From Bacteroidia bacterium (GTDB taxonomy: Bacteria; Bacteroidota; Bacteroidia; Flavobacteriales; Flavobacteriaceae), in contig JAUIBH010000004.1 in NCBI GenBank assembly GCA_030427985.1, forward strand, positions 1 to 64,000: 64,000 bases of DNA, written 5' to 3'. The notes beneath the pieces were generated by a model. It did no database searches and had not been told where the DNA came from. It saw nothing but the letters and a program-made list of their open reading frames with translations. Position numbers and translations under genes: made by a program. Of this stretch, positions 1 through 64,000 are shown one piece after another. Every line of letters starts with the position of its first letter. Position 1 is the first letter of the stretch.

Positions 1-610
1 AAGGGCCATACATATACGCATTTTTGGAGGTGCGGTAATAATCCAGTTGCTCTGAATCAATAATATATTCAGGGTTGTCAATATGAACTTTATTCTTGAA
101 CTGCACTTTTTTGAGCTCTGTAAAATAGGTGCCTATTTTACTGGTAAGCACGTTGGCAGAATCCACCACCTTGCCTCCTGAATTGTAATAGGAAATCTGT
201 TTTTCACGATCAAAATAAAGGGTGTCCGTGGTCAAGGTCATTTTACCATCGGACAAATCCACATTTTCCCAAGCTTTGGCCAGACTGGTGTTGCCGTTCC
301 AATCCAGTTTTGCGCTGTTCATCTCAATGGAATCCCCTTGTTGCAGTCGAACATTACCAATGGCCCTCAATCTATTTTCTTGATTGTAAAAAATGGCGAT
401 ATCGCACCAGAGGTCAGCACCTTGGTGTTCAAACTGTACTTGACGTTCATCATCCTTGCTAAAAATGGATGCTCCTGGAAATTGCTCCTCGTCTTTGGTA
501 AAATTGGCACCATAAACAATGTTTATTTGTCTACCCTGAGGTTCTTCTTGGGCAGGGACCATAAAATAGGTAAGGAACAGAATGAAAAAAGAAATCCTTT
601 TCAAATTCAT
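1..610 (-). CDS. OstA-like (LptA-type) envelope protein, 3' end outside window
   Basis: The open frame runs from an ATG at 610 to the left edge without a stop, so about 203 N-terminal residues are visible and the C-terminus is missing. It starts with a Sec signal peptide (MNLKRISFFILFLTYFM, then VPAQE). The body shows the beta-strand pattern of the OstA/LptA family: segments such as ENRLRAIGNVRLQQGDSIEM, then KLDWNGN and DTLYFDREKQISYYNSGGKV, repeat the 'coordinate - new layer' rhythm of the LPS-transport jellyroll. In Bacteroidota such proteins are annotated OstA-like and are inferred to help lipopolysaccharide cross the periplasm. The assignment rests on pattern recognition, not a search. 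A candidate promoter lies directly upstream. Confidence 0.75.
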   Translation of the reverse strand, partial: MNLKRISFFILFLTYFMVPAQEEPQGRQINIVYGANFTKDEEQFPGASIFSKDDERQVQFEHQGADLWCDIAIFYNQENRLRAIGNVRLQQGDSIEMNSAKLDWNGNTSLAKAWENVDLSDGKMTLTTDTLYFDREKQISYYNSGGKVVDSANVLTSKIGTYFTELKKVQFKNKVHIDNPEYIIDSEQLDYYRTSKNAYMYGP

Positions 611-621
611 GGAATTTTGCT

Positions 622-651
622 CAAAAGTAGGGTTTTTAGGTAAAGTGGCAT
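622..651 (-). promoter_or_regulatory. Candidate Bacteroidota promoter for the OstA-like gene
   Basis: On the minus strand TACTTTTG (629 to 622) matches the -7 box TAnnTTTG. Nineteen bases upstream is ATG instead of TTG, a one-base mismatch to the -33 box. The expected transcription start is close to 616, giving a very short leader before the ATG at 610. Confidence 0.4.
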
Positions 652-700
652 ATACCCTTTAGAAAGGTTTGGGATTTGAAAAGGATTTTAAGAAGTCTGC

Positions 701-1177
701 TTACCCTAAATAAGCGGAGTACATCCAAACGAGTTTTTCCTGTTCACGGATGTAATCGCTCATCAACGCATTGGTTCCTTCATCATTGGAGTCTCCAGAC
801 ATTTCCAACAACTCTCTTTCCAGAGGTAAGAGCACCTCATATCCATTCAAGATTTCTTTTATAGCTTCATTGCCACTTGAAACATTTTTGGCCGCTTTTA
901 TGTGGGAAATCTTGGAATAGTCTGCATAGGTATGCAATGGTGTAAAGCCAAGGGTCAATATCCTTTCAGCAATTTCATCGATTTTCACCAGGGAGTCGTT
1001 ATACAATTCTTCAAATTTAAGGTGGAGCTCAAAAAACTTATCGCCTTTTATGTTCCAGTGAAACCCTCTGGCATTCATATAAAATAACTGATAGTTTGCC
1101 AAAAGTTCATTCAATTTATCTGATAGGGCACTGGAGGCTTTTTTGTCCAGTCCAATTTGATTTAAGTTACTTGCCAT
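701..1177 (-). CDS. dps: Dps family DNA-binding/ferritin-like protein
   Basis: A 158-residue protein of the normal Dps length. Dps forms a 12-subunit shell that oxidises Fe(II) with peroxide, stores iron and shields DNA in starved or stressed cells. The inter-subunit ferroxidase ligands are visible: H40 in the NARGFHWN motif, H52 and E56 in ELHLKFEE, and D67 and E71 in KIDEIAER. The N-terminus is short and not strongly basic, so direct DNA binding may be weak. It is followed by the OstA-like gene on the same strand, which has its own candidate promoter, and is preceded by a gap with two small inverted repeats. Confidence 0.93.
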   Translation of the reverse strand: MASNLNQIGLDKKASSALSDKLNELLANYQLFYMNARGFHWNIKGDKFFELHLKFEELYNDSLVKIDEIAERILTLGFTPLHTYADYSKISHIKAAKNVSSGNEAIKEILNGYEVLLPLERELLEMSGDSNDEGTNALMSDYIREQEKLVWMYSAYLG

Positions 1178-1296
1178 AATTATTGTTTTTTAAGGTTTTA
1201 GGTCGAAAATTGACCGCTGATTCATCATATTTTCAGGCCGAAGATATAGAATTAGGAGTGCTCCTGAAGTGACCAAAGTCACACAAACCGGAAACT
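1178..1296. other. Intergenic gap with two small inverted repeats upstream of dps
   Basis: This 119-base gap lies between the GH97 gene end and dps. It holds GTGAC-CAAA-GTCAC (1269-1282) and AGGAG-TG-CTCCT (1254-1265), both perfect short palindromes. They could be a weak end-of-gene structure for the GH97 gene or operators for dps. A weak -7-like box, TATCTTCG on the minus strand near 1240, has one mismatch to TAnnTTTG. No function is proven. Confidence 0.35.
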
Positions 1297-3408
1297 TTAT
1301 TTTTTCTGAATCAAACTAATGGCAAAACCGCCACCTTCCACCAAGGGTATATAAAGCGTTTCACCTTTGGTGATTTCCATATTTTCAATGGTGATGGCTG
1401 TTGGATTTGTCATAAAATGAGCATCTTCAGCATCTCTATAAATGATGGCGTCATAGGTAGTTCCTTCGTCCAGAAAATTAAAATCAATACTGATCTCCCG
1501 TTTGTTTTCATCCGTAATTCCACCCACAAACCAATTGCCGGTCTCTCTTTCTTTTCGTGCAATGGTGACAAAATCACCCACTTCACCATTCAAGACCACG
1601 GTCTTGTCCCAATCCACACCAACATCCCTAATAAACTGAAAAGCAGGCTGGTTTTCATAGTTTTCAGGAAGGTCACAGGCCATTTGTACCGGGCTATAAA
1701 TGACCACATATAGAGCCAATTGCTGGGCCAAGGTGGTACTTATATGGTTATCTTCTTTTGTGGGAAGTCCAATGTCAAAAACCCCAGGGGTGAAATCAAT
1801 GGGGCCTGCCAGCATTCGGGTGAATGCTACAATGGGCAAATGTTCCGGGGGATTGCCCCCATCTGCTGACCACGCATTGAATTCTTGGCCTCGCAAACCT
1901 TCCCGGGCAATGGCATTGGGGTAGGTCCTTCGGACTCCGGTCGCCTTAATGGGTTCATGGGCATTGGTGGCCACTTGATATTTGGCTCCAGTTTCCAAAA
2001 CTTTTCGGTAATGGTTCACCATCCATTGGCCGTGGTGATATTCGCCTTTGGGAATAATTTTCCCTACATAACCTGTTTTTACGGAATGGATGCCCAACTG
2101 GTTCATAAGCTGGTAGGTGGTGTCCAATTGTTGTTCGTAGGTGCGTGGAGCCGCGGAGGTTTCGTGGTGCATGATGATTTCTACCCCTCGGTCCTTGGCA
2201 TATTGGTTGAGTTCCTCTAAATCGTAATCGGGGTAGGGGGTCACAAAATCAAAGACCCCTTCACGGTCCTCAAAACCAATCCAATGCTCCCAACCGGTGT
2301 TCCATCCTTCCACTAAGACACCGGTGATGTTATTTTCTGCGGCAAAATCAATGTATTTTTTGGTGTTTTCAGTGGTGGCCCCGTGTTTTCCATGTGGTTT
2401 GGCTTCAGTATGAAACGTACTCATATCTTGGGAGCCCGCATAATCCCAAGTGGATTTTCCAATGTGCATTTCCCACCAAATTCCAACATATTTTTTGGGT
2501 TTGAACCAACTTACATCTCCAATTTTGTTGGGTTCGTTTAGGTTGACGATGAGTTTAGAATCTATCAATTCGGTAGCTTTTTCAGCAATTTGAATGGTAC
2601 GCCAAGGCGTCTTGAAGGGTAGTGCTCGCTTTACTTTGTATCCCAATCTATTGGAACCGACCAATTCGCTGGTCAGTTTAAGGGATGCTGTATCCACTTT
2701 TAAGGTCATGCCCGCATAATCGGTAAGGTTGGCCTCATGAAAACTCAGGTGAATGCCGTCATTGCCCCGCATAGTGACTGGGGTGTTCACAGCATTTTCA
2801 GGAATATAGGTCTGGGCCAAATTGGGGTCATCCCGTTTTGTGGTAGCATCAATTTCAGAGACTTTTGTGGTGTTGTACAAATGCTCATAAATATCCCAAT
2901 CTCCCGGTATCCACCATGTGGTGTAATCTTCAGTGAGTTGAAATTCGGTGTTTTCATCCATGATCACTAAGCTGTCCACCCCTTGCTGGGGCAAAAATTC
3001 ATAGCGAAACCCAATGCCATCATCATACGCTCTAAAATAGATATTGATTTTGCGATGGGGTGCGGAGTCTTCCTCCAATTCAACCAACATTTCATTATAA
3101 GCATTAACGACTTCCTTTTGCTCACCCCAAGGCATTTCCCAAGTTTTGTAGACCGCTTTTTTTTCTGAACCTAAGATTTTGAAATTATCCTTTAGTACCT
3201 TTTGATCTTTAAAATCAAAGCCCATTGAAGAAGCATCAATGATGATTTTTTCATTGTGCTTCACTTGGTAAATAGGCTCTCCATCTGCTGAAAGATGAAA
3301 ATCTATGGTATTGATCTTACCGGGGGATGTTACGGAAAGCGTTTCAGATTCTTGCGAACAGGATATAAGAAACCCTGCAACGCAAAGGATTGCTAGTAAT
3401 TTGTTCAT
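1297..3408 (-). CDS. Glycoside hydrolase family 97 lipoprotein (SusB-like alpha-glucosidase)
   Basis: A 703-residue protein with a lipoprotein signal (LAILCVAGFLISC, Cys17), so probably anchored in an envelope membrane. An N-terminal beta-sandwich domain (about 25-300) precedes a TIM-barrel (about 305-600, starting KPKKYVGIWWEMHIGKSTW) and a C-terminal beta-domain, the GH97 order. The active-site glutamates of Bacteroides SusB keep a constant offset of 23 residues: E416 in HHETSA (SusB E439), E485 in NAHEPI (E508) and E509 in RGQEFNAW (E532). This supports the calcium-dependent inverting alpha-glucosidase branch rather than the retaining alpha-galactosidase branch. No susCD genes are adjacent, so the exact substrate is open. 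Confidence 0.92.
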   Translation of the reverse strand: MNKLLAILCVAGFLISCSQESETLSVTSPGKINTIDFHLSADGEPIYQVKHNEKIIIDASSMGFDFKDQKVLKDNFKILGSEKKAVYKTWEMPWGEQKEVVNAYNEMLVELEEDSAPHRKINIYFRAYDDGIGFRYEFLPQQGVDSLVIMDENTEFQLTEDYTTWWIPGDWDIYEHLYNTTKVSEIDATTKRDDPNLAQTYIPENAVNTPVTMRGNDGIHLSFHEANLTDYAGMTLKVDTASLKLTSELVGSNRLGYKVKRALPFKTPWRTIQIAEKATELIDSKLIVNLNEPNKIGDVSWFKPKKYVGIWWEMHIGKSTWDYAGSQDMSTFHTEAKPHGKHGATTENTKKYIDFAAENNITGVLVEGWNTGWEHWIGFEDREGVFDFVTPYPDYDLEELNQYAKDRGVEIIMHHETSAAPRTYEQQLDTTYQLMNQLGIHSVKTGYVGKIIPKGEYHHGQWMVNHYRKVLETGAKYQVATNAHEPIKATGVRRTYPNAIAREGLRGQEFNAWSADGGNPPEHLPIVAFTRMLAGPIDFTPGVFDIGLPTKEDNHISTTLAQQLALYVVIYSPVQMACDLPENYENQPAFQFIRDVGVDWDKTVVLNGEVGDFVTIARKERETGNWFVGGITDENKREISIDFNFLDEGTTYDAIIYRDAEDAHFMTNPTAITIENMEITKGETLYIPLVEGGGFAISLIQKK

Positions 3409-3512
3409 TAGGCGTTGTTTAGTTAGTTAGTGCTGAAGAATAATCACAAAAGCAATGCTGAGTGATTTTCCCTCATCTTAAAAGTACTAAAAAAGAAACA
3501 ATGCCCCTTTTG

Positions 3513-4781
3513 TTATCTATGTATGGTCTGCAATCGGTCTGGTCCTACGGAAACAATTTTAATCGGTACGTTGAGTTGTTCTTCCAAGAAAGCAATATAA
3601 TCATTGAGCGCAGGTGGTAGCTCATTGGCCTGGGTCATTTGGGTTAGGTCTTTGGCCCAACCTTTTAATTCTGTGTAGACCGGGGTTACATGCTTACTTT
3701 CAATATTATAAGGAAGGTGTTGAATTTCTTGCCCTTTGTATTTGTATGCCGTACAGACTTTGATAGTTTTAAATCCACTCAAAACATCGGCTTTCATCAT
3801 CATAAGTTCGGTTACACCGTTAATTTGTACCGCGTATTTGAGCGCGACCAAATCCAACCAACCGCATCGTCTGGGCCTGCCTGTGGTAGCACCAAATTCA
3901 TTGCCCACACGTCCCATGGTTTCACCGTCCTTGTCAAAAAGTTCCGTGGGGAAGGGTCCACTTCCTACACGGGTAGTGTATGCTTTGAAGATTCCCAAAA
4001 CCCGTTTTATTTTATTGGGGGCCACACCCAATCCGGTACAGGCACCTGCAGCCGTGGTATTGGAGGATGTCACAAACGGATAGGTTCCAAAATCAATATC
4101 GAGCAAAGAGCCTTGGGCACCTTCAGCGAGTATTTTTTTCCCTTCAGCCTGTGCCTTAAAGATATATTCCTCGCTATCGATAAAAGTCAGTTTTTTAAGG
4201 GCTTCCACACCTTCACAGAATTCTGCTTCCAGTTCTGCCAAATTGTATTCGATTTCAACATTGTAGAAATTGATCATGGACTCATGCTTGTTGGCAAGGG
4301 CCCTGTACTTTTTCTTCCAATTGTCAAACTCCAAATCCCCTACACGCATTCCGTTACGACCTGTTTTGTCCATATAGGTTGGTCCAATACCCTTTAGGGT
4401 AGAGCCAATTTTAGCCTTTCCTTTGGATGCTTCTGATGCGGCATCCAATAAGCGGTGGGTAGGTAGAATGAGATGTGCTTTTCTGGAAATGAGAAGTTTG
4501 GCGACAAAGTCTATATTGAATTTATCTAAGTTGTCCAGTTCCTTTTTGAAAATTACAGGGTCAATGACTACACCATTCCCCACAATATTGATCGCATTTT
4601 CATGGAAAATTCCTGATGGTATGGTGTGCAGAACGTGTTTTATACCATCAAATTCCAAGGTATGCCCTGCGTTGGGACCTCCTTGAAATCGGGCTATGAT
4701 ATCGTATTCCTTGGTTAATACATCAACAATTTTTCCTTTTCCTTCGTCTCCCCATTGGAGTCCAAGCAATAAATCTACCAT
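3513..4781 (-). CDS. purA: Adenylosuccinate synthase
   Basis: 422 residues, the usual length. The enzyme joins IMP and aspartate with GTP hydrolysis, the first committed step from IMP to AMP. The N-terminal P-loop GDEGKGK (residues 11-17) with the catalytic Asp, the GPNAGHT motif, and the C-terminal nucleotide-recognition stretch (TTGRPRRCGWLD) are all present. It follows the Fur-family gene by 12 bases on the same strand, so they are probably co-transcribed, an order common in this family. Confidence 0.97.
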   Translation of the reverse strand: MVDLLLGLQWGDEGKGKIVDVLTKEYDIIARFQGGPNAGHTLEFDGIKHVLHTIPSGIFHENAINIVGNGVVIDPVIFKKELDNLDKFNIDFVAKLLISRKAHLILPTHRLLDAASEASKGKAKIGSTLKGIGPTYMDKTGRNGMRVGDLEFDNWKKKYRALANKHESMINFYNVEIEYNLAELEAEFCEGVEALKKLTFIDSEEYIFKAQAEGKKILAEGAQGSLLDIDFGTYPFVTSSNTTAAGACTGLGVAPNKIKRVLGIFKAYTTRVGSGPFPTELFDKDGETMGRVGNEFGATTGRPRRCGWLDLVALKYAVQINGVTELMMMKADVLSGFKTIKVCTAYKYKGQEIQHLPYNIESKHVTPVYTELKGWAKDLTQMTQANELPPALNDYIAFLEEQLNVPIKIVSVGPDRLQTIHR

Positions 4782-4793
4782 GAAATGTTTCGG

Positions 4794-5249
4794 TTATTCA
4801 GTTAGGTTTTTTTCTTTGTTTCGGGTCCCGTAGAAATACAATGAGTGGTTATTGATCTTAATGTCAAAAACCTCTTCAATGGTCTTTTTTATGGATTGGA
4901 TACGGGGATCGCAAAATTCAACAACTTCACCTGTATCTGTTAGGATAACATGGTCGTGTTGGCGATCAAAATAGGATTTTTCGTATTGGGCCTGGTTTTT
5001 TCCAAATTGGTGCTTACGAACCAGTTTACTTTCCAGCAATAGCTCAATGGTATTGTACAAGGTTGCACGACTTACACGGTAATTCTTGGTTTTCATCTTG
5101 ATGTAGAGGGATTCCACATCAAAATGATCATCACTATCGTAGATTTCCTGTAAAATGGCGTAGCGTTCAGGGGTTTTGCGGTGTCCTTTTTCCTCAAGGA
5201 AAGCAGTGAACACGTTTTTTACAATTTCCTGATTTTTGTTGTTTCCCAT
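4794..5249 (-). CDS. Fur family transcriptional regulator
   Basis: 151 residues with a winged-helix N-terminal half ([13 protein letters not shown], and recognition helix [16 protein letters not shown] at about 58-73) and a metal-sensing C-terminal half with HDH (98-100) and GEVVEFCDP. The first structural-zinc CxxC of classical Fur is absent: the equivalent stretch reads ILTDTG. Whether it senses iron, peroxide or zinc cannot be told from the sequence. It sits between the (p)ppGpp synthetase and purA. A TACCTTTG box on the minus strand (5280-5273) is a possible -7 element, though without a clear -33 box. Confidence 0.9.
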
Positions 5250-5290
5250 GGCTTTCTACCTATGCTAATGCACAAAGGTACAGCTAAAAA

Positions 5291-7495
5291 TTAAATTCTG
5301 GTCACTTTGTCGATTCCCTCTACCTGCTTTAAGTTGTCCATCAACTTTTTAATGATATTGTTGTTTTTGACCACAAGGGTAATCTTTCCCTTAAAGGTAC
5401 CGCCATCGGCTGTAAAGTTGAGGTTTCTCATGTTCACATGCATGTTGTCCGATATGATATTGGTAATATCATTGACCAATCCCAAGTTGTCGATTCCTGT
5501 AAGTTGAATATCCACAGAAAACTCTTCTTGGGTGGAATCTATCCATTTGGCACTGATGATTCGGTAGGCATAATTGGATTGGAGTGAAATGGCATTGGGG
5601 CAATTCTTTTTGTGCACTTTTATGCCGTCGTTTACACTCACAAACCCAAAAACATCATCCCCGGGAATTGGATTACAGCATTGCGAAAGCTTGTAGTTCA
5701 GTTTTTCTTCCTCTTTCCCAAACACGAGCATGTCGTATTTGGTGGTAATTTCATCCTTATCCACATCCTTTGGCGCAGGTGTCCGTCGGATGCGGTTTTT
5801 AAAGAAGTTTAGGAAGGCATTATGATACGAAGAAGCAAAATCCTTCAGTTTGTCATTGTCAATCACCCCAATTCCCACTCGATAAAAGAGGTCTAAACTG
5901 GTTTTCAGTTTAAAATAGGTGACCAATTTGTTGACGGTATCCTCGTTGAGGTTGATTTTTTGTGATTTCAGTTTTCTGCGAAGGATTTCCTTACCTTCTT
6001 CGGCAACACTCTTTTTCTCTTCTTTTAAAGAAGATTTAATTTTAGACCGGGCTCTGGCTGTTTGCGCATAATCCAACCAACTTTGGGATGGTTTTGCCGT
6101 TTCCGAGGTAATGATCTCCACCTGATCCCCACTTTGCAATTCTGAGCCTAATGGCACCAATTTTCCATTCACCTTGGCACCACGGGTCTTCATACCAATT
6201 TCCGTATGGATGTGAAAGGCAAAATCCAGAGCTGTAGCCCCTTTAGGCATGGATTTGAGCTCACCCTTCGGCGTAAAGACAAAAATTTCCTTGGAATACA
6301 GGTTGAGTTTGAACTCTTCTACAAAGTCTACCGCGTTGCCATTGGCACTTTCCAGTGCTTCTTGGAGTCGGTTCAACCATTCCTCAATACCTTGTTCTTT
6401 TTGGTCGCCATGCTTGTATTTAAAGTGGGCCGCGTAGCCTTTCTCTGCAATTTCGTGCATCCGCTCACTTCTGATTTGTACTTCCACCCATTTTCCTTTA
6501 GGGCCCATTACAGTGATATGGAGAGCTTCATACCCTGTGGATTTCGGAGAGGTAATCCAATCACGAAGACGAATGGGGTTGGGCGTGAAATGATCGGTTA
6601 CAATGGAATAGATTTTCCAAGCAAGGAACTTTTCATTCTTTCTATCGGATTTGTAGATAATTCGAATGGCAAATTTGTCGTACACCTCATCAAAAGGAAT
6701 ATTCTGCGCCTTCATTTTCCTTCGGATGGAAAAAATGGACTTCATTCGCCCTTTGATCTCATAATTGAGTCCTTCCTTGTCCAAAGAATTCCGTATCACA
6801 TCCGAAAAGGATTCAATGTAAGCTAGGTTTTCCTCTTCGGTGTCCTCAATTTTGGCCTGAATATCGTAGTAGACATCGGGCTCCGTGTATTTTAGGGCGA
6901 GGTCCTCTAAATGTGTTTTTATGTTGTACAGACCAATTCGGTGGGCGAGAGGCGCATAGATATAGAGCGTTTCTGAAGCAATTTTTACCTGCTTGTGCTC
7001 GGGCATGGAATCCATGGTGAGCATGTTGTGGTAACGGTCCGCAATTTTAATAATGATTACCCGGACATCATCGTGCAGTGTCAACAACATTTTCCGGAAA
7101 TTTTCCGCCTGCTGACTAATATCTTTGTCCTTTTTGAGGTGGGCAATTTTGGTGAGTCCATCCACAATACGGGCAACGGTCTCCCCGAACATACGCTCAA
7201 TGTCGTCCAAGGTGTAAGGAGTGTCTTCAACCACATCATGGAGTAGGGCAGAGGCGATGGAAACTGCATCCAGACCAATTTTGGAAGCCACAATCTTGGC
7301 CACGGCAATAGGATGGAAAATGTATGCCTCCCCAGATTTCCGCCTTTGGTTTTTGTGCGCATCTACGGCCACATCAAAGGCAGAGCGTATCAACTTCTTG
7401 TCCTCATCGGTCAAGGTCTGATAGCTGATGCGAAGCAATTCCTTGTACTGCTTTGCAATCTCCTTGTTCTCTTTTTCGATAGCAGCCTCCGTCAT
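5291..7495 (-). CDS. Bifunctional (p)ppGpp synthetase/hydrolase (Rel/SpoT)
   Basis: 734 residues with the full long-RSH layout. The N-terminal HD hydrolase has intact metal ligands (H61 in FHPIAVAKI, H86-D87 in HDVVEDT, and the IADRYHNM helix). The synthetase domain (about 240-350) includes GRMKSIFSIRRKM and YDKFAIRII. A TGS domain (about 405-465) begins EIFVFTPKGELKSMPKG, a conserved Cys pair (QCCNP) lies near 605, and a C-terminal ACT domain spans about 660-734. As both catalytic domains look intact it should make and degrade the alarmone (p)ppGpp, as the single RSH enzyme of most Bacteroidota does. Confidence 0.96.
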   Translation of the reverse strand: MTEAAIEKENKEIAKQYKELLRISYQTLTDEDKKLIRSAFDVAVDAHKNQRRKSGEAYIFHPIAVAKIVASKIGLDAVSIASALLHDVVEDTPYTLDDIERMFGETVARIVDGLTKIAHLKKDKDISQQAENFRKMLLTLHDDVRVIIIKIADRYHNMLTMDSMPEHKQVKIASETLYIYAPLAHRIGLYNIKTHLEDLALKYTEPDVYYDIQAKIEDTEEENLAYIESFSDVIRNSLDKEGLNYEIKGRMKSIFSIRRKMKAQNIPFDEVYDKFAIRIIYKSDRKNEKFLAWKIYSIVTDHFTPNPIRLRDWITSPKSTGYEALHITVMGPKGKWVEVQIRSERMHEIAEKGYAAHFKYKHGDQKEQGIEEWLNRLQEALESANGNAVDFVEEFKLNLYSKEIFVFTPKGELKSMPKGATALDFAFHIHTEIGMKTRGAKVNGKLVPLGSELQSGDQVEIITSETAKPSQSWLDYAQTARARSKIKSSLKEEKKSVAEEGKEILRRKLKSQKINLNEDTVNKLVTYFKLKTSLDLFYRVGIGVIDNDKLKDFASSYHNAFLNFFKNRIRRTPAPKDVDKDEITTKYDMLVFGKEEEKLNYKLSQCCNPIPGDDVFGFVSVNDGIKVHKKNCPNAISLQSNYAYRIISAKWIDSTQEEFSVDIQLTGIDNLGLVNDITNIISDNMHVNMRNLNFTADGGTFKGKITLVVKNNNIIKKLMDNLKQVEGIDKVTRI

Positions 7496-7539
7496 AGTAT
7501 ATTAAAATTACCACAATCTTTATTGGTAAACAACAAAAA

Positions 7540-8772
7540 TTATGCCTTTAAGTTTCTTATACGCTCTATAAGTGGCGGGTGGGAGTAATGTACAAAAACA
7601 TAGGCAGGATGTGGGGTAAGGTTGCTCAAACTGTTCTTTGATAACTTTTTTAACGAAGTGACCAGCGGTGTGGCGGCAAAGGTAGTTTTGGCAAAATCAT
7701 CTGCTTGAAACTCAAATTTTCGGGATAAATAGTTCATGGCCAGTTCTGTGATTTCAGAAATGGGGCTGTACAAGAGTGCAAATCCTACCAAAGCCGCGTG
7801 AAAACTTGGCGTTGAAACCCCAATGGCCTTTGAAATCTCTGGATGGTTGATGAAGAGGGACAAAATATAAAGGGTAAAACCAGTCAATGCGAGGGAGACA
7901 GTCAAATTAAAAATGATATGTTTCCGTTTGTAATGTCCAACTTCATGGGCCAAAACCGCTACAATTTCCTCTTCGCTAAGATCATGGATCAACGTATCGT
8001 ACAAGGTGATTCGTTTTTCCTTTCCAAAACCCGAAAAATAGGCATTGGCCTTGGTGGAACGTTTAGAGCCATCAATCACAAAAATATTTTTCAACTCGAA
8101 CCCCACTTTTTGGGCATAATTTTCAATGGCATTCTTTAAACTTCCCTCATCCAACGGTGTTTGTTTGTTGAAGAGGGGAACAATGAGTCGACTGTAAAAC
8201 AGATTGGTGAAAAGGATAACGACAGCCACCAAAATCCATGTATATATCCAGAAATGAGGTCCAGTCCATTGGTAAAATAAAATAAATAGGGACAAAATAC
8301 CCCCAGCGAGAACCGCTGTGAGGATTCCCGATTTGATTTTATCCAAAAAGAACAATTTTTGGGTCGTTTTGTTGAAACCGTACCGCTCTTCGATAACAAA
8401 GGTTTTGTAGTAGGAAAAAGGGATTCCCAGTACCCCGCTTCCCAATGTTATGATCCCGAAAAAAAGTAATGCCATGGGAATGGTATCCGTGGTGATGGAA
8501 CGGACGATTTTATCGACCCACTCAAAACCGCCAAACCACAAAAAACCAATGGTTAGAATCAGTGAGAAACCATCCGAAACCAGCCCAAATCTGTAGTTGG
8601 TCATTTTATATGCCTGCGATTTTTGATATTCCTCATCATCAAAAACATCGGTGAGCTCTGATGGAACGGTGGATTTGAATCGTTTCGCATTCAAATACTC
8701 CAAAAGTTGATGGACCAAGTATTGGACTACCAAAATAATTAGGATGATGTAGAACAAGTAGTTTTTTTCCAT
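7540..8772 (-). CDS. M48 family zinc metallopeptidase (Ste24-like)
   Basis: 410 residues with several membrane segments (residues 5-25, 68-82, 98-120, 150-190, and two after 285). The zinc motif HEVGH lies at 276-280, with a third ligand glutamate in EFQADDFA near 353. An N-terminal region resembling the CAAX prenyl-protease 1 N-terminal domain (DDEEYQKSQAY) marks it as the Ste24 branch. Bacterial members are inner-membrane proteases thought to act on membrane or signal-peptide fragments; prenyl substrates are not expected. Its start lies 3 bases from the stop of the upstream methylase gene, so they form an operon. Confidence 0.92.
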   Translation of the reverse strand: MEKNYLFYIILIILVVQYLVHQLLEYLNAKRFKSTVPSELTDVFDDEEYQKSQAYKMTNYRFGLVSDGFSLILTIGFLWFGGFEWVDKIVRSITTDTIPMALLFFGIITLGSGVLGIPFSYYKTFVIEERYGFNKTTQKLFFLDKIKSGILTAVLAGGILSLFILFYQWTGPHFWIYTWILVAVVILFTNLFYSRLIVPLFNKQTPLDEGSLKNAIENYAQKVGFELKNIFVIDGSKRSTKANAYFSGFGKEKRITLYDTLIHDLSEEEIVAVLAHEVGHYKRKHIIFNLTVSLALTGFTLYILSLFINHPEISKAIGVSTPSFHAALVGFALLYSPISEITELAMNYLSRKFEFQADDFAKTTFAATPLVTSLKKLSKNSLSNLTPHPAYVFVHYSHPPLIERIRNLKA

Positions 8773-8775
8773 AGC

Positions 8776-9576
8776 TTAAAATCCGCGTTGCCGCTTCGCT
8801 TCAAATATAAGTATTGCCGCCGATACGGAAACATTCATTGAATCGATTTCACCTTGCATGGGTATGATGATGTTCTGGTCCGAATTTTGGAGCCATTCTT
8901 CTGTAAGTCCCGTTGCCTCTGTACCCACAACTAGGGCCGTGCCTCCGGTAAAATCACATTCCACATAATTTTTTGAAGCTGTCAATGCGGCACAATTGAT
9001 TTTTATGCGGTTCTGTTTTAAAAATTGGATGATTTCCCCAGAACTTCCTATTCCAATCTGATTGGTGAATACACAGCCTACACTGGACCGGATAATATTG
9101 GGATTGTAGAGGTCCGATTTTGGATTGGCAATCAAGACGGCATCCACGGCAGCGGCATCGGCAGTTCTTAGTAAAGCCCCTACATTGCCTGGTTTTTCTG
9201 GAGCTTCTGCTACCAATACCAATGGTTTTTTAGTTTTGAACCGAATGTCATCTAAACTGTGATTTTTTGCTTTAACAATGGCCAAGACACCTTCTGTGGT
9301 TTCCCGGTAGGCCACTTTTTCATAGACTTGTTTAGAAATCTGTACGATTTCAGCATTGGGATTTTTTGAAATTAGGTTTGAATCCAGTTGCGGTAAAATC
9401 TCAGGGCAATACAGCAGGGTTTCGAAATGGTATCCTCCTTTTTGGGCCAGTTCCAGCTCACGTTGCCCTTCCAAAACAAAGAGTCCAGCCTTCCTCCGTT
9501 CCCTTGACTTTTCCTTAAGCTGCAGTATTTTTTTGACCAGTGGATTTTGGACACTGCTGATGATTTTGGCTTCCAT
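8776..9576 (-). CDS. TrmH/SpoU family 2'-O-ribose RNA methyltransferase
   Basis: From ATG 9576 the protein has 266 residues. The substrate-binding N-terminal domain (IISSVQNPLVKKILQL, then RERRKAGLFVLEGQRE) is followed by a SPOUT domain with its three knotted motifs: NVGALLRTADAAAVDAVLI, then ALVVGTEATGLTEEW, then QGEIDSMNVSVSAAILIFE. It would methylate a ribose in rRNA or tRNA with S-adenosylmethionine; the target cannot be read from the sequence. The frame is open to an ATG at 9627, but the residues before MEAKIISS are not family-like and that start would reach into the divergent gene's control region, so 9576 is preferred. Confidence 0.92.
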   Translation of the reverse strand: MEAKIISSVQNPLVKKILQLKEKSRERRKAGLFVLEGQRELELAQKGGYHFETLLYCPEILPQLDSNLISKNPNAEIVQISKQVYEKVAYRETTEGVLAIVKAKNHSLDDIRFKTKKPLVLVAEAPEKPGNVGALLRTADAAAVDAVLIANPKSDLYNPNIIRSSVGCVFTNQIGIGSSGEIIQFLKQNRIKINCAALTASKNYVECDFTGGTALVVGTEATGLTEEWLQNSDQNIIIPMQGEIDSMNVSVSAAILIFEAKRQRGF

Positions 9577-9644
9577 ACAAATCAAAAATAGAGATTCCTG
9601 TAATTTAAAAAAGGGGTTTTCGACCAAGTGACAAATTAGATACC

Positions 9645-10448
9645 ATGAAAAAAATAACCATTCTATTACTCACATTGGCCATTGGGGCCTGTAAACCTAC
9701 TCCTAAAAAAGAAGAAACCCAACAAGCTGTCCAAGAGAAAACAGAAGAAGCGAAATCACCATATCCTGAAGCATTGACCAAGGTTTTTGACGCCCATGGC
9801 GGATTACAAAATTGGAAAGAACAGCGTACCTTGAGTTTTGTACTGCCTAATCCCGAAAATCCTGAAACCCATACGGTAGACCTTTGGTCCAGAAAGGATC
9901 GAATAGACACCGAAAAGTTTTCTATGGGGTTTGACGGCAAGGATATTTGGCTTTTGGACCCCAACAAAAATTACCAAGGTGACCCCTCTTTTTACCATAA
10001 CGTGATGTTCTATTTTTACGGAATGCCCTTTTTGTTTGCAGACAATGGTATTACATACAGTGAAACAGAAGACCTGACTTTTGAAGGGAAAAATTATCCT
10101 GGTTTACACATTGGTTTTGAGAGTGGAGTGGGTGCTTCCTCCAAGGATGAGTATGTACTTCACTTTGACCCAGACACCCACCAAATGGCGTGGTTAGGCT
10201 ATACCGTGACCTATGGAAGTGGGGAAAAATCCGATAATGTGCGGTGGGTTCGATATAACGATTGGCAAACCTTAAATGGGGTGGTGCTACCGAAATCCAT
10301 TACATGGTATACTTATGAAGGCCGAGAAATCTTAGAACCAAGGGAAACGGCTTCGTTTGAAGAAGCTACTTTAAGTACCACACCAAAACCTGATAATTTT
10401 TATACCAAGCCTGAAGGGGCAACTGTTACAAAATCAAAAGTAGATTAA
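9645..10448 (+). CDS. Conserved lipoprotein, DUF6503-like
   Basis: 267 residues with a lipoprotein signal (MKKITILLLTLAIGAC, Cys16) and a lysine/glutamate-rich linker (about 17-40). The rest (ALTKVFDAHGGLQNWKEQRTLSF onward) is a beta-rich domain that starts with the 'AHGG...W' pattern of a family of Flavobacteriia outer lipoproteins; I recall it as DUF6503 but cannot verify this. It may resemble lipoprotein-carrier folds. No catalytic motif is visible. It is a single-gene unit, divergent from the methylase and closed by a strong terminator. Confidence 0.8.
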   Translation: MKKITILLLTLAIGACKPTPKKEETQQAVQEKTEEAKSPYPEALTKVFDAHGGLQNWKEQRTLSFVLPNPENPETHTVDLWSRKDRIDTEKFSMGFDGKDIWLLDPNKNYQGDPSFYHNVMFYFYGMPFLFADNGITYSETEDLTFEGKNYPGLHIGFESGVGASSKDEYVLHFDPDTHQMAWLGYTVTYGSGEKSDNVRWVRYNDWQTLNGVVLPKSITWYTYEGREILEPRETASFEEATLSTTPKPDNFYTKPEGATVTKSKVD

Positions 10449-10469
10449 TTGAAAAAGGAAGTTGAAACA

Positions 10470-10505
10470 AGAGCGGCGTTCCAAGGAACGCCGCTCTACT
10501 TTTTT
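10470..10505 (+). terminator. Strong intrinsic terminator between convergent genes
   Basis: A perfect 13-base-pair stem, AGAGCGGCGTTCC (10470-10482) with GGAACGCCGCTCT (10485-10497), is followed by ACTTTTTTA. It ends the plus-strand lipoprotein gene. The minus-strand amidohydrolase gene ends at 10504, so the hairpin may also stop its transcripts. Confidence 0.9.
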
Positions 10506-11802
10506 ATTCACTTTTACCTTCTCTTTCGTACTTGCCCATATATCGTTTCCATAATTCGGTTTGATGGGTCTCCAAGGAAACATCCCGTCCATCAATAAAG
10601 GCTTTGGAGAGTTGGTTGGTGCGCATGTCCAACGCATCTCCCTCGGAAATGAATAAAGTGGCACTTTTGCCAACTTCCAGAGAGCCGTAATCGGCATCAA
10701 TGCCCAAGATTTTGGCGGTGTTGCCTGTTATGAGTTGTAAAGCCATTTCTTTATCCATGCCTTGCCCGGCCACCTGTCCGGCATAGAATGCTAGGTTTCG
10801 CGTTTGGAAATTGTCCATGGATTCGTTTTGCAGACCAACCAATAATCCAGCATCTACCAAAAGTTTCGGCAATTTATACGGGAAATCGTAATCGTCGTCA
10901 TCAAATTTTGGCAATGCATGGGTTTCGCTAACCAAAACGGGGATGTTGTGTTCTTTTAGGAAGTCCGTAATTTTATGGGCACGGTAACCGCCCACAATCA
11001 CAGTATGCTGTATTCCTGCTTTTTCGGCAAGCGTAACAGCATCAATCATTTCCTTTTCGCCATTAGTATGGACATACAGCCGTTGAGAGCCGTCAAAGAG
11101 ACCTTGCATGGCCGCAAAGGGCAAATTCAACTCTTTGGAAGCCGTTTTTCCATAGGCTTTGGCATTTTCAACAAAGGTTTTGACTTCGTCTACTTGTTCC
11201 TGATACTTCTTATTGGGGATAAAGGCATCAGGTTCTCCCTGCCAAGTACTTCCTTTTCGGTAGAGCGAAGGCCAATTTAAGTGGATGCCATCATCAGTTT
11301 TCACAGCGGCATCTTCCCAATTCCAGGCATCAAACTGTACAATGGATGAGGTTCCCGATATTCTTCCACCCTGTGGTGTGGCTTGACCCAATAATACGCC
11401 ATTGGGGCGCATGCTTTCCACCACCTTCGATTCGGCATTGTACGCAATTAGACTGCGTACATTTGGAATCATATCACCAATTTCATCTTGGTCATCACTA
11501 GCTCGAACGGCATCAACCTCTACCAAGCCCAAAGATTTTGCTGGGGCTATAAAACCGGGGTAGACGTGTTTTCCTTCCGCATTGATCATAGTGCCTATGG
11601 TTGGTGCCATAAGGTCTGCGCCAATTGCAGTTATTTTTCCATCTACAAAAATGATGGTGCAATTTTCTATGACTTCTCCATTACCAATATGTGCAGTAGC
11701 CCCAAAAATGGCGAGTTGTTCCGTTTGGGGTGGAGCAGGGGTCTGTTGCGCTTGAACTGAAACCCCAAATACGAGTAGTATGATTAAAAATATTTTTTTC
11801 AT
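10504..11802 (-). CDS. Amidohydrolase-fold secreted protein lacking metal ligands
   Basis: 432 residues from ATG 11802; this start begins a good signal peptide (MKKIFLIILLVFGVSVQAQ) and leaves 10 bases after the upstream gene. The composite beta-domain and the C-terminal part of the amidohydrolase superfamily are clear (AIFGATAHIGNGEVIEN; NTAKILGIDADYGSLEVGKSATLFI). The metal-binding DxHxH after the conserved PGFI reads A-P-A-K-S (residues 86-90), and the late catalytic Asp motif reads LQNESMDN. One His survives (VSETHALP). As an enzyme it would have to work without the usual metal centre, or it is a non-catalytic partner of the neighbouring protein. Confidence 0.88.
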   Translation of the reverse strand: MKKIFLIILLVFGVSVQAQQTPAPPQTEQLAIFGATAHIGNGEVIENCTIIFVDGKITAIGADLMAPTIGTMINAEGKHVYPGFIAPAKSLGLVEVDAVRASDDQDEIGDMIPNVRSLIAYNAESKVVESMRPNGVLLGQATPQGGRISGTSSIVQFDAWNWEDAAVKTDDGIHLNWPSLYRKGSTWQGEPDAFIPNKKYQEQVDEVKTFVENAKAYGKTASKELNLPFAAMQGLFDGSQRLYVHTNGEKEMIDAVTLAEKAGIQHTVIVGGYRAHKITDFLKEHNIPVLVSETHALPKFDDDDYDFPYKLPKLLVDAGLLVGLQNESMDNFQTRNLAFYAGQVAGQGMDKEMALQLITGNTAKILGIDADYGSLEVGKSATLFISEGDALDMRTNQLSKAFIDGRDVSLETHQTELWKRYMGKYEREGKSE

Positions 11803-11812
11803 GGCTTGTTTT

Positions 11813-14752
11813 TTAAAGGGTTTCACATTCAAATCGTTCTTTTTTGTTCTGGACAGGAGTTTGGGTCTTTGCTCCGTTTTCCTTTTCGCTCAACATCATA
11901 TTGATGAGTTGGTTTCGCTCTTTCTGAACTGATTCGCGAAGCATTTTATCCTTTTCCAGATCAAAATAAACGGCACCTTCAATCAAAGTTTTTTCCGCTT
12001 TGGCATAAACGGAAAGGGGATGGTCGTTCCAAAGCACTAAATCTGCATCTTTACCTTCTTCTACGGTTCCTACACGGTCATCAATATGCAACAGCTTAGC
12101 TGGATTTAGCGTAACGGTTTTCCAAGCCTCCAATTCGGACATTCCGCCATATTTTACGGTTTTCCCAGCTTCTTGGTTCAATCTACGGGACATTTCAGCA
12201 TCATCACTGTTGATGGCCACGGTAACTCCTTGGCTGGCCATGATGGCAGCGTTATACGGAATGGCATCGTTTACTTCAAACTTATAGGCCCACCAATCAC
12301 TAAAGGTAGAACCCCCGACACCGTGCTCGGCCATTTTATCAGCTACTTTGTAGCCTTCCAAAATGTGGGTAAAGGTATTCACTGTAAAGTTGAATTTTTC
12401 CGCAACCTTCATCATCATATTGATTTCACTTTGCACATAGGAGTGACAGCTAATGAATCGTTCACCGTTCAAAATTTCGGCCAAAACCTCCATTTCTTCA
12501 TCATATCTATAAGGTTGACCACTTTTCTTTTTGGCATCGTATTCCTTGGCCCGTTGGAAGTAATCCACATAGACCTGCTCCACCCCCATCCGTGTCTGCG
12601 GGAAGCGGGAAACACTGCCCCAGTTGGATTGTTTAACATTCTCACCCAAAGCAAATTTTATGAACTTAGGTGAATTGGGGAATACCAATCCATCAGAATT
12701 TTCACCCCACTTTAATCGTAGGATGGCAGAACGACCACCAATAGGGTTGGCCGAACCATGCAAAAGTTGAATGGTGGTAACGCCACCTGCCAAGTTTCGG
12801 TAGATGTTCATATCTTCAGGGTCAATGGCGTCCTTCATCCGAACTTCTGCGGAGGAGTTATGACCTGCTTCGTTGATGGTAACGGCAGCAATGTGCGAGT
12901 GTTCATCAATGATACCAGCGGTAAGGTGCTTTCCAGTAGCATCCACAGTAGTGGCACCACCAGCGTTGAGTCCTTTCCCGACTTTAGAAATTTTTCCATT
13001 TTTCACGAGTACATCCGTGTTTTCCAAAATACTGGTACCTGTCCAAACAGTGGCATTTTTAAAGAGGATGTTTTCCTGCTTGGGTTTGGTTTTATAGCCA
13101 TAACCCACATTCGGATAGGAGAGTGCCATCAAGTTTGGTTTCCCCGAAGTGCTCTGTTTTGATTTTTCTTCAAATGGGGCTGTTTTGGTCAGATTTGCAG
13201 TAGCTTCGGTTCCATTGGAAAGTAAAGCCTTGGCCACAATATTTTCAGAAGTGGGAAGCACTTGGGCAATTAGACGATAAGAAGTGGTCTCATTTTCTGA
13301 AAAAGCCAAATTCAACCAATCTGCACTGTAATCGATTTTGGATTCCAGTTTTTCACTACCTTTTTTTACCTCAACCTTTGGTTTGTTGACCTCACCGGTA
13401 ATGGAAGCCACAAAGGTTTGACCGTTAACCGAGAGATTGTAGTCGCCACGAATATCCTTTTGGTCCTTGGACTGAATCACATTTTTAGAACCTTGTACCC
13501 AGTTTTCGTAAAGTGTGGTCCCTTTGTCAAAAATATCCCCGGAGGCAATCAAAAAGTTGGCTTGACTGCCGGGTTTTAAGGAACCAATTTCATCCGACTT
13601 GCCCAAGATTAAAGCTGGAGTGGTGGTAAGTGCTTCCAAGGCTTTGCTTGTGGAAAGTCCATACGATATGGCTTTTTGCAATTTTGATATAAGGTCTGAA
13701 GGAGATTTTAAATCGTGTAGCGTGAATGAAAACTCAACACCATTGTCTTCCAAAGCCTTTGGGTTGGATGGGGCCAAATTCCAATGTCTCATATCTTTTA
13801 GGGAGACATATTCGGCTTCATACGGATTGGATACATCGTAGGCATCCGGAAAATTTACAGGCACGATCAACTTAGCATTGGTCGCTTTTATATCTTGAAT
13901 ACGCTCATATTCGTCACCTCCGGCCAAAATAGCATATTGTATTCCAAATTGGTCGCCAATTTTATCGGCACGAAGCACATTTCCATTTTCGCCAGCAGCA
14001 AAAATCTGGGTGAGCCCCTTGTTTTCAATCAAGGCTTCCAAAGAAAGGTCTTTGGTATCTACATTGCCCTTGCTGTACCAATCCATATCGTAGTAGAGTT
14101 GGCGCATCAAGGCGATGGCACCCATTATGGAAGTTGGATAGGATTGGGTTTTAGCGATGCTCTTGTCAAAAGAAAAGTACTGTGCGGATTTATCCTCTAG
14201 GATACGTTGTGCCTCACTGCCTTCATCGTTCAAGGCGACCAATACCCCGGTTCCGCGAGCAATTCCATCTTGAATATGGGCATTAATGACACCAAAACCG
14301 GCTTTCCGCAATTCCTCCGCTTTTTTGGCATCATAGGAAAAGTTGGCCAAGGCATTGTTTTCGGGCATGATGTGGTCGTTCCAATAATAGCCTTCCCGAG
14401 TGGGTTCATATTGGGCCGATCTGCCTTGTGCATCTGCTTTTTTAGGTTTTTTCACTCCAAAATCAGAAAACACATCAATAAAAGAAGGGTAGATGAATTT
14501 TCCCTGCAAATCTTCAACAATGGCATTTTTGGGAATGTTTACCGATTTTCCGGCCTGCACCACTTTTCCATTTTGAATGAGCAGGGTTCCGTTTTGGATA
14601 ACCTCAGTAGGAGTTACGTAGATTGTGGCATTTGTGAAAGCCCTGTAATTGTTGTTTTTGGCCTTGACACCGTCATTCTTGGGAAAATACTCCTGAGCGA
14701 ACAGGGAAGCACTTCCTAAAAATAGGATTAGAGCCGTTAGTTTAAGTTTCAT
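11813..14752 (-). CDS. Double amidohydrolase-domain secreted protein
   Basis: 979 residues with signal peptide MKLKLTALILFLGSASLFAQ and two amidohydrolase domains. In the N-terminal one (about 35-435) the DxHxH motif is replaced by D-V-F-S-D (residues 93-97), so its metal site is gone. The C-terminal one (about 565-945) is complete: DEHSH (His618/His620), CHSYVQSE, THILEGY, and catalytic Asp in AINSDDAE near 847. It should be a periplasmic or exported metal-dependent hydrolase of the imidazolonepropionase/dipeptidase-like branch; the substrate is unknown. It is immediately upstream of the metal-less paralogue and presumably co-transcribed, which suggests a hetero-complex. Confidence 0.9.
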   Translation of the reverse strand: MKLKLTALILFLGSASLFAQEYFPKNDGVKAKNNNYRAFTNATIYVTPTEVIQNGTLLIQNGKVVQAGKSVNIPKNAIVEDLQGKFIYPSFIDVFSDFGVKKPKKADAQGRSAQYEPTREGYYWNDHIMPENNALANFSYDAKKAEELRKAGFGVINAHIQDGIARGTGVLVALNDEGSEAQRILEDKSAQYFSFDKSIAKTQSYPTSIMGAIALMRQLYYDMDWYSKGNVDTKDLSLEALIENKGLTQIFAAGENGNVLRADKIGDQFGIQYAILAGGDEYERIQDIKATNAKLIVPVNFPDAYDVSNPYEAEYVSLKDMRHWNLAPSNPKALEDNGVEFSFTLHDLKSPSDLISKLQKAISYGLSTSKALEALTTTPALILGKSDEIGSLKPGSQANFLIASGDIFDKGTTLYENWVQGSKNVIQSKDQKDIRGDYNLSVNGQTFVASITGEVNKPKVEVKKGSEKLESKIDYSADWLNLAFSENETTSYRLIAQVLPTSENIVAKALLSNGTEATANLTKTAPFEEKSKQSTSGKPNLMALSYPNVGYGYKTKPKQENILFKNATVWTGTSILENTDVLVKNGKISKVGKGLNAGGATTVDATGKHLTAGIIDEHSHIAAVTINEAGHNSSAEVRMKDAIDPEDMNIYRNLAGGVTTIQLLHGSANPIGGRSAILRLKWGENSDGLVFPNSPKFIKFALGENVKQSNWGSVSRFPQTRMGVEQVYVDYFQRAKEYDAKKKSGQPYRYDEEMEVLAEILNGERFISCHSYVQSEINMMMKVAEKFNFTVNTFTHILEGYKVADKMAEHGVGGSTFSDWWAYKFEVNDAIPYNAAIMASQGVTVAINSDDAEMSRRLNQEAGKTVKYGGMSELEAWKTVTLNPAKLLHIDDRVGTVEEGKDADLVLWNDHPLSVYAKAEKTLIEGAVYFDLEKDKMLRESVQKERNQLINMMLSEKENGAKTQTPVQNKKERFECETL

Positions 14753-14815
14753 ATATCCAATATTGAGTTAGTCGTGCTAAAGGTAACGGAAGCGGGGGTT
14801 TTGCACAAGTGCAGT

Positions 14816-15880
14816 TTATACTCCTTTTTTATGATGATTGATCATAAGTCCAACAACGGAATGATAGCTTTGAATCCCTTCTTTTTGATTGTTCACCTTT
14901 AAAAACGTGTTGAATATGGACTTGAACACAGGCTCCATGGGATTTTGATAACTTTCCCAGAAACTTCGCAACTCTTGATAGTTTTTTTTGACCCCGGGAT
15001 GCAATTGAGCAATAATTTCCTTGGATTTGGTCTCATTTTTTCGGGCCAAATCCGCCAGGCAGTAGCCTAACGCATGATTATAAGCAGAATATTTAAAATA
15101 AATGTCATCACTATTGGAAGTCACCAAAAAACCGATAAAATTGGTAGCATCTTCAGCTGAATACCCCAATTGATGGCCCACTTCGTGTCCACTTACCGCA
15201 GGCAACCTAAAAAATGGCATGATTCCGTTTACTTGGGCCTCGTTGGTAAAGGGGTTTAAATACCCTCCATAGCCCATATAGGTCAGGGGAATACTGTAAA
15301 TGGATGATTTTAAACTATGATTTTGGTATTGAAAATCGGGATAATCCTTTTGCAGTTTAACGTACCCTTTTTCTGTTTTTTGGAAAATTTCCCTTCGGGA
15401 ATAGGGGACTTTCACGGCAGCCAAACTATCACCCGTTATCTGTATTTGGTAGGAATTGGTTTTTTCTACCATATATTGGGTGAAGGTTACCAATTCTTCC
15501 AAGGTGTATTCTTTTTCAATACCCATTTTCCATGTGATGGGTTGCCGGTAATAGTTCATGCCCCACAGCAGATGGAATGCAAAATAAGCGATGGACAACA
15601 CCACAACAATATCTTTTAGAAAAAGCAAAGGTTTTGTTTTGATGGATTTCCAGTGCTTATAAATATACCGAATGGCGAGGATACCCAAAACGGTGTAGAG
15701 TAAATCCCCGAACGAAAAAGGAATCCAACCCAAAAGATGTCGCAACGTTTTTGAAATAAATGGGTATAAGCCATTGCTGTAGTAGTTCTCCACAAAATTG
15801 GGATAGCTCCCCACCCATTTCAACAATAAAATTTGTAGGGGTAGGGCCAGCGCTATGATTGTTTTGGTTTTTTGTCCCAT
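14816..15880 (-). CDS. DUF3810 family membrane protein with HEVGH motif
   Basis: 354 residues from ATG 15880 (MGQKTKTII). Three N-terminal membrane segments precede a soluble part with AVSGHEVGHQLGYSAEDATN, a zinc-peptidase-like HExxH. DUF3810 proteins are common in Bacteroidota and are suspected, not proven, membrane metallopeptidases. The frame is open to an ATG at 15913, but those extra codons lie inside the terminator hairpin of the preceding gene, so the shorter start is used. Confidence 0.88.
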   Translation of the reverse strand: MGQKTKTIIALALPLQILLLKWVGSYPNFVENYYSNGLYPFISKTLRHLLGWIPFSFGDLLYTVLGILAIRYIYKHWKSIKTKPLLFLKDIVVVLSIAYFAFHLLWGMNYYRQPITWKMGIEKEYTLEELVTFTQYMVEKTNSYQIQITGDSLAAVKVPYSRREIFQKTEKGYVKLQKDYPDFQYQNHSLKSSIYSIPLTYMGYGGYLNPFTNEAQVNGIMPFFRLPAVSGHEVGHQLGYSAEDATNFIGFLVTSNSDDIYFKYSAYNHALGYCLADLARKNETKSKEIIAQLHPGVKKNYQELRSFWESYQNPMEPVFKSIFNTFLKVNNQKEGIQSYHSVVGLMINHHKKGV

Positions 15881-15899
15881 TCGTTTAGGGTTGAGCCAT

Positions 15900-15931
15900 A
15901 AAAAAAGCCGCACGGAAAAGTACGGCTTTTT
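15900..15931 (-). terminator. Intrinsic terminator after the cyclophilin-FKBP gene
   Basis: The stem AGCCGCAC (15906-15913) pairs with GTACGGCT (15920-15927) with one mismatch around a GGAAAA loop; flanking A and T runs extend it. On the minus strand the stem is followed by a run of six T, and the plus strand also has five T, so it may work both ways. Confidence 0.8.
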
Positions 15932-15951
15932 CTATGTTATCTCAACTTGAG

Positions 15952-17055
15952 CTATTCTTGAATTCCGGTGATTTCCAAATCAAAAACTAGGTCGGCGTTT
16001 GGAGGTATTGGTCCACTGCCTTGGGCTCCGTAGCCCAAATGTGGTGGAATGAACAAACGTACTTTGTCTCCTACTTTCATGGATTGAAGTCCTTCCTTGA
16101 AACCAGGAATCAGGCGAGCTTGCGGACCGTATTCCATGGGAAACGGAGCATAGCCACCTTGATCTCTCCGGCCGGGATTCAATTGATTGAATTTTTCAGC
16201 AATCTCTTGAACATTGCTGTCAAACAAATCTCCATTGGGCAAATAACCGGCATAATTGACTAGCACTTGTTGTCCTTCTTGGGGCTGTTCGCCTTCTCCT
16301 TTGACCAAGGAATAGATTCTCAATCCGGTTGGGGTTTCCTCGGCTTCTTCTTTTTGTTGGGCAAATTCGGCCACCAAATCTTCCTTCATTTTTTTGAACG
16401 CAGCTTCTTCCGCCTTGGCTTCCACAAAATAGTCGCTCATGACCTGAACGGCATCAAACTTTTTGGCTTCTTTTCCGTTTCGGACAATTTCAACCTTGTT
16501 CATCACCACGGGAACCTTAGGCTTATCCCTTTCGGTTTCAACATTGACTATGGAATCAACTACATCCATTCCTTGGACGACTTCACCAAAGACAGTATGC
16601 TTGCCGTTGAGCCAAGGTGTGGCCTTATGGGTAATAAAAAACTGGCTGCTGTTGGTCTTTGGGCCACGGTTGGCCATGGAAAGTATTCCTTTTTTGGAAT
16701 GCAATAACGAATCGTTGAATTCATCCTTGAAAGTATATCCAATACTTCCGCTTCCTGTCCCGGAAGGGTCACCCCCTTGGATCATAAAGTCTTTAATGAC
16801 CCTGTGAAAACCAACACCGTCATAAAACTTTTTCTCTTTGAATTCATCGCTCACAAAAGGACTGTTGCCTTCGGCAAGGGACACAAAGTTTGCTACGGTG
16901 ACCGGTGTTTTTTCATATTCCAATTTCACAATAATGTCTCCTTTGGTGGTTTGGATATCGGCAAAGATGCCATCCCCCAATTCGGCATACTTGCTGGACT
17001 TACATCCAATAAGAACCATAGAAAACAATGTGATCAGCAATAAGGATTGTTTCAT
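15952..17055 (-). CDS. Peptidyl-prolyl isomerase: cyclophilin-FKBP fusion lipoprotein
   Basis: 367 residues with a lipoprotein signal (LFSMVLIGC, Cys18). A complete cyclophilin domain (about 30-195: FHRVIKDFMIQGGDPSGTG, SQFFIT, HTVFGEVVQGMDVVD) is joined by a charged helical linker (about 196-255) to a C-terminal FKBP domain (VLVNYAGYLPNGDLFDSN, LIPGFKEGLQSMKVGDKVRL, IPPHLGYGAQGSGPIPPNADL). Both catalytic folds look intact, so one envelope-anchored polypeptide carries two unrelated proline isomerases. The next genes upstream are gldI, also an FKBP, and nrnA; the 11-base gap suggests one operon. Confidence 0.94.
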   Translation of the reverse strand: MKQSLLLITLFSMVLIGCKSSKYAELGDGIFADIQTTKGDIIVKLEYEKTPVTVANFVSLAEGNSPFVSDEFKEKKFYDGVGFHRVIKDFMIQGGDPSGTGSGSIGYTFKDEFNDSLLHSKKGILSMANRGPKTNSSQFFITHKATPWLNGKHTVFGEVVQGMDVVDSIVNVETERDKPKVPVVMNKVEIVRNGKEAKKFDAVQVMSDYFVEAKAEEAAFKKMKEDLVAEFAQQKEEAEETPTGLRIYSLVKGEGEQPQEGQQVLVNYAGYLPNGDLFDSNVQEIAEKFNQLNPGRRDQGGYAPFPMEYGPQARLIPGFKEGLQSMKVGDKVRLFIPPHLGYGAQGSGPIPPNADLVFDLEITGIQE

Positions 17056-17066
17056 TTTTATACGTT

Positions 17067-17615
17067 TTAATTTATACTGTCTTTATTTATGATGATGGTA
17101 TGCAGTTCCACTGATGATTTTATCGGGGTTTGCGGAGCAACGGCATTGTTATCTCCTTGATAGCCGTATGCTTGCAATGATGGGAATACAAAGGTGGCCT
17201 TTTCGCTGATTTTAAGCAGCTTTACAGCATTCTGAAGCCCCGGGAACAGTTGTTGTTTGTCCACTACATGCGATGTGGGACCAATATCCTCCGCACTGTA
17301 AATGGTATCATTGTCCAACGACATCACATTGTAGGAGAACAAGATTTGGTCATCGGTTTGCGGTGCATAAGTAGCCGTGTCGTTTTTGGTTTCAAAATAG
17401 TACCAAAATCCGTTGGGGCTCGTCAAATATTCGTGGATGGTGTCCTTGGCAATCAAATCTTGAATTAATTTTTCCTCTTTGGCCAACAATGCTTTGTTGC
17501 GTTCCACGGATTCCTTAAAAAAACTACCGGATTTTACCTCTACAGGTCTGCGGGGCTCGGGACCTCCACAGCTCAAATATAGTAATGCCAATAAAAGAAT
17601 CAAGACAACTCTCAT
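17067..17615 (-). CDS. gldI: Gliding motility-associated FKBP-type isomerase GldI
   Basis: 182 residues with lipoprotein signal MRVVLILLLALLYLSC (Cys16), a helical segment (about 35-60) and an FKBP domain (ILFSYNVMSLDNDTIYS, LFPGLQNAVKLLKISEKATF, LQAYGYQGDNNAVAPQTP). GldI is one of the Flavobacterium johnsoniae gliding lipoproteins; it resembles FKBP isomerases and probably helps fold gliding or secretion proteins in the periplasm. It overlaps nrnA by 4 bases, typical of translational coupling. Its presence fits the T9SS-type adhesin at the right end of the window. Confidence 0.92.
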   Translation of the reverse strand: MRVVLILLLALLYLSCGGPEPRRPVEVKSGSFFKESVERNKALLAKEEKLIQDLIAKDTIHEYLTSPNGFWYYFETKNDTATYAPQTDDQILFSYNVMSLDNDTIYSAEDIGPTSHVVDKQQLFPGLQNAVKLLKISEKATFVFPSLQAYGYQGDNNAVAPQTPIKSSVELHTIIINKDSIN

Positions 17616-18628
17616 GGATTTAATTTGCTTTTATAGTTTTTCAAGATTTCATTGAAATGTGCTAAGGTCTCCTGCATGGGTAGGTCACTTTTTCCACCTG
17701 CGGCATTATCATGTCCACCACCATTAAAATGCTCACGCGCAAATTGGTTCACTGAAAAATCTCCAACAGAGCGCAATGAAATCTTGATGATGCCTTCTTC
17801 CTTGTTTTCAATAAAAATCAGGGCAAAAATAATCCCTTCCAGCGTTAAACCATAATTTACGAATCCCTCGGTATCTCCTTTTTTAAAATCGTGTTGGTCC
17901 AACTCCTCCTGTGTCAAGGTAATATAGGCTGTTCTGAATTCGGGTAGAATGACCATATTGCTGAGGGCAACTCCCAACAAGTGCAACCGCGAAGGAGAAT
18001 TGGTATCAAAAACCTGTCGATGGATTTCCATATTATCGGCCCCTTTATCAATAAGGTCTGCGACTACACGATGCGTATTACTGGAAGTTGATTTGTATTT
18101 AAAGGAACCGGTATCCGTCATGATGCCGGCGTAGAGATTGGTTGCGATATCAGCGGTGATGTTGTCAGTGCGCCCTAAATACCCTATAAAATTGTAGACC
18201 ATTTCACAGGTGGAACTCATGCTTACATCGGAATAGGTCACTTTAGCGTAATCACTGGGTTGCTGATGGTGGTCGATCATGATGAAATCCGCATCTCTCC
18301 CTTTTAAAGCAGCTTCCATTGAACCAATTCTGGATAGATCATTGAAATCCAAAGTGAAAATAACGGTGGCTTCATCCAGTAGTTTGTAGGCTTCCTGGGG
18401 TTGCCATTCAAAATTAACGACATCATCATTTCCGGGCATCCATTTTAGGAATTTGGGATAGTCATTGGGCGAGACCACATGGGCCGTTTGCCCCATCCCT
18501 TTTAAAAAACCACAAAGCCCCAAGCAAGCGCCCATGGCATCACCATCGGGGTTTTTATGGGGTACAATTACGATTTTTTGAGGCTGGGAAAGAATCGACT
18601 TAACTGTCGTGATATCCGCTGAATTCAT
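17612..18628 (-). CDS. nrnA: DHH-family oligoribonuclease / pAp phosphatase NrnA
   Basis: 338 residues. The DHH domain shows VPHKNPDGDAMGACLGL (manganese site), FTLDFND and IDHHQQP; the C-terminal DHHA1 domain has FNGGGHDNAAGG. NrnA-type enzymes degrade 2-5-nucleotide RNAs from the 5' end and dephosphorylate pAp, ending RNA turnover where Orn is absent. A minus-strand TATATTTG (18641-18634) could be the -7 box of a nearly leaderless promoter, though its -33 box is only TTA. Confidence 0.92.
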   Translation of the reverse strand: MNSADITTVKSILSQPQKIVIVPHKNPDGDAMGACLGLCGFLKGMGQTAHVVSPNDYPKFLKWMPGNDDVVNFEWQPQEAYKLLDEATVIFTLDFNDLSRIGSMEAALKGRDADFIMIDHHQQPSDYAKVTYSDVSMSSTCEMVYNFIGYLGRTDNITADIATNLYAGIMTDTGSFKYKSTSSNTHRVVADLIDKGADNMEIHRQVFDTNSPSRLHLLGVALSNMVILPEFRTAYITLTQEELDQHDFKKGDTEGFVNYGLTLEGIIFALIFIENKEEGIIKISLRSVGDFSVNQFAREHFNGGGHDNAAGGKSDLPMQETLAHFNEILKNYKSKLNP

Positions 18629-18703
18629 GCGGCCAAATATACAATAATATAATATAGAGGTAACTTGTCATACCCTATTTTTGTTTTTTGAAAAATCATT
18701 GGA

Positions 18704-19717
18704 ATGAGACTTTTTTCCTTTTTGTTGGGTGTTATTGTATTCCTTTTGGGGTGCAAACAAAAAGAAAATCCAAAGGATTCCACTTTTGTGGTGGCTTTTG
18801 GTTCGTGCAATATGTCGCAGGAGCCCAATCCGTTTTGGGATGATATTTTGGCAGAAGACCCCGATGTTTGGATTTGGGGAGGCGATATTGTCTATGCAGA
18901 TACCGATGATGTTGATAGATTACGAGCCATTTATGCCCAGCAGGATACTGTTCAAGGATATGCCGCTTTGAAGGCAGGGGTCCCTATCATTGGTACATGG
19001 GATGATCATGATTTTGGTGTAAATGATGGCGGTTCGGAATTTGCCGTCAAAAAGGAAAGCCAACAGGTATTTTTGGATTTTATGGGGGTGCCCAAAGACA
19101 GTGAGCGAAGAAACCAGGAGGGCGTTTACACCGCTCACGAGTACGAAACCCAAGAAGGCAAAGTGAAAATCCTGATTCTCGACACCCGCTACTTTAGAAG
19201 TGAATTGGTGAAGGATGAAGACCCAGACCGCCGGTACCAACCCAATAGAGCAGATGAAGCCACCGTACTTGGTGAAGCCCAATGGCAATGGCTGCAAACA
19301 GAATTGAATACTTCTGATGCCGATTTCAATCTGATCATGTCCAGTATTCAGTTTTTATCTGGAGAACATGGATTTGAGACCTGGGGCAATTTTCCTAAAG
19401 AGGTGGAAAAGCTGGAAAACATGATTATGGATTCCAAAGCTAAAGGAGTGATTATTTTATCGGGAGATCGACATATTTCTGAGTTCTCCAAAAAGAAGCT
19501 TCCTGATATGGGGTATCCACTAATTGACTTTACCAGTAGTGGCCTTACCCATTCCTATTTTAGTTTTAGTGGGGAGCCCAACCAATACAGAGTGGGGGAG
19601 GTGGTTTCCAGTAAAAGCTACGGAACCCTAACCCTAAATTTCAAAAGTAAAGAAGTCAATTTCAGGATAATGGGAGACAATGGGCAGGTTTTACAAGAAT
19701 TAAAACAGATCTATTAA
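18704..19717 (+). CDS. PhoD-like metallophosphoesterase lipoprotein
   Basis: 337 residues with lipoprotein signal (FLLGVIVFLLGC, Cys17). Calcineurin-like metal motifs are visible in order: AFGSCN, WGGDIVYADTDD, GTWDDHDFGVNDGG, ILDTRYF, and SGDRHISEF near the C-terminus. It belongs to the alkaline phosphatase D / phospholipase branch that uses Fe and Ca and often hydrolyses phosphodiesters. It is divergent from nrnA. A TATTTTTG box at 18676-18683 may serve it. Confidence 0.9.
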   Translation: MRLFSFLLGVIVFLLGCKQKENPKDSTFVVAFGSCNMSQEPNPFWDDILAEDPDVWIWGGDIVYADTDDVDRLRAIYAQQDTVQGYAALKAGVPIIGTWDDHDFGVNDGGSEFAVKKESQQVFLDFMGVPKDSERRNQEGVYTAHEYETQEGKVKILILDTRYFRSELVKDEDPDRRYQPNRADEATVLGEAQWQWLQTELNTSDADFNLIMSSIQFLSGEHGFETWGNFPKEVEKLENMIMDSKAKGVIILSGDRHISEFSKKKLPDMGYPLIDFTSSGLTHSYFSFSGEPNQYRVGEVVSSKSYGTLTLNFKSKEVNFRIMGDNGQVLQELKQIY

Positions 19718-19720
19718 GCC

Positions 19721-19750
19721 TTGCCCGTTATTTGAAAAAGCGTACTTTTG
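19721..19750 (+). promoter_or_regulatory. Consensus Bacteroidota promoter of ndk
   Basis: TTG (19721-19723), a 19-base spacer and TACTTTTG (19743-19750) match TTG-N19-TAnnTTTG exactly. The transcript would start about 12 bases before the ndk ATG at 19768. This is the clearest promoter in the window. Confidence 0.8.
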
Positions 19751-19767
19751 CGCAAAATTTAAAGTAA

Positions 19768-20187
19768 ATGACTGGAAATAGAACGTTTACCATGATCAAG
19801 CCCGATGCTGTTGAGAACGGGTACATTGGTGCGATTTTGGAAAAAATAACGGCTGCTGGATTCAAGATTGTGGCCATGAAGTACACACAGTTGAGCAAAA
19901 GGGATGCCGAGGAATTCTATGCCATCCACAAAGAGCGTCCGTTTTTTGGGGAGTTGGTCGAATTTATGACCCGTGGCCCTATTGTAGCCGCCATTTTGGA
20001 AAAAGACAACGCCGTTGATGATTTTCGCGCATTGATCGGTGCCACCAACCCAGCCGAAGCTGCCGAAGGTACCATCCGTAAATTATACGCAAATGACATC
20101 GCAGAGAATGCCGTTCACGGTTCTGATAGTGATGACAATGCAGCTATTGAAAGTGCTTTCCATTTTTCAGGAAGGGAAGTATTTTAA
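19768..20187 (+). CDS. ndk: Nucleoside-diphosphate kinase
   Basis: 139 residues, normal length. The N-terminal [15 protein letters not shown] motif and the phospho-histidine H117 in NAVHGSDS are present. It passes the gamma phosphate from ATP to other nucleoside diphosphates through that histidine. It stands as a single-gene unit with its own consensus promoter and terminator. Confidence 0.98.
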
Positions 20188-20211
20188 TTGAAAATGAAAA
20201 TTATTGAAGAA

Positions 20212-20239
20212 AGCCACTCAATTTGAGTGGCTTTTTTTA
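20212..20239 (+). terminator. Intrinsic terminator of ndk
   Basis: AGCCACTCA (20212-20220) pairs perfectly with TGAGTGGCT (20224-20232) around an ATT loop; seven T follow. It starts about 25 bases after the ndk stop. Confidence 0.92.
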
Positions 20240-20240
20240 T

Positions 20241-20493
20241 TCCACACGGCTGCTGAGCGGAGTCGAAACATGACACCATTATTGATGTCATTTTGAGCAG
20301 AGCGAAAAATCTCTTTTCAACATACCATGGACAACCCAGTAAGGATCTAATATTTTCTTTGGAAGTTTATCTGCTTATTTGAAACAAGGAATAAATTCAA
20401 ATAGTAATTAGTGGAAATTTGTGCAATTCGTGTCAGAATGGGTAAAGTAGGGAAGAGATTTTTTACGATTACTTGGAATAATAAGAAAACCAT
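20241..20493. repeat. Gene-free stretch with REP-like dispersed repeat fragments
   Basis: No gene is seen here. GCTGAGCGGAGTCGAAAC (20252-20269) and TTTGAGCAGAGCGAAAAATC (20292 onward) flank a palindrome whose arms are ATGACA (20270) and TGTCAT (20286). These resemble 'TGTCATTCTGAGCG...CGAAGAATCT' elements and recur at 43075-43253. A further stretch near 20405-20437 (TAGTGGAAATTTGTGCAATT, then CGTGTC) has a repeat-like character I associate with Bacteroidota intergenic DNA. The stretch has no clear coding frame. Confidence 0.55.
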
Positions 20494-20790
20494 TTACTGC
20501 AATACCAATTTCTTGACGAGGTCCCGGCCCAATTCCTCATTGATCATGGCAATGATCTTGGTCTTGCCCAAGCTCAACTCTTCACGAAGCACAGAAGAGG
20601 AAAGGGATACATAAAGGGTCTCGTTTTTTAGCTCTACACCTGTGGTGTAATTATTCACCCCGTTTCCCATTAAGTTGGCCCACGCTTCCCGCGCATCCAC
20701 CTTGTCCATGCCTTTTTGGAGTTTATTTTCTTTGATGAACTCATTCAACGCTTCACTCAAGGGTAAATTTGAATTCTGTCGTTTTGCCAT
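20494..20790 (-). CDS. DUF721 (DciA-like) protein
   Basis: 98 residues covering the DUF721 core (LSEALNEFIKENKLQKGMDK, EAWANLMG, and LYVSLSSSVLREELSLGKTK with a GRDLVKKLVL end). DUF721 includes DciA, a loader of the replicative helicase DnaB; location in a recF operon fits DNA replication. It overlaps the stop of the upstream lipoprotein gene by one base. It lacks the longer N-terminus of proteobacterial DciA, so helicase loading is inference. Confidence 0.88.
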   Translation of the reverse strand: MAKRQNSNLPLSEALNEFIKENKLQKGMDKVDAREAWANLMGNGVNNYTTGVELKNETLYVSLSSSVLREELSLGKTKIIAMINEELGRDLVKKLVLQ

Positions 20791-21212
20791 TATTGTGGGA
20801 TTTTAATGGGTTCAAATCGTTTGTAGAAATAGGTGACACCTTCTTGATTAACCACAGCAAATGAAGTGGAATCTAACTGAATCAAAGTTTCCTCCCAATC
20901 GCTGAAATCGTTTTGATAATGCAGGGAGAAACCACTGTTCACCTCGGCAATGGAGAATTTTTCGGTATCATTGGAAGTAGTGTAGCTGCCATCAAATTTG
21001 GGTTGCATCTTTTTTCGGTAGCCTTCTTTTCCCTTCCATTGGATAAAATCGATGCTGGGATTCATTCCATATTCTTTAACACTGCCATCCGGAAACACCA
21101 CTTCGTCAATTTCCCAATAGCCGTTCAGGTAATGCAGGTCTGCTTCGGCCACCGAAGTCTTCTTGCAGCCTATAAACAACAGAATCAGGAAAAAAGTAAG
21201 AATCCGAGACAT
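20790..21212 (-). CDS. Small lipoprotein of unknown function in the recF operon
   Basis: 140 residues from ATG 21212, a start that begins a lipoprotein signal (MSRILTFFLILLFIGC, Cys16) one base after the recF stop. The mature part (YLNGYWEIDEVVFPDGSVKEYG, FKRFEPIK-like end) has the single 'NGYWEI' strand start of lipocalin-like lipoproteins. The frame is open to 21314 inside recF, but those residues are not signal-like. The function is unknown; the place between recF and DUF721 looks to be operon position only. Confidence 0.82.
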   Translation of the reverse strand: MSRILTFFLILLFIGCKKTSVAEADLHYLNGYWEIDEVVFPDGSVKEYGMNPSIDFIQWKGKEGYRKKMQPKFDGSYTTSNDTEKFSIAEVNSGFSLHYQNDFSDWEETLIQLDSTSFAVVNQEGVTYFYKRFEPIKIPQ

Positions 21213-21213
21213 A

Positions 21214-22293
21214 CTACAAGGTAAAAATTTTATAGCTCTGGTGAATGGTTTTAACAACATTTTCCGTGCGTTCGGCATGGGTGTCGCTGATAAAAATCTG
21301 CCCAAAATTTTCATTCTTCACCAATCCTACAATGTGGGACACCCGACTCTCGTCCAGTTTATCAAAAATGTCATCCAACAACAAAATGGGTGTGGTGCTG
21401 GCCAGCTCTTTGATGAAGTGGAACTGGGCCAGTTTCAATGCAATCAAAAACGATTTTTGTTGTCCCTGACTTCCAAATTTTTTAATGGGATGCCCGGCGA
21501 TGGAAAAGTTCAAGTCGTCTTTATGGATGCCCACCGAAGTGTACTGTAATGCCCTGTCCTTATCGATGTTGTTTTCCAGAAGCTTCAACAGGTTTCCTTC
21601 AGAAAGTTGACTGTCGTAAGACAGCATAATTTCTTCATTTTTGTCTGAAATATGGGCATACTGCTCTTGGAAAATCGGAACAAAAGAGGCAATAAAGGCC
21701 GTTCTTTTCTTGTGGATTTCGGTTCCCAAAAGGTGCAATTGCTCGTTGTAAATCCCCAACGTATTCGGGTCGAAGGTATGGTTGGCCACAAAATATTTTA
21801 ACAGCGAGTTGCGCTGCACCAACACTTTGTTGTATTTAATAAGGGTTTGCAAATACGCTTTGTCTGACTGCGAAATGACCCCATCCATAAATTTTCTGCG
21901 GGTATCGCTTCCTTCAAGAATAAGATCTCGGTCAGAAGGTGATATGATCACCAAAGGTAAAAATCCAATGTGTTCGGAGAACTTTTCGTAGGCTTTCCCG
22001 TTGCGTTTGATGATTTTTTTGGTGCCCTTTTTAAAGCTGCAAAGTATCTTTTCGGTCCGTTCTTCTTTTTCAAATTCACCTTCCACCACAAAAAAATCGG
22101 TATCGTGTTTGATGTTTTGGGTAGACACCGGATTAAAATAACTCTTGCCAAAACAAAGATGGTAAATGGCGTCCAAAATGTTGGTCTTTCCCACTCCATT
22201 ATCACCAACAAGACAGTTGATGACAGGGTCAAACTCCAAGGTCTTGGAATCGAAATTTTTGTAATTGACTAAAGATAAATGTCTTAAAAACAT
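21214..22293 (-). CDS. recF: DNA replication and repair protein RecF
   Basis: 359 residues. An SMC-like ATPase: Walker [10 protein letters not shown] (about 30-38), signature region [18 protein letters not shown], and Walker [18 protein letters not shown]. RecF with RecO/RecR loads RecA at single-strand gaps. The start [14 protein letters not shown] is the classical RecF N-terminus. It heads a short operon with the lipoprotein and the DUF721 gene and is divergent from the TPR gene. Confidence 0.96.
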
Positions 22294-22370
22294 AAAAAGT
22301 TAGCGAAGCAATGTGATTTTTGAGATTTGGCAACCGATTAAAGATTCCAAAAATAACGAATAAATTGCCT

Positions 22371-22399
22371 TTTGGTTTTGGATAAAAACTTTATTTTTG
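22371..22399 (+). promoter_or_regulatory. Candidate promoter of the TPR-ribH-mutL run
   Basis: TTTG (22371-22374), 17 bases, then TATTTTTG (22392-22399). The -7 box matches TAnnTTTG fully; the spacer is two short. The ATG of the first gene lies at 22420. Confidence 0.55.
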
Positions 22400-22419
22400 C
22401 GCGACCAATTAAATGACGC

Positions 22420-23181
22420 ATGGCAACATACAAGAAGAGAGGCTATAAGCCAAAAAATAAGGCTGAAGAGGCTCAAGTTGAAGAACATGACAGTACAACG
22501 GCCGAGGTTTTCCATACGCTTGACGAGAGTGCATCCAAGACCGAAGCATGGGTTCAGAAGAACCAAAACTATATTCTAGGGGTAATTGGAGCAGTAGCTG
22601 TTGGGGTATTGGCCTACTTGGCGTACCATCAATTTATTCAGAAACCTAAAGAGGCTTCTGCGGCAAATGAACTTTTTTACCCACAACAATATTTTGATCA
22701 AGCTTTGGCAAGTGAAACCGCCAAGGATTCCTTGTTTACTCTGGCTTTGAACGGCGCCGAGGGGAAATATGGATTTTTGGATATCATCGAAGAATACAGT
22801 GGCACCAAAGCTGCTAATTTAGCGGAATATTCAGCAGGAATGACCTATTTGAATCTTCAACAATACGGTGAGGCTGTTTCCCATTTGGAGAATTTCTCAT
22901 CAGATGATGCTATCATGGGGGCCATGGCTAAAGGAGGCATCGGTGATGCATTTTCACAATTGAATCAGCCTGAGGACGCTTTGGACTACTACGAAAAAGC
23001 GATTGCCCATAGCGATAATGAATTCACCACACCTAGGTTTTTATACAAAGCTGGAGTTGTTGCCATGGAAATGGGGCAAAAAGAAAAAGCTTTAGGGTAT
23101 TTTGAACGTATCAAGGAAGAATATCCAAAATCCCCTGAGGGCATCGGCATTGATGGCCTTATTGGATTGGCCCAAAACTAA
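22420..23181 (+). CDS. Membrane-anchored tetratricopeptide repeat protein
   Basis: 253 residues: a basic then acidic cytoplasmic tail (1-50), one membrane helix (about 51-73, YILGVIGAVAVGVLAYLAY), and TPR-type helices (LAEYSAGMTYLNLQQYGEAVSHLE; PEDALDYYEKAIAHSD; AGVVAMEMGQKEKALGYFERI). This layout resembles YfgM/AncA proteins that interact with envelope chaperones, but the family link is inference. It is 3 bases from ribH on the same strand. Confidence 0.85.
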   Translation: MATYKKRGYKPKNKAEEAQVEEHDSTTAEVFHTLDESASKTEAWVQKNQNYILGVIGAVAVGVLAYLAYHQFIQKPKEASAANELFYPQQYFDQALASETAKDSLFTLALNGAEGKYGFLDIIEEYSGTKAANLAEYSAGMTYLNLQQYGEAVSHLENFSSDDAIMGAMAKGGIGDAFSQLNQPEDALDYYEKAIAHSDNEFTTPRFLYKAGVVAMEMGQKEKALGYFERIKEEYPKSPEGIGIDGLIGLAQN

Positions 23182-23184
23182 ACT

Positions 23185-23667
23185 ATGGCCACCGAGAACA
23201 AGAATTTATCAACTTACGATAAGACTAAAATCCCAAACGCGAAGGACCTTCGGTTTGGGATTGTTGTTTCTGAATGGAACGACGAAATCACTTCGGCACT
23301 TGCCCAAGGCGCTTTTGATGCTTTAATTGATTGTGGCGCTAAGGAAGAAAATATTCTAAAATGGGATGTGCCCGGTAGTTTTGAGCTCACCTTCGGAAGC
23401 AAAAAGATGATTACGACCCAAAAAGTGGATGCAGTTATTGCCATCGGAAGTGTTATTCGGGGAGAAACCAGTCATTTCGATTTTGTGTGCAGTGCCACGG
23501 CCCAGGGCATCAAAGATTTGAACGTTACCTACGATGTTCCCGTGATTTTCTGCGTCCTGACGGATGATACCATGCAGCAGGCCAAAGACCGTAGTGGTGG
23601 TAAACATGGCAACAAAGGAACAGAAGCGGCTATTGCGGCCATCCAGATGGCGGTGTTGGGCAAATAA
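23185..23667 (+). CDS. ribH: 6,7-dimethyl-8-ribityllumazine synthase
   Basis: 160 residues. Condenses the ribityl-aminouracil with dihydroxybutanone phosphate in riboflavin synthesis. Family motifs are present: FGIVVSEWNDEITSAL, WDVPGSFELTFGSKKM, IAIGSVIRGETSHFDFV (with the catalytic His), and FCVLTDDTMQQAKDRSGGKHGNKG. It follows the TPR gene directly. No other riboflavin genes are in the window. Confidence 0.97.
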   Translation: MATENKNLSTYDKTKIPNAKDLRFGIVVSEWNDEITSALAQGAFDALIDCGAKEENILKWDVPGSFELTFGSKKMITTQKVDAVIAIGSVIRGETSHFDFVCSATAQGIKDLNVTYDVPVIFCVLTDDTMQQAKDRSGGKHGNKGTEAAIAAIQMAVLGK

Positions 23668-23668
23668 G

Positions 23669-23792
23669 CTCAAGTTCAAGTTTCAAACTCAAGTTCAAGA
23701 GCATATATGGGATGTCTTTTATCAAGTTGAACTTTTGGACGGTTGGATCGTTGGATTTTTGATCTTGAAACTTGTACTTGCACTTGAACCTG
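23669..23792. repeat. Short direct and inverted repeats downstream of ribH
   Basis: CTCAAGTTCAAG occurs at 23669-23680 and 23688-23699. An inverted counterpart, CTTGAAACTTGTACTTGCAC (from 23764), lies about 70 bases on, with CAAGTTTCAA facing TTGAAACTTG. The arms could fold into an imperfect long hairpin after the ribH stop. It may be a dispersed intergenic repeat or a weak transcript end. Confidence 0.55.
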
Positions 23793-23877
23793 TCCCCCTG
23801 TTAACATTTTTTGGGAGTAGGCCTTTACCCCTTTTTTCTATTTTGAGTACCTTTGAAGTTACACGGAAAAGGATACC

Positions 23878-24162
23878 ATGCGAAACCCGCTGAAGCTCAG
23901 GAAAAATAAGTCGTTCAATTATTCACCACGCTATTACAAGGGTGAGGGAAATCCTTTTAAAATAGAACACAAACTAGATAAATTCCGAAGTACTGCAAAT
24001 ACAAAACGGGGACTCAAAAACAAGGTTAACTCTGCTATGGATGACCTTAAGGTAGAAGGAGACAAAAATCTAAAACTACGTTTTATCATCATCGTGGCCA
24101 TTTTGGTCTTGCTGTTCCTTTATGTAATCGACTTTGATTTATCGATATTCCTGAATCCATAA
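23878..24162 (+). CDS. Small membrane protein between ribH and mutL
   Basis: 94 residues: a basic N-terminal region (RNPLKLRKNKSFNYSPRYY), a charged middle and one membrane segment near the C-terminus (about 69-90, FIIIVAILVLLFLYVIDFDL). Its stop overlaps the mutL ATG by one base, so the two are coupled. Homologues in this family are often labelled 'riboflavin synthase subunit beta', a name that seems carried over from the adjacent ribH; nothing here resembles a riboflavin enzyme. The function is unknown. Confidence 0.82.
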   Translation: MRNPLKLRKNKSFNYSPRYYKGEGNPFKIEHKLDKFRSTANTKRGLKNKVNSAMDDLKVEGDKNLKLRFIIIVAILVLLFLYVIDFDLSIFLNP

Positions 24163-26009
24163 TGGCCGACATCATTAAACTTTTACCGGACCATGTTGCC
24201 AATCAGATTGCAGCAGGGGAGGTGGTACAACGGCCAGCCTCTGTAGTCAAGGAATTGTTGGAAAATGCCATTGACGCAGGATCTACTGTCATTAAATTGA
24301 TTGTGAAAGATGGCGGAAAAGCGTTGATTCAGGTAGTGGATGATGGAATTGGAATGAGTGAAACCGATGCCCGATTGTCTTTTGAGCGCCATGCCACTTC
24401 AAAAATAGCCTCTGCACAAGATTTATTCAATTTGCAGACCAAAGGATTTAGAGGTGAGGCCTTGGCTTCCATCGCGGCCATTGCCCATGTAGATATGCAG
24501 ACCCGTACCGAATCCAAAGAGGTGGGAACCCATCTGAAAATTGAAGGAAGCAAGATTGTTTCGCAAGATGTTGTGGCGACACCTGTGGGTACTTCCATTT
24601 CAGTAAAAAACCTCTTTTTTAATATTCCAGCACGACGCAATTTTTTGAAATCCAACCAAGTGGAGTTACGGCACATTACAGATGAGTTCCATCGTGTGGC
24701 TTTGGTGCACCCTAGCATTGAATTTCATTTTTATAATAATGGTTCCGAGATTTTTAATCTCCCTAAAAGCAAACATCGGCAGCGTATTGCCCATATTTTT
24801 GGAAGCAAAATGGAGAGCCGATTGGTGCCCGTGAATGAGGAGACCGAAGTGGTTAAAATATCAGGATTCATTTGCAAACCCGAATTTGCCAAAAAGAGCA
24901 GGGGCGAGCAATTTTTCTTTGCCAACAATCGATTTATCAAGAGTCCCTATTTGCACCATGCCGTGGTAGCGGCTTTTGAGGGACTCATCAAACAAGATAT
25001 GTATCCAGGCTACTTCCTGTATTTGGATGTGGACCCGTCTTCCATCGATATCAACATTCACCCTACCAAGACCGAGGTGAAGTTTGATGATGAAAACACG
25101 CTGTATGCCATCCTTCGGTCAACCATAAAGCACAGTCTGGGTCAGTTCAATGTGGCCCCGGTCTTGGATTTTGACCATGACCCCAATTTGGATACGCCTT
25201 ATGCCTACAAAGAAAAAGGCGCAACACTGCCCAAAGTTACGGTAGACCCCACTTTTAATCCGTTTCAGGATAGTTCCACGGGACGAAGTATCGGAGGTGG
25301 TTTTCAAAAAAAGAGCAGTAAAGGATGGGAAGGGTTGTATGAAGGTCTTGAAAAAGATGTGAACATTGAGGAATTCAGTAGTGTTGCCATTGAATCCGAA
25401 GGAGCGGTGCAAGGAACCATCTATGCGGGTGATCATTTGGAAGAACACCTGGCCACGACCTTTCAACTGAGACGGAAATATGTGGTAAGTACTGTGAAAT
25501 CAGGAATGCTGGTCATTTTTCAAAATAGGGCTCATGAACGCATTCTGTTTGAGAAGTTCTTGGGAGAAATTACGGTAAAGGAAGGTGTAAGCCAGCAACT
25601 TTTATTTCCTTTGGAACTCACGTTCAGCAAACAAGAGTTGGGAATCTTAAAAGAAATCAAGGATAGCCTTACAAACATTGGCTTTGCCTTTGAGAGTTTG
25701 GAAGAAGAAACTGTAAAAGTGACAGGCGTTCCGCTCGTGGTTCCCGAAAGTGGGATTGGCACGGTATTGGATCGCTTGATTGCGGATTACAAAGAGGGGT
25801 TTACGGATGGTTCCTTATCACAGGCCGAAGTATTGGCTAAAGTGCTGTCCAAAAACTTAGCGATACGAACTGGTGAATATCTGGATCAGGAATCGCAACA
25901 GGCGTTGGTGAACAATTTGTTCGCTTGTAAGGAACCCACCTTGAGTCCGTTTCAAAAATTGACATATACCATTATCTCCGAAGGAGATATCGATAAAAAA
26001 TTTAGCTAG
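24162..26009 (+). CDS. mutL: DNA mismatch repair protein MutL with degraded endonuclease motifs
   Basis: 615 residues. The N-terminal GHKL ATPase is intact (ELLENAIDAGST, DDGIGM, TKGFRGEALASIAA) and is followed by the transducer domain and a long linker (about 330-425). The C-terminal dimer domain aligns with the endonuclease domain but its motifs are altered: DQHAAHERI-type reads FQNRAHERI (about 449-457), the ACHxAxRxG-type reads SKNLAIRTGE (about 564), and the CPHGRP-type reads CKEPTL (about 589). So it should pair with MutS but may not nick DNA itself. It sits in an apparent operon with the small membrane protein and the rhomboids. Confidence 0.96.
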   Translation: MADIIKLLPDHVANQIAAGEVVQRPASVVKELLENAIDAGSTVIKLIVKDGGKALIQVVDDGIGMSETDARLSFERHATSKIASAQDLFNLQTKGFRGEALASIAAIAHVDMQTRTESKEVGTHLKIEGSKIVSQDVVATPVGTSISVKNLFFNIPARRNFLKSNQVELRHITDEFHRVALVHPSIEFHFYNNGSEIFNLPKSKHRQRIAHIFGSKMESRLVPVNEETEVVKISGFICKPEFAKKSRGEQFFFANNRFIKSPYLHHAVVAAFEGLIKQDMYPGYFLYLDVDPSSIDINIHPTKTEVKFDDENTLYAILRSTIKHSLGQFNVAPVLDFDHDPNLDTPYAYKEKGATLPKVTVDPTFNPFQDSSTGRSIGGGFQKKSSKGWEGLYEGLEKDVNIEEFSSVAIESEGAVQGTIYAGDHLEEHLATTFQLRRKYVVSTVKSGMLVIFQNRAHERILFEKFLGEITVKEGVSQQLLFPLELTFSKQELGILKEIKDSLTNIGFAFESLEEETVKVTGVPLVVPESGIGTVLDRLIADYKEGFTDGSLSQAEVLAKVLSKNLAIRTGEYLDQESQQALVNNLFACKEPTLSPFQKLTYTIISEGDIDKKFS

Positions 26010-26744
26010 ATGGGTAGAATGACCGAGGCAGTAAAGCACTTATTGATCATTAATGTGATCCTGTTTTTCGCCACACAATTATATGGGGAGCAGTTGTTTC
26101 AATGGCTGGCGCTTTGGTTCCCAAAAAACGCCAATTTTGAATGGTGGCAGGTGGTAAGCCATATGTTCATGCACGGTGGGCTCATGCATATTTTGTTCAA
26201 CATGTATGCGCTTTGGGCTTTTGGTACCCCATTGGAGCGAATGTGGGGCAAGAATAAGTTCCTTTTCTTTTATTTTTCAGCAGGATTGGGTTCGGCGATG
26301 CTTCACACTGGGGTCAATTATTACTTTTTTAGCGAAGGGCTAAATGCTTTGGAAAGTGCAGGTGTGGCCAAGGCACAGGTTATAGACATCATTTCAAGTG
26401 GCCAATATAGCCCAGATTGGTACAATGTGGTGCCAAAGAGTACTGTGGATAGCATGCTCACGGCCTTTAACACCCCGGCAGTTGGGGCTTCAGGGGCAAT
26501 TTATGGGGTATTGGTAGCCTTCGCTTTTGTATATTCAGAAGCAAAATTGATGCTGATATTTTTGCCAGTGCCCATTAAAGCCAAATATTTTGTGCCTTTA
26601 TTGATTGCAGGGGATTTGATCTTCGGTATCAGTAATGTTAATACAGGAGTGGCGCACTTTGCACATATTGGGGGAGCACTGATTGGATTTATAATGATGT
26701 GGTATTGGAAGAAGAACCAGTTTAACAATAATCGTTGGGATTGA
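26010..26744 (+). CDS. Rhomboid family intramembrane serine protease
   Basis: 244 residues, six membrane segments. The catalytic dyad is present: S161 in GASGAIYG and H219 in FAHIGGALIG; HGGLMHILFNM (55-65) is the family signature in helix 2. A longer loop (about 105-155) separates helices 3 and 4. The ATG directly follows the mutL stop; an ATG three codons on is an alternative. Substrates are unknown. Confidence 0.93.
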   Translation: MGRMTEAVKHLLIINVILFFATQLYGEQLFQWLALWFPKNANFEWWQVVSHMFMHGGLMHILFNMYALWAFGTPLERMWGKNKFLFFYFSAGLGSAMLHTGVNYYFFSEGLNALESAGVAKAQVIDIISSGQYSPDWYNVVPKSTVDSMLTAFNTPAVGASGAIYGVLVAFAFVYSEAKLMLIFLPVPIKAKYFVPLLIAGDLIFGISNVNTGVAHFAHIGGALIGFIMMWYWKKNQFNNNRWD

Positions 26745-26747
26745 TCT

Positions 26748-27611
26748 ATGGCGAACGGAGGAATACAATATTATATGGCACGGATGAATATCGCTGAAAA
26801 GCTGATAGTCATCAATGTGCTAATTTTTATTTTGGATGGCCTGTCCACGGCCCTTTTGGGACATTCGGTGTCGCAATGGTTCCATTTGCCCAAGGGTTTT
26901 ATGGATTTCTTTGGCCAACCGTGGTCTTTGGTGACGTATTCTTTTTTCCACGGTGGGCTTGGACATATCTTTTGGAATATGTTGATGCTCTATTTTACGG
27001 GTAGAATATTTCTTAATCTTTTTGATGCGCAACGCTTTATCAATGTGTATTTTTTGGGTGTGATTATCGGCGGATTGGTATTTCTGTTGAGTTACAATGT
27101 ATTCCCTACCCTTTTGAATGCCAATACTGCATTGATTGGCGCCTCGGCAGGGGTGACGGCCGTATTGATTTTTATTTGTGCCTATATTCCCAATCAAGAG
27201 GTTAGGATTATATTTTTTAATGTAAAACTTTGGTATGTTGGGGTGTTTTTTGTGTTGGTGGACTTGATTCAGATTCCTTATGGCGGAAATATAGGAGGTA
27301 GATTGGCCCATTTGGGTGGCGCTTTTCTGGGCTATGTGTATGCGCGGCAACTATTGAAAGGGAGGGATATCGGTTCTGGTTTCGGCAAATTCAGGCATGC
27401 CATTGCCCAGCTCTTTAAACCCAGAGAGAAGAAAGCGCCTCTAAAAACGGTATATAAAAAGAATGCGTCAAAAAAAAGTGCAGCAGCGTATGACAAGGAA
27501 GCACATCAGCGGAAGATAGATACCATTTTGGATAAGATCAGTAAATCGGGCTATGAGAGCTTATCCAAAGCGGAAAAAGATTTTTTGTTCAAGGCAGGTA
27601 AAGAAGATTGA
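26748..27611 (+). CDS. Rhomboid family intramembrane serine protease (second copy)
   Basis: 287 residues with S133 in GASAGVTAVL, H188 in LAHLGGAFLG and the HGGLGHIFWNM signature (68-78). After the sixth helix it has a basic cytoplasmic tail of about 85 residues (KPREKKAPLKTV; KKNASKKSAAAYDKE) ending in a short helical segment with SKAEKDFLFKAGK, which the first copy lacks. The tail may bind a partner or ligand. Three bases separate it from the first rhomboid, so this is a tandem pair. Confidence 0.93.
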   Translation: MANGGIQYYMARMNIAEKLIVINVLIFILDGLSTALLGHSVSQWFHLPKGFMDFFGQPWSLVTYSFFHGGLGHIFWNMLMLYFTGRIFLNLFDAQRFINVYFLGVIIGGLVFLLSYNVFPTLLNANTALIGASAGVTAVLIFICAYIPNQEVRIIFFNVKLWYVGVFFVLVDLIQIPYGGNIGGRLAHLGGAFLGYVYARQLLKGRDIGSGFGKFRHAIAQLFKPREKKAPLKTVYKKNASKKSAAAYDKEAHQRKIDTILDKISKSGYESLSKAEKDFLFKAGKED

Positions 27612-27614
27612 TTT

Positions 27615-28649
27615 GTGGCAAAAGCAACATCCATAGTTGACGCACTACTTTTTGCAATCAATATATTGATCGCTTTTTTCTTATTGATTACCTCTGTGTC
27701 TTCGTATTTGACGTTTCAGATAATCCCTATGTTTTCTGTGCTGAGTTTAGTTGTACCGCTGCTTTTTGCCCTCAATCTTTTGTTTTCGGGATACTGGATC
27801 TACAAAAGAAAAAGGAAATTCTTGTTGTCCTTGGTCACGTTAATTATTGGTTACGTTGCTTTTGGTTCCTTTTATGGGATGGGAAATGAAGCAGGCCAAG
27901 CAGAGTCATCAGACTTAAGAATAATGACCTACAATGTACGGGGGTTTGACAAATATGGATGGAACAAAGACCCGGATACTGCGAATCGAATCATTGGGTT
28001 TATAAAAAAAGAAGACCCAGATATCATCTGTATTCAAGAGCACAGTAGAATTCGACACAGGCAACTGAAACAATACCCCTATAGAAGTGAGACTCCATAT
28101 GTGCCAGATAGAACTATTCAGGCCATATTCTCAAAATACCCAATAGTGGGAAATGGTTCCCTAGACCTCCCGAATACAACCAATAATGTTATTTATGCTG
28201 ATATCCTATATGGGAAGGATACTATACGGATTTATAACTTACATCTGGAATCCTTTAAAATTATCCCTTCAAAAAGAGCATTTGTAGATGGAGCGCAATC
28301 CGAGAAGAACTATAAACGATTGGTCAGTACGTTTAATAAACAATTGGAACAGGCCAAAATTTTTGATGAGCACTTGAAACAAAGTACACATACCAATATT
28401 GTCTGTGGTGATTTTAACAACACCCAATTTTCCAACGTATACAAAATTGTAAAAGGGGATTTGAACGATACGTTTTTAGAAAAGGGCACTGGTTTTGGAG
28501 GGACTTACGACTTATGGGAAATCCCTTTGCGGATTGATTATATCCTAACCGACCCAGCCTTTGAAATCATTTCTCATACAAATTATGACGAAAAATTATC
28601 CGACCACTACCCAGTCTTGGCCACGTTACGACTTTCACCGGAGCAATAA
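27615..28649 (+). CDS. Membrane-anchored endonuclease/exonuclease/phosphatase family protein
   Basis: 344 residues, read from a GTG start 3 bases after the rhomboid stop. Three N-terminal membrane helices (about 8-90) are followed by an EEP domain: MTYNVRGFDKYGW, IICIQEHSR, DILYGKDTIRIYNLHLES, CGDFNNTQFS and LSDHYPVLATL, with all expected metal and His residues. Members cleave phosphodiesters in nucleic acids, lipids or inositol phosphates; the substrate is open. The stop overlaps the convergent DUF6122 gene by 15 bases. Confidence 0.9.
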   Translation: MAKATSIVDALLFAINILIAFFLLITSVSSYLTFQIIPMFSVLSLVVPLLFALNLLFSGYWIYKRKRKFLLSLVTLIIGYVAFGSFYGMGNEAGQAESSDLRIMTYNVRGFDKYGWNKDPDTANRIIGFIKKEDPDIICIQEHSRIRHRQLKQYPYRSETPYVPDRTIQAIFSKYPIVGNGSLDLPNTTNNVIYADILYGKDTIRIYNLHLESFKIIPSKRAFVDGAQSEKNYKRLVSTFNKQLEQAKIFDEHLKQSTHTNIVCGDFNNTQFSNVYKIVKGDLNDTFLEKGTGFGGTYDLWEIPLRIDYILTDPAFEIISHTNYDEKLSDHYPVLATLRLSPEQ

Positions 28650-28946
28650 ACAATCCACCAAATCGGCAATGATATGAATGATGAGGGCCAACCCAATAAT
28701 TCGCGTTACTTTAAAGAAGGGTAGAATACAATACACTAAGATGGCCCAATAGGAATGCAGCGGGTGAAAACCAATGCTACAACGGTTTGGGTCAAATAAA
28801 GGCACAGCCCAAAGATGGTCCACATCAATTATAATTCCTGCCAAAAGAATAAGCATCACTTTGATTCTATGCTCCTTAAAAAAGAAAAAAGCAATAAGGA
28901 TGGGGACCAGAAAATGGATGCCGTAATGTAGGATATGCCTATACAT
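28635..28946 (-). CDS. DUF6122 family small membrane protein
   Basis: 103 residues with three to four membrane segments. It has IIIDVDHLWAVPLFDPNRC and GFHPLHSYWAI, a D-x-D-H-L and H-P-L-H pattern resembling metal-dependent membrane hydrolases of the YdjM type. The family is known to me as DUF6122; the function is unknown. It overlaps the end of the wbqC gene by 8 bases, so it is last in that operon. Confidence 0.82.
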   Translation of the reverse strand: MYRHILHYGIHFLVPILIAFFFFKEHRIKVMLILLAGIIIDVDHLWAVPLFDPNRCSIGFHPLHSYWAILVYCILPFFKVTRIIGLALIIHIIADLVDCLLLR

Positions 28947-29520
28947 CCAGAAAGTCTAATGGTTGGTTTTTTAAATAGGAGAGTGTATTGGGGCCTTCAT
29001 TGAACAAAAGGTCCAAGACGCTCAGGTTGGGGATAAAGCCATGGCGCTCCCCAAAAACTTGGGTGTAAGGCTCCATTCTTAGAGGAAGTTCTTTTTTGGC
29101 CTCCGCCAAAAATCGGGCATTAAAAAATTCCTTTGGTTGAAGTTCGTAAGATGAAGTTTTATTCTTGTAAAATTCCAGTCCCAAGCAATTGGATATGGCC
29201 TGTATGGTATTAAGGTTGAATCTGTACAATGATGTCTCATCTCCCTCGTACAACGGTCTTATGTCGTCTTCATAAAATTCAAAAAAAGGAGAGGTTCTAT
29301 AGGCAGTTTCCAAGGTACGCCAATGTACCTTTTTCCAATCGTAGGTGTTGTCCAGTTCAACATCAAAATATTTTTGGCGCCCTTCATTTCCTCCTACATG
29401 TTTTATGGGGATGTTGAGCATGTGTTTTCCCTTATCGGTGCAGATATAGCAACGATTACGGTAGGTCTGTTTCTGAAAATTATCATGGGCTTCCCAAATC
29501 ACATCCTTTTGCACCAACAC
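28939..29520 (-). CDS. WbqC family protein, start codon lost or non-canonical
   Basis: The listed start is the first possible GTG (29520), giving 193 residues. Conserved Bacteroidota WbqC sequence is visible: HDNFQKQTYRNRCYI, HWRTLETAYRTSPFFEFYEDD, and NLSVLDLLFNEGP. The frame continues upstream without a stop to 29628 and encodes ILVHPTYFPSIATFA, the true family N-terminus, directly before the GTG. No ATG, GTG or TTG exists there, only ATA and ATC codons (e.g. 29589, 29586). So the real protein is probably longer and starts at an unusual codon, or the gene was damaged by the adjacent cassette. WbqC-like proteins are linked to O-antigen loci; the role is unknown. Confidence 0.8.
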   Translation of the reverse strand: MLVQKDVIWEAHDNFQKQTYRNRCYICTDKGKHMLNIPIKHVGGNEGRQKYFDVELDNTYDWKKVHWRTLETAYRTSPFFEFYEDDIRPLYEGDETSLYRFNLNTIQAISNCLGLEFYKNKTSSYELQPKEFFNARFLAEAKKELPLRMEPYTQVFGERHGFIPNLSVLDLLFNEGPNTLSYLKNQPLDFLDV

Positions 29521-29563
29521 AGCAAACGTGGCAATACTTGGAAAATAAGTAGGATGAACTAGT

Positions 29564-30018
29564 ATTTGTTGATTTGTTGATTCGATTATGGTACAGATTA
29601 TCCGTTGTTTACTTGGTTTGGTGATTTCTCAAGGAATTGAGTTTGTTTGTTATGCTTTCCAATTGCTTCCTAAGATTTTGATAAGTGTCCATTGCAATGA
29701 AGCCTAATTCAAGTGCTAAAATTAACTGGTTTAGTACTTCAACCGAAGAACCAAAAGAAATTGTGGTAAAATGCGCTTTATCCTTATTGGTTTTTCGAGC
29801 TGAACCTTCAGCAATGTTGGAACAGATTGAAACTGCTGCCCTCCGCATCTGAGAAGTCAACCCAAATTTTTCATCATCTGGAAAGGTAGATGTTACATTA
29901 TAGATTTCTTTAGTAAAATCTTTGGATTCTTTCCATACTTCAAGTTTTTCAAAAGAATAGGTGTACATAGGTTAAGTTGTTCAAATAAACAAATTCGCGG
30001 ATGAACAAATTAACGAAT
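29564..30018. mobile_element. Putative four-helix-bundle gene cassette with imperfect terminal inverted repeats
   Basis: A 21-base segment at 29564-29584 (ATTTGTTGATTTGTTGATTC plus G) matches the reverse complement of 29998-30018 at 17 of 21 bases. The two enclose exactly one gene, the four-helix-bundle protein. The right arm reaches into the lepB stop codon (30018-30020); the left arm reaches the wbqC N-terminal codons. No transposase or target duplication is visible. The arms are AT-rich and simple, so chance similarity is possible. Confidence 0.4.
29609..29968 (-). CDS. Four helix bundle protein (S23/IVS-encoded-protein-like)
   Basis: 119 residues in four predicted helices: FEKLEVWKESKDFTKEIYNV, then FGLTSQMRRAAVSICSNIAEGSAR, then FTTISFGSSVEVLNQLILALELG, and a final helix YQNLRKQLESITNKLNSL. 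This is the signature of the 'four helix bundle' family, whose relatives are encoded by intervening sequences in 23S rRNA genes and which share their fold with Avd proteins of diversity-generating retroelements. Such genes are scattered between unrelated operons in Bacteroidota. The role is unknown. It is an insertion into an otherwise conserved lepB-wbqC order. Confidence 0.9.
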   Translation of the reverse strand: MYTYSFEKLEVWKESKDFTKEIYNVTSTFPDDEKFGLTSQMRRAAVSICSNIAEGSARKTNKDKAHFTTISFGSSVEVLNQLILALELGFIAMDTYQNLRKQLESITNKLNSLRNHQTK

Positions 30019-31763
30019 TAACCATTTTCATTTTTCTTTTTTCGTTTTCTAAAGTAGTCAAACACAAACCACCCTACGATCAAAGCTACAAAGTACCAGC
30101 GATACGATACAGGTTCACCGCTTCCACCTACAGTGGTGAAAATTCGCTCCCAACGAGGCCTCCAATTGGCAATGCCTTCTGTAAAATTGTCAAAACTCAT
30201 CCAAAGGAAAACGGGCTTGCCCACAATATGGTCGGCGGGTACATACCCCCAGGTTCGACTATCTTCAGAGTGATCCCTGTTGTCACCCATCATCCAATAA
30301 TAATCTTGCTTAAAGGTATAGGAGTCAGCTTCTTCACCATTGATAAAAACCTTCTGGCCGCTCACTTTTACGTCATTGTGCTCATAATCCCGGATGATTT
30401 TTTTGTATAGGGGGATGGTTTTTGCATTAATTTCAACCGTGGCACCCTCTTCCGGAATATAAATTGGTCCAAAATTATCATTGTTCCATGGATACAAGTT
30501 GGGTTTTTGTGGAAAAGCCCCGCCATATTTTCCTTTTGGCTCCTCGGTCATTACTACTGAATCAATGGCTGAATTTTCCCGAAGTTTTGCCACCATTTCG
30601 TCAGTCATATTGGCAATTCTAGACCTTGGTTTTTCCTCGGTCAGAGAAAGTCTCAGTTGTCTAATGACATCAACAGGGATCCCATCTGCATCTGCAAGAA
30701 GTTCTATTTTGCCGTCTTGGGTTCTATTGGCCCCAAGCACAAATGGGGCAAGGGCATTGTACTGATTTTGATTGAGGGCTCCTGATATATAGGTCCTCAA
30801 AAAATCCGATGCACCCACTTCTTCCAACAAACGGCTGGAGACTCCATTTTTGGCATAAATTTCATAATCATACATCGGTTTTGCTCGATCCGATAATTTT
30901 AATCTAGTTCCATTAATATGAACATAGCCATCAATCACCGCAAGGGAATCTCCTGGAGTACCCACACAGCGTTTAACGTAGTTGGATTTTTTGTCGATGG
31001 GTTTTATCACCGCTTTTTGCGCCTTGAAGAACTGATACAGGGTATCCGATGGAAGGCTGAATACCACAATATCGTTTTTCTTTACCCTTTCGAAGCCAGG
31101 CAATCGCATGTAAGGCAACTGTAGTTTGTTGATCCAAGAAGTTTTATAGGTATCTGGGTCTACATCTGCCAAATAGGACCGTGTCTTAAAAACGGGAAGT
31201 GTATCATGCACCATGGGAGCGGCCAAGGTGGTCATTGGAACACGTGCTCCATAATGGAATTTACTCACAAAGAGAAAATCCCCAACTCTAAGGGTCCTTT
31301 CCAAGGAACCGGTGGGTATCACATACGGTTGAATAAAATAGGTGTGTACCAATGTTGCGGCCACAATGGCGAAGACGATGGAGCTTACCCATTCGCCCAA
31401 CCCCGTTTTAGGTTTAAGGCTTCGGTCTTCAATGTAGGTGACATCTTCTGCATAATTTATATAGTATATATAAAGGCCGAGGGTTAGAATCACCAACCAA
31501 GTATCCAAAAGGGTGTTTTTGCCAAAACTTCGGATGGTTTCTACCCATACCACGGGAATCATCAACAAGTTGATAATGGGAATGAACATCAGTATGACCC
31601 ACCACCAAGGGCGGTTAATGATTTTCATTAAAACAACACCATTATAAATTGGAATTGCCGCTTCCCATGCTTTTCGTCCTGCTTTTATGTAAAGCTTCCA
31701 AGTTCCCAAAAAATGGATAACCTGAATGATCAAGATAAAAATAATCCACTGTGTGCCACTCAT
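30018..31763 (-). CDS. lepB: Signal peptidase I, long Bacteroidota form
   Basis: 581 residues, far longer than the ~320 of E. coli. Three N-terminal membrane segments (about 5-100) precede the Lep domain: membrane anchor 125-145, catalytic Ser153 in VIPTGSLERTL, Lys264 in NYVKRCVGTPGDS, and GDNRDHSEDSRTWG near the C-terminus. A large insert (about 300-420) splits the catalytic fold, and a last membrane segment lies at about 555-572. It removes Sec signal peptides at the outer face of the inner membrane. It follows dapB in the par-dapB-lepB operon. Confidence 0.95.
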   Translation of the reverse strand: MSGTQWIIFILIIQVIHFLGTWKLYIKAGRKAWEAAIPIYNGVVLMKIINRPWWWVILMFIPIINLLMIPVVWVETIRSFGKNTLLDTWLVILTLGLYIYYINYAEDVTYIEDRSLKPKTGLGEWVSSIVFAIVAATLVHTYFIQPYVIPTGSLERTLRVGDFLFVSKFHYGARVPMTTLAAPMVHDTLPVFKTRSYLADVDPDTYKTSWINKLQLPYMRLPGFERVKKNDIVVFSLPSDTLYQFFKAQKAVIKPIDKKSNYVKRCVGTPGDSLAVIDGYVHINGTRLKLSDRAKPMYDYEIYAKNGVSSRLLEEVGASDFLRTYISGALNQNQYNALAPFVLGANRTQDGKIELLADADGIPVDVIRQLRLSLTEEKPRSRIANMTDEMVAKLRENSAIDSVVMTEEPKGKYGGAFPQKPNLYPWNNDNFGPIYIPEEGATVEINAKTIPLYKKIIRDYEHNDVKVSGQKVFINGEEADSYTFKQDYYWMMGDNRDHSEDSRTWGYVPADHIVGKPVFLWMSFDNFTEGIANWRPRWERIFTTVGGSGEPVSYRWYFVALIVGWFVFDYFRKRKKKNENG

Positions 31764-31778
31764 GTGAAAGTTTCTTGG

Positions 31779-31795
31779 TTAGACTTATTGTCTAA
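31779..31795. repeat. Small hairpin between dapB and lepB
   Basis: TTAGAC-TTATT-GTCTAA is a perfect 6-base-pair inverted repeat in the 48-base gap. It lacks a T tract, so it is not a usual terminator; it may stabilise or process the transcript. Confidence 0.35.
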
Positions 31796-31811
31796 GTTGT
31801 TGTTACGTTTT

Positions 31812-32513
31812 TTAGCTTAGGTTTAACACATCTTTCATGGAAAAAACCCCTGTTTTTCCTTGAATCCATTCCGCAGCAATGACCGCACCCAAGGCAAAGC
31901 CTTCTCGATTGTGTGCCGTATGTTTTATTTCAATACTATCCACATCACTTTCATAAGAAATGCTGTGCGTACCCGGAACCATGCCTTCCCGTTTTGATAG
32001 GATGGGTATGGTTTTTTCACCTGATTTTTCCAACTGCCAATCCGTATATCCCGTGTTTTTGATGATGCCCTCGGCCAAGGTAATGGCTGTTCCACTGGGA
32101 GCATCCAATTTTTGGGTGTGATGGATTTCCTCCATGGACACTTTATACTGTTCCAAATTGGACATCATTTTGGCCAAATGTGAATTCAATTCAAAAAAAA
32201 TGTTCACACCCAAGCTAAAGTTGGAAGCATAGATAAAGGCACTGCTGTTTTTTTGGCATAGCTCTACCGCTTCATTGTATTGCGACAACCACCCTGTTGT
32301 GCCACAAATTACCGGCACCCCATTTTTAAAACAACCGGTAATATTATCAAAAGCTGAATCAGGTGTACTAAAATCTATGGCAACATCCATGGAAGTATAA
32401 TCGATTTCCGTAGTATCAACATCTACTTTGGCAATAATATCATGGCCTCTATTTTGGGCAATTTCTTCAATCATCCTGCCCATTTTTCCATATCCAAACA
32501 AAGCTATCCTCAT
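31812..32513 (-). CDS. dapB: 4-hydroxy-tetrahydrodipicolinate reductase
   Basis: 233 residues, slightly short for DapB (about 270) as usual in this phylum. The NAD(P) fold starts MRIALFGYGKMGRMI; DFSTPDSAFDNI, CGTTGW and SNFSLGVNIFFEL follow. The catalytic segment is EEIHHTQKLDAPSGTAITL, containing the His pair and Lys of the active site. It makes tetrahydrodipicolinate for lysine and diaminopimelate, the peptidoglycan cross-link residue. Three bases separate it from the DUF5683 gene. Confidence 0.96.
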   Translation of the reverse strand: MRIALFGYGKMGRMIEEIAQNRGHDIIAKVDVDTTEIDYTSMDVAIDFSTPDSAFDNITGCFKNGVPVICGTTGWLSQYNEAVELCQKNSSAFIYASNFSLGVNIFFELNSHLAKMMSNLEQYKVSMEEIHHTQKLDAPSGTAITLAEGIIKNTGYTDWQLEKSGEKTIPILSKREGMVPGTHSISYESDVDSIEIKHTAHNREGFALGAVIAAEWIQGKTGVFSMKDVLNLS

Positions 32514-32516
32514 AAT

Positions 32517-33173
32517 CTAAAATTTTACCACCAGTGCCATCCCGTAGTTGGGTCGGTTGGTCAGTGGGTTTAAATCCAGATACGGTTTAAAATCAACCGC
32601 CAGATTATCATCCACATTATATTGTTTTAGATGCGCATCCACGTTGGCATCAATAATATTTAAAGCGTACATGGCTATGGTGATCACCAAGGCCAAATCC
32701 CTGTCTCTTTGTGTCTGTTCTTGAGCGGCTTGCAATGCTTCATCAGATACATCCGGACCTTCACCGTCCCCGTTTATGTCAAAAAACTCATCATCTTCAA
32801 AACCGGCAAGGCGTCTTTTAAAGGCATTTCGGGCACTCCTGTAATTGGTGTTGTTGGTGGAATACAAATAGATGCCGGTTCCTATGGCACCGTAAACTAT
32901 GGGCACTTTCCAATAGCGTTTGTTGTAAACCTGGCCCAAGCCCGGAAGTATGGCAGAGTAAAAAGCGGCCTTGCTGGGAGCCAATGGATTGATTTGCTTT
33001 TTTTCATAGGTCACCTCTTGAACGGTGATGCCTTCGCCTTCCAAATTCTGGGCCAAAGAATCCACAGCCGTAGGCTGGGGCTGTACCTCATCTTCTTTTT
33101 TGTCATCCTCTTGGGAAAGACCAACTTGAAGAAACAGCAAGAAAAAGAACAGCAAAAAAAGGTTTTTATTCAC
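32517..33173 (-). CDS. DUF5683 membrane protein
   Basis: 218 residues: signal sequence (MNKNLFLLFFFLLFLQVGLSQ), acidic linker, then a domain with AFYSAILPGLGQVYNKRYWKVPIVYGAIG, a glycine-rich membrane hairpin repeated in a second helix near 150 (LALVITIAMYALNIIDANVDAHL). DUF5683 proteins occur throughout Bacteroidota next to parAB and dapB. The 'PGLGQ' hairpin resembles TM2-type membrane modules. It overlaps parB by 8 bases. The function is unknown. Confidence 0.85.
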   Translation of the reverse strand: MNKNLFLLFFFLLFLQVGLSQEDDKKEDEVQPQPTAVDSLAQNLEGEGITVQEVTYEKKQINPLAPSKAAFYSAILPGLGQVYNKRYWKVPIVYGAIGTGIYLYSTNNTNYRSARNAFKRRLAGFEDDEFFDINGDGEGPDVSDEALQAAQEQTQRDRDLALVITIAMYALNIIDANVDAHLKQYNVDDNLAVDFKPYLDLNPLTNRPNYGMALVVKF

Positions 33174-34071
33174 CTGTCACAATTTTTTTGATACGCTGGA
33201 ATTCTTCCTCGGAGTGAAATGGAATTACAATTTTGCCTTTTCCGTTGGCTGAAGCAGTAATGTCCACTTTTGCGGAAAGATGTTCTTTAAGGGCATCAGC
33301 TCCTTTGGTCACAAAACTAGGTACTTTCTTTGTTTCTTTTTTTGCAGAACCTGATTCGCCTTTGGGTTCTTTCAAAGACTTCACCAATCGCTCTGTCTCG
33401 CGTACAGAAAGACCATCCGAGACCACTTTTTCGTAAACGGAAATTTGTTCCTTCTTCTTGTCAATGTTGATTAGGGCCCGACCATGTCCCATGCTAATGA
33501 AACCGTCCCGCATTCCAGTTTGGATAATGGGGTGCAATTTCAAAAGACGAAGGTAATTGGTAATGGTGGAGCGTTTTTTACCCACCCGGTCACTCAATTT
33601 TTCTTGGGTGATTTGAATTTCGTCAATAAGTCGTTGGTAGGAAAGGGCAATCTCAATAGGGTCTAAATCTTGGCGTTGTATATTTTCCACCAAGGCCATC
33701 TCCAAGGATTCTTGGTCGTTGGCGATTCGGATGTATGCAGGAATGGTCTCCAAGCCCACTAATTTGGAGGCGCGGAATCTTCGCTCTCCAGAAACCAGTT
33801 GAAACTTGTTAAAATCGAGCTTACGAACTGTTATGGGTTGAATGATGCCCAATTCCCGAATGGAACTGGCCAACTCTTCGAGGGCTTCATCATTGAAGTT
33901 GGATCGCGGTTGAAAAGGATTCGTCTCAATGGAATCAATATCCAGTTCCACTACATTTCCAATGACCTGGTCCGCATTTTTATCCGAAACGGATTGAATA
34001 TCGTTCTCGGGATCTTTCAATAGAGCGGACAGGCCTCTTCCCAAAGCCTGTTTTTTGGTTGCTTTCGCCAT
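33166..34071 (-). CDS. parB: Chromosome partition protein ParB (Spo0J-like CTPase)
   Basis: 301 residues. An N-terminal arm, the CTP-binding ParB/Srx core (IETNPFQPRSNFNDEALEEL, IIQPITVRK, VSGERRFRASKL with the GERRFRA motif, and ENIQRQDLDPIEIA), and a helix-turn-helix (TQEKLSDRVGKKRSTITNYLRLL) that reads parS. The C-terminus is a dimer region. Its ATG directly abuts the parA stop. No parS palindrome was recognised by eye in this window. Confidence 0.95.
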   Translation of the reverse strand: MAKATKKQALGRGLSALLKDPENDIQSVSDKNADQVIGNVVELDIDSIETNPFQPRSNFNDEALEELASSIRELGIIQPITVRKLDFNKFQLVSGERRFRASKLVGLETIPAYIRIANDQESLEMALVENIQRQDLDPIEIALSYQRLIDEIQITQEKLSDRVGKKRSTITNYLRLLKLHPIIQTGMRDGFISMGHGRALINIDKKKEQISVYEKVVSDGLSVRETERLVKSLKEPKGESGSAKKETKKVPSFVTKGADALKEHLSAKVDITASANGKGKIVIPFHSEEEFQRIKKIVTGE

Positions 34072-34845
34072 CTAAACTTTCTCCTTGTTTTTCTTTAAAA
34101 TCTCATTGGCCAAGTTAAGGTAATTGGAGGCCCCTTTACTGCTGGCATCATATTTTATGATGCTTTCCCCATAACTTGGTGCTTCACTCAGCCTAACATT
34201 TCTTTGGATGATGGTGTCGAACACCATATCGGCAAAGTGTTTTTTTACTTCTTCAACAACTTGGTTGGACAGTCTCAACCTAGAGTCGTACATGGTCAGA
34301 AGCATGCCTTCAATGTCCAAATCGTTGTTGTGTATTTTTTGTACGCTTTTTACAGTGTTCAGCAATTTGCCGAGACCTTCAAGCGCAAAGTATTCACATT
34401 GAATGGGAATCATTACCGAATCTGCCGCGGTAAGGGCGTTCAGGGTCAATAATCCCAAAGAGGGAGCACAGTCAATGAGAACAAAGTCGTAACGGTCACC
34501 CAAATCCTTAAGGGCTTCCTTCATCATGTACTCTCGGTTGTCCTTGTCCACCAATTCAATCTCAATGGCCACAAGATCTATGTGAGCCGGAACTAAATCA
34601 ACATTGGGGGAATCGGTCTGTACGATAACATCTTCCACACGCATGGTGTGCTCCAAAAGCTGATAGGTACCTTGTTCCACGGAATCCACATCAATTCCTA
34701 AACCAGATGTGGCGTTTGCCTGGGGGTCGGCGTCAATCAGCAACACTTTCTTTTCCAAAACACCAAGGGAGGCAGCCAAGTTTACCGTGGTGGTTGTTTT
34801 GCCCACACCGCCCTTTTGGTTTGCAATAGCAATAATCTTGCCCAT
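34072..34845 (-). CDS. parA: Chromosome partition ATPase ParA
   Basis: 257 residues. Deviant Walker A KGGVGKTTT (about 10-18), LLIDADPQANATSGLG, and VLIDCAPSLGLLTLNA mark the ParA/Soj family without an N-terminal HTH, so it is the short chromosomal type. With ParB it moves origins to the cell poles. It is the first gene of the conserved run parA-parB-DUF5683-dapB-lepB-wbqC. Confidence 0.96.
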   Translation of the reverse strand: MGKIIAIANQKGGVGKTTTTVNLAASLGVLEKKVLLIDADPQANATSGLGIDVDSVEQGTYQLLEHTMRVEDVIVQTDSPNVDLVPAHIDLVAIEIELVDKDNREYMMKEALKDLGDRYDFVLIDCAPSLGLLTLNALTAADSVMIPIQCEYFALEGLGKLLNTVKSVQKIHNNDLDIEGMLLTMYDSRLRLSNQVVEEVKKHFADMVFDTIIQRNVRLSEAPSYGESIIKYDASSKGASNYLNLANEILKKNKEKV

Positions 34846-34864
34846 TTCATAGTAAGTTAGGTGC

Positions 34865-34891
34865 TAAAAATACGATTATTTAGGATGCCAA
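34865..34891 (-). promoter_or_regulatory. Candidate promoter of the par operon
   Basis: On the minus strand TTG (34891-34889), 16 bases, then TATTTTTA (34872-34865). The -7 box has one mismatch to TAnnTTTG and the spacer is short. It lies 20 bases upstream of the parA ATG. Confidence 0.4.
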
Positions 34892-34980
34892 AAAATGTAT
34901 TTTGTTAACAGGGGGTGAATAACTGGGGCAATCTGCGTTAAAGAAAGTTAAAGTTATATTTATGAGATTGTTACGGACAG

Positions 34981-37068
34981 TTAATCCATCAAAATAGTTA
35001 AGATTTCTATAGCTGCATCACTGATTTTTGTGCCAGGCCCAAAAACGGCCACTGCGCCTTTGTCCAAAAGATGCTTGTAATCCTGTTTTGGAATGACGCC
35101 GCCCACGATGACCATGATGTCCTCCCGGCCTTGTTTTTTCAACTCCTGAATCACCTCGGGCACCAAGGTTTTATGCCCTCCCGCCAAGGATGAAATACCC
35201 AGAATGTGCACATCGTTTTCCACGGCTTGTTTGGCCACTTCGGAAGGCGTTTGGAACAAAGGACCAATATCCACGTCAAAACCTAGGTCAGCATAGCCGG
35301 TAGCGACGACTTTTGCGCCGCGGTCATGCCCATCTTGACCCATTTTGGCCACCATGATGCGGGGTCTTCGCCCTTCCTGAAGGGCGAATTCATCGGCCAT
35401 TTTTTTGGCCTTTTCAAAACTTTCGTCGTCTTTGATTTCTTTGGAATACACTCCGGTAAAGGATTGAATCTTGGCTTTATAACGACCGAATGCACTTTCC
35501 ATGGCATCACTGATTTCTCCCAAGGTGGCACGTGCTTTGGCCGCTTGTACCGCTAAAGCTAACAAATTTCCACGGTCAGATTCGTTTTGGGTGGTTTTTT
35601 TGGAAGCGATTCGGATGGATTCCAAAGCTTTTTCAACCTCGGATGCATCCCTTGTGGATTTGATGTTTTCCAAACGCTCCATTTGTTGTTTGCGGACCTT
35701 CTCATTGTCCACCTCCAAAATTTGAAGCTCATCTTCATCCTCCAATCGATATTTGTTCACGCCCACAATCACATCTTGACCACTATCGATTCGGGCTTGC
35801 TTTTTGGCGGCTGCTTCCTCAATCCGCATTTTGGGGATACCCTCTTCAATCGCTTTGGTCATGCCGCCTAATTTCTCCACCTCCTCAATCAATTTCCAAG
35901 CTTCTTCCGCGATTTCTTGGGTGAGTTTTTCTACTACGTGGCTTCCAGCCCATGGGTCAACCGTTCTGCAAACATTAGTTTCTTGTTGTAAATAGATTTG
36001 GGTGTTTCGGGCAATCCGTGCGGAGAAATCTGTGGGTAGGGCAATGGCTTCATCCAACGCATTGGTATGCAAACTCTGCGTGCCACCAAATGCTGCTGCC
36101 ATCGCTTCAATAGTGGTTCGGGCTACATTGTTGAAGGGGTCTTGCTCCGTTAAACTCCAACCACTGGTCTGACTGTGGGTACGGAGCATGAGTGATTTTT
36201 CATTTTTAGGGTTGAACTGCTTCACGAGTTTTGCCCAAAGCATCCGACCGGCCCGCATTTTGGCAATTTCAGTGAAATGGTTCATTCCAATGCCCCAGAA
36301 AAACGAAAGTCGGGGAGCAAACTCATCGATTTTTAACCCAGCTTTGATTCCGGTTCGGATGTATTCAATTCCATCAGCGAGGGTATAGGCCAATTCCATC
36401 GCAGCGGGCGCACCTGCTTCATGCATGTGGTACCCAGAAATACTAATACTGTTGAATCGCGGCATATGTTGACTGGCAAACTCAAAAATATCGGCCACGA
36501 TTTGCATGGAGGGCGTAGGTGGGTAGATGTAGGTGTTCCGCACCATAAACTCCTTTAAAATATCATTTTGGATGGTCCCTGAAAGCTGTTCCATGGATAC
36601 GCCTTGCTCTTCCGCAGCCACAATATAAAAGGCCATGATAGGTATTACGGCCCCGTTCATGGTCATGGATACGGACATTTTGTCCAAAGGAATGCCATCG
36701 AACAGAATTTTCATATCCTCCACGGAATCGATGGCGACTCCAGCTTTGCCGACATCGCCAACAACACGCCCATTATCAGAATCATAACCGCGGTGCGTGG
36801 GGAGGTCAAACGCTACCGAAAGCCCTTTTTGGCCTGCCTCCAAATTTCTTCGGTAGAAGGCATTGCTTTCCTCAGCCGTGGAGAATCCCGCATATTGACG
36901 GATGGTCCAAGGTCTGCGAACGTACATGGTGGAGTAGGGGCCACGGAGGAACGGTTCAATACCTGCGGCGAAATCGGAGTGCCTAAAGTTATGAGTTAAG
37001 GGTTTTGAGTTATGAGTGTTATTCGACTCTGAACTCAACTCCATCTGTTGAAGGTCTTTTCTACTCAT
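34981..37068 (-). CDS. mutB: Methylmalonyl-CoA mutase large subunit
   Basis: 695 residues. A TIM-barrel substrate domain ([23 protein letters not shown], and [16 protein letters not shown]-like region near 300) and a C-terminal B12 domain (from about 565) with the DGHDRGAKV motif that places His under cobalt, SSLAGG and VGGVIP. It rearranges (R)-methylmalonyl-CoA to succinyl-CoA with the small subunit encoded upstream (8-base overlap). Residues 12-31 between the start and the conserved domain come from a repeat-like DNA segment, listed separately. It is the last gene of udk-ftsB-mutA-mutB. Confidence 0.96.
36987..37017. repeat. 21-base-period direct repeat inside the mutB N-terminal codons
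   Basis: AGTTATGAGT occurs at 36987-36996 and 37008-37017, a 21-base period that equals seven codons. On the minus strand it reads as ACTCATAACT units and is translated as [10 protein letters not shown]. 'Aactcataact' strings resemble short dispersed repeats found between genes in this group. Confidence 0.55.
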
Positions 37069-38440
37069 CGTTCAATCTTTTTTGTTCCAGAGTTTCCGCC
37101 AACCGTTTTTCAATGATGGGTTCCATCAAAGTTTTTCTGGGCTGGGTCTTTACAAAAGGGTACAGTTCCAGATTTTCCTTCATGTGGTCCTGCTCATTTT
37201 GGAATTTGTTGGTCCCGACGAGAACGAGTTGGGTTTCGTCAAACCATTGTTGTTCTTTGGTGGCACTTTCCTTTATTTTTTGCTGGATGGTTCCCTTTTT
37301 TAAGGCATCCAAAAAACCTCCCGATTTTTCAATCTGCTTAAAAAGTGCGAGTGCTTTTTCGGCCAATTGCTGCGTTAACGATTCAATATAATAGGCGCCC
37401 TCCGAAATTTGGGAAGCTTTTTCAAAATAGCTCTCTTCCTTCAGTAACAACAATTGATTTCGTGCAATGCGCTCTCCAAATTCATTGTCCTTGTGATAGA
37501 TGGCATCGTAGGGAAGATTGCAAATGGTATCGGCCCCGCCCAAAATTGCCGACATACTTTCTGAAGTGGTACGGAGCAGATTCACATTATAATCGTACAC
37601 CGTTTTATTTCGTTTGGAGGGAACTGCCAAGATGTGGCAATCGTTATTCAAATTATATACCGGAGCAATACTTTTCCAAAGCCAGCGCAGCGCTCGTAGT
37701 TTTGCTATTTCAAAGAAATAGTTTCCTCCGACTGCTACTTTAAAGGTGATTGGAAAAGTTTTGTTGGGCTTAAAATGATTTAGGTATTCGTTGGCATGGG
37801 CCAAGCCATAGGCCAATTGTTGCACTTGGTTGGCTCCCGCATTCTGGTAGAGAGAAATATCAACACCAATGGAATTGACGCTGATTTTTTTTGAAGTGAT
37901 GGCATGGATTTCTTCTAACAAAGCATGGTCTTTTTCCAAACTATGGAACCAATTCCCACTTCGCGCGAGATTTCCGATAAGATCTAAATTCAGGTGAATT
38001 TGGGTTGTTTTGTCACCAAGATAGGCTAGCAAACGTTTAATGGGCTCTACAGCCAAAAACTGAAAATTGAAATGAAGCGGTACGTTTTCCAAATCAATTC
38101 CATTCAATAAAGTGGCGAAGTCAATGTCCTCATTTGGGATAGTGAAAACCAAACTTTCCACTCCTTTTTTTAGAATATCCAGTGCTTTGGTATTGGCTTT
38201 ACCTGAATCACCAGCGTAAATGGTCTGCGCAATGTTCCAACCCTGATTTTCAGGAAGGTTGAAAGTTTGTATTTCTTCCAAATCTTCAGCATGGTAAAAC
38301 GGTTTAACATTGATGCCCTCCATGGATTCCCAGACCAAGGTGTCATTGTAATCTGCACCTTTTAGGTCAAATTGAATTTTTTGCTTCCACTGTTTTGCAG
38401 AAACGGGGGGGAACTCGTCAAACAAACCGACATTACTCAT
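37061..38440 (-). CDS. mutA: Methylmalonyl-CoA mutase small subunit
   Basis: 459 residues, aligned with the barrel domain of the large subunit ([55 protein letters not shown]) but without a B12 domain, as usual for this non-catalytic partner in Bacteroidota. It forms the heterodimer with mutB. The start ATG overlaps the ftsB-like gene by 8 bases and its end overlaps mutB by 8 bases. Confidence 0.93.
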
Positions 38441-38765
38441 CTTCCTTGTTTTTTAAGCTGTCTTCATATTCAATCAGAAAAATCTCTTCGCCTTCTTTTT
38501 TCATATAATATTTTTCTCGGGCGAACTTTTCAAGCTCCTCTTTATCCGATAGGGTTTCCAGCACCTTTTTATCCTTTTCAATCTCTCCTTTCAAAAACTC
38601 CTTCTGTTCTTCCAGTTTTTTGATTTCCCGGCGGAGTTCCAAATGAATCAATAGGGAATTGGTATCAAAAAAGGCCATCCAAATCACAAAAATGGTCAAC
38701 ACCAAAATGTACATATTGGTCATGAGCTTGAACCATTTTTTCTTTCGCAATTCCTTCAGTCCCAT
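38433..38765 (-). CDS. FtsB/DivIC-like septum formation initiator
   Basis: 110 residues: short basic tail, one membrane helix (about 17-36, MYILVLTIFVIWMAFF) and a coiled coil (LIHLELRREIKKLEEQKEFL, then LETLSDKEELEKFAREKYYM). The 'FAREKYYMKKEGEEIF' end is the family signature. It should stabilise the FtsQ-FtsL divisome link. It lies between udk and mutA with near-zero gaps, an order seen widely in Flavobacteriia though the functions are unrelated. Confidence 0.9.
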   Translation of the reverse strand: MGLKELRKKKWFKLMTNMYILVLTIFVIWMAFFDTNSLLIHLELRREIKKLEEQKEFLKGEIEKDKKVLETLSDKEELEKFAREKYYMKKEGEEIFLIEYEDSLKNKEDE

Positions 38766-38767
38766 AC

Positions 38768-39376
38768 CTACACCAATTTATTGTTGATAATGGTCCTGAC
38801 CATATCCACTGCAACCGTGTTATAGTGGTTATTGGGGATGATGATGTCTGCAAACTCCTTGGACGGTTCAATGAACTGCTGGTGCATGGGTTTTACGGCG
38901 GTCTGGTAGCGCGTCAATACTTTTTCCAGATCATGACCGCGTTCCCTAATATCGCGCTGTAATCTTCTGATCAATCGTTCATCCGAATCCGCATGCACGT
39001 ATATTTTAATATCGAACATATCCCGTAACTGTGGATTGCTCAGCACCAAAATACCCTCCACAATCATCACCTTTCTTGGAGGCGTGGAAAGGGTTTCATC
39101 CAATCTGGTTTCTTCCACAAAGGAGTACAATGGGACATCTACTGTTTTTCCTAGTCGGAGTTCTTCCAAATGTGCAATCATAAGGTCAAAATCTATGGAG
39201 TTGGGGTGGTCAAAATTGATTTTTCCCCGTTCCTCCCTGGTCAAATGAGAAAGATCGTTGTAATAGGAATCTTGGGAGATCACGCCTACTTCGTTCTCCG
39301 GCAATTGGTCCACAATTTGGTTGACAACCGTGGTTTTTCCACATCCTGTGCCCCCCGCTATCCCTAGGATCAGCAT
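38768..39376 (-). CDS. udk: Uridine kinase
   Basis: 202 residues from ATG 39376, which starts the classical MLILGIAGGTGCGKTTVVNQI with the P-loop at residues 7-15. It phosphorylates uridine and cytidine for pyrimidine salvage. Other motifs: SQDSYYNDLSHL, FDHPNSIDFD, IYVHADSDERLIRRLQRDIRERG. The frame stays open to an ATG at 39430, but that lies upstream of a good promoter box and adds non-family residues. Confidence 0.95.
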   Translation of the reverse strand: MLILGIAGGTGCGKTTVVNQIVDQLPENEVGVISQDSYYNDLSHLTREERGKINFDHPNSIDFDLMIAHLEELRLGKTVDVPLYSFVEETRLDETLSTPPRKVMIVEGILVLSNPQLRDMFDIKIYVHADSDERLIRRLQRDIRERGHDLEKVLTRYQTAVKPMHQQFIEPSKEFADIIIPNNHYNTVAVDMVRTIINNKLV

Positions 39377-39393
39377 AGATATTATTTTAATCC

Positions 39394-39423
39394 CAAAAGT
39401 AAGCATTTGATAAGATTTGCCAG
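39394..39423 (-). promoter_or_regulatory. Candidate promoter of the udk-mutAB operon
   Basis: On the minus strand CTG (39423-39421), a 19-base spacer and TACTTTTG (39401-39394). The -7 box is perfect, the -33 box has one mismatch. It supports the udk start at 39376 rather than 39430. Confidence 0.5.
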
Positions 39424-39551
39424 CAACCAATGCTTTTGCATAGGTAGCACTGATTTTCGGTAAAATGAATGACAGTTATCATAAACCTTGAAAGTTAATG
39501 GCAGTAGCTTTGTGTGGGTTTGATCTTAATCTTATATTTATCTAGTAACCC

Positions 39552-40052
39552 ATGGCAACTTTTTTTATGGATAATTCATATACGGTCAAGGTTGATGGCA
39601 ATTTTGACTTCCCACTGTCCAAGGACGATGTTTCTCAGCTGGATATAATCAATTCCGGTAGGGACAAATATCATCTTTTAAGAGAGGAGACAACTTATCA
39701 TGTTGAGATTCTTTCAAGAGACTTCAACAAGGGATTTTACACGATTAGTATCAATGGAAACGAGCATGAAGTTTCCATTCAAACCCCTTTGGATGACCTT
39801 ATCCAAAAAATGGGTTTTGCTGCCAATGGTGCCAAGAACATCGATTCCATTGCTGCTCCCATGCCTGGTTTGATTTTGGATATTTCTGTAGAAGAAGGCC
39901 AGGAAGTGAAGGAAGACGAGCAGCTTTTGGTTTTGGAAGCCATGAAAATGGAAAATATCATTACCTCCCCCCGAAATGGTGTCATCAAAAAGATTACAGT
40001 GAATCAAGGTGATGCCGTAGACAAAAAACAGCTTTTGATAGAATTTCAATAA
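39552..40052 (+). CDS. Biotin carrier subunit of acyl-CoA (propionyl-CoA) carboxylase
   Basis: 166 residues. The C-terminal biotinyl domain (about 98-166) carries the biotin lysine K132 in LEAMKMEN; the N-terminal half is a beta-rich assembly domain as in the BT domain of propionyl-CoA carboxylases. A possible -7 box, TAGCTTTG (39505-39512), lies upstream without a clear -33 box. It starts a three-gene run with a biotin carboxylase and a carboxyltransferase. Confidence 0.92.
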   Translation: MATFFMDNSYTVKVDGNFDFPLSKDDVSQLDIINSGRDKYHLLREETTYHVEILSRDFNKGFYTISINGNEHEVSIQTPLDDLIQKMGFAANGAKNIDSIAAPMPGLILDISVEEGQEVKEDEQLLVLEAMKMENIITSPRNGVIKKITVNQGDAVDKKQLLIEFQ

Positions 40053-40058
40053 AATACC

Positions 40059-41501
40059 ATGAAGAAAATATTGATTGCCAACCGGGGAGAAATTGCTATC
40101 CGTGTCATGAAAACCGCAAAAAAAATGGGTATTCGTACCGTTGCGGTCTTTTCTGAAGTGGACAGAAACGCACCTCATGTACTATTTGCCGATGAAGCTG
40201 TTTGCATCGGGCCGGCACCTTCCAACCAATCGTATTTAAAAGGGGATAAAATTATTGAGGTGGCCAAAAAACTCAATGCGGACGGGATTCACCCAGGCTA
40301 CGGTTTTCTTAGTGAAAATGCTGATTTTGCAGAGGCTGTTGAAAAAAATGGATTGACGTTCATCGGACCAAAATCCAAAGCTATCCGAATTATGGGAAGC
40401 AAATTGGCTGCCAAGGAAGCCGTGAAAAAATACAACATTCCCATGGTGCCCGGTATTGATGAAGCCATTACCGATGTCGCCAAAGCCCATGAGATTGCCA
40501 ATGAGATTGGATATCCTGTTTTGATCAAAGCATCAGCTGGTGGTGGTGGTAAAGGCATGCGGATCGTGGAAAAAGAACAAGATCTCGAATCTGGGATGAA
40601 ACGCGCCATTAGTGAGGCCACTTCCGCCTTCGGCGATGGTTCCGTTTTTGTCGAGAAATATGTGACTTCTCCGCGACACATCGAGGTACAGGTCATGGCT
40701 GATACCCACGGCAACGTGCTCCATTTTTTTGAACGGGAGTGCAGTATTCAAAGACGTCATCAAAAAGTGGTGGAGGAAGCGCCTTCATCCATTCTTACCC
40801 CAGAACTTCGCGAAGAAATGGGCATAGCTGCCACCAAAGTAGCCAAGGCTTGTGATTATGTGGGAGCCGGTACCGTAGAATTTTTAATGGATGCCGACCA
40901 TAACTTCTATTTTTTGGAAATGAACACCCGTTTGCAGGTGGAACATCCCGTTACTGAATTGATTACCGGGGTTGATTTAGTGGAATTGCAGATAAAAGTG
41001 GCCCGTGGTGAAGAACTTCCCATGAAACAGGAGGACTTAAAAATTCATGGACATGCGTTGGAGCTACGGGTGTATGCCGAAGACCCCTTAAATGATTTTC
41101 TCCCCAGCGTGGGCACTTTGGAGACCTATCAATTGCCTGTTGGCGAAGGAATTCGGGTAGACAACGGTTTTAGAGAAGAGATGGACATTCCTATTTACTA
41201 CGACCCCATGCTCTCCAAATTGATTACCTACGGTAAAACGCGTGAGGAGGCTATGGAGCTGATGTTAAAAGCTATTCGAAATTACAAGGTGAAGGGCGTT
41301 CAGACCACGTTGCCCTTCGGAAGTTTTGTTTTTGCGCACGAAGCCTTTCGTTCAGGGAATTTTGACACCCATTTTGTAAAAGATCATTATTCCCCTGAAA
41401 AAATACGTGAAAAGAATGCCAAGGAAGCAGAAATAGCGGCTCTTGCTGCTCTATATCAATACCTAGAAGACAAAAAAACAGTACAAATCCCAATAAATTG
41501 A
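40059..41501 (+). CDS. accC: Biotin carboxylase subunit
   Basis: 480 residues, a full ATP-grasp biotin carboxylase: [48 protein letters not shown] (glycine-rich lid), [19 protein letters not shown] and [16 protein letters not shown]. It loads bicarbonate on the biotin of the carrier six bases upstream. As the next gene is a propionyl-type carboxyltransferase, the complex is more likely a propionyl-CoA/acyl-CoA carboxylase than the fatty-acid enzyme. Confidence 0.95.
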
Positions 41502-41506
41502 ATTCA

Positions 41507-43048
41507 ATGGACCCCAAAATAAAAGCACTGGAAGAAAAAATAGCCCAGGCCCGATTGGGTGGTGGGGAAAAGCGGATAGAAAAGCAACACCAAAAGAAAA
41601 AACTAACCGCAAGAGAGCGTATTCATTACTTATTGGATGAAGGTTCTTTTGAGGAAATGGGCATTTTGGTGACCCACCGTACCACTGATTTTGGCATGGA
41701 CAAGGAAATCTATTATGGGGATGGGGTCGTAACTGGTTATGGGACCATAAATGGTAGGTTGGTATATGTTTATGCCCAGGATTTTACGGTTTTTGGAGGT
41801 GCTTTATCAGAAACTCATGCTGAAAAAATCTGCAAAGTGATGGATTTGGCTGTGAAAGTGGGAGCGCCCATCATCGGGTTAAACGATTCTGGAGGTGCGC
41901 GGATTCAGGAAGGGGTAAAATCTCTTGGTGGTTATGCCGATATTTTTTACCGAAATGTGCAGGCTTCTGGAGTAATTCCACAAATATCTGCGGTGATGGG
42001 ACCTTGTGCTGGGGGAGCCGTGTATTCCCCGGCCGTGACGGATTTTATCATTATGGTGGAAGAGACCAGCTATATGTTCGTTACAGGACCCAATGTGGTA
42101 AAAACCGTGACCAATGAAGAGGTGACTTCGGAAGAATTGGGAGGTGCCAGTGCCCATGCCGTTAAATCTGGAGTGGCACATAAAACCTCGTCAAACGATG
42201 CAGCTTGTTTGGACGACATCAAAAAACTGATGGAATATTTGCCCCAAAATAATACAGAGCTTCCTCCGCATCAGGATTATAAGTTGGGCGAAGAACTTCG
42301 GGAAGAATTGTCGAGCATCGTTCCTGATAATCCCAATAAACCCTATGACATGCACGATGTGATCAACGGGATAATTGACTCGGAATCGTTCTACGAAATT
42401 CATAAGGATTATGCTGAAAACATCATTGTGGGTTTTGCTCGATTGGGGGGACGAAGCATCGGAATAATTGCTAACCAGCCCATGTTTTTGGCAGGAGTTT
42501 TGGGGGTGAAAAGCTCCCGAAAAGCAGCCCGGTTTACTCGTTTTTGTGATGCGTTCAATATTCCACTGTTGGTTTTGGTGGATGTACCCGGCTTCTTGCC
42601 TGGTACCGACCAAGAATGGAGCGGCATCATCATGCACGGGGCAAAATTGTTGTATGCGTTGAGCGAAGCTACGGTACCTCGAGTTACCGTCATTACCCGA
42701 AAAGCCTACGGAGGTGCCTATGACGTGATGAATTCCAAACACATTGGGGCCGATTTCAACTTTGCATGGCCCTCGGCCGAAATAGCCGTAATGGGAGCCA
42801 AGGGGGCCAGTGAAATTATTTTCAGACGCGAAATAGCTGCTGCCGAAGACCCTGAAGCCAAGTTAAAAGAGAAGGAAGCAGAGTACGCCGAGAAATTTGC
42901 AAATCCCTATCGTGCAGCTCAACGTGGATTTATAGATGAGGTGATTTTGCCCAAGGATACAAGACGAAAATTGCTCAAGGCTTTTGCCATGTTGGAGAAA
43001 AAGCATGTGGAGCCGCCCAAGCGGAAGCATGGGAATATTCCGTTGTAA
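41507..43048 (+). CDS. Acyl-CoA (propionyl-CoA) carboxylase beta subunit
   Basis: 513 residues from ATG 41507 ([20 protein letters not shown]). A TTG at 41498 would overlap the previous stop and is less likely. Two crotonase-like halves: [27 protein letters not shown]-type acyl-CoA site and [21 protein letters not shown], then [18 protein letters not shown] and [14 protein letters not shown]. It transfers CO2 from biotin to propionyl-CoA. Beside methylmalonyl-CoA mutase this completes the route propionyl-CoA to succinyl-CoA, except that no epimerase is in view. Confidence 0.95.
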
Positions 43049-43074
43049 GCTTTTTGTAGCTCCGATATAAAATA

Positions 43075-43253
43075 TCATTCTGAGCCGAGCGAAGAATCTA
43101 TTATATGGATAGATGGTAAAAGGTGAAGGGTTTGACACCTAATGCACCAATTTTCACTAATGTAGCTGCAGATCCTGGCTGAATGTAGAAATGCTTTTCA
43201 TTATAAATATAACCCTGACCAAGATTGAGGTCTCGACTGCGCTCGACCTGACA
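43075..43253. repeat. REP-like repeat pieces between pccB-type gene and efflux gene
   Basis: TCATTCTGAGCCGAGCGAAG plus AATCT (43075-43099) and GGTCTCGACTGCGCTCGACC (from 43229) resemble the element at 20252-20313 ('GAGC.GAG.CGAA'). The 294-base gap holds no credible gene. A TAATTTTG box (43331-43338) lies only 5 bases before the next ATG, so it would give a leaderless transcript and is doubtful. Confidence 0.5.
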
Positions 43254-43342
43254 TTTGATTCCATATAAAACATATCAAAAACATAACACTAATACTTTCT
43301 TAAAAGCTTCACCAATCCATAGGGTATTTCTAATTTTGCGCC

Positions 43343-44551
43343 ATGCAAAAAGAAAATCAGAAGCCCAACTTTGAATTTATCGCTTTAATGGCCGCTTTAA
43401 TGTCTATAGTGGCATTGGCCATTGATGCCATATTACCCGCCATTTCCAATATTGGTATTGCCATTAACAGCTTGGATTCTACCGATAATCAAATGCTGGT
43501 GACCATGATTTTTTTGGGACTCGGTTTGGGACAGTTGTTCTTTGGTCCTCTCTCTGATTGCTATGGACGAAAGCCCATTGTTTATATAGGTTTTGGGCTG
43601 TTCTTGATAGGAAGCATAATCTGTTTGTTTGCTCCATCATTGGTTGTGATGATTGTTGGAAGAATCCTGCAAGGAATCGGACTTTCTGCACCAAGAACCA
43701 TGGCCATTTCCATTATTCGGGATACGTATGTGGGAGATTACATGGCCAAGATCATGTCTTTTGTAGTGGCTTTCTTTATTTTGGTACCGGTAGTGGCGCC
43801 AGCCATTGGAAAAGTCATTTTGGATGCTTTTGGATGGCAGGCCATTTTCTATGCACAGCTCATTTTTGCCCTGATCATAGCCGTTTGGTTTTGGAAAAGA
43901 CAACCTGAAACCTTGCATCCCGAGTACAAAATTCCATTCTCAAGTCATGTTTTTATTGATGGACTGAAGGAGTTCATAAAATACAGGGAAACGGTAGCCT
44001 TTACTATTATCTCCGGATTGGTCACTGGAGCTTTTTTAGTGTATCTAAGTTCGGCCCAGCATATTTTTGAAGATATCTATAGTTTGAAAGACGTCTTCCC
44101 GTACATTTTTGCAGGATTAGCTGTTTCCATTGGTCTCTCCACATTTTTAAATGGGACATTGGTAATGCGATTTGGTATGAGGAAGTTATCGTGGATGGCC
44201 ACTTTGGCCTTTACCATTATTGGCTTGATGTACACTATTTTCTTCCTGAATGCCCCAAACCCCAGTATTTATGTGTTGGTCCCTTTTCTATCAGCACAGT
44301 TCTTTTGTTTGGGCTTTATGTGGGGGAATTTCCGATCCATTGCCATGGAGCCCATTGGTCATATAGCGGGAATAGGTGCGGCCATCAATGGTTGTGTTTC
44401 CACCATAGTGGCCATTCCAATAGCAACCTTTATCGGCGAGTTTGTGGAGCACAGTGTGTGGCCTCTTTTTGTTGGGCTGGGTATTTGTGGCCTACTGTCT
44501 CTTATCATTTTTATGATGGTGAAAAGACCTAAAAGGTTGGTAGCAGCTTAG
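43343..44551 (+). CDS. MFS drug-efflux transporter, Bcr/CflA type
   Basis: 402 residues, twelve membrane helices. Motif A between helices 2 and 3 is GPLSDCYGRKPIVYIGFGLF, and motif C-like GRILQGIGLSAPRTMAI with IIRDTYVGDYMAKIMSFV matches the Bcr/CflA branch of proton-driven exporters of drugs and small metabolites. The stop overlaps the convergent anmK gene by 4 bases. Confidence 0.9.
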   Translation: MQKENQKPNFEFIALMAALMSIVALAIDAILPAISNIGIAINSLDSTDNQMLVTMIFLGLGLGQLFFGPLSDCYGRKPIVYIGFGLFLIGSIICLFAPSLVVMIVGRILQGIGLSAPRTMAISIIRDTYVGDYMAKIMSFVVAFFILVPVVAPAIGKVILDAFGWQAIFYAQLIFALIIAVWFWKRQPETLHPEYKIPFSSHVFIDGLKEFIKYRETVAFTIISGLVTGAFLVYLSSAQHIFEDIYSLKDVFPYIFAGLAVSIGLSTFLNGTLVMRFGMRKLSWMATLAFTIIGLMYTIFFLNAPNPSIYVLVPFLSAQFFCLGFMWGNFRSIAMEPIGHIAGIGAAINGCVSTIVAIPIATFIGEFVEHSVWPLFVGLGICGLLSLIIFMMVKRPKRLVAA

Positions 44552-45633
44552 GAGTTTTCTGGAAAATACACTTCACCACTGCACGAATCTTTACGAGCTC
44601 CTGTCACGGATTTTAATACATTGGTGGTACCTTTCAATCGAAGTACACCCATGAAGGCAAAAACTAAGGCTTCTTTGTAGGAAACCAAGGTGGTATTGGG
44701 AATGATTACCTCGACTTTTGACCCTAGTTTTTCTTGAAGGATATCCATGAAGAACAGGTTAAGGGCTCCACCACCCGTGACCAGTAACTTGCTTTTGGAT
44801 GGGGTGGTGTATTTGTGTACTTGTGCGGCTATTTGCTCACAATTATGATGGATAAAAGTGTGTAAAAGATCAGCTTCGGGACTTTCGGAAGCTTCAGTCA
44901 AAGGGACGACCTTACCCGTAAACCATTCATACCCTGTGGATTTTGGGTAGGGTAGGTGGTAATAGTCCAGATTGTTTAGTTTTTTGAGCAAGGCTTCATC
45001 CAATTTTCCGCTTCGGGCCAACGCTCCATTTTGGTCGAAATCCAGCCCTATTTTGTGGGTAATGTAGTTCAGGGGCATGTTGGCCATTCCAACATCATAG
45101 GCAATCCGCTCTCCATCTTTTTCAAAGGAAATATTACTGATTCCACCCAAATTCAGGCAAAAATCATATTCATGGAATAAAAGCCTGTCACCGATTGGAA
45201 CCAAAGGCGCCCCTTGCCCGCCCAAACCAACATCTTTCGTCCTGAAATCACAAACTACCTGTTTACCACTAGCGTTAGCCAAAAGCTGTCCATCACCCAA
45301 TTGAAAAGTGACTCCATCTTCAGGTCTATGGTGCGAAGTATGCCCATGACTGGCAATGAAATCGACCTCAATACCGCTCTCCTCTATAAAAGCCTTGGCC
45401 TGTTCCCCTAACCACTTGCCAAAATCCTTGTGGAGTTGGTCATGGTCCTTTTCAGACAAATGAATTGCATTTTTGAGGTATTCCCGCATCTCATCGGAAT
45501 AGGGGAGTTCTTTGGTTTGGTCAATTGTGAATTTCCAACCATTTCTCTCTTCCCAAATACGGCAATAGGCCATATCGAGTCCATCTAAAGAGGTGCCTGA
45601 CATCAATCCCAAAACTTTATAAATAGTATTCAT
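44548..45633 (-). CDS. anmK: Anhydro-N-acetylmuramic acid kinase
   Basis: 361 residues. Actin-like ATPase with the opening GLMSGTSLDGLDMAY, GHTSHHRPEDGVTFQLGDG, LNLGGISNIS and VTGGGALN. AnmK opens and phosphorylates 1,6-anhydro-MurNAc from wall turnover to MurNAc-6-P, the substrate of MurQ. It overlaps the NagZ-like gene by 4 bases and is last of a minus-strand recycling operon. Confidence 0.96.
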   Translation of the reverse strand: MNTIYKVLGLMSGTSLDGLDMAYCRIWEERNGWKFTIDQTKELPYSDEMREYLKNAIHLSEKDHDQLHKDFGKWLGEQAKAFIEESGIEVDFIASHGHTSHHRPEDGVTFQLGDGQLLANASGKQVVCDFRTKDVGLGGQGAPLVPIGDRLLFHEYDFCLNLGGISNISFEKDGERIAYDVGMANMPLNYITHKIGLDFDQNGALARSGKLDEALLKKLNNLDYYHLPYPKSTGYEWFTGKVVPLTEASESPEADLLHTFIHHNCEQIAAQVHKYTTPSKSKLLVTGGGALNLFFMDILQEKLGSKVEVIIPNTTLVSYKEALVFAFMGVLRLKGTTNVLKSVTGARKDSCSGEVYFPENS

Positions 45634-47243
45634 GCTAAAGGGGTTTTTAGTTGGATGGGAAGTCTTCCTCTTGCGGATATCTCTCCTTTGAAATGACCCA
45701 CCGCCGCACCCTGAAACTCTTTAAAATCCTGATATGCCAAAACTACATTGGAACCGGATTGTAATTTCAAGATATCCAACACATACGGATTGCCAAAAAG
45801 GTAAATCAAAGTACTTTTTTCTGCTATCATTGTTCGAATGAAATCCAATAGTTCAGCATCAAAGCCAAAGTGATTTTTAGGCTTCACTGCGGGTGGAAAA
45901 ATGGACAGGACCACATTTTGATGCTTGTCCAGTTCCTTTTTTATTTCTGGCAATTGGGAGGACAGTTCCCAGGATTTTTGATTGAAACCTTCTTCCAAAT
46001 CTTTGGAAAAAAGGTTGTTTTTGGTGGGAGCAAAAGAAAGGTTCAAAAAAGGAGGATTTTTGATTTCCACTACTTTTTTTGGATTGCCGTAAAGCTCGGT
46101 CAGCACATTTTGAGCAATGGTTCTGTTCAGGGCAGAGGCGTTTTTCATTTTGCCACTTTCGAGAAAACCGTTCTTTAAAAAGACATTTTCCTTGAGTTTC
46201 CATATTCGTCTGAAGCTTTCCTCAATTCTACTCGCAGAAGCCTTGTTCAATATATTTATAATGCCTTCAACAGGGTTTTCACTAAAACAAAGCACATCCA
46301 TTCCTGCTGCAAAAGCAGCGGCTTCCAATTGGCCAGCTTCTGGATATTTTTTGGAAACGGCATGCATGTTCAAGGCATCGGAAATGATTACGCCTTCAAA
46401 ACCCATTTCATTTCGAAGTAAGCCGGTAATTATTTTTGATGAGGTGGTCGAAGGTTCCTTTGCATCCAGCTGGGGGAGCGATAAATGTCCCACCATCACA
46501 GAATCAACCTCTTTTTCAATCAACTTGTAAAATGGATAGAGTTCATTATCCTTTAATTCTTCCAGCGATTTATTAATGACAGGAAGTCCTAAATGGGAAT
46601 CGGTGGCTGTATCCCCATGTCCGGGAAAGTGCTTGATGGAATTAAGTGTCCCCGTACTTCCCATTCCTTTTAAATAGGCTTCGGCCCTGGCACAAACCTG
46701 TTCTTTGTCATCCCCAAAGGAACGATACCCAATCACTGGATTCTCAGGATTGCTATTGATGTCCACCACAGGAGCAAGATTCCAGTGGATGCCGGCTTCC
46801 CTGCAATCCAAACCAATGCGTTGCCCTACCTCAAAAATGAGTTCATTATTATTTTGGATGGCTCCCAGAGTAATGGCATAGGGATATTGGGGTGTATTTT
46901 CAATACGCATGGCAAGGCCCCATTCCGCATCCATGGCCATCAGTAAAGGGTATTTAGCGGCGTTTTGATAACGAGCGATGAGTTCTTTTAACCGTTCGTA
47001 GCTGTTTTCATTGTGAACGACCGCTTTCTTGCCTTCAAAATTTGTGGCGGCACTGGCCCGACTATGAAAAAAGCAGAGCGCTCCAATATGATGTTCCTGA
47101 ATCAATCGCTCCATTTGTTGAACCTCGTCTTCAGTGTCATTGATGAAAGCGGCCAGCATGAACAACTGTCCCGCCTTTTCCTGAAGGCTCAATTGGTTTT
47201 GGGCATTGGAATATGGAACGACTTCTTTAGGCATTGGATTCAT
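45630..47243 (-). CDS. GH3 beta-N-acetylglucosaminidase, NagZ-like with extra C-terminal domain
   Basis: 537 residues. The barrel domain (about 15-370) has the NagZ loop KHFPGHGDTATDSH with its catalytic Asp-His pair and the nucleophile Asp in VIISDALNMHAV. It would cut GlcNAc from anhydro-muropeptides. A Rossmann-like C-terminal domain (about 385-537) is present, as in Bacillus NagZ and unlike the single-domain E. coli enzyme. No signal peptide is visible, so it acts in the cytosol on imported fragments. It overlaps the permease gene by 17 bases. Confidence 0.9.
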   Translation of the reverse strand: MNPMPKEVVPYSNAQNQLSLQEKAGQLFMLAAFINDTEDEVQQMERLIQEHHIGALCFFHSRASAATNFEGKKAVVHNENSYERLKELIARYQNAAKYPLLMAMDAEWGLAMRIENTPQYPYAITLGAIQNNNELIFEVGQRIGLDCREAGIHWNLAPVVDINSNPENPVIGYRSFGDDKEQVCARAEAYLKGMGSTGTLNSIKHFPGHGDTATDSHLGLPVINKSLEELKDNELYPFYKLIEKEVDSVMVGHLSLPQLDAKEPSTTSSKIITGLLRNEMGFEGVIISDALNMHAVSKKYPEAGQLEAAAFAAGMDVLCFSENPVEGIINILNKASASRIEESFRRIWKLKENVFLKNGFLESGKMKNASALNRTIAQNVLTELYGNPKKVVEIKNPPFLNLSFAPTKNNLFSKDLEEGFNQKSWELSSQLPEIKKELDKHQNVVLSIFPPAVKPKNHFGFDAELLDFIRTMIAEKSTLIYLFGNPYVLDILKLQSGSNVVLAYQDFKEFQGAAVGHFKGEISARGRLPIQLKTPLA

Positions 47244-48507
47244 TCGTCTTTTTGCCGTAATCGGCGGGATACTTTAAGAATTTGAGGACCAAAAAAGCTG
47301 GGATGGCAGCTATCACCACCCAGATAAAGAAACCATCGTACCCCAACCATTCTTGAATGTACCCACTGACCATCCCGGGGAGCATCATGCCGAGGGCCAT
47401 GAATCCGGTTGCAATGGCATAGTGCGAGGTTTTTGAGACGCCTTCGGCCACAAAAATGAGGTACATCATAAAAGCGGTAAACCCGAATCCGTACCCAAAT
47501 TGTTCCAAAACTACGGTTCCTACCACAGCATAGATGCTGGAGGTTTGGGTTACCGCAAGAATGGCATATAGGGCATTGGGAACGTTAAGGGCCAAAAGCA
47601 TGGGCAGCATCCACTTTTTTAAGCCATCTCGAGAAATCAAGATGCCGCCAAGTATTCCGCCAAGGGATAACATGATTATGCCCACGGTCCCGTAAATGGT
47701 TCCTACGGCTTCGGTGGAATATTCCAAACCGCCCACTTCCAATTTGTCCAATAGGAAAGGGGAGGTCATTTTAACCAATTGTGATTCGCCTAAACGATAG
47801 GTGAGAATGAACAGAAGGGCAATTCCTATTTGATTCTTCTTAAAAAAGGATGCAAAAACCTGCAAAAAACCTTCAGGTTTCTCCGTAGGTTCAATTTTGG
47901 CATTTTCAAATTTAGGAGCACTAAAAAAGTTGGCAATGGTAAGGATAAGCATCAGTGCAGCTGCACTGACCATCGTTAGGGACCATGCCTTGGTATTGTC
48001 CCCGAACTTGTTTTCCAAAAAGCCGGCAAAGATGACCAAAAGCCCTTGCCCGGTGACCATGGCCAATCGGTAAAAGGTGCTTCGCACTCCAATAAAAAAG
48101 GACTGTTTCTTTTGGGTGAGACCCAACATGTAGTAGCCATCCGAAGCAATATCATTGGTTGCCGAGGCAAAGGCGGCCATCCAGAAGAAGGCCAGAGTAA
48201 TAATGAAGAATGAATTGGAAGGAACAAAAAGGCCTATGCCCAAAAATGCCAAAGAAATCACCAGTTGCATAACCAAAAACCAGCTTCTTTTGGTGCCGTT
48301 CAAATCCACAATGGGACTCCAAAGTGGTTTCAGTACCCAGGGTAGGTAAAGCCAGCTGGTATAGAGTCCGATTTCAGCATTACCAATACCAAGCCGTTTG
48401 TACATGATCACGGAAACGGTCACCACCAAAATATAAGGAATCCCTTGGGTGAAATAGAGGAAAGGAATCCATAGCCAAGCATTTTTGTCTTTTGGTGCGA
48501 CACTCAT
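47227..48507 (-). CDS. AmpG-like muropeptide permease (MFS)
   Basis: 426 residues, about twelve membrane helices. The start (WIPFLYFTQGIPYILVVTVSVIMYKRLG) and IGLYTSWLYLPWVLKPLWSPIVD are typical of AmpG, which imports GlcNAc-anhydroMurNAc peptides by proton symport. ATNDIASDGYYMLGL is also AmpG-like. Position between nagZ-type and GHL10 genes supports the call. It follows the GHL10 gene by 10 bases. Confidence 0.88.
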   Translation of the reverse strand: MSVAPKDKNAWLWIPFLYFTQGIPYILVVTVSVIMYKRLGIGNAEIGLYTSWLYLPWVLKPLWSPIVDLNGTKRSWFLVMQLVISLAFLGIGLFVPSNSFFIITLAFFWMAAFASATNDIASDGYYMLGLTQKKQSFFIGVRSTFYRLAMVTGQGLLVIFAGFLENKFGDNTKAWSLTMVSAAALMLILTIANFFSAPKFENAKIEPTEKPEGFLQVFASFFKKNQIGIALLFILTYRLGESQLVKMTSPFLLDKLEVGGLEYSTEAVGTIYGTVGIIMLSLGGILGGILISRDGLKKWMLPMLLALNVPNALYAILAVTQTSSIYAVVGTVVLEQFGYGFGFTAFMMYLIFVAEGVSKTSHYAIATGFMALGMMLPGMVSGYIQEWLGYDGFFIWVVIAAIPAFLVLKFLKYPADYGKKTNESNA

Positions 48508-48517
48508 TGGTTTGATT

Positions 48518-50002
48518 TTAAAAATTCAACGGTAGTACAGCACTTTCATTCCCGTATGCATCGGATATAGAAATGCCCACCTCGTTTCTTTGTTGTTTTT
48601 TGGTCAATTTGAGCTGAAAACAGTCCGAATTTTGACTTTCGGAAAGATACTCCTTTCCTATGAGTTGTTTTTCGTTGCGGTGGAGTTGATAGAAATTCAG
48701 AAATCTTGGTACCGAATCGGTATGTGAGATGCAGATGTCCAAAATATCATTTTGCTTTTGAGTAGATTCGATACCAGGTAGCTGGATTTCTCTGGAACTC
48801 CTGTTCAGTGTTGCAGGATTTTTTGCCGGAAGTGGATAAAATTTCCTTTTCAGGGTTTTTACCACTTTTTCATGCTGTCCAATCAGCGATTTTGCACTGA
48901 AAAAGATATTACCGTCAATATTTTTCTGATTTCTGGCAAATAGCAACTGTTTTGGAATTTCCTTCTTTTTATCCCAAGCTTTGTCACTGTTGTTTTTGAT
49001 CTTGTAGGCACCGTTGCCAAGATACAGATTGGTGCTGGGTGTGGTATTGGCCCACCAAGAACCCACGGCTCTGTGGGAAGCTGGGGGATAGTCCATGCTC
49101 CAATACGCCTGGGGAGCCAAATAGTCCAACCAGCCTTCTTTTACCCAAAGTACAGGGTCTGCGTACAAATCTTCAAAGGTGGTTTGTCCCGCACGGGTAT
49201 CTGAACCTGCAGGATCAGTGCTTTTGTTTTTCCAAACGCCAAATGGGCTGATACCAAATTGTACCCATGGCTTATTTTTCTTGATGATTTGGTGGACATT
49301 TTTCACCAAAGAATCCACGTTACTTCTACGCCAATCTTCCAAGGACTGATTGGGCAAACCGTAGGTTTGGAAAGCCAATGAATCCTGAAATACTTCACCT
49401 TCTATTTTATAGGGATAGAAATAATCATCAAAATGAATGGCGTCCAACTCATATTCCATGACCAATTCCTCCACGACTTTGGCAAATTTTTCCCGGACTA
49501 TGGGCAATCCGGGATTGTAGTAGTATTTTTTACCGTATTTCACCATCCAATCGGGATGTTGGTAAAAATCATGATTATCCGAAAGGGACAAGGTGTCCAA
49601 ATCAAAGGTGGCGCGATAGGGATTGAGCCAAGCGTGGAATTCCATACCTCGTTTATGGGTTTCCTGAATCATCCATGACAAAGGATCATCAAAACCTTGG
49701 GGAGCTTCACCTTCATTCCCTGAAAGATATTTGGACCAAGGCGCCATATCAGTTTTGTAAAAGGCATCGCCAGCGGTTCGCACCTGAACAATGGCCGCGT
49801 TGAAATTCAACTCTTGATAAAAATCCAGAATGGTGATAAAGTCCTTCTTTTTCTTTTCAGGAGAATCGTTGGGATTTTTGGGCCAGTCAATATTGGCCAC
49901 AGTGGCAATCCATACGCCCCTAAACTCCTTTTCTGGGGTTTTGGTAACCGCACAGGACACTAAAAAAATGAGGAAAATCGAAAAGAATAAAACGTTGCGC
50001 AT
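48518..50002 (-). CDS. GHL10 (glycosyl hydrolase 10-like, YngK-type) lipoprotein
   Basis: 494 residues with lipoprotein signal (MRNVLFFSIFLIFLVSC, Cys17). GHL10 barrel: EFRGVWIATVANIDWP, YQELNFNAAIVQVRTAGDA, GMEFHAWLNPYRA, AIHFDDYFYPY and GISPFGVWKNKS. The family contains glycosidases that act on wall or other glycans; in this locus a role on peptidoglycan fragments before import is likely but unproven. A C-terminal beta-domain (about 385-494) follows the barrel. Confidence 0.88.
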   Translation of the reverse strand: MRNVLFFSIFLIFLVSCAVTKTPEKEFRGVWIATVANIDWPKNPNDSPEKKKKDFITILDFYQELNFNAAIVQVRTAGDAFYKTDMAPWSKYLSGNEGEAPQGFDDPLSWMIQETHKRGMEFHAWLNPYRATFDLDTLSLSDNHDFYQHPDWMVKYGKKYYYNPGLPIVREKFAKVVEELVMEYELDAIHFDDYFYPYKIEGEVFQDSLAFQTYGLPNQSLEDWRRSNVDSLVKNVHQIIKKNKPWVQFGISPFGVWKNKSTDPAGSDTRAGQTTFEDLYADPVLWVKEGWLDYLAPQAYWSMDYPPASHRAVGSWWANTTPSTNLYLGNGAYKIKNNSDKAWDKKKEIPKQLLFARNQKNIDGNIFFSAKSLIGQHEKVVKTLKRKFYPLPAKNPATLNRSSREIQLPGIESTQKQNDILDICISHTDSVPRFLNFYQLHRNEKQLIGKEYLSESQNSDCFQLKLTKKQQRNEVGISISDAYGNESAVLPLNF

Positions 50003-50097
50003 AAAAGCTGAAAAGGCCTACTTTAAAGCTAAATGTAGACCTTTTTGATTGAATTAAACAATTAAAACTACTTAATGGAAATTTTCAATACCTGCTG

Positions 50098-52044
50098 TTA
50101 TTTGGAATCAAATCGATAGCGAACAAAACCTTCCATGGCCTCATATTCTGCCATGCCCAGTGCATTGTATCGATTTGCGGTATCCTTGTTTCGTTGCTCG
50201 GCACGTTGCCAGAACTCCCTTTCATCGTTTCCGGGGAACATGGCACTATCTTTTTGGGATTGGTGTTTAAAGATGGCATTGATTTTTCGGGCCATATCCT
50301 TGGGACCGATGGGTACGGCCATTTCCATATCCGCAATTTCCCATTCTTGCCATGCACCTCGATACAACCATACATAACAATTTCGTATCCAGTCAGAACC
50401 CTCGTCCAATAGGCGTTGAATGGCCCTGAAAATGACATCCAAACAAACCCTGTGGGTGCCATGTGGGTCAGAAAGGTCACCTGCGGCAAAGATTTGATGG
50501 GGTTTGACTTCGTTGAGCAGTTTATAGGTGATTTCTACATCTTCTTCGGAGATGGGCTTTTTTCGAACCGCTCCGGTCTCATAAAATGGGAGGTTTTGAA
50601 AGTGCGCATTCTCTTCAGGGACACCACAATAGCGGCAGGCCGATAAAGCTTCACCTTTTCGAATCAACCCTTTAAAGTTTTGGACTTCTGCACTATCAAT
50701 TTCTCCTGGTTTTTTTGAAGCCAGAAACTCCCGAACTTGCTTGAACTGTTTTTTAAGCTCTTTGTTTTCTTTTTGTACATCGGTGGCGAAATCCAGGAAA
50801 CGGATGACTTCATCATCAAAAACGGCAATGTTTCCTGAAGTTTGATACGCTACATGGACATTGTGTCCCTGATCCACCAAACGCAATAAAGTGCCGCCCA
50901 TGGAAATTACGTCATCATCTGGGTGTGGACTGAATATCAATGATGTTTTAGGATGGGGCTGGGCTCTTTCCGGACGTTGGCTATCATCTGCATTGGGTTT
51001 TCCACCGGGCCACCCTGTGATGGTTCGTTGCAACTGATTGAAAACGGATAGATTGATTTGCTCTGCGGAACCTACCTCGGCAATCAGATTCCCCATTCCA
51101 TATTCGTTGTAGTCCTCATTGGTCAGTTTCAAGATGGCCTTGCCCAATTTTTCAGACAACCAAATGGCTGCTGTTTTGATGAGTTTTTCATCCCATTCGC
51201 ATTCGGTCACCAACCAAGGTGTCTTGATGCGGGTTAAAAAGGAAGAGGCGGCATCATCCAAAACAAAGTCGCAATTGTCATGATGTTGCAAGAACGTAGC
51301 AGGAACGGACTCTTTTATTTCCCCTTCAACCGCTTGTTGTATGATCGGGGCTTTTCCTTCCCCCCAGGCCATAAGAATGATCCTTCTAGCGTTCATGATG
51401 GTGCCAACACCCATGGTGACAGCTCTTCGGGGAACGTTTTCCTCTCCAAAAAAGTCGCTGGCCGCATCCAATCTAGTAACTCTGTCCAAACGGACTAATC
51501 TTGTTTTACTGTTTAATGATGAGCCCGGTTCGTTAAAACCAATGTGACCAGTTCTACCGATCCCCAAAATCTGGATATCGATCCCTCCCACATTTTGAAT
51601 TTTCTCCTCATAATCCGCGCAGAATTTCTTTATGTCGTCTTTTGGAAGGTTTCCATTTGGGATATGGACGTTGTAGGGTTCAATATCAATGTGATCAAAA
51701 AGGTGTTCGTTCATGAAACGCACATAGCTGTGGATGGAATCGGGCTCCATGGGAAAGTACTCATCCAAATTAAAGGTGACCACACTTTTAAAGCTCAACC
51801 TTCCTTCTCTATGGAATTGAACCAAGTAATCATAAACCTTGGTCGGGGTAGAGCCAGTGGCCAAGCCAAGAACTGCTTTCTTCCCTTGTTCTTCTTTTTG
51901 TTTGATAAGACTTGCAATCTCGTTGGCAACATACCAAGATGCACTATCAGAATCTTGGTAGATGTGTGTGTTGATTTTTTCAAACTTCACGGTTTCCGAG
52001 TCTAAAACTTCTGGTTTTGCCGGGTTTTTGACCAATTCTTGCAT
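50098..52044 (-). CDS. nagB: Glucosamine-6-phosphate deaminase fused to a PIG-L/LmbE deacetylase domain
   Basis: 648 residues, over twice normal NagB. The NagB part (about 25-300) has LGLATGSTP, TFNLDEY (Asp94) and GIGRTGHIGFNEPGS (His167, Glu172); the position of E. coli Asp141 is Thr165. After a linker, a PIG-L domain (about 365-645) has SPHPDDDVISMGG (374-378 zinc site) and DPHGTHRVCLDV. NagB turns glucosamine-6-P into fructose-6-P and ammonia. The PIG-L part could remove the acetyl group of GlcNAc-6-P in place of NagA; that is inference. This fusion is known in Bacteroidota. It leads the minus-strand recycling operon. Confidence 0.93.
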   Translation of the reverse strand: MQELVKNPAKPEVLDSETVKFEKINTHIYQDSDSASWYVANEIASLIKQKEEQGKKAVLGLATGSTPTKVYDYLVQFHREGRLSFKSVVTFNLDEYFPMEPDSIHSYVRFMNEHLFDHIDIEPYNVHIPNGNLPKDDIKKFCADYEEKIQNVGGIDIQILGIGRTGHIGFNEPGSSLNSKTRLVRLDRVTRLDAASDFFGEENVPRRAVTMGVGTIMNARRIILMAWGEGKAPIIQQAVEGEIKESVPATFLQHHDNCDFVLDDAASSFLTRIKTPWLVTECEWDEKLIKTAAIWLSEKLGKAILKLTNEDYNEYGMGNLIAEVGSAEQINLSVFNQLQRTITGWPGGKPNADDSQRPERAQPHPKTSLIFSPHPDDDVISMGGTLLRLVDQGHNVHVAYQTSGNIAVFDDEVIRFLDFATDVQKENKELKKQFKQVREFLASKKPGEIDSAEVQNFKGLIRKGEALSACRYCGVPEENAHFQNLPFYETGAVRKKPISEEDVEITYKLLNEVKPHQIFAAGDLSDPHGTHRVCLDVIFRAIQRLLDEGSDWIRNCYVWLYRGAWQEWEIADMEMAVPIGPKDMARKINAIFKHQSQKDSAMFPGNDEREFWQRAEQRNKDTANRYNALGMAEYEAMEGFVRYRFDSK

Positions 52045-52074
52045 TATTTGTCAGGGTTAAGAGTTTAAACACCA

Positions 52075-52126
52075 CAAATATAGCTTATATTTGCAGTATT
52101 TTGCAATATAAGTGCAGTTTTATGCT
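52075..52126. promoter_or_regulatory. nagB promoter with overlapping palindromes and TGCA repeats
   Basis: CAAATATA-GCT-TATATTTG (52075-52093) is a perfect palindrome that gives a TATATTTG -7 box on both strands. For nagB the minus-strand box has a TTG 21 bases upstream (52106-52104). CTTATATT and AATATAAG (52084-52112) form a second palindrome. TGCA motifs recur about every 10-11 bases (TGCAGTATTT, TGCAATATAAG, TGCAGTTTTA from 52092), on one helix face. This is the likely operator of the divergent DeoR-type repressor. For the regulator itself a nearer -7 box is TACTTTTG (52184-52191). Confidence 0.5.
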
Positions 52127-52203
52127 TTTTTATCGCTGAACAACATCGGAAGGCATATAAACAGCATAATGTGGAATAATTTCTACTTTTGAATTTGAAT
52201 TAA

Positions 52204-52965
52204 ATGACGGCTTTAATGCTTAAAGAAGAACGACAACATGCCATACTTAATGAGGTAGAGCTCCACAACCGAGTGCTGCTGACCGATTTGGCCGAGAAAT
52301 TGGAGGTCTCCATAGATACGGTAAGGCGCGATGTCAAGGAATTGGATACAGAAAATCTCTTGGTAAAGGTACATGGTGGTGCTGTTTCCCTTGGTTTTGC
52401 CAACCATAGTCCAACACGTGGCAATGTGTACGCTCTGGACAAAAAAATAACCATTGCCAATAAAGCTAAAGCTCTGATTCGAGAGAATAGCGTTGTTCTT
52501 ATTGATGGTGGGACAACCTGTTTGGAACTCGCTCGCTTGCTTCCGGCCAACCTAAAGCTTACCTGTTTTACCTTAAGTCTTCCGGTAGCTATGGAATTGT
52601 TGAACAAGCCCAATATTCAAACCATATTTATTGGTGGGACCCTTTCTCCAGACTCACAAATAGCCATGGGTTCCAGTGCCATTCATGCGTTGTCTGAAAT
52701 AAAAGTGGACTATAGTTTTATAGGAACCGGTTACGTGGATGCCCAATATGGATTGACGGAATTTGATTGGGATGTGGTGCAGACCAAAAAGGCAGTAATC
52801 AATGCTTCCAAGAAAACGGTGCTGTTGTGCATTTCCGAAAAATTGAATTCCCAACATCGCTTTAAGACCTGTGACATAAATGCCATCAACACCATGGTGA
52901 CCGAGTTGGAACCGTGGGATGAAAAACTAGCCGCATTCAAAAATATGAACATACAATTATTGTAA
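52204..52965 (+). CDS. DeoR/GlpR family transcriptional regulator
   Basis: 253 residues. N-terminal DeoR helix-turn-helix (RQHAILNEVELHNRVLLTDLAEKLEVS, and SIDTVRRDVKELD) and a sugar-phosphate-binding C-terminal domain (VVLIDGGTTCLELARLLP; TIFIGGTLSPDSQIAMG; VLLCISEKLN). It likely represses nagB and its operon and responds to an amino-sugar phosphate. An ATG four codons on (52216) is an alternative start. It is 5 bases from murQ and presumably co-transcribed. Confidence 0.92.
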   Translation: MTALMLKEERQHAILNEVELHNRVLLTDLAEKLEVSIDTVRRDVKELDTENLLVKVHGGAVSLGFANHSPTRGNVYALDKKITIANKAKALIRENSVVLIDGGTTCLELARLLPANLKLTCFTLSLPVAMELLNKPNIQTIFIGGTLSPDSQIAMGSSAIHALSEIKVDYSFIGTGYVDAQYGLTEFDWDVVQTKKAVINASKKTVLLCISEKLNSQHRFKTCDINAINTMVTELEPWDEKLAAFKNMNIQLL

Positions 52966-52970
52966 CCCCT

Positions 52971-53783
52971 GTGAAAAAACACATCAAAATAACAGAAGAA
53001 GCTTCGTTGTACGATCATTTGGAGGAAATGTCGAGCTTGGACATTGTGAGCAATATCAACAATGAAGACAGGAAAGTAGCTGATGCGGTGCAAAAAGTGT
53101 TGCCTAAGGTGGCAAAATTGGTAGATGAAACCGCTAAACGTTTCGATAAGGGAGGTCGCTTGTTTTATATCGGTGCTGGTACAAGCGGACGTTTAGGCAT
53201 TTTGGATGCTTCTGAAATCCCGCCAACCTTTGGAATGCCCTATGATAGGGTCATTGGGTTGATTGCAGGAGGTGATACAGCCATCCGAAAAGCGGTGGAG
53301 TTTGCCGAGGATGATTTAGACCAAGCGTGGAAAGACCTGCAGGAGTTTGATATCAATTCCAACGATGTGTTGGTTGGTATTGCCGCCTCAGGGACTACGC
53401 CCTATGTTTTGGGAGGAATTGCCAAAGCCAAAGAACACGGTATTTTAACAGCTGGAATCACGAATAACCCAGGGTCACCTTTGGCCACAGGGTCTGATAT
53501 CGCCATAGAAGTGAATGTTGGCCCTGAGTTTTTAACGGGAAGCACCCGTATGAAAAGCGGTACCAGCCAAAAATTGGTGCTCAACATGATTACCACGGCC
53601 CTGATGATTCGTATTGGTCGCGTGAAAGGTAACAAAATGGTGAACATGCAACTGAGCAACACCAAATTGGTGGATCGCGGTACCCGTTATATTATGGAAG
53701 AATTGGGACTGAATTACGAAGAGGCAGAAAAGGCTCTAAAAAAATACGGTTCGGTAAAACATGCCATTGATGCCCTAAAATAG
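52971..53783 (+). CDS. murQ: N-acetylmuramic acid 6-phosphate etherase
   Basis: 270 residues, read from GTG. A SIS-domain lyase with the family signature FYIGAGTSGRLGILDASEIPPTFG and GSTRMKSGTSQKLVLNMITT. It removes lactate from MurNAc-6-P to give GlcNAc-6-P. Substrate comes from AnmK, product goes to the NagB fusion, all within 9 kb. Convergent with the next gene, 3 bases apart. Confidence 0.96.
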   Translation: MKKHIKITEEASLYDHLEEMSSLDIVSNINNEDRKVADAVQKVLPKVAKLVDETAKRFDKGGRLFYIGAGTSGRLGILDASEIPPTFGMPYDRVIGLIAGGDTAIRKAVEFAEDDLDQAWKDLQEFDINSNDVLVGIAASGTTPYVLGGIAKAKEHGILTAGITNNPGSPLATGSDIAIEVNVGPEFLTGSTRMKSGTSQKLVLNMITTALMIRIGRVKGNKMVNMQLSNTKLVDRGTRYIMEELGLNYEEAEKALKKYGSVKHAIDALK

Positions 53784-53786
53784 CTG

Positions 53787-54905
53787 CTATTTGGGAACCA
53801 ATCGATAAATCCCCTTGCCTTCAATACCTATATAGATATAGCCATCGGGTCCTTGGCGCACATTACGAACCCGGCCCATCCCATCCAATAGTTTTTCGCG
53901 GTAAGTGACTTTGTTGTTTTTTAGTTCGAGGCGTTCCAGATATTGAAATGACAATGAGCCCACGAGCAAATTTCCTTTCCATTTGGGGTATTTGTCCGAA
54001 GTCACAAAGGTCATTCCCGAGGGAGCAATAGAGGGTGTCCATTGATATAAAGGTTGCTCCATGCCAGGTCTCGAGGTTTCGTCCGTGATTTTAGTACCGC
54101 TGTAATTAATGCCATAGGTAATGACCGGCCAGCCATAATTTTTGCCTTTTTGGATGATGTTAATTTCGTCCCCACCGCGTGGGCCATGCTCATGCTCCCA
54201 TAGTTGACTGGTTTCGGGATGTTTGGTCAGCCCTTGCGGGTTTCTATGTCCGTAACTGTATATTGCGGCTTTGGCCCCGGACTTTCCCACGAAGGGATTG
54301 TCATCGGGAATGCTCCCATCATCATGGATTCGGTATATTTTGCCGCCATCCCGGGTGATGTCTTGGGGGTTTACGTCTCTGTTGCCGCGTTCCCCCACTG
54401 AAAAATAGAGGTATCCTTCATTGTCAAATTCCAGTCGGGAGCCAAAATGCTGCCCTCGGGTAGAGTTGGGTTCCGCTTTATAGAGCAATTGCTTTTGCAC
54501 CAACTTGTTATTGGATAGTTTCGCACGCATAATGGCCGTATTACCACCTTTTCCTCCTCCATCCGAAGAAGCATAGGATAAATAGAGCCATCCATTTTCA
54601 TTGTAATTGGGATGCAGTTCAATGTCCATCAATCCGCCTTGGCCCCGCACGTAAACTTCGGGGACATTATTGATTTTTGTTGTCTTTCCAGAAGTGTAAT
54701 GTATAAGTTCTCCTGTTTTTTCTGTTATGAGCATACTCCCATCTGGGAGGAATACCATGCCCCAAGGGTTCTGTAAACCGGATACAACGGATTCTACAGT
54801 AAAATCAAGGGTTTTGGGAAGATTTATGCTTTTATCGGGGGTTTGGGCGCAGGATGTACTTAGCAGTACAACGAAAAAATACTGAAATACCACACTTTTT
54901 TTCAT
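53787..54905 (-). CDS. PQQ-dependent sugar dehydrogenase-type lipoprotein
   Basis: 372 residues with lipoprotein signal (FFVVLLSTSC, near residue 19). Six-bladed propeller of the glucose/sorbosone dehydrogenase family: LQNPWGMVFLPDGSMLITEK, RGQGGLMDIELHPNY, LYFSVGERGNRDVNPQD, GHRNPQGLTKHP, HEHGPRGGDEINII and PLYQWTPSIAPSGM. Motifs for PQQ and calcium binding are conserved, as in the Asd/YliI group that oxidises aldoses in the periplasm. Whether the cell makes PQQ is unknown from this window. Confidence 0.93.
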   Translation of the reverse strand: MKKSVVFQYFFVVLLSTSCAQTPDKSINLPKTLDFTVESVVSGLQNPWGMVFLPDGSMLITEKTGELIHYTSGKTTKINNVPEVYVRGQGGLMDIELHPNYNENGWLYLSYASSDGGGKGGNTAIMRAKLSNNKLVQKQLLYKAEPNSTRGQHFGSRLEFDNEGYLYFSVGERGNRDVNPQDITRDGGKIYRIHDDGSIPDDNPFVGKSGAKAAIYSYGHRNPQGLTKHPETSQLWEHEHGPRGGDEINIIQKGKNYGWPVITYGINYSGTKITDETSRPGMEQPLYQWTPSIAPSGMTFVTSDKYPKWKGNLLVGSLSFQYLERLELKNNKVTYREKLLDGMGRVRNVRQGPDGYIYIGIEGKGIYRLVPK

Positions 54906-55061
54906 AATTTCACGTTGAAATAACAGATTTCATAGATAAACGGCTACTTTTTGGTAGTTGAGTGTGTTGAAGATAAAGAGATTTTTATAAGTATAGACAA
55001 TTACGATGTAAGAATATTAAGGTCCCAAATCTGAATATTCTGCCCTAACAAGACTTAACCT

Positions 55062-58000
55062 ATGCTCCCTCAAAAAACAAGGCATTTGCTATATGCCGTG
55101 TTGTTGGTGTTCATATCCATTTTTTGTTCCACGGTATTAGCAAAGACAGAGGTCAACCGGATACTAGCCAAAATAGTGTCCACTGTTTCAGAACCACAGG
55201 CTGAAGAAAAAACGGAGATTTCCTCCGAGAAAGTTTCAGCTACACGGCCAGAAGCATCTTTTGCTGCAAGCAGCAGCATGTTCATGACCATTATTCAAGG
55301 GGCCAACGAAGAAGTGGTTTGCCCTAACGACGGTAGTACACTTGCCAAGTTCTTTCTCTGTGGTACAAGTGATATCCGAACTATTTCCCTAAGTCAATCC
55401 GGTAGTAGTTACCAGTGGCAAAAACTGGACCCCAACACTTGTGCACCGACAGTGGTGGATGATTGCCCTACCATAAATGGAGCCTGTACCTGGAATACGG
55501 TTGGGACAGGATCTACCTATGACCTTTCCACGGCAGGTGAGTTTCGAGTACGGGTTAATTCTGGGCAATACTTTTACTTCAAGTCCACTTTAAACCCTTT
55601 AAACCCACAATTGATCAAGGAAGATATAGTATGTGGAAATCCAGGCAGGGTAGAGGTGACCAATGTTCCTGCGGGATATGAGTACAGTCTAAACAGCGCA
55701 GCAGGACCGTACCAAGATGCTCCCTTCTTTGATATTACATCTTCAGGTGATTACAGAGTTTATGTGCGATTGAAAAATGTATCAGCCACCGCTTGTGTCT
55801 TTCCTTCAAATAGTGTTACTATTGATGATTTGGACATCAACGTGGATGTCACCGCCAATGATATTCTGTGCAGTAGTGAATTGGGTAGTATTGATGTTAG
55901 CGTTTCGGGAGTTCCGGGATTCTATACGTATCGATTGGTAAAAAATGGGGTCACTGTAGATACTTTCGGACCCAATGGAGCTGATTCCTATACTTTTGCC
56001 AATGTAAGCCCTGGTACCTACACCATTCGTGTGGAGACCAATAATTGCTCTGAAACGGTTACGACAGACATCAATGGAGATTCCATCACAATCGGAAATG
56101 GCATAAGCCCGTTAGCAGTTTCTGCAACCGCTTCCGATAGTTTTGGCTGTGGAGCCACTTCTGTGGATGTAAACCTGACCACATCAGGAGGTACTGCACC
56201 GTATCGTTTCAGTGTGGATGGAGGACCTTTTGGTTCTACCTATGCAGGGTCCACTACCTTTACGGTCAATTCGGCTGGAACATACAACATATTGGTGGAA
56301 GATGCCAATGGATGTCAACGAAGTGCTTCTGTTGATGTTCCGGACATTCCGCCTCCAATTTTCAATTTTACAGAAGAAGATGCCAATTGTGGTGGAGCCA
56401 ATGACGGTAGAATCACCATTAACGTGACCAATGGTTTTGGTTATGAGATTGAGTACAGTATCAACAATGGGTCAAGTTTTCAGATCAGTAATACCTTTTC
56501 CAACTTGGCGCCTGGAACCTATAATGTGGTACTGCGTTATGAGCAAGATTCTTTCACCTGCACCACAACCCCACAAACAGCAACCGTAGGAACGCCATCA
56601 ACAATAACCGCTACGGTTACGCCAGGTTCGACACCAAGTTGTGGTAATGAAAATGGAGGGCAAATCACAATTTCAGGGGTTTCCGGAGGAACCTCTCCAT
56701 ATGAATACAGTGTAGGGGCTGGATTCAGTACCAACCCTGTTTTTACGAATCTAGGGGTGGGAACATATACACCCATGATCAGGGATGCCAACGGATGCGT
56801 TCAGTCGCTTTCGGATATTGTTTTCAATGCCTTAAATAAACCAACCAACTTGGATTTTACCATTTCCAGCTTGGATTGTATTACCACTACGGCTTCTGTT
56901 GGATTGACCGTTACTGGAGGTACTGGCCCTTATACCTATGAAATTATTGCTCCTTCAGCAAGTGCTGTAAATAATGGAACCAATGATACGTTCAGTGGAT
57001 TGGGATTGGGAACCTATACCTTCAGGGTTACCGATAATGCAGGTTGTTCATATGATGAAAACTACGCCATAACCGATATTAGTTCCATTGGGGTTCAGGG
57101 ACAACAGACCAAAGTGGTCACCTGTGTGGGTGATTCTGATGGAGAAGGACGCTTTTTGGTGGATGGATTCAATTCTACCTATAGCTATAGTATTGATGGT
57201 GGACCGGTTTCAACAGGGCAAAGTGGAAGCATTATTCCATTAACGGGACTTACTGCGGGAAGCTATGTGATTTCTGTCACTGATGAAGAGACCAATTGTG
57301 TCGATACAGCCACGTTGGTGATTGAAGAGCCTTCAACCGCTTTTGCGATTTCCAGTTTGGATGTTACCGCGATGAGCTGTCAGAATGGAAATACTGGGGC
57401 CGTTCGTATCAATACCGTAGGTGGATGGGGTGGTAACCGATATACCTTGATCCAGCCCAATGGCTCCACAAGAGGGCCTAAAAACGGAAGTACCTTCTCC
57501 AATTTGTCACAAGATGGTACCTATCAAGTGAGCGTTACCGATGCAAATGGATGTACTGTTACCGATAGCTTCACCTTGACCCGCTTGGATGCCCCAACTT
57601 TGACCTTGGACAATGGTGCTTCAGATTTTTGCTATGACAACTTTGGTGCAGCGACTTTGGTGGTTAATGCCTCAGGAGGTCTCGCTCCGTATCAATATCG
57701 CATCAACGGGGGTGCTTTGGGTGCTAGCAATACCTTTGCTGGACTTACCCCGGGTACCTACACCATTCAGGTGGTGGATGCCAATGACTGTCGCGATACC
57801 GTTACTGCCACCGTTGAGCCACAAGTCATGGCCAATGCCACAACCATTCAAGAGTTGGATTGTGCGGGCCCTCCGGGACAGATTCGGGTAAATATCAGCA
57901 ATGGATATACCTCTGGAGGTGATTATGACATATATGAAGTAAGTATCAATGGAGCACCCTATACTTCAGACAACAACAATATTACCGGAAACTCATTTGT

Positions 58001-61000
58001 GTACAGTGTACCCAATGATGGTTCCATTATTTCGGATACCACTTTTCAGTTCCAGATTACGGACAGCCGAGGCTGTAGCACGGAATCCAATGTAGTGACC
58101 ATTTCTCCCCCAGAAACCATTGCAGGTTCTGCAGTTGCTACGGATACACAATGTGGTGACTCAACCAGTGGGATTGTAACATTGATTCCCGATACCACCC
58201 AAGGGATTCCACCGTATGAATTCAGTAACGATAATGGAGCAACCTTTGGTTCCCAAAATATTTTCTCTGGTTACGGGCCTGGTACCCACGGTGGGTTTGT
58301 CATTCGCGATAGTAGAGGTTGTGTTAGTCCAGCATATAATGTAACCATTGCAGCAAGTACCCCATTGGATGCTACTGCTACTCCTACTGATGCGGTTTGT
58401 TCATCAGGAGCGGTGAACGGTTCCATTTCAACCACAATTAATAATGGAACGGCGCCTTTTGATTATGTCCTATTGGATGTAGCAGGGAATTTGGTGGCTT
58501 CTTCAACAGGTACAGCTAGTACAACCGTGAACTTCCCTAATCTTCCTGTTGGGAATTATACTGTAGTCACTACAGATGCATCAGGTTGTGAAGACCGGGA
58601 CGAGGTGGTCATTGACCAAAACACCTTGGATTTGATTCCTTTAGATCCAGACCCGTTGTTATGTTCGGAAACATCTTTCCCATACCGAGTTAGGGCTACG
58701 GGAGGAACTGCGCCTTATGAGTTTCGATTGGTGGGCGATCCAACGTTCAATCCCGCCACTTCAGGTGGTGATACGTATGATTTTACAGGGCAGGTGGTTC
58801 CCGGAGTAACATACTTCGTTGAAGTTCAGGATGCCTTGGGTTGTACCTATATTGAAGAAATTGATACGATAGGTCCTTCTAATCCTGTTACGGTTACTGC
58901 CACAGCTACTTCGGCATCCTGCGATGTTGCGGGTAGTGGAAGTATTGATTATGATGTGTCAGGGGTGTCCGCCCCCGGCAACTTTACGGTTACCCTTCAA
59001 AATACCGATACGGGTGTTATCGAATCAGGACCAACAGCATTTACGGGACAAACTATTCCCTTTAGTGGAACGTTCACAGGCTTGGCACCAGCGAACTACC
59101 AAATCATTGTAGAGGACGATTCTACGGGATGTAGCTCAAGCACCTTGGTCTTTATCAGTTTCAGTTCTCCGTCCATTACTATTGATAATTTTGTGGAAGC
59201 TACCTGTAATGCAGGTGCCTTGGTCACCGTAAGAGGCTTTGGTGGAAGTGGTGGCCCCTTTACGTATGCCTATGTGCCCACAGGGGATCCAGCACCAACC
59301 GTATTTTCAACGGAAACTACCTTTGAAATCCCAGGGCCATACCCTACAACTTATGATTTCTATGTGCAAGATGCTAGTGGATGTACTGCGCTGACCACCT
59401 TACCAGTAACTCAAGAAGCAGGTGTACCTAATCCGGTCATAGATGTAGTGAATCAGTGTACCGCAACCAGTGGTTATCAAATTGATATTGTGTCACCGCT
59501 GACATCAGGTCCAGAACCTGAAAACACATTCCAATACGATATAGGAAGTGGTTTTCAGACAGGAACAACATTTATTGTTCCCAATCCAGGTAGCTATGTC
59601 ATTACGGTTCGTGATGGCAACGGGTGTACCAATACGGTGACAGCCGAGGTCTTTAATTTCTTTGCCATAACTGCAGATGCCACATCTTTGCCAACCTGTA
59701 ATGCTGGGGATGGAACCATTACCGTCAACACTACGGGAGGTAGTGGAAATTTTGAGTACCAGCTTCGTGATGCAGGCACCTTGGCCAATATTGGTTCTGC
59801 CCAGAATACGAATGTTTTCAATAACGTATTGCCTGGGGATTATAACATTCTGGTAACTGATTTGGATTCCAATACTTCACCACTATGTTCCGATGAGGCC
59901 ATAGTAAACGTATCTACGGTAAACACTCCTGTAATCTCGGCTACTCCAAGTAGTGATGTTACCTGTAATGGTGCCAATAATGGTACTATTTCTGTGGAAC
60001 TTCAACCCGGAACCGATACGGATACACCATTGAGTTATATCCTGTATGATAGCAGTTCTGCTATTTTTGCCGGACCACAAGGCTCTCCGGTTTTCGATGA
60101 TTTGCCACCTGACACCTATCAAGTAGAAGTGATTTCAGATAGAGGGTGTACCGACCAAGTGGGAGGTATTGTTATTGATGAGCCTTCGGTATTGCAAGCC
60201 AATGCAGTGAACACAGAATTCAGTTGTAATCCATCCAGTAACCAGTTTAGTACAGCCACAATTACCATCTATACTGATGATAATGGCGATGGCACCGGAA
60301 CTGCAACGGGAACCGGACCTTACACCTATAGCATGAACGATGGCACCCCTCAGTTTGATGGCACCAACTTTCAGACCAGCAACACCTTTGAGGTGATTGA
60401 TAATGGAACCAACCAAACCATCACTTTGACAGCGCGAGATCAAAATGGTTGTGAGGAAACATCAACCGTGACCATCAATAGTCCAACCGATATTACCTTT
60501 AGTTATGCAGTGAACCAAATCACATGTGATGCTCCGGGAACCATCGACATTATTGTGAACGAAGGTCCAGGAAACTACCAAGTGGAAATCTTGCCTTTGG
60601 GATCGGAACCTGCCAGAAATTCTAGTGGTAGTGATAGGGTAAGCTGGGATATTGCCACTCCCGGGGATTACATCTTCGCCGTGACGGATATAGGCAACGG
60701 AGGCTGTTCGTATTTAACGACCACCATCACCATGCCGGAATACAATACTATTGAAGCCCTTATTGCAGAAGTGCAGCCTGTAACCTGCTTTAATGGCAAT
60801 GATGGTGCAATCAGTTTGGAAATCAACAATTACAGTGGGACCTATAATTATGAAGTATTCTCCAGGGATAATAGTGGGGTTGAGACATCAACGGGTGTCA
60901 CTGGCAGTTTTGATACCAACGTACCTATAAACTCCCCAGAAGTTATTGGCGGTTTGCCCGCAGGTAACCTTGTGGTCCACATAGAAGCATTGGATTCTCC

Positions 61001-63353
61001 TTTCTGTGATGTGGTCAGTAATGTTACCACGGTTCGCTCACCAGATAGGGAATTGACGATTGATGCCATCCAAACCTCTCCAGTGACTTGTAACGTGCCA
61101 GGATATGGTGAAATTACAGTAGCTGGAGATGGTGGTTGGGGCACTTATGAATATCAATTGATTGCTCCGGATGGTACAACGGTGTTGGTGGATTATCCCA
61201 ATACCAATCCCATTTTTGAAAACCTTTCCACAGGAACCTATACCGTAAATGTGCGGGATATTAGAGGTTGTGAAGCTAGCAATACCATCGATTTGCCATT
61301 GCCAGTTCCAATTTCGGCAGATATTCAGGTGGTACAACCCTTGGCCTGTAACAATGACAACAACGGGATTATTGAAGCTTACAATGTGGCAGGTGGTCAA
61401 GGCCCAGGAAACTATCTGTATCAATTGAATCGAATAACTGATGGTACCAACAGTGGATTACAAACAACCCCAACCTTTGCCAACCTTTCGGCTGGGGATT
61501 ATACCATCACCATTTTTGATGGATGGAACTGTAGCTTTACCACAATTCCAATTACTGTTCAAGACCCTGAAATTGTGGTGGCCGAATTGGTAGAGTTGCA
61601 ACCACCGGGTTGTGGAGATTTGGGTAGAATGGAGTTGAGTGTTACCAATCCAGAGCCAGGAGTCGACTATTTTTATCGTAGATCGGGAACTTCGGACCCA
61701 TTCACACCATTTGGCGCGGGAATGACCAGTGTTGAAATCGCTGCGGACATTACTTTGGATCCCGGACCCTTCCAATATGATGTACAGAACTCAAACGGGT
61801 GTCCCTTTGAAAAATCGAACCAAATTTCATTGGATCCTGCGGCGCCATTGGTCATTGCTTTGGATTTGACCAACGCAACCATCAACTGTGCGGGGGAAGC
61901 AACCGGAATTATTCGTTCTGAGGCTTTTGGAGGAATTGGTAGCTATATGTACACCTTGGTGAACTCAGATATATTACCGATAACTGCATCCAGCATCATT
62001 CGCCCTGCACAAAGCTCAGGAATTTTCAGGGAGCTGAATCCAGGTACCTATTATGTGTATGCACAGAGTGGGGGATGTGAGGCCATTTCAGAACCAATTG
62101 TCATAGAACCTAAACCACCATTGGTTTTGGAATACTTGGAAGCAGTATCGGTAATGTGCGCGGGAGATACTAATGGACAAATTATTATTGAAGCCAGTGG
62201 AGGTACTGGAGCTATCCGATATTCCATTTCGGATACCTTGAGTGAGTTTTTTGAAGGTGATGACCCTGATAATCCAAATCGGAAAACATTTACGGATTTA
62301 TCGCCTAGAACATACGACATTATCATTCAAGATGATTTGGGATGTACCATAACCAGAACCGTTGAAATCACCCAACCTATGGAATTGGTAGCTGGAATTG
62401 CATCAACCACTCCAGAAGTATGTTTGGGAGATGGTGATGGCTCACTTACCCTAGAGGTCTCTGGGGGTACAGCGCCCTATTACACCAGTGTAAACTCCGC
62501 AGATGATGCTGACTTTGTTCAAAATGATGACATGTTCTTTGATAACCTTCAGGGGGGAGAAACCTACGTTATCTTTATTCGGGATGCCAATGGATGTCAG
62601 ACCAATGTTGTTGCCGAAATAGGAACAGGGGTTGAAATTATTGCAGAACCCATTATTGAATATGGGTGTGATGGAATTTTTCCGAACAGTACGGCAAGAA
62701 TCTCCCTTGTGGATAATTCCATGCTTCCAAGATTGCTGTTTTCGCTGGATGTTGATGATATTCAAGTTGCGAGTCCGCAACGCACTTTTGGTAATCTTCC
62801 GCCCGGCGAGCATACCGTTTATATTTATCATGAAAACGGTTGTGCAACCTTTGTGGAATTTGAAATTGAGGTATACGAGCCGCTCACCTTGGAAGCCGTT
62901 AAAACAGGGCCCAATGAAGTAACGGCCGTTGCAACAGGTGGTTTTGGAGGATATGAGTATTTCTTCCAACAAGAATCATATGGAGAAACTAATGTGTTTA
63001 ATATTAACGTAGATGCCAATGTCCATATTATGGTGAGGGATGCAAGAGGTTGTGTGGCCAATCTTGTGATGCCATTTGATTTTGAAGGAATGCCTGAAAT
63101 GCCCGATTTCTTTACTCCAGATGGTGATAACCTGAATGATTACTGGTATCCTGGAAACAGGGAGTATTTCCCAAATATTGAAGTCATTATTTATGATCGT
63201 TACGGTAGGGTAGTGGCGCACTTAGACCAAGTAAAAAAGTGGGATGGTACCTATGAAGGAAGTCCATTACCAACTGGTGATTATTGGTATGTGGTCAATG
63301 TCAACGATATGGAAAAGCAGCAGTATGTAGGTCATTTTACATTGTATAGGTAG
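55062..63353 (+). CDS. Giant SprB-like surface protein with T9SS type B sorting domain
   Basis: 2763 residues. Signal peptide at 1-28 (LLYAVLLVFISIFCSTVLAK), a Ser/Glu-rich stretch, an Ig-like segment (about 85-180), then about 29 SprB-like repeats of 75-100 residues. Each repeat has the pattern C-x-G...GG-x-x-PY-x-Y-S...L-x-x-GTY-x-V-x-V-x-D-x-x-GC, so nearly every one carries two cysteines likely to pair. The end (about 2680-2763) is a gliding-motility C-terminal domain (FFTPDGDNLNDYW; IYDRYGRVVAHL; KKWDGTYEGSPLPTGDYWY), a type B signal for the type IX system. SprB of F. johnsoniae is the moving adhesin for gliding; this is a relative, probably an adhesin. No sprF/porP partner is in view. 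Confidence 0.95.
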   Translation: MLPQKTRHLLYAVLLVFISIFCSTVLAKTEVNRILAKIVSTVSEPQAEEKTEISSEKVSATRPEASFAASSSMFMTIIQGANEEVVCPNDGSTLAKFFLCGTSDIRTISLSQSGSSYQWQKLDPNTCAPTVVDDCPTINGACTWNTVGTGSTYDLSTAGEFRVRVNSGQYFYFKSTLNPLNPQLIKEDIVCGNPGRVEVTNVPAGYEYSLNSAAGPYQDAPFFDITSSGDYRVYVRLKNVSATACVFPSNSVTIDDLDINVDVTANDILCSSELGSIDVSVSGVPGFYTYRLVKNGVTVDTFGPNGADSYTFANVSPGTYTIRVETNNCSETVTTDINGDSITIGNGISPLAVSATASDSFGCGATSVDVNLTTSGGTAPYRFSVDGGPFGSTYAGSTTFTVNSAGTYNILVEDANGCQRSASVDVPDIPPPIFNFTEEDANCGGANDGRITINVTNGFGYEIEYSINNGSSFQISNTFSNLAPGTYNVVLRYEQDSFTCTTTPQTATVGTPSTITATVTPGSTPSCGNENGGQITISGVSGGTSPYEYSVGAGFSTNPVFTNLGVGTYTPMIRDANGCVQSLSDIVFNALNKPTNLDFTISSLDCITTTASVGLTVTGGTGPYTYEIIAPSASAVNNGTNDTFSGLGLGTYTFRVTDNAGCSYDENYAITDISSIGVQGQQTKVVTCVGDSDGEGRFLVDGFNSTYSYSIDGGPVSTGQSGSIIPLTGLTAGSYVISVTDEETNCVDTATLVIEEPSTAFAISSLDVTAMSCQNGNTGAVRINTVGGWGGNRYTLIQPNGSTRGPKNGSTFSNLSQDGTYQVSVTDANGCTVTDSFTLTRLDAPTLTLDNGASDFCYDNFGAATLVVNASGGLAPYQYRINGGALGASNTFAGLTPGTYTIQVVDANDCRDTVTATVEPQVMANATTIQELDCAGPPGQIRVNISNGYTSGGDYDIYEVSINGAPYTSDNNNITGNSFVYSVPNDGSIISDTTFQFQITDSRGCSTESNVVTISPPETIAGSAVATDTQCGDSTSGIVTLIPDTTQGIPPYEFSNDNGATFGSQNIFSGYGPGTHGGFVIRDSRGCVSPAYNVTIAASTPLDATATPTDAVCSSGAVNGSISTTINNGTAPFDYVLLDVAGNLVASSTGTASTTVNFPNLPVGNYTVVTTDASGCEDRDEVVIDQNTLDLIPLDPDPLLCSETSFPYRVRATGGTAPYEFRLVGDPTFNPATSGGDTYDFTGQVVPGVTYFVEVQDALGCTYIEEIDTIGPSNPVTVTATATSASCDVAGSGSIDYDVSGVSAPGNFTVTLQNTDTGVIESGPTAFTGQTIPFSGTFTGLAPANYQIIVEDDSTGCSSSTLVFISFSSPSITIDNFVEATCNAGALVTVRGFGGSGGPFTYAYVPTGDPAPTVFSTETTFEIPGPYPTTYDFYVQDASGCTALTTLPVTQEAGVPNPVIDVVNQCTATSGYQIDIVSPLTSGPEPENTFQYDIGSGFQTGTTFIVPNPGSYVITVRDGNGCTNTVTAEVFNFFAITADATSLPTCNAGDGTITVNTTGGSGNFEYQLRDAGTLANIGSAQNTNVFNNVLPGDYNILVTDLDSNTSPLCSDEAIVNVSTVNTPVISATPSSDVTCNGANNGTISVELQPGTDTDTPLSYILYDSSSAIFAGPQGSPVFDDLPPDTYQVEVISDRGCTDQVGGIVIDEPSVLQANAVNTEFSCNPSSNQFSTATITIYTDDNGDGTGTATGTGPYTYSMNDGTPQFDGTNFQTSNTFEVIDNGTNQTITLTARDQNGCEETSTVTINSPTDITFSYAVNQITCDAPGTIDIIVNEGPGNYQVEILPLGSEPARNSSGSDRVSWDIATPGDYIFAVTDIGNGGCSYLTTTITMPEYNTIEALIAEVQPVTCFNGNDGAISLEINNYSGTYNYEVFSRDNSGVETSTGVTGSFDTNVPINSPEVIGGLPAGNLVVHIEALDSPFCDVVSNVTTVRSPDRELTIDAIQTSPVTCNVPGYGEITVAGDGGWGTYEYQLIAPDGTTVLVDYPNTNPIFENLSTGTYTVNVRDIRGCEASNTIDLPLPVPISADIQVVQPLACNNDNNGIIEAYNVAGGQGPGNYLYQLNRITDGTNSGLQTTPTFANLSAGDYTITIFDGWNCSFTTIPITVQDPEIVVAELVELQPPGCGDLGRMELSVTNPEPGVDYFYRRSGTSDPFTPFGAGMTSVEIAADITLDPGPFQYDVQNSNGCPFEKSNQISLDPAAPLVIALDLTNATINCAGEATGIIRSEAFGGIGSYMYTLVNSDILPITASSIIRPAQSSGIFRELNPGTYYVYAQSGGCEAISEPIVIEPKPPLVLEYLEAVSVMCAGDTNGQIIIEASGGTGAIRYSISDTLSEFFEGDDPDNPNRKTFTDLSPRTYDIIIQDDLGCTITRTVEITQPMELVAGIASTTPEVCLGDGDGSLTLEVSGGTAPYYTSVNSADDADFVQNDDMFFDNLQGGETYVIFIRDANGCQTNVVAEIGTGVEIIAEPIIEYGCDGIFPNSTARISLVDNSMLPRLLFSLDVDDIQVASPQRTFGNLPPGEHTVYIYHENGCATFVEFEIEVYEPLTLEAVKTGPNEVTAVATGGFGGYEYFFQQESYGETNVFNINVDANVHIMVRDARGCVANLVMPFDFEGMPEMPDFFTPDGDNLNDYWYPGNREYFPNIEVIIYDRYGRVVAHLDQVKKWDGTYEGSPLPTGDYWYVVNVNDMEKQQYVGHFTLYR
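55610..63094 (+). repeat. Array of about 29 SprB-like protein repeats within the giant gene
   Basis: Repeats were counted by the recurring 'PY/PF...GTY...GC' pattern from about residue 183 to 2677. They are diverged at base level, so this is an old array rather than a recent expansion. One repeat near 60270-60300 contains DDNGDGTGTATGTG, like a calcium loop. The last repeat (about 62885-63080) lacks the first cysteine. Confidence 0.8.
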
Positions 63354-63482
63354 ATTTTAACCCATTTTCTCTATATTTACCTAAACAATAACATATTGAT
63401 AGTCTTTTATTTGGGAATTCAACCTTCTTCCCCCACCATGGAAACCCAATTAATAGATCAATATGGCACAGCGTAATTGATG

Positions 63483-63502
63483 TTGACTTTGGTGAAAGTC
63501 AA
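63483..63502. repeat. Small hairpin in the gap after the giant gene
   Basis: TTGACTTT-GGTG-AAAGTCAA is a perfect 8-base-pair inverted repeat in the 217-base gap between the adhesin gene and the next small gene. No T tract follows directly, so its role as terminator is doubtful; an operator is possible. Confidence 0.4.
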
Positions 63503-63570
63503 AAAGAGTCAATCCTGTGGAGGTTCAAAATTGAAAGGATTAATCACCAAATCTTAAACAAACTACCTTA

Positions 63571-63867
63571 ATGGATAACACAAAACCTACGCATGCATCA
63601 TCATTTTTGGCATCCGAATATGAAAATCTAGACTACTCCATTTTTCAGCTGAATCTCTTTCTCAACGCTTATAGTGATGGACAAAAGCCCTACAAAATAG
63701 ATTACAATGTATTGTTGATGAGCTACCGTCAGTGGAATGGTAGTGACATTGATGAATTCTGCCAAGATCAGACGATTGGTTATTTTTTATTGAATCCTTC
63801 CAATGATTCCGCTGAGGCAAGGGAAGCTTTTTGCATGGAAATCAGGGAGTTCCTTTTGGGAATCTAG
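63571..63867 (+). CDS. Small protein of unknown function
   Basis: 98 residues, acidic, without signal peptide or membrane segment. It has two cysteines (FCQDQTIG and FCMEIREF) and a Tyr/Phe/Leu-rich middle (YSIFQLNLFLNAYSDG; LLMSYRQWNGSDIDEF). I do not recognise a family. Coding is supported by an intact ATG-to-stop frame and sensible composition only. Confidence 0.6.
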   Translation: MDNTKPTHASSFLASEYENLDYSIFQLNLFLNAYSDGQKPYKIDYNVLLMSYRQWNGSDIDEFCQDQTIGYFLLNPSNDSAEAREAFCMEIREFLLGI

Positions 63868-63949
63868 GGAGCTCCACCTCCTTTTTATTTTGTGCATCTA
63901 TATTTATTAAAAATGCAGATATAGTTTTACTAAAATTTATATTTTTGCA

Positions 63950-64000
63950 GTCCGTTTCTGGGATGTGGCTCTTGGGCTACACAGAAAGGACTCCGTCAGG
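63950..64000 (+). ncRNA. 5' part of a structured RNA, probably SRP RNA, cut by the window end
   Basis: A TATTTTTG -7 box (63940-63947) is followed by no coding frame but by a strong fold: GTCCgTTTCTG (63950 on) pairs with CAGAAAGGAC, enclosing TGTGGC and GCTACA. The last bases CCGTCAGG match the 5' side of the SRP54-binding site (GTCAGG, normally followed by tCCGGAAGG). With a start near 63952 the GTCAGG falls at about nucleotides 44-49, as in E. coli 4.5S RNA. The rest lies outside, so this is a candidate. No clear -33 box is present. Confidence 0.5.

Follow-up and report, generated by a model that had tools for sequence, protein, structure and literature searches.

Intervening sequences (IVSs) of 23S rRNA genes that carry an S23p open reading frame (ORF), known from Coxiella, Leptospira and others, have been described as selfish elements (PMC4990558). 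Orphan heptanucleotide repeats include 186 and 183 GGGAATC arrays in Xanthomonas, with 70 and 75 cases of convergent neighbours, and the GGGGA(C/T)T repeat of Nostoc (PMC4692102), as well as TAACTGA arrays spread over Beggiatoaceae, Cyanobacteria and Bacteroidetes, for which no spread mechanism was evident and a translational role was proposed (PMC4679880).

The element analysed here lies in a 64,000-nt stretch of a Bacteroidia genome (contig JAUIBH010000004.1; this whole stretch is referred to as the window) and consists of a gene for a four-helix-bundle (4HB) protein of the PF05635 family between two arms. It resembles the 23S rRNA IVSs in having a PF05635-family ORF as its sole gene and complementary ends (PMC4990558). 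Unlike these IVSs, it is located between protein genes, its ends are arrays of short words that differ between clades, and the elements of its family give no sign of RNA excision (no G·U bias, open host frames in some copies). The orphan heptanucleotide repeats are likewise tandem 7-nt units with drift and mostly intergenic (PMC4692102, PMC4679880). In contrast to them, the arrays described here bracket a PF05635 gene. The STRRs of cyanobacteria, on which Mazel and others worked, are reportedly heptanucleotide tandem repeats too. REP/RAYT, in which one trans-acting gene is accompanied by many short dispersed mirror-pair repeats, would be an analogous arrangement; unlike it, the present element has no transposase, its protein is a four-helix bundle, and its unit is a tandem short-word array instead of a palindrome. 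Finally, Avd of diversity-generating retroelements (DGRs) is a distant homologue of the 4HB protein, although both profile matches were below cut-off (bAvd, 27.4 bits against 40; DivGenRetAVD, 28.2 bits against 80). A DGR or reverse transcriptase partner for the 4HB gene was looked for and not found: the element's own genome (88.9% complete) contained no match to the reverse transcriptase family RVT_1 (PF00078).

The lepB–wbqC element

The 4HB protein matched PF05635 with 131.2 bits (cut-off, 33.8), and the only PDB relative found by sequence search was 2gsc, XCC0516, which forms a ring of five four-helix bundles (PMC4990558). lepB is located upstream of the 4HB gene and wbqC downstream, all three on the minus strand (Table 1); the site is this junction and not a 23S rRNA helix. 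No Rfam family was above cut-off for the element, and a known RNA was rejected as its identity, the single match being far too low (15.8 versus 50 bits).

The first-pass annotation had described imperfect 21-base inverted repeats with 17 matches that enclose only the 4HB gene within a conserved lepB–wbqC order. This observation was confirmed: the repeat was found at 29564–29584 and 29998–30018 (21 nt, 17/21 or 81% complementary, arms 413 nt apart), the 4HB gene is the only gene between the arms, with no transposase gene, and the unit is a real presence/absence unit, found at the lepB–wbqC junction in 7 of 71 genomes of the genus. The right arm had also been said to include the first bases of the lepB stop codon, but its 21 nt hold only the last base (30018).

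The arms are not the ordinary unit-copy terminal repeats that had been supposed. Read on the gene strand, the downstream arm is the reverse complement of TTTGTTGA TTTGTTGA TTCG, and the upstream arm consists of degenerate copies of the same 8-nt word. Tandem Repeats Finder (TRF) reported 8-nt arrays at 29564–29582 (2.4 copies, 100% matches) and at 29982–30022 (5.1 copies, 63% matches), both among the 20 rows returned for the whole window at the lowest threshold; the latter array covers the whole lepB stop codon (30018–30020). The 21-nt arms are therefore the best-matching core, and the visible part, of two inverted arrays of a TTTGTTGA-like 8-nt word.

Table 1. Features of the element, its neighbours and a separate array in the window.
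Feature	Position	Strand	Basis or content
wbqC (PF08889), extent counted from the ATA codon; lacks the native TTG start	28939..29562	-	
ATA codon, proposed wbqC start (use as start predicted)	29560..29562	-	ortholog alignment
Downstream arm (3' of 4HB gene)	29564..29584	+	8-nt word array TTTGTTGA TTTGTTGA TTCG
4HB gene, 119 aa, PF05635 (23S_rRNA_IVP)/TIGR02436	29609..29968	-	profile matches
Upstream arm (5' of 4HB gene)	29982..30022	-	TTCGTTAA TTTGTTCA TCCGCGAA TTTGTTTA TTTG
lepB (signal peptidase I), upstream neighbour of 4HB gene	30018..31763	-	same strand
Word array without 4HB gene	23660..23705	.	word matches own-genome element L011 (0/40 column-permuted controls)

When the two 60-nt flanks of the window copy were dinucleotide-shuffled, its inverted score of 26 was reached in 5 of 1,000 shuffles, and the summed score of the seven orthologous elements was reached in none of 1,000. 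Taken singly, L153 and L155 were non-significant (76 and 113 of 1,000 shuffles as good), and with wider flanks and the arms of other sites as yardstick, four wbqC-site elements were not outstanding (median 32% as good). The inverted repeat is thus modest in the window copy and secure across the orthologous family. As for second copies of the arms, the exact 18-nt core was found at a single location in its own genome, and similar arms were present on the orthologous elements of six other genomes of the genus. Matches to the core with two mismatches occurred at six further places in the own genome, compared with two for a reversed-pattern control; three of the six are one string, TTTGTTGATTTGGGGATT, found twice on contig C18 and once on C130. 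No target-site duplication was seen by eye at filled versus empty lepB–wbqC junctions, where the arms overwrite the junction.

The wbqC frame of the window encodes the N-terminus ILVHPTYFPS after 24 open codons that precede the His and include no in-frame ATG, GTG or TTG, as the first-pass annotation had noted. Among 22 element-free loci taken from the genus, the N-terminus was recognisable in 20, and all 20 have a TTG at the fifth codon upstream of the HPTYFP His, compared with none of the seven element-bearing loci. The readable cassette-free junctions keep a start codon; the native start is indeed missing from all seven element-bearing loci, as proposed, but it was a TTG and not an ATG. In five of the seven, no in-frame ATG, GTG or TTG precedes the conserved His; L156 has a TTG two codons before it, and L153 has an ATG three codons before it and a GTG 17 codons before it. 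The codon that holds this ATG is ATA in five other element-bearing genomes (the window copy, L152, L154, L156 and L157) and ATT in one (L155).

Over the first 12 wbqC codons of four distinct start-less genomes, pN was 0.036 and pS 0.72, a pattern which indicates that the stretch is selected as protein; the wbqC N-terminus of these genomes is under purifying selection. This speaks against the truncation of wbqC that had been considered, and leaves the other half of that proposal, an ATA/ATC start, in the form of ATA or ATT as the best remaining choice in most of the genomes. The insertion at lepB–wbqC would have laid an arm over the TTG start, and from the alignment, wbqC initiation now most likely occurs at ATA (at ATT in one relative and at ATG in another). 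Restoration of the TTG by RNA excision was also considered; in-frame joins can be drawn on paper, but the evidence on RNA removal given below speaks against it.

PF05635 elements in the genus and beyond

The genus-wide and wider pattern is the main result, and it is beyond sight from the window alone. PF05635 matches were present in 58 of 60 genus genomes; the genome of the window has 11, and the flanks of its other 10 copies are ordinary genes by eye. Two different elements of this genome (L003 and L007) occupy neighbouring junctions of its fadA operon. The genus analysis covered 121 distinct elements, a part of a genus total that is at least this large. With both neighbours found for 119 elements (drawn from 132 ORF hits, fragments included), 117 were on the same strand as both, so that in the genus the elements are nearly always placed in sense orientation between codirectional genes; in a phylum sample, 9 of 88 were on the strand opposite to both neighbours. 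The genus elements clustered into 18 gene-pair classes, one of which lumps seven unclustered loci, and the host genes are unrelated (thyA-, fadA-, hemB-, metF-, wbqC-like and others).

The tree of the 4HB proteins grouped by insertion site, with the exception of fadA, where several clades occur, mixed with acdh; the window's clade was at lepB–wbqC in all seven genomes. Ten sites had three or more elements; the dN/dS of the 4HB gene was 0.06–0.10 at nine of them and 0.26 at fadA, and pS was 0.66–0.79 at the tested sites. Judged by the low dN/dS, the high pS and the grouping by site, the elements are old and mostly site-faithful, with their proteins under purifying selection.

In a wbqC tree of 27 rows, the element-bearing genomes were scattered among empty ones: L156 was sister to the empty L018 (support 1.0), L155 to L022 (0.98) and L154/L157 to L019 (0.97), and L151/L152 grouped weakly (0.76) with L021. 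Synonymous divergence between filled and empty relatives was 0.45–0.58 in the L156, L155 and L154/L157 cases and 0.87 for L151–L021; filled pairs differed by 0.71–0.87, with the exceptions of L151–L152 (0.46) and L154–L157 (0.39). For L154–L157, pS was 0.16 in the 4HB gene versus 0.39 in wbqC, a difference that suggests exchange of the element. Because all readable empty relatives keep the TTG, loss would have to rebuild this codon; simple loss from a filled ancestor seems less likely than gain on more than one occasion or the substitution of empty alleles for filled ones.

The arms were examined in four samples, which overlap slightly (L359 is an element of genus genome G042): 119 genus elements, 88 phylum elements, 76 elements of named genomes (including Chloroflexi, Acidobacteria, Verrucomicrobia, Clostridia, Fibrobacter, Chthonomonadales and candidate-phyla bacteria) and 29 gammaproteobacterial rows. 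Each upstream flank was aligned with the reverse complement of its own downstream flank, and the score was compared with those obtained with the arms of other sites or elements. Own inverted arms scored 28.0 versus 19.3 for other sites in the genus, 34.0 versus 20.1 in the phylum and 38.9 versus 19.3 in the named genomes. The own pairing was in the top 5% for 68/119, 57/88 and 50/76 elements, respectively (direct-orientation controls, 12, 17 and 22), leaving 51, 31 and 26 outside it. Matches in direct orientation were also above chance in the named genomes (32.0 versus 18.5), and in the gammaproteobacterial rows they were higher (43.9 versus 18.9) than the inverted ones (38.3 versus 21.5), indicating that arrays can hold both orientations and that the layout is not purely inverted everywhere.

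A 7-nt period was common to all samples. Identity in the phylum arms was 0.40 at lag 7 and 0.38 at lag 14, compared with 0.27–0.31 at other lags; at lag 7, it was 0.42 in the genus, 0.41 in 50 Bacteroidota, 0.43 in 26 other loci and 0.42 in the gammaproteobacterial rows, and at lag 14, it was 0.37–0.40 across the genus, phylum, named-genome and gammaproteobacterial sets. As a control, the flanks of 705 genes without 4HB were flat at 0.27–0.285 at every lag, whereas eight 4HB genes from the same stretches gave 0.35 at lag 7 and 0.40 at lag 8. A strong period of 7 nt was found for 39 of the 88 phylum elements, of 8 nt for 9, of 11 nt for one and none for the other 39; the 8-nt period of the window's own site (wbqC) recurs at the rlu and s18 sites, and 7 nt is the period of the family as a whole. 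PF05635 genes thus tend to have inverted arrays of a degenerate word on either side, with a word of 7 nt or, at some sites, of 8 nt.

Among plasmid records, 23 had a PF05635 match, most of them cyanobacterial. All five cyanobacterial plasmids read by eye had 7-nt arrays (mainly in direct orientation in L272), and three of these elements (L271, L272 and L275) are housed in CRISPR–cas operons, at cas10–cmr3 and cas6–cas4 junctions; cas-associated PF05635 genes have been published before (PMC3936711). A direct scan of 800 kb for mirror pairs gave 15 with a score of at least 34, of which four enclosed a 4HB gene and the remaining 11 were unlike word arrays by eye; five of the nine 4HB genes in the scan, including all three of G062, were below this score, and TRF at score 36 detects few of the degenerate arms.

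The sequence of the word varied between protein clades and between sites. Same-site arms were alike across genomes, scoring about 30 (upstream with upstream) and about 39–44 (downstream with downstream) at 60–80% protein identity in windows that can include coding ends of the neighbours, compared with 16–17 for arms of different sites; one site's word was still recognisable at distances where synonymous sites are near saturation. Nine pairings of different sites had a protein identity of at least 50%. In four of them, the arms exceeded those of other sites: fadA–trpD (23.6; own arms 23.5, other sites 15.6), metF–metH (21.3; 25.2 and 15.1), acdh–fadA (18.5; 29.2 and 15.5) and wbqC–L127 (17.9; 21.8 and 15.5). 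The other five (eight element pairs) were at background, 12–16, so that proteins this similar need not share a word. In larger groups, the word accompanies the element and drifts along with the protein.

With wide flanks, own arms scored no better than same-site arms of other genomes (28.0 versus 28.0). A within-site permutation test gave 24.87 versus 23.24, reached in 0 of 2,000 permutations with the 80/90 window and in 4, 5 and 24 of 2,000 with the others, and its signal came mainly from fadA and s18; no arm co-variation was found in it at thyA, hemB, metF, s20 or wbqC. Within a clade, it seems to be the word that is conserved rather than the pairing, as would be expected of a recognition sequence. 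That arms are re-made at each site from target sequence was not supported as the main rule, given that several sister clades at different sites share a word wholly or partly; it may apply to the five pairings (eight element pairs) that share none. Words at some sites run on past stop codons.

Arrays without genes and genes within genes

Some arrays stand alone. A search of 864 kb for strict non-coding arrays gave five at lag 7 and one at lag 8, with none at lags 4–6 or 9–12, and none of the six was near a 4HB gene. Three of nine gene-less arrays matched an element's word better than all 40 column-permuted controls: those with the thyA word (630108, G062), the rlu word (663412, G062) and the L011 word (in the window). 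For the other six, as good a match was reached by 1 and 3 of 40 controls in two cases and by 6 to 40 of 40 in four. With the strict gene-less arrays located far from 4HB genes and six of nine gene-less arrays not beating all of their controls, arrays may lead a life of their own. Three regions were noted: a mirror-like array without a 4HB gene at 36980–37050 of the window (AGTTATGAG... / ...CTGAACTCAACTCC; 31/40 controls as good); a fadA junction at about 663405–663510 of G062:C1, where rlu-type arrays remain without a 4HB gene and which looks internally deleted; and a single intergenic region at 629992–630151 of G062:C1 with several heptamer words in a row (TTATCAA, AGAAGTCGGATGTC and ACCCTTC types).

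The Xanthomonas word GGGAATC was met as the arms of L419 (G599), around a broken 4HB gene whose neighbour we take, by motif, to be accC-like. In the class sample of 369 genomes, the best match to XCC0516 had 57% identity. The open-access literature searched held no link between PF05635 genes and the heptanucleotide repeats of cyanobacteria, Beggiatoaceae or Xanthomonas; no paper with both heptamer and S23 or four-helix-bundle terms was among the matches listed, and neither S23, four helix nor intervening is mentioned in the text of PMC4679880 or PMC4692102.

In five of the 88 phylum elements, the 4HB gene was found within a host ORF but read in another frame, with the same offset between the two frames each time. 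The host frame has no stop across the 4HB gene and contains both halves of the host protein. The hosts of L184, L200 and L227 are presumably type III mod methylase-like, and those of L209 and L258 N6-adenine-methylase-like, both assigned by motif; there are thus two kinds of host gene, each met more than once. Having been found by way of the open frame, so that broken host genes would be missed, these copies are examples and not a rate. Among the 121 genus elements, no stop-free frame across the 4HB gene and 60 nt on each side was found. Arm mismatches that are G·U-tolerant on the sense strand were in no excess (66 versus 124 in the genus, 84 versus 95 in the phylum). Together with the host frames open through the in-gene copies, this speaks against an RNA stem with IVS-type excision: an open host frame would serve no purpose if the element left the mRNA.

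Interpretation and alternatives

On balance, we think it more probable than not that the lepB–wbqC element belongs to a widespread kind of DNA element in which a PF05635 gene is located between inverted word arrays and the protein recognises its own word. The 4HB protein, a member of the family of the pentameric ring XCC0516, would recognise the word array as DNA and would help the element to persist at, and re-enter, one specific site in a homing-like manner. Filled genomes do occur dispersed among empty relatives with the TTG in place, a pattern for which allele replacement is the alternative. The protein could act by promoting annealing or recombination between the short words, carried out by host enzymes, which are invoked because the element has no nuclease, transposase or reverse transcriptase, and slippage in the arrays would account for their variable length and for arrays of the same words that lack a gene. 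More tentatively, the ring protein might hold several short repeats and aid their annealing, an idea that would fit the near-constant tandem units, the arrays at both ends, the slippage and the lack of a nuclease.

We find it somewhat unlikely that the arrays are passive products of slippage and inverted template switching, in which 4HB genes merely sit or survive without any recognition of the word. Arrays without genes do exist, at periods 7 and 8, heptamer arrays have been published without mention of S23 (PMC4679880, PMC4692102), and the word is unshared in five of nine close different-site pairings. However, arms bracket 4HB genes in samples from many groups while no period is seen around 705 other genes, the four other pairings share a word wholly or partly, and similarity among the arms of a single site persists despite nearly saturated pS. 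Gene-less arrays, the unrelated host genes and the occupation of the wbqC site in 7 of 71 genus genomes count against a regulatory role, in which the arrays would be operators bound by the 4HB protein or by some other factor to control translation or transcription of the neighbours, with mobility incidental; we regard this as quite unlikely, even though the arms adjoin the stop and start codons of the neighbours and a translational role has been proposed for TAACTGA arrays (PMC4679880).

An IVS-like RNA element, in which the arms pair in a polycistronic mRNA, the ORF occupies the loop and the element is cut or removed by RNase III, has a precedent in the Coxiella IVS, whose ends form a stem of 28 bp that this enzyme cuts (PMC4990558), and the protein family is the same and the layout similar, with the ORF between complementary ends. 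We consider it unlikely nonetheless, given the lack of a G·U excess, the host frames open through the 4HB gene in the five phylum examples (none of 121 in the genus), the several sites without co-variation and the absence of any Rfam family above cut-off. The reading of the first-pass annotation, in which a cassette of one gene with ordinary terminal repeats moved in recently and truncated wbqC, is in our judgement highly improbable as a whole. It is partly supported: presence and absence at a conserved junction, the lack of a transposase and the lost start codon agree with a small moving element. A freely hopping one-off does not agree with protein clades that mostly follow sites, and its "recent" and "truncated" parts are mostly refuted, because the element is common to seven genomes, most pairs of which are near synonymous saturation, and the wbqC N-terminus is conserved; in addition, the arms are word arrays.

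Returning to a DNA element with a word-recognising protein, a bolder extension appears to us possible rather than probable: that a class of elements found across bacteria has PF05635 proteins as its recognition proteins, with the orphan heptamer repeats (GGGAATC, TAACTGA, STRR) as its non-autonomous offspring and the 23S IVSs as its rRNA-dwelling relatives. The lepB–wbqC locus itself offers a natural case in which a conserved protein, in several genomes, has no ATG, GTG or TTG before its conserved N-terminus, and the insertions overprinted on methylase-like genes suggest that the frame of another protein can harbour such an element. The tie between word and protein clade connects PF05635 genes with heptamer arrays, both of which are open to simple binding assays. 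If the proposal is true, a lineage-specific short word, mostly of 7 nt, would be tiled in mirror arrays at both ends of these elements and read by their protein, PF05635 genes would be the missing trans-acting factor of the orphan heptanucleotide repeats, and the elements would form a class that has no transposase, reverse transcriptase or recombinase.
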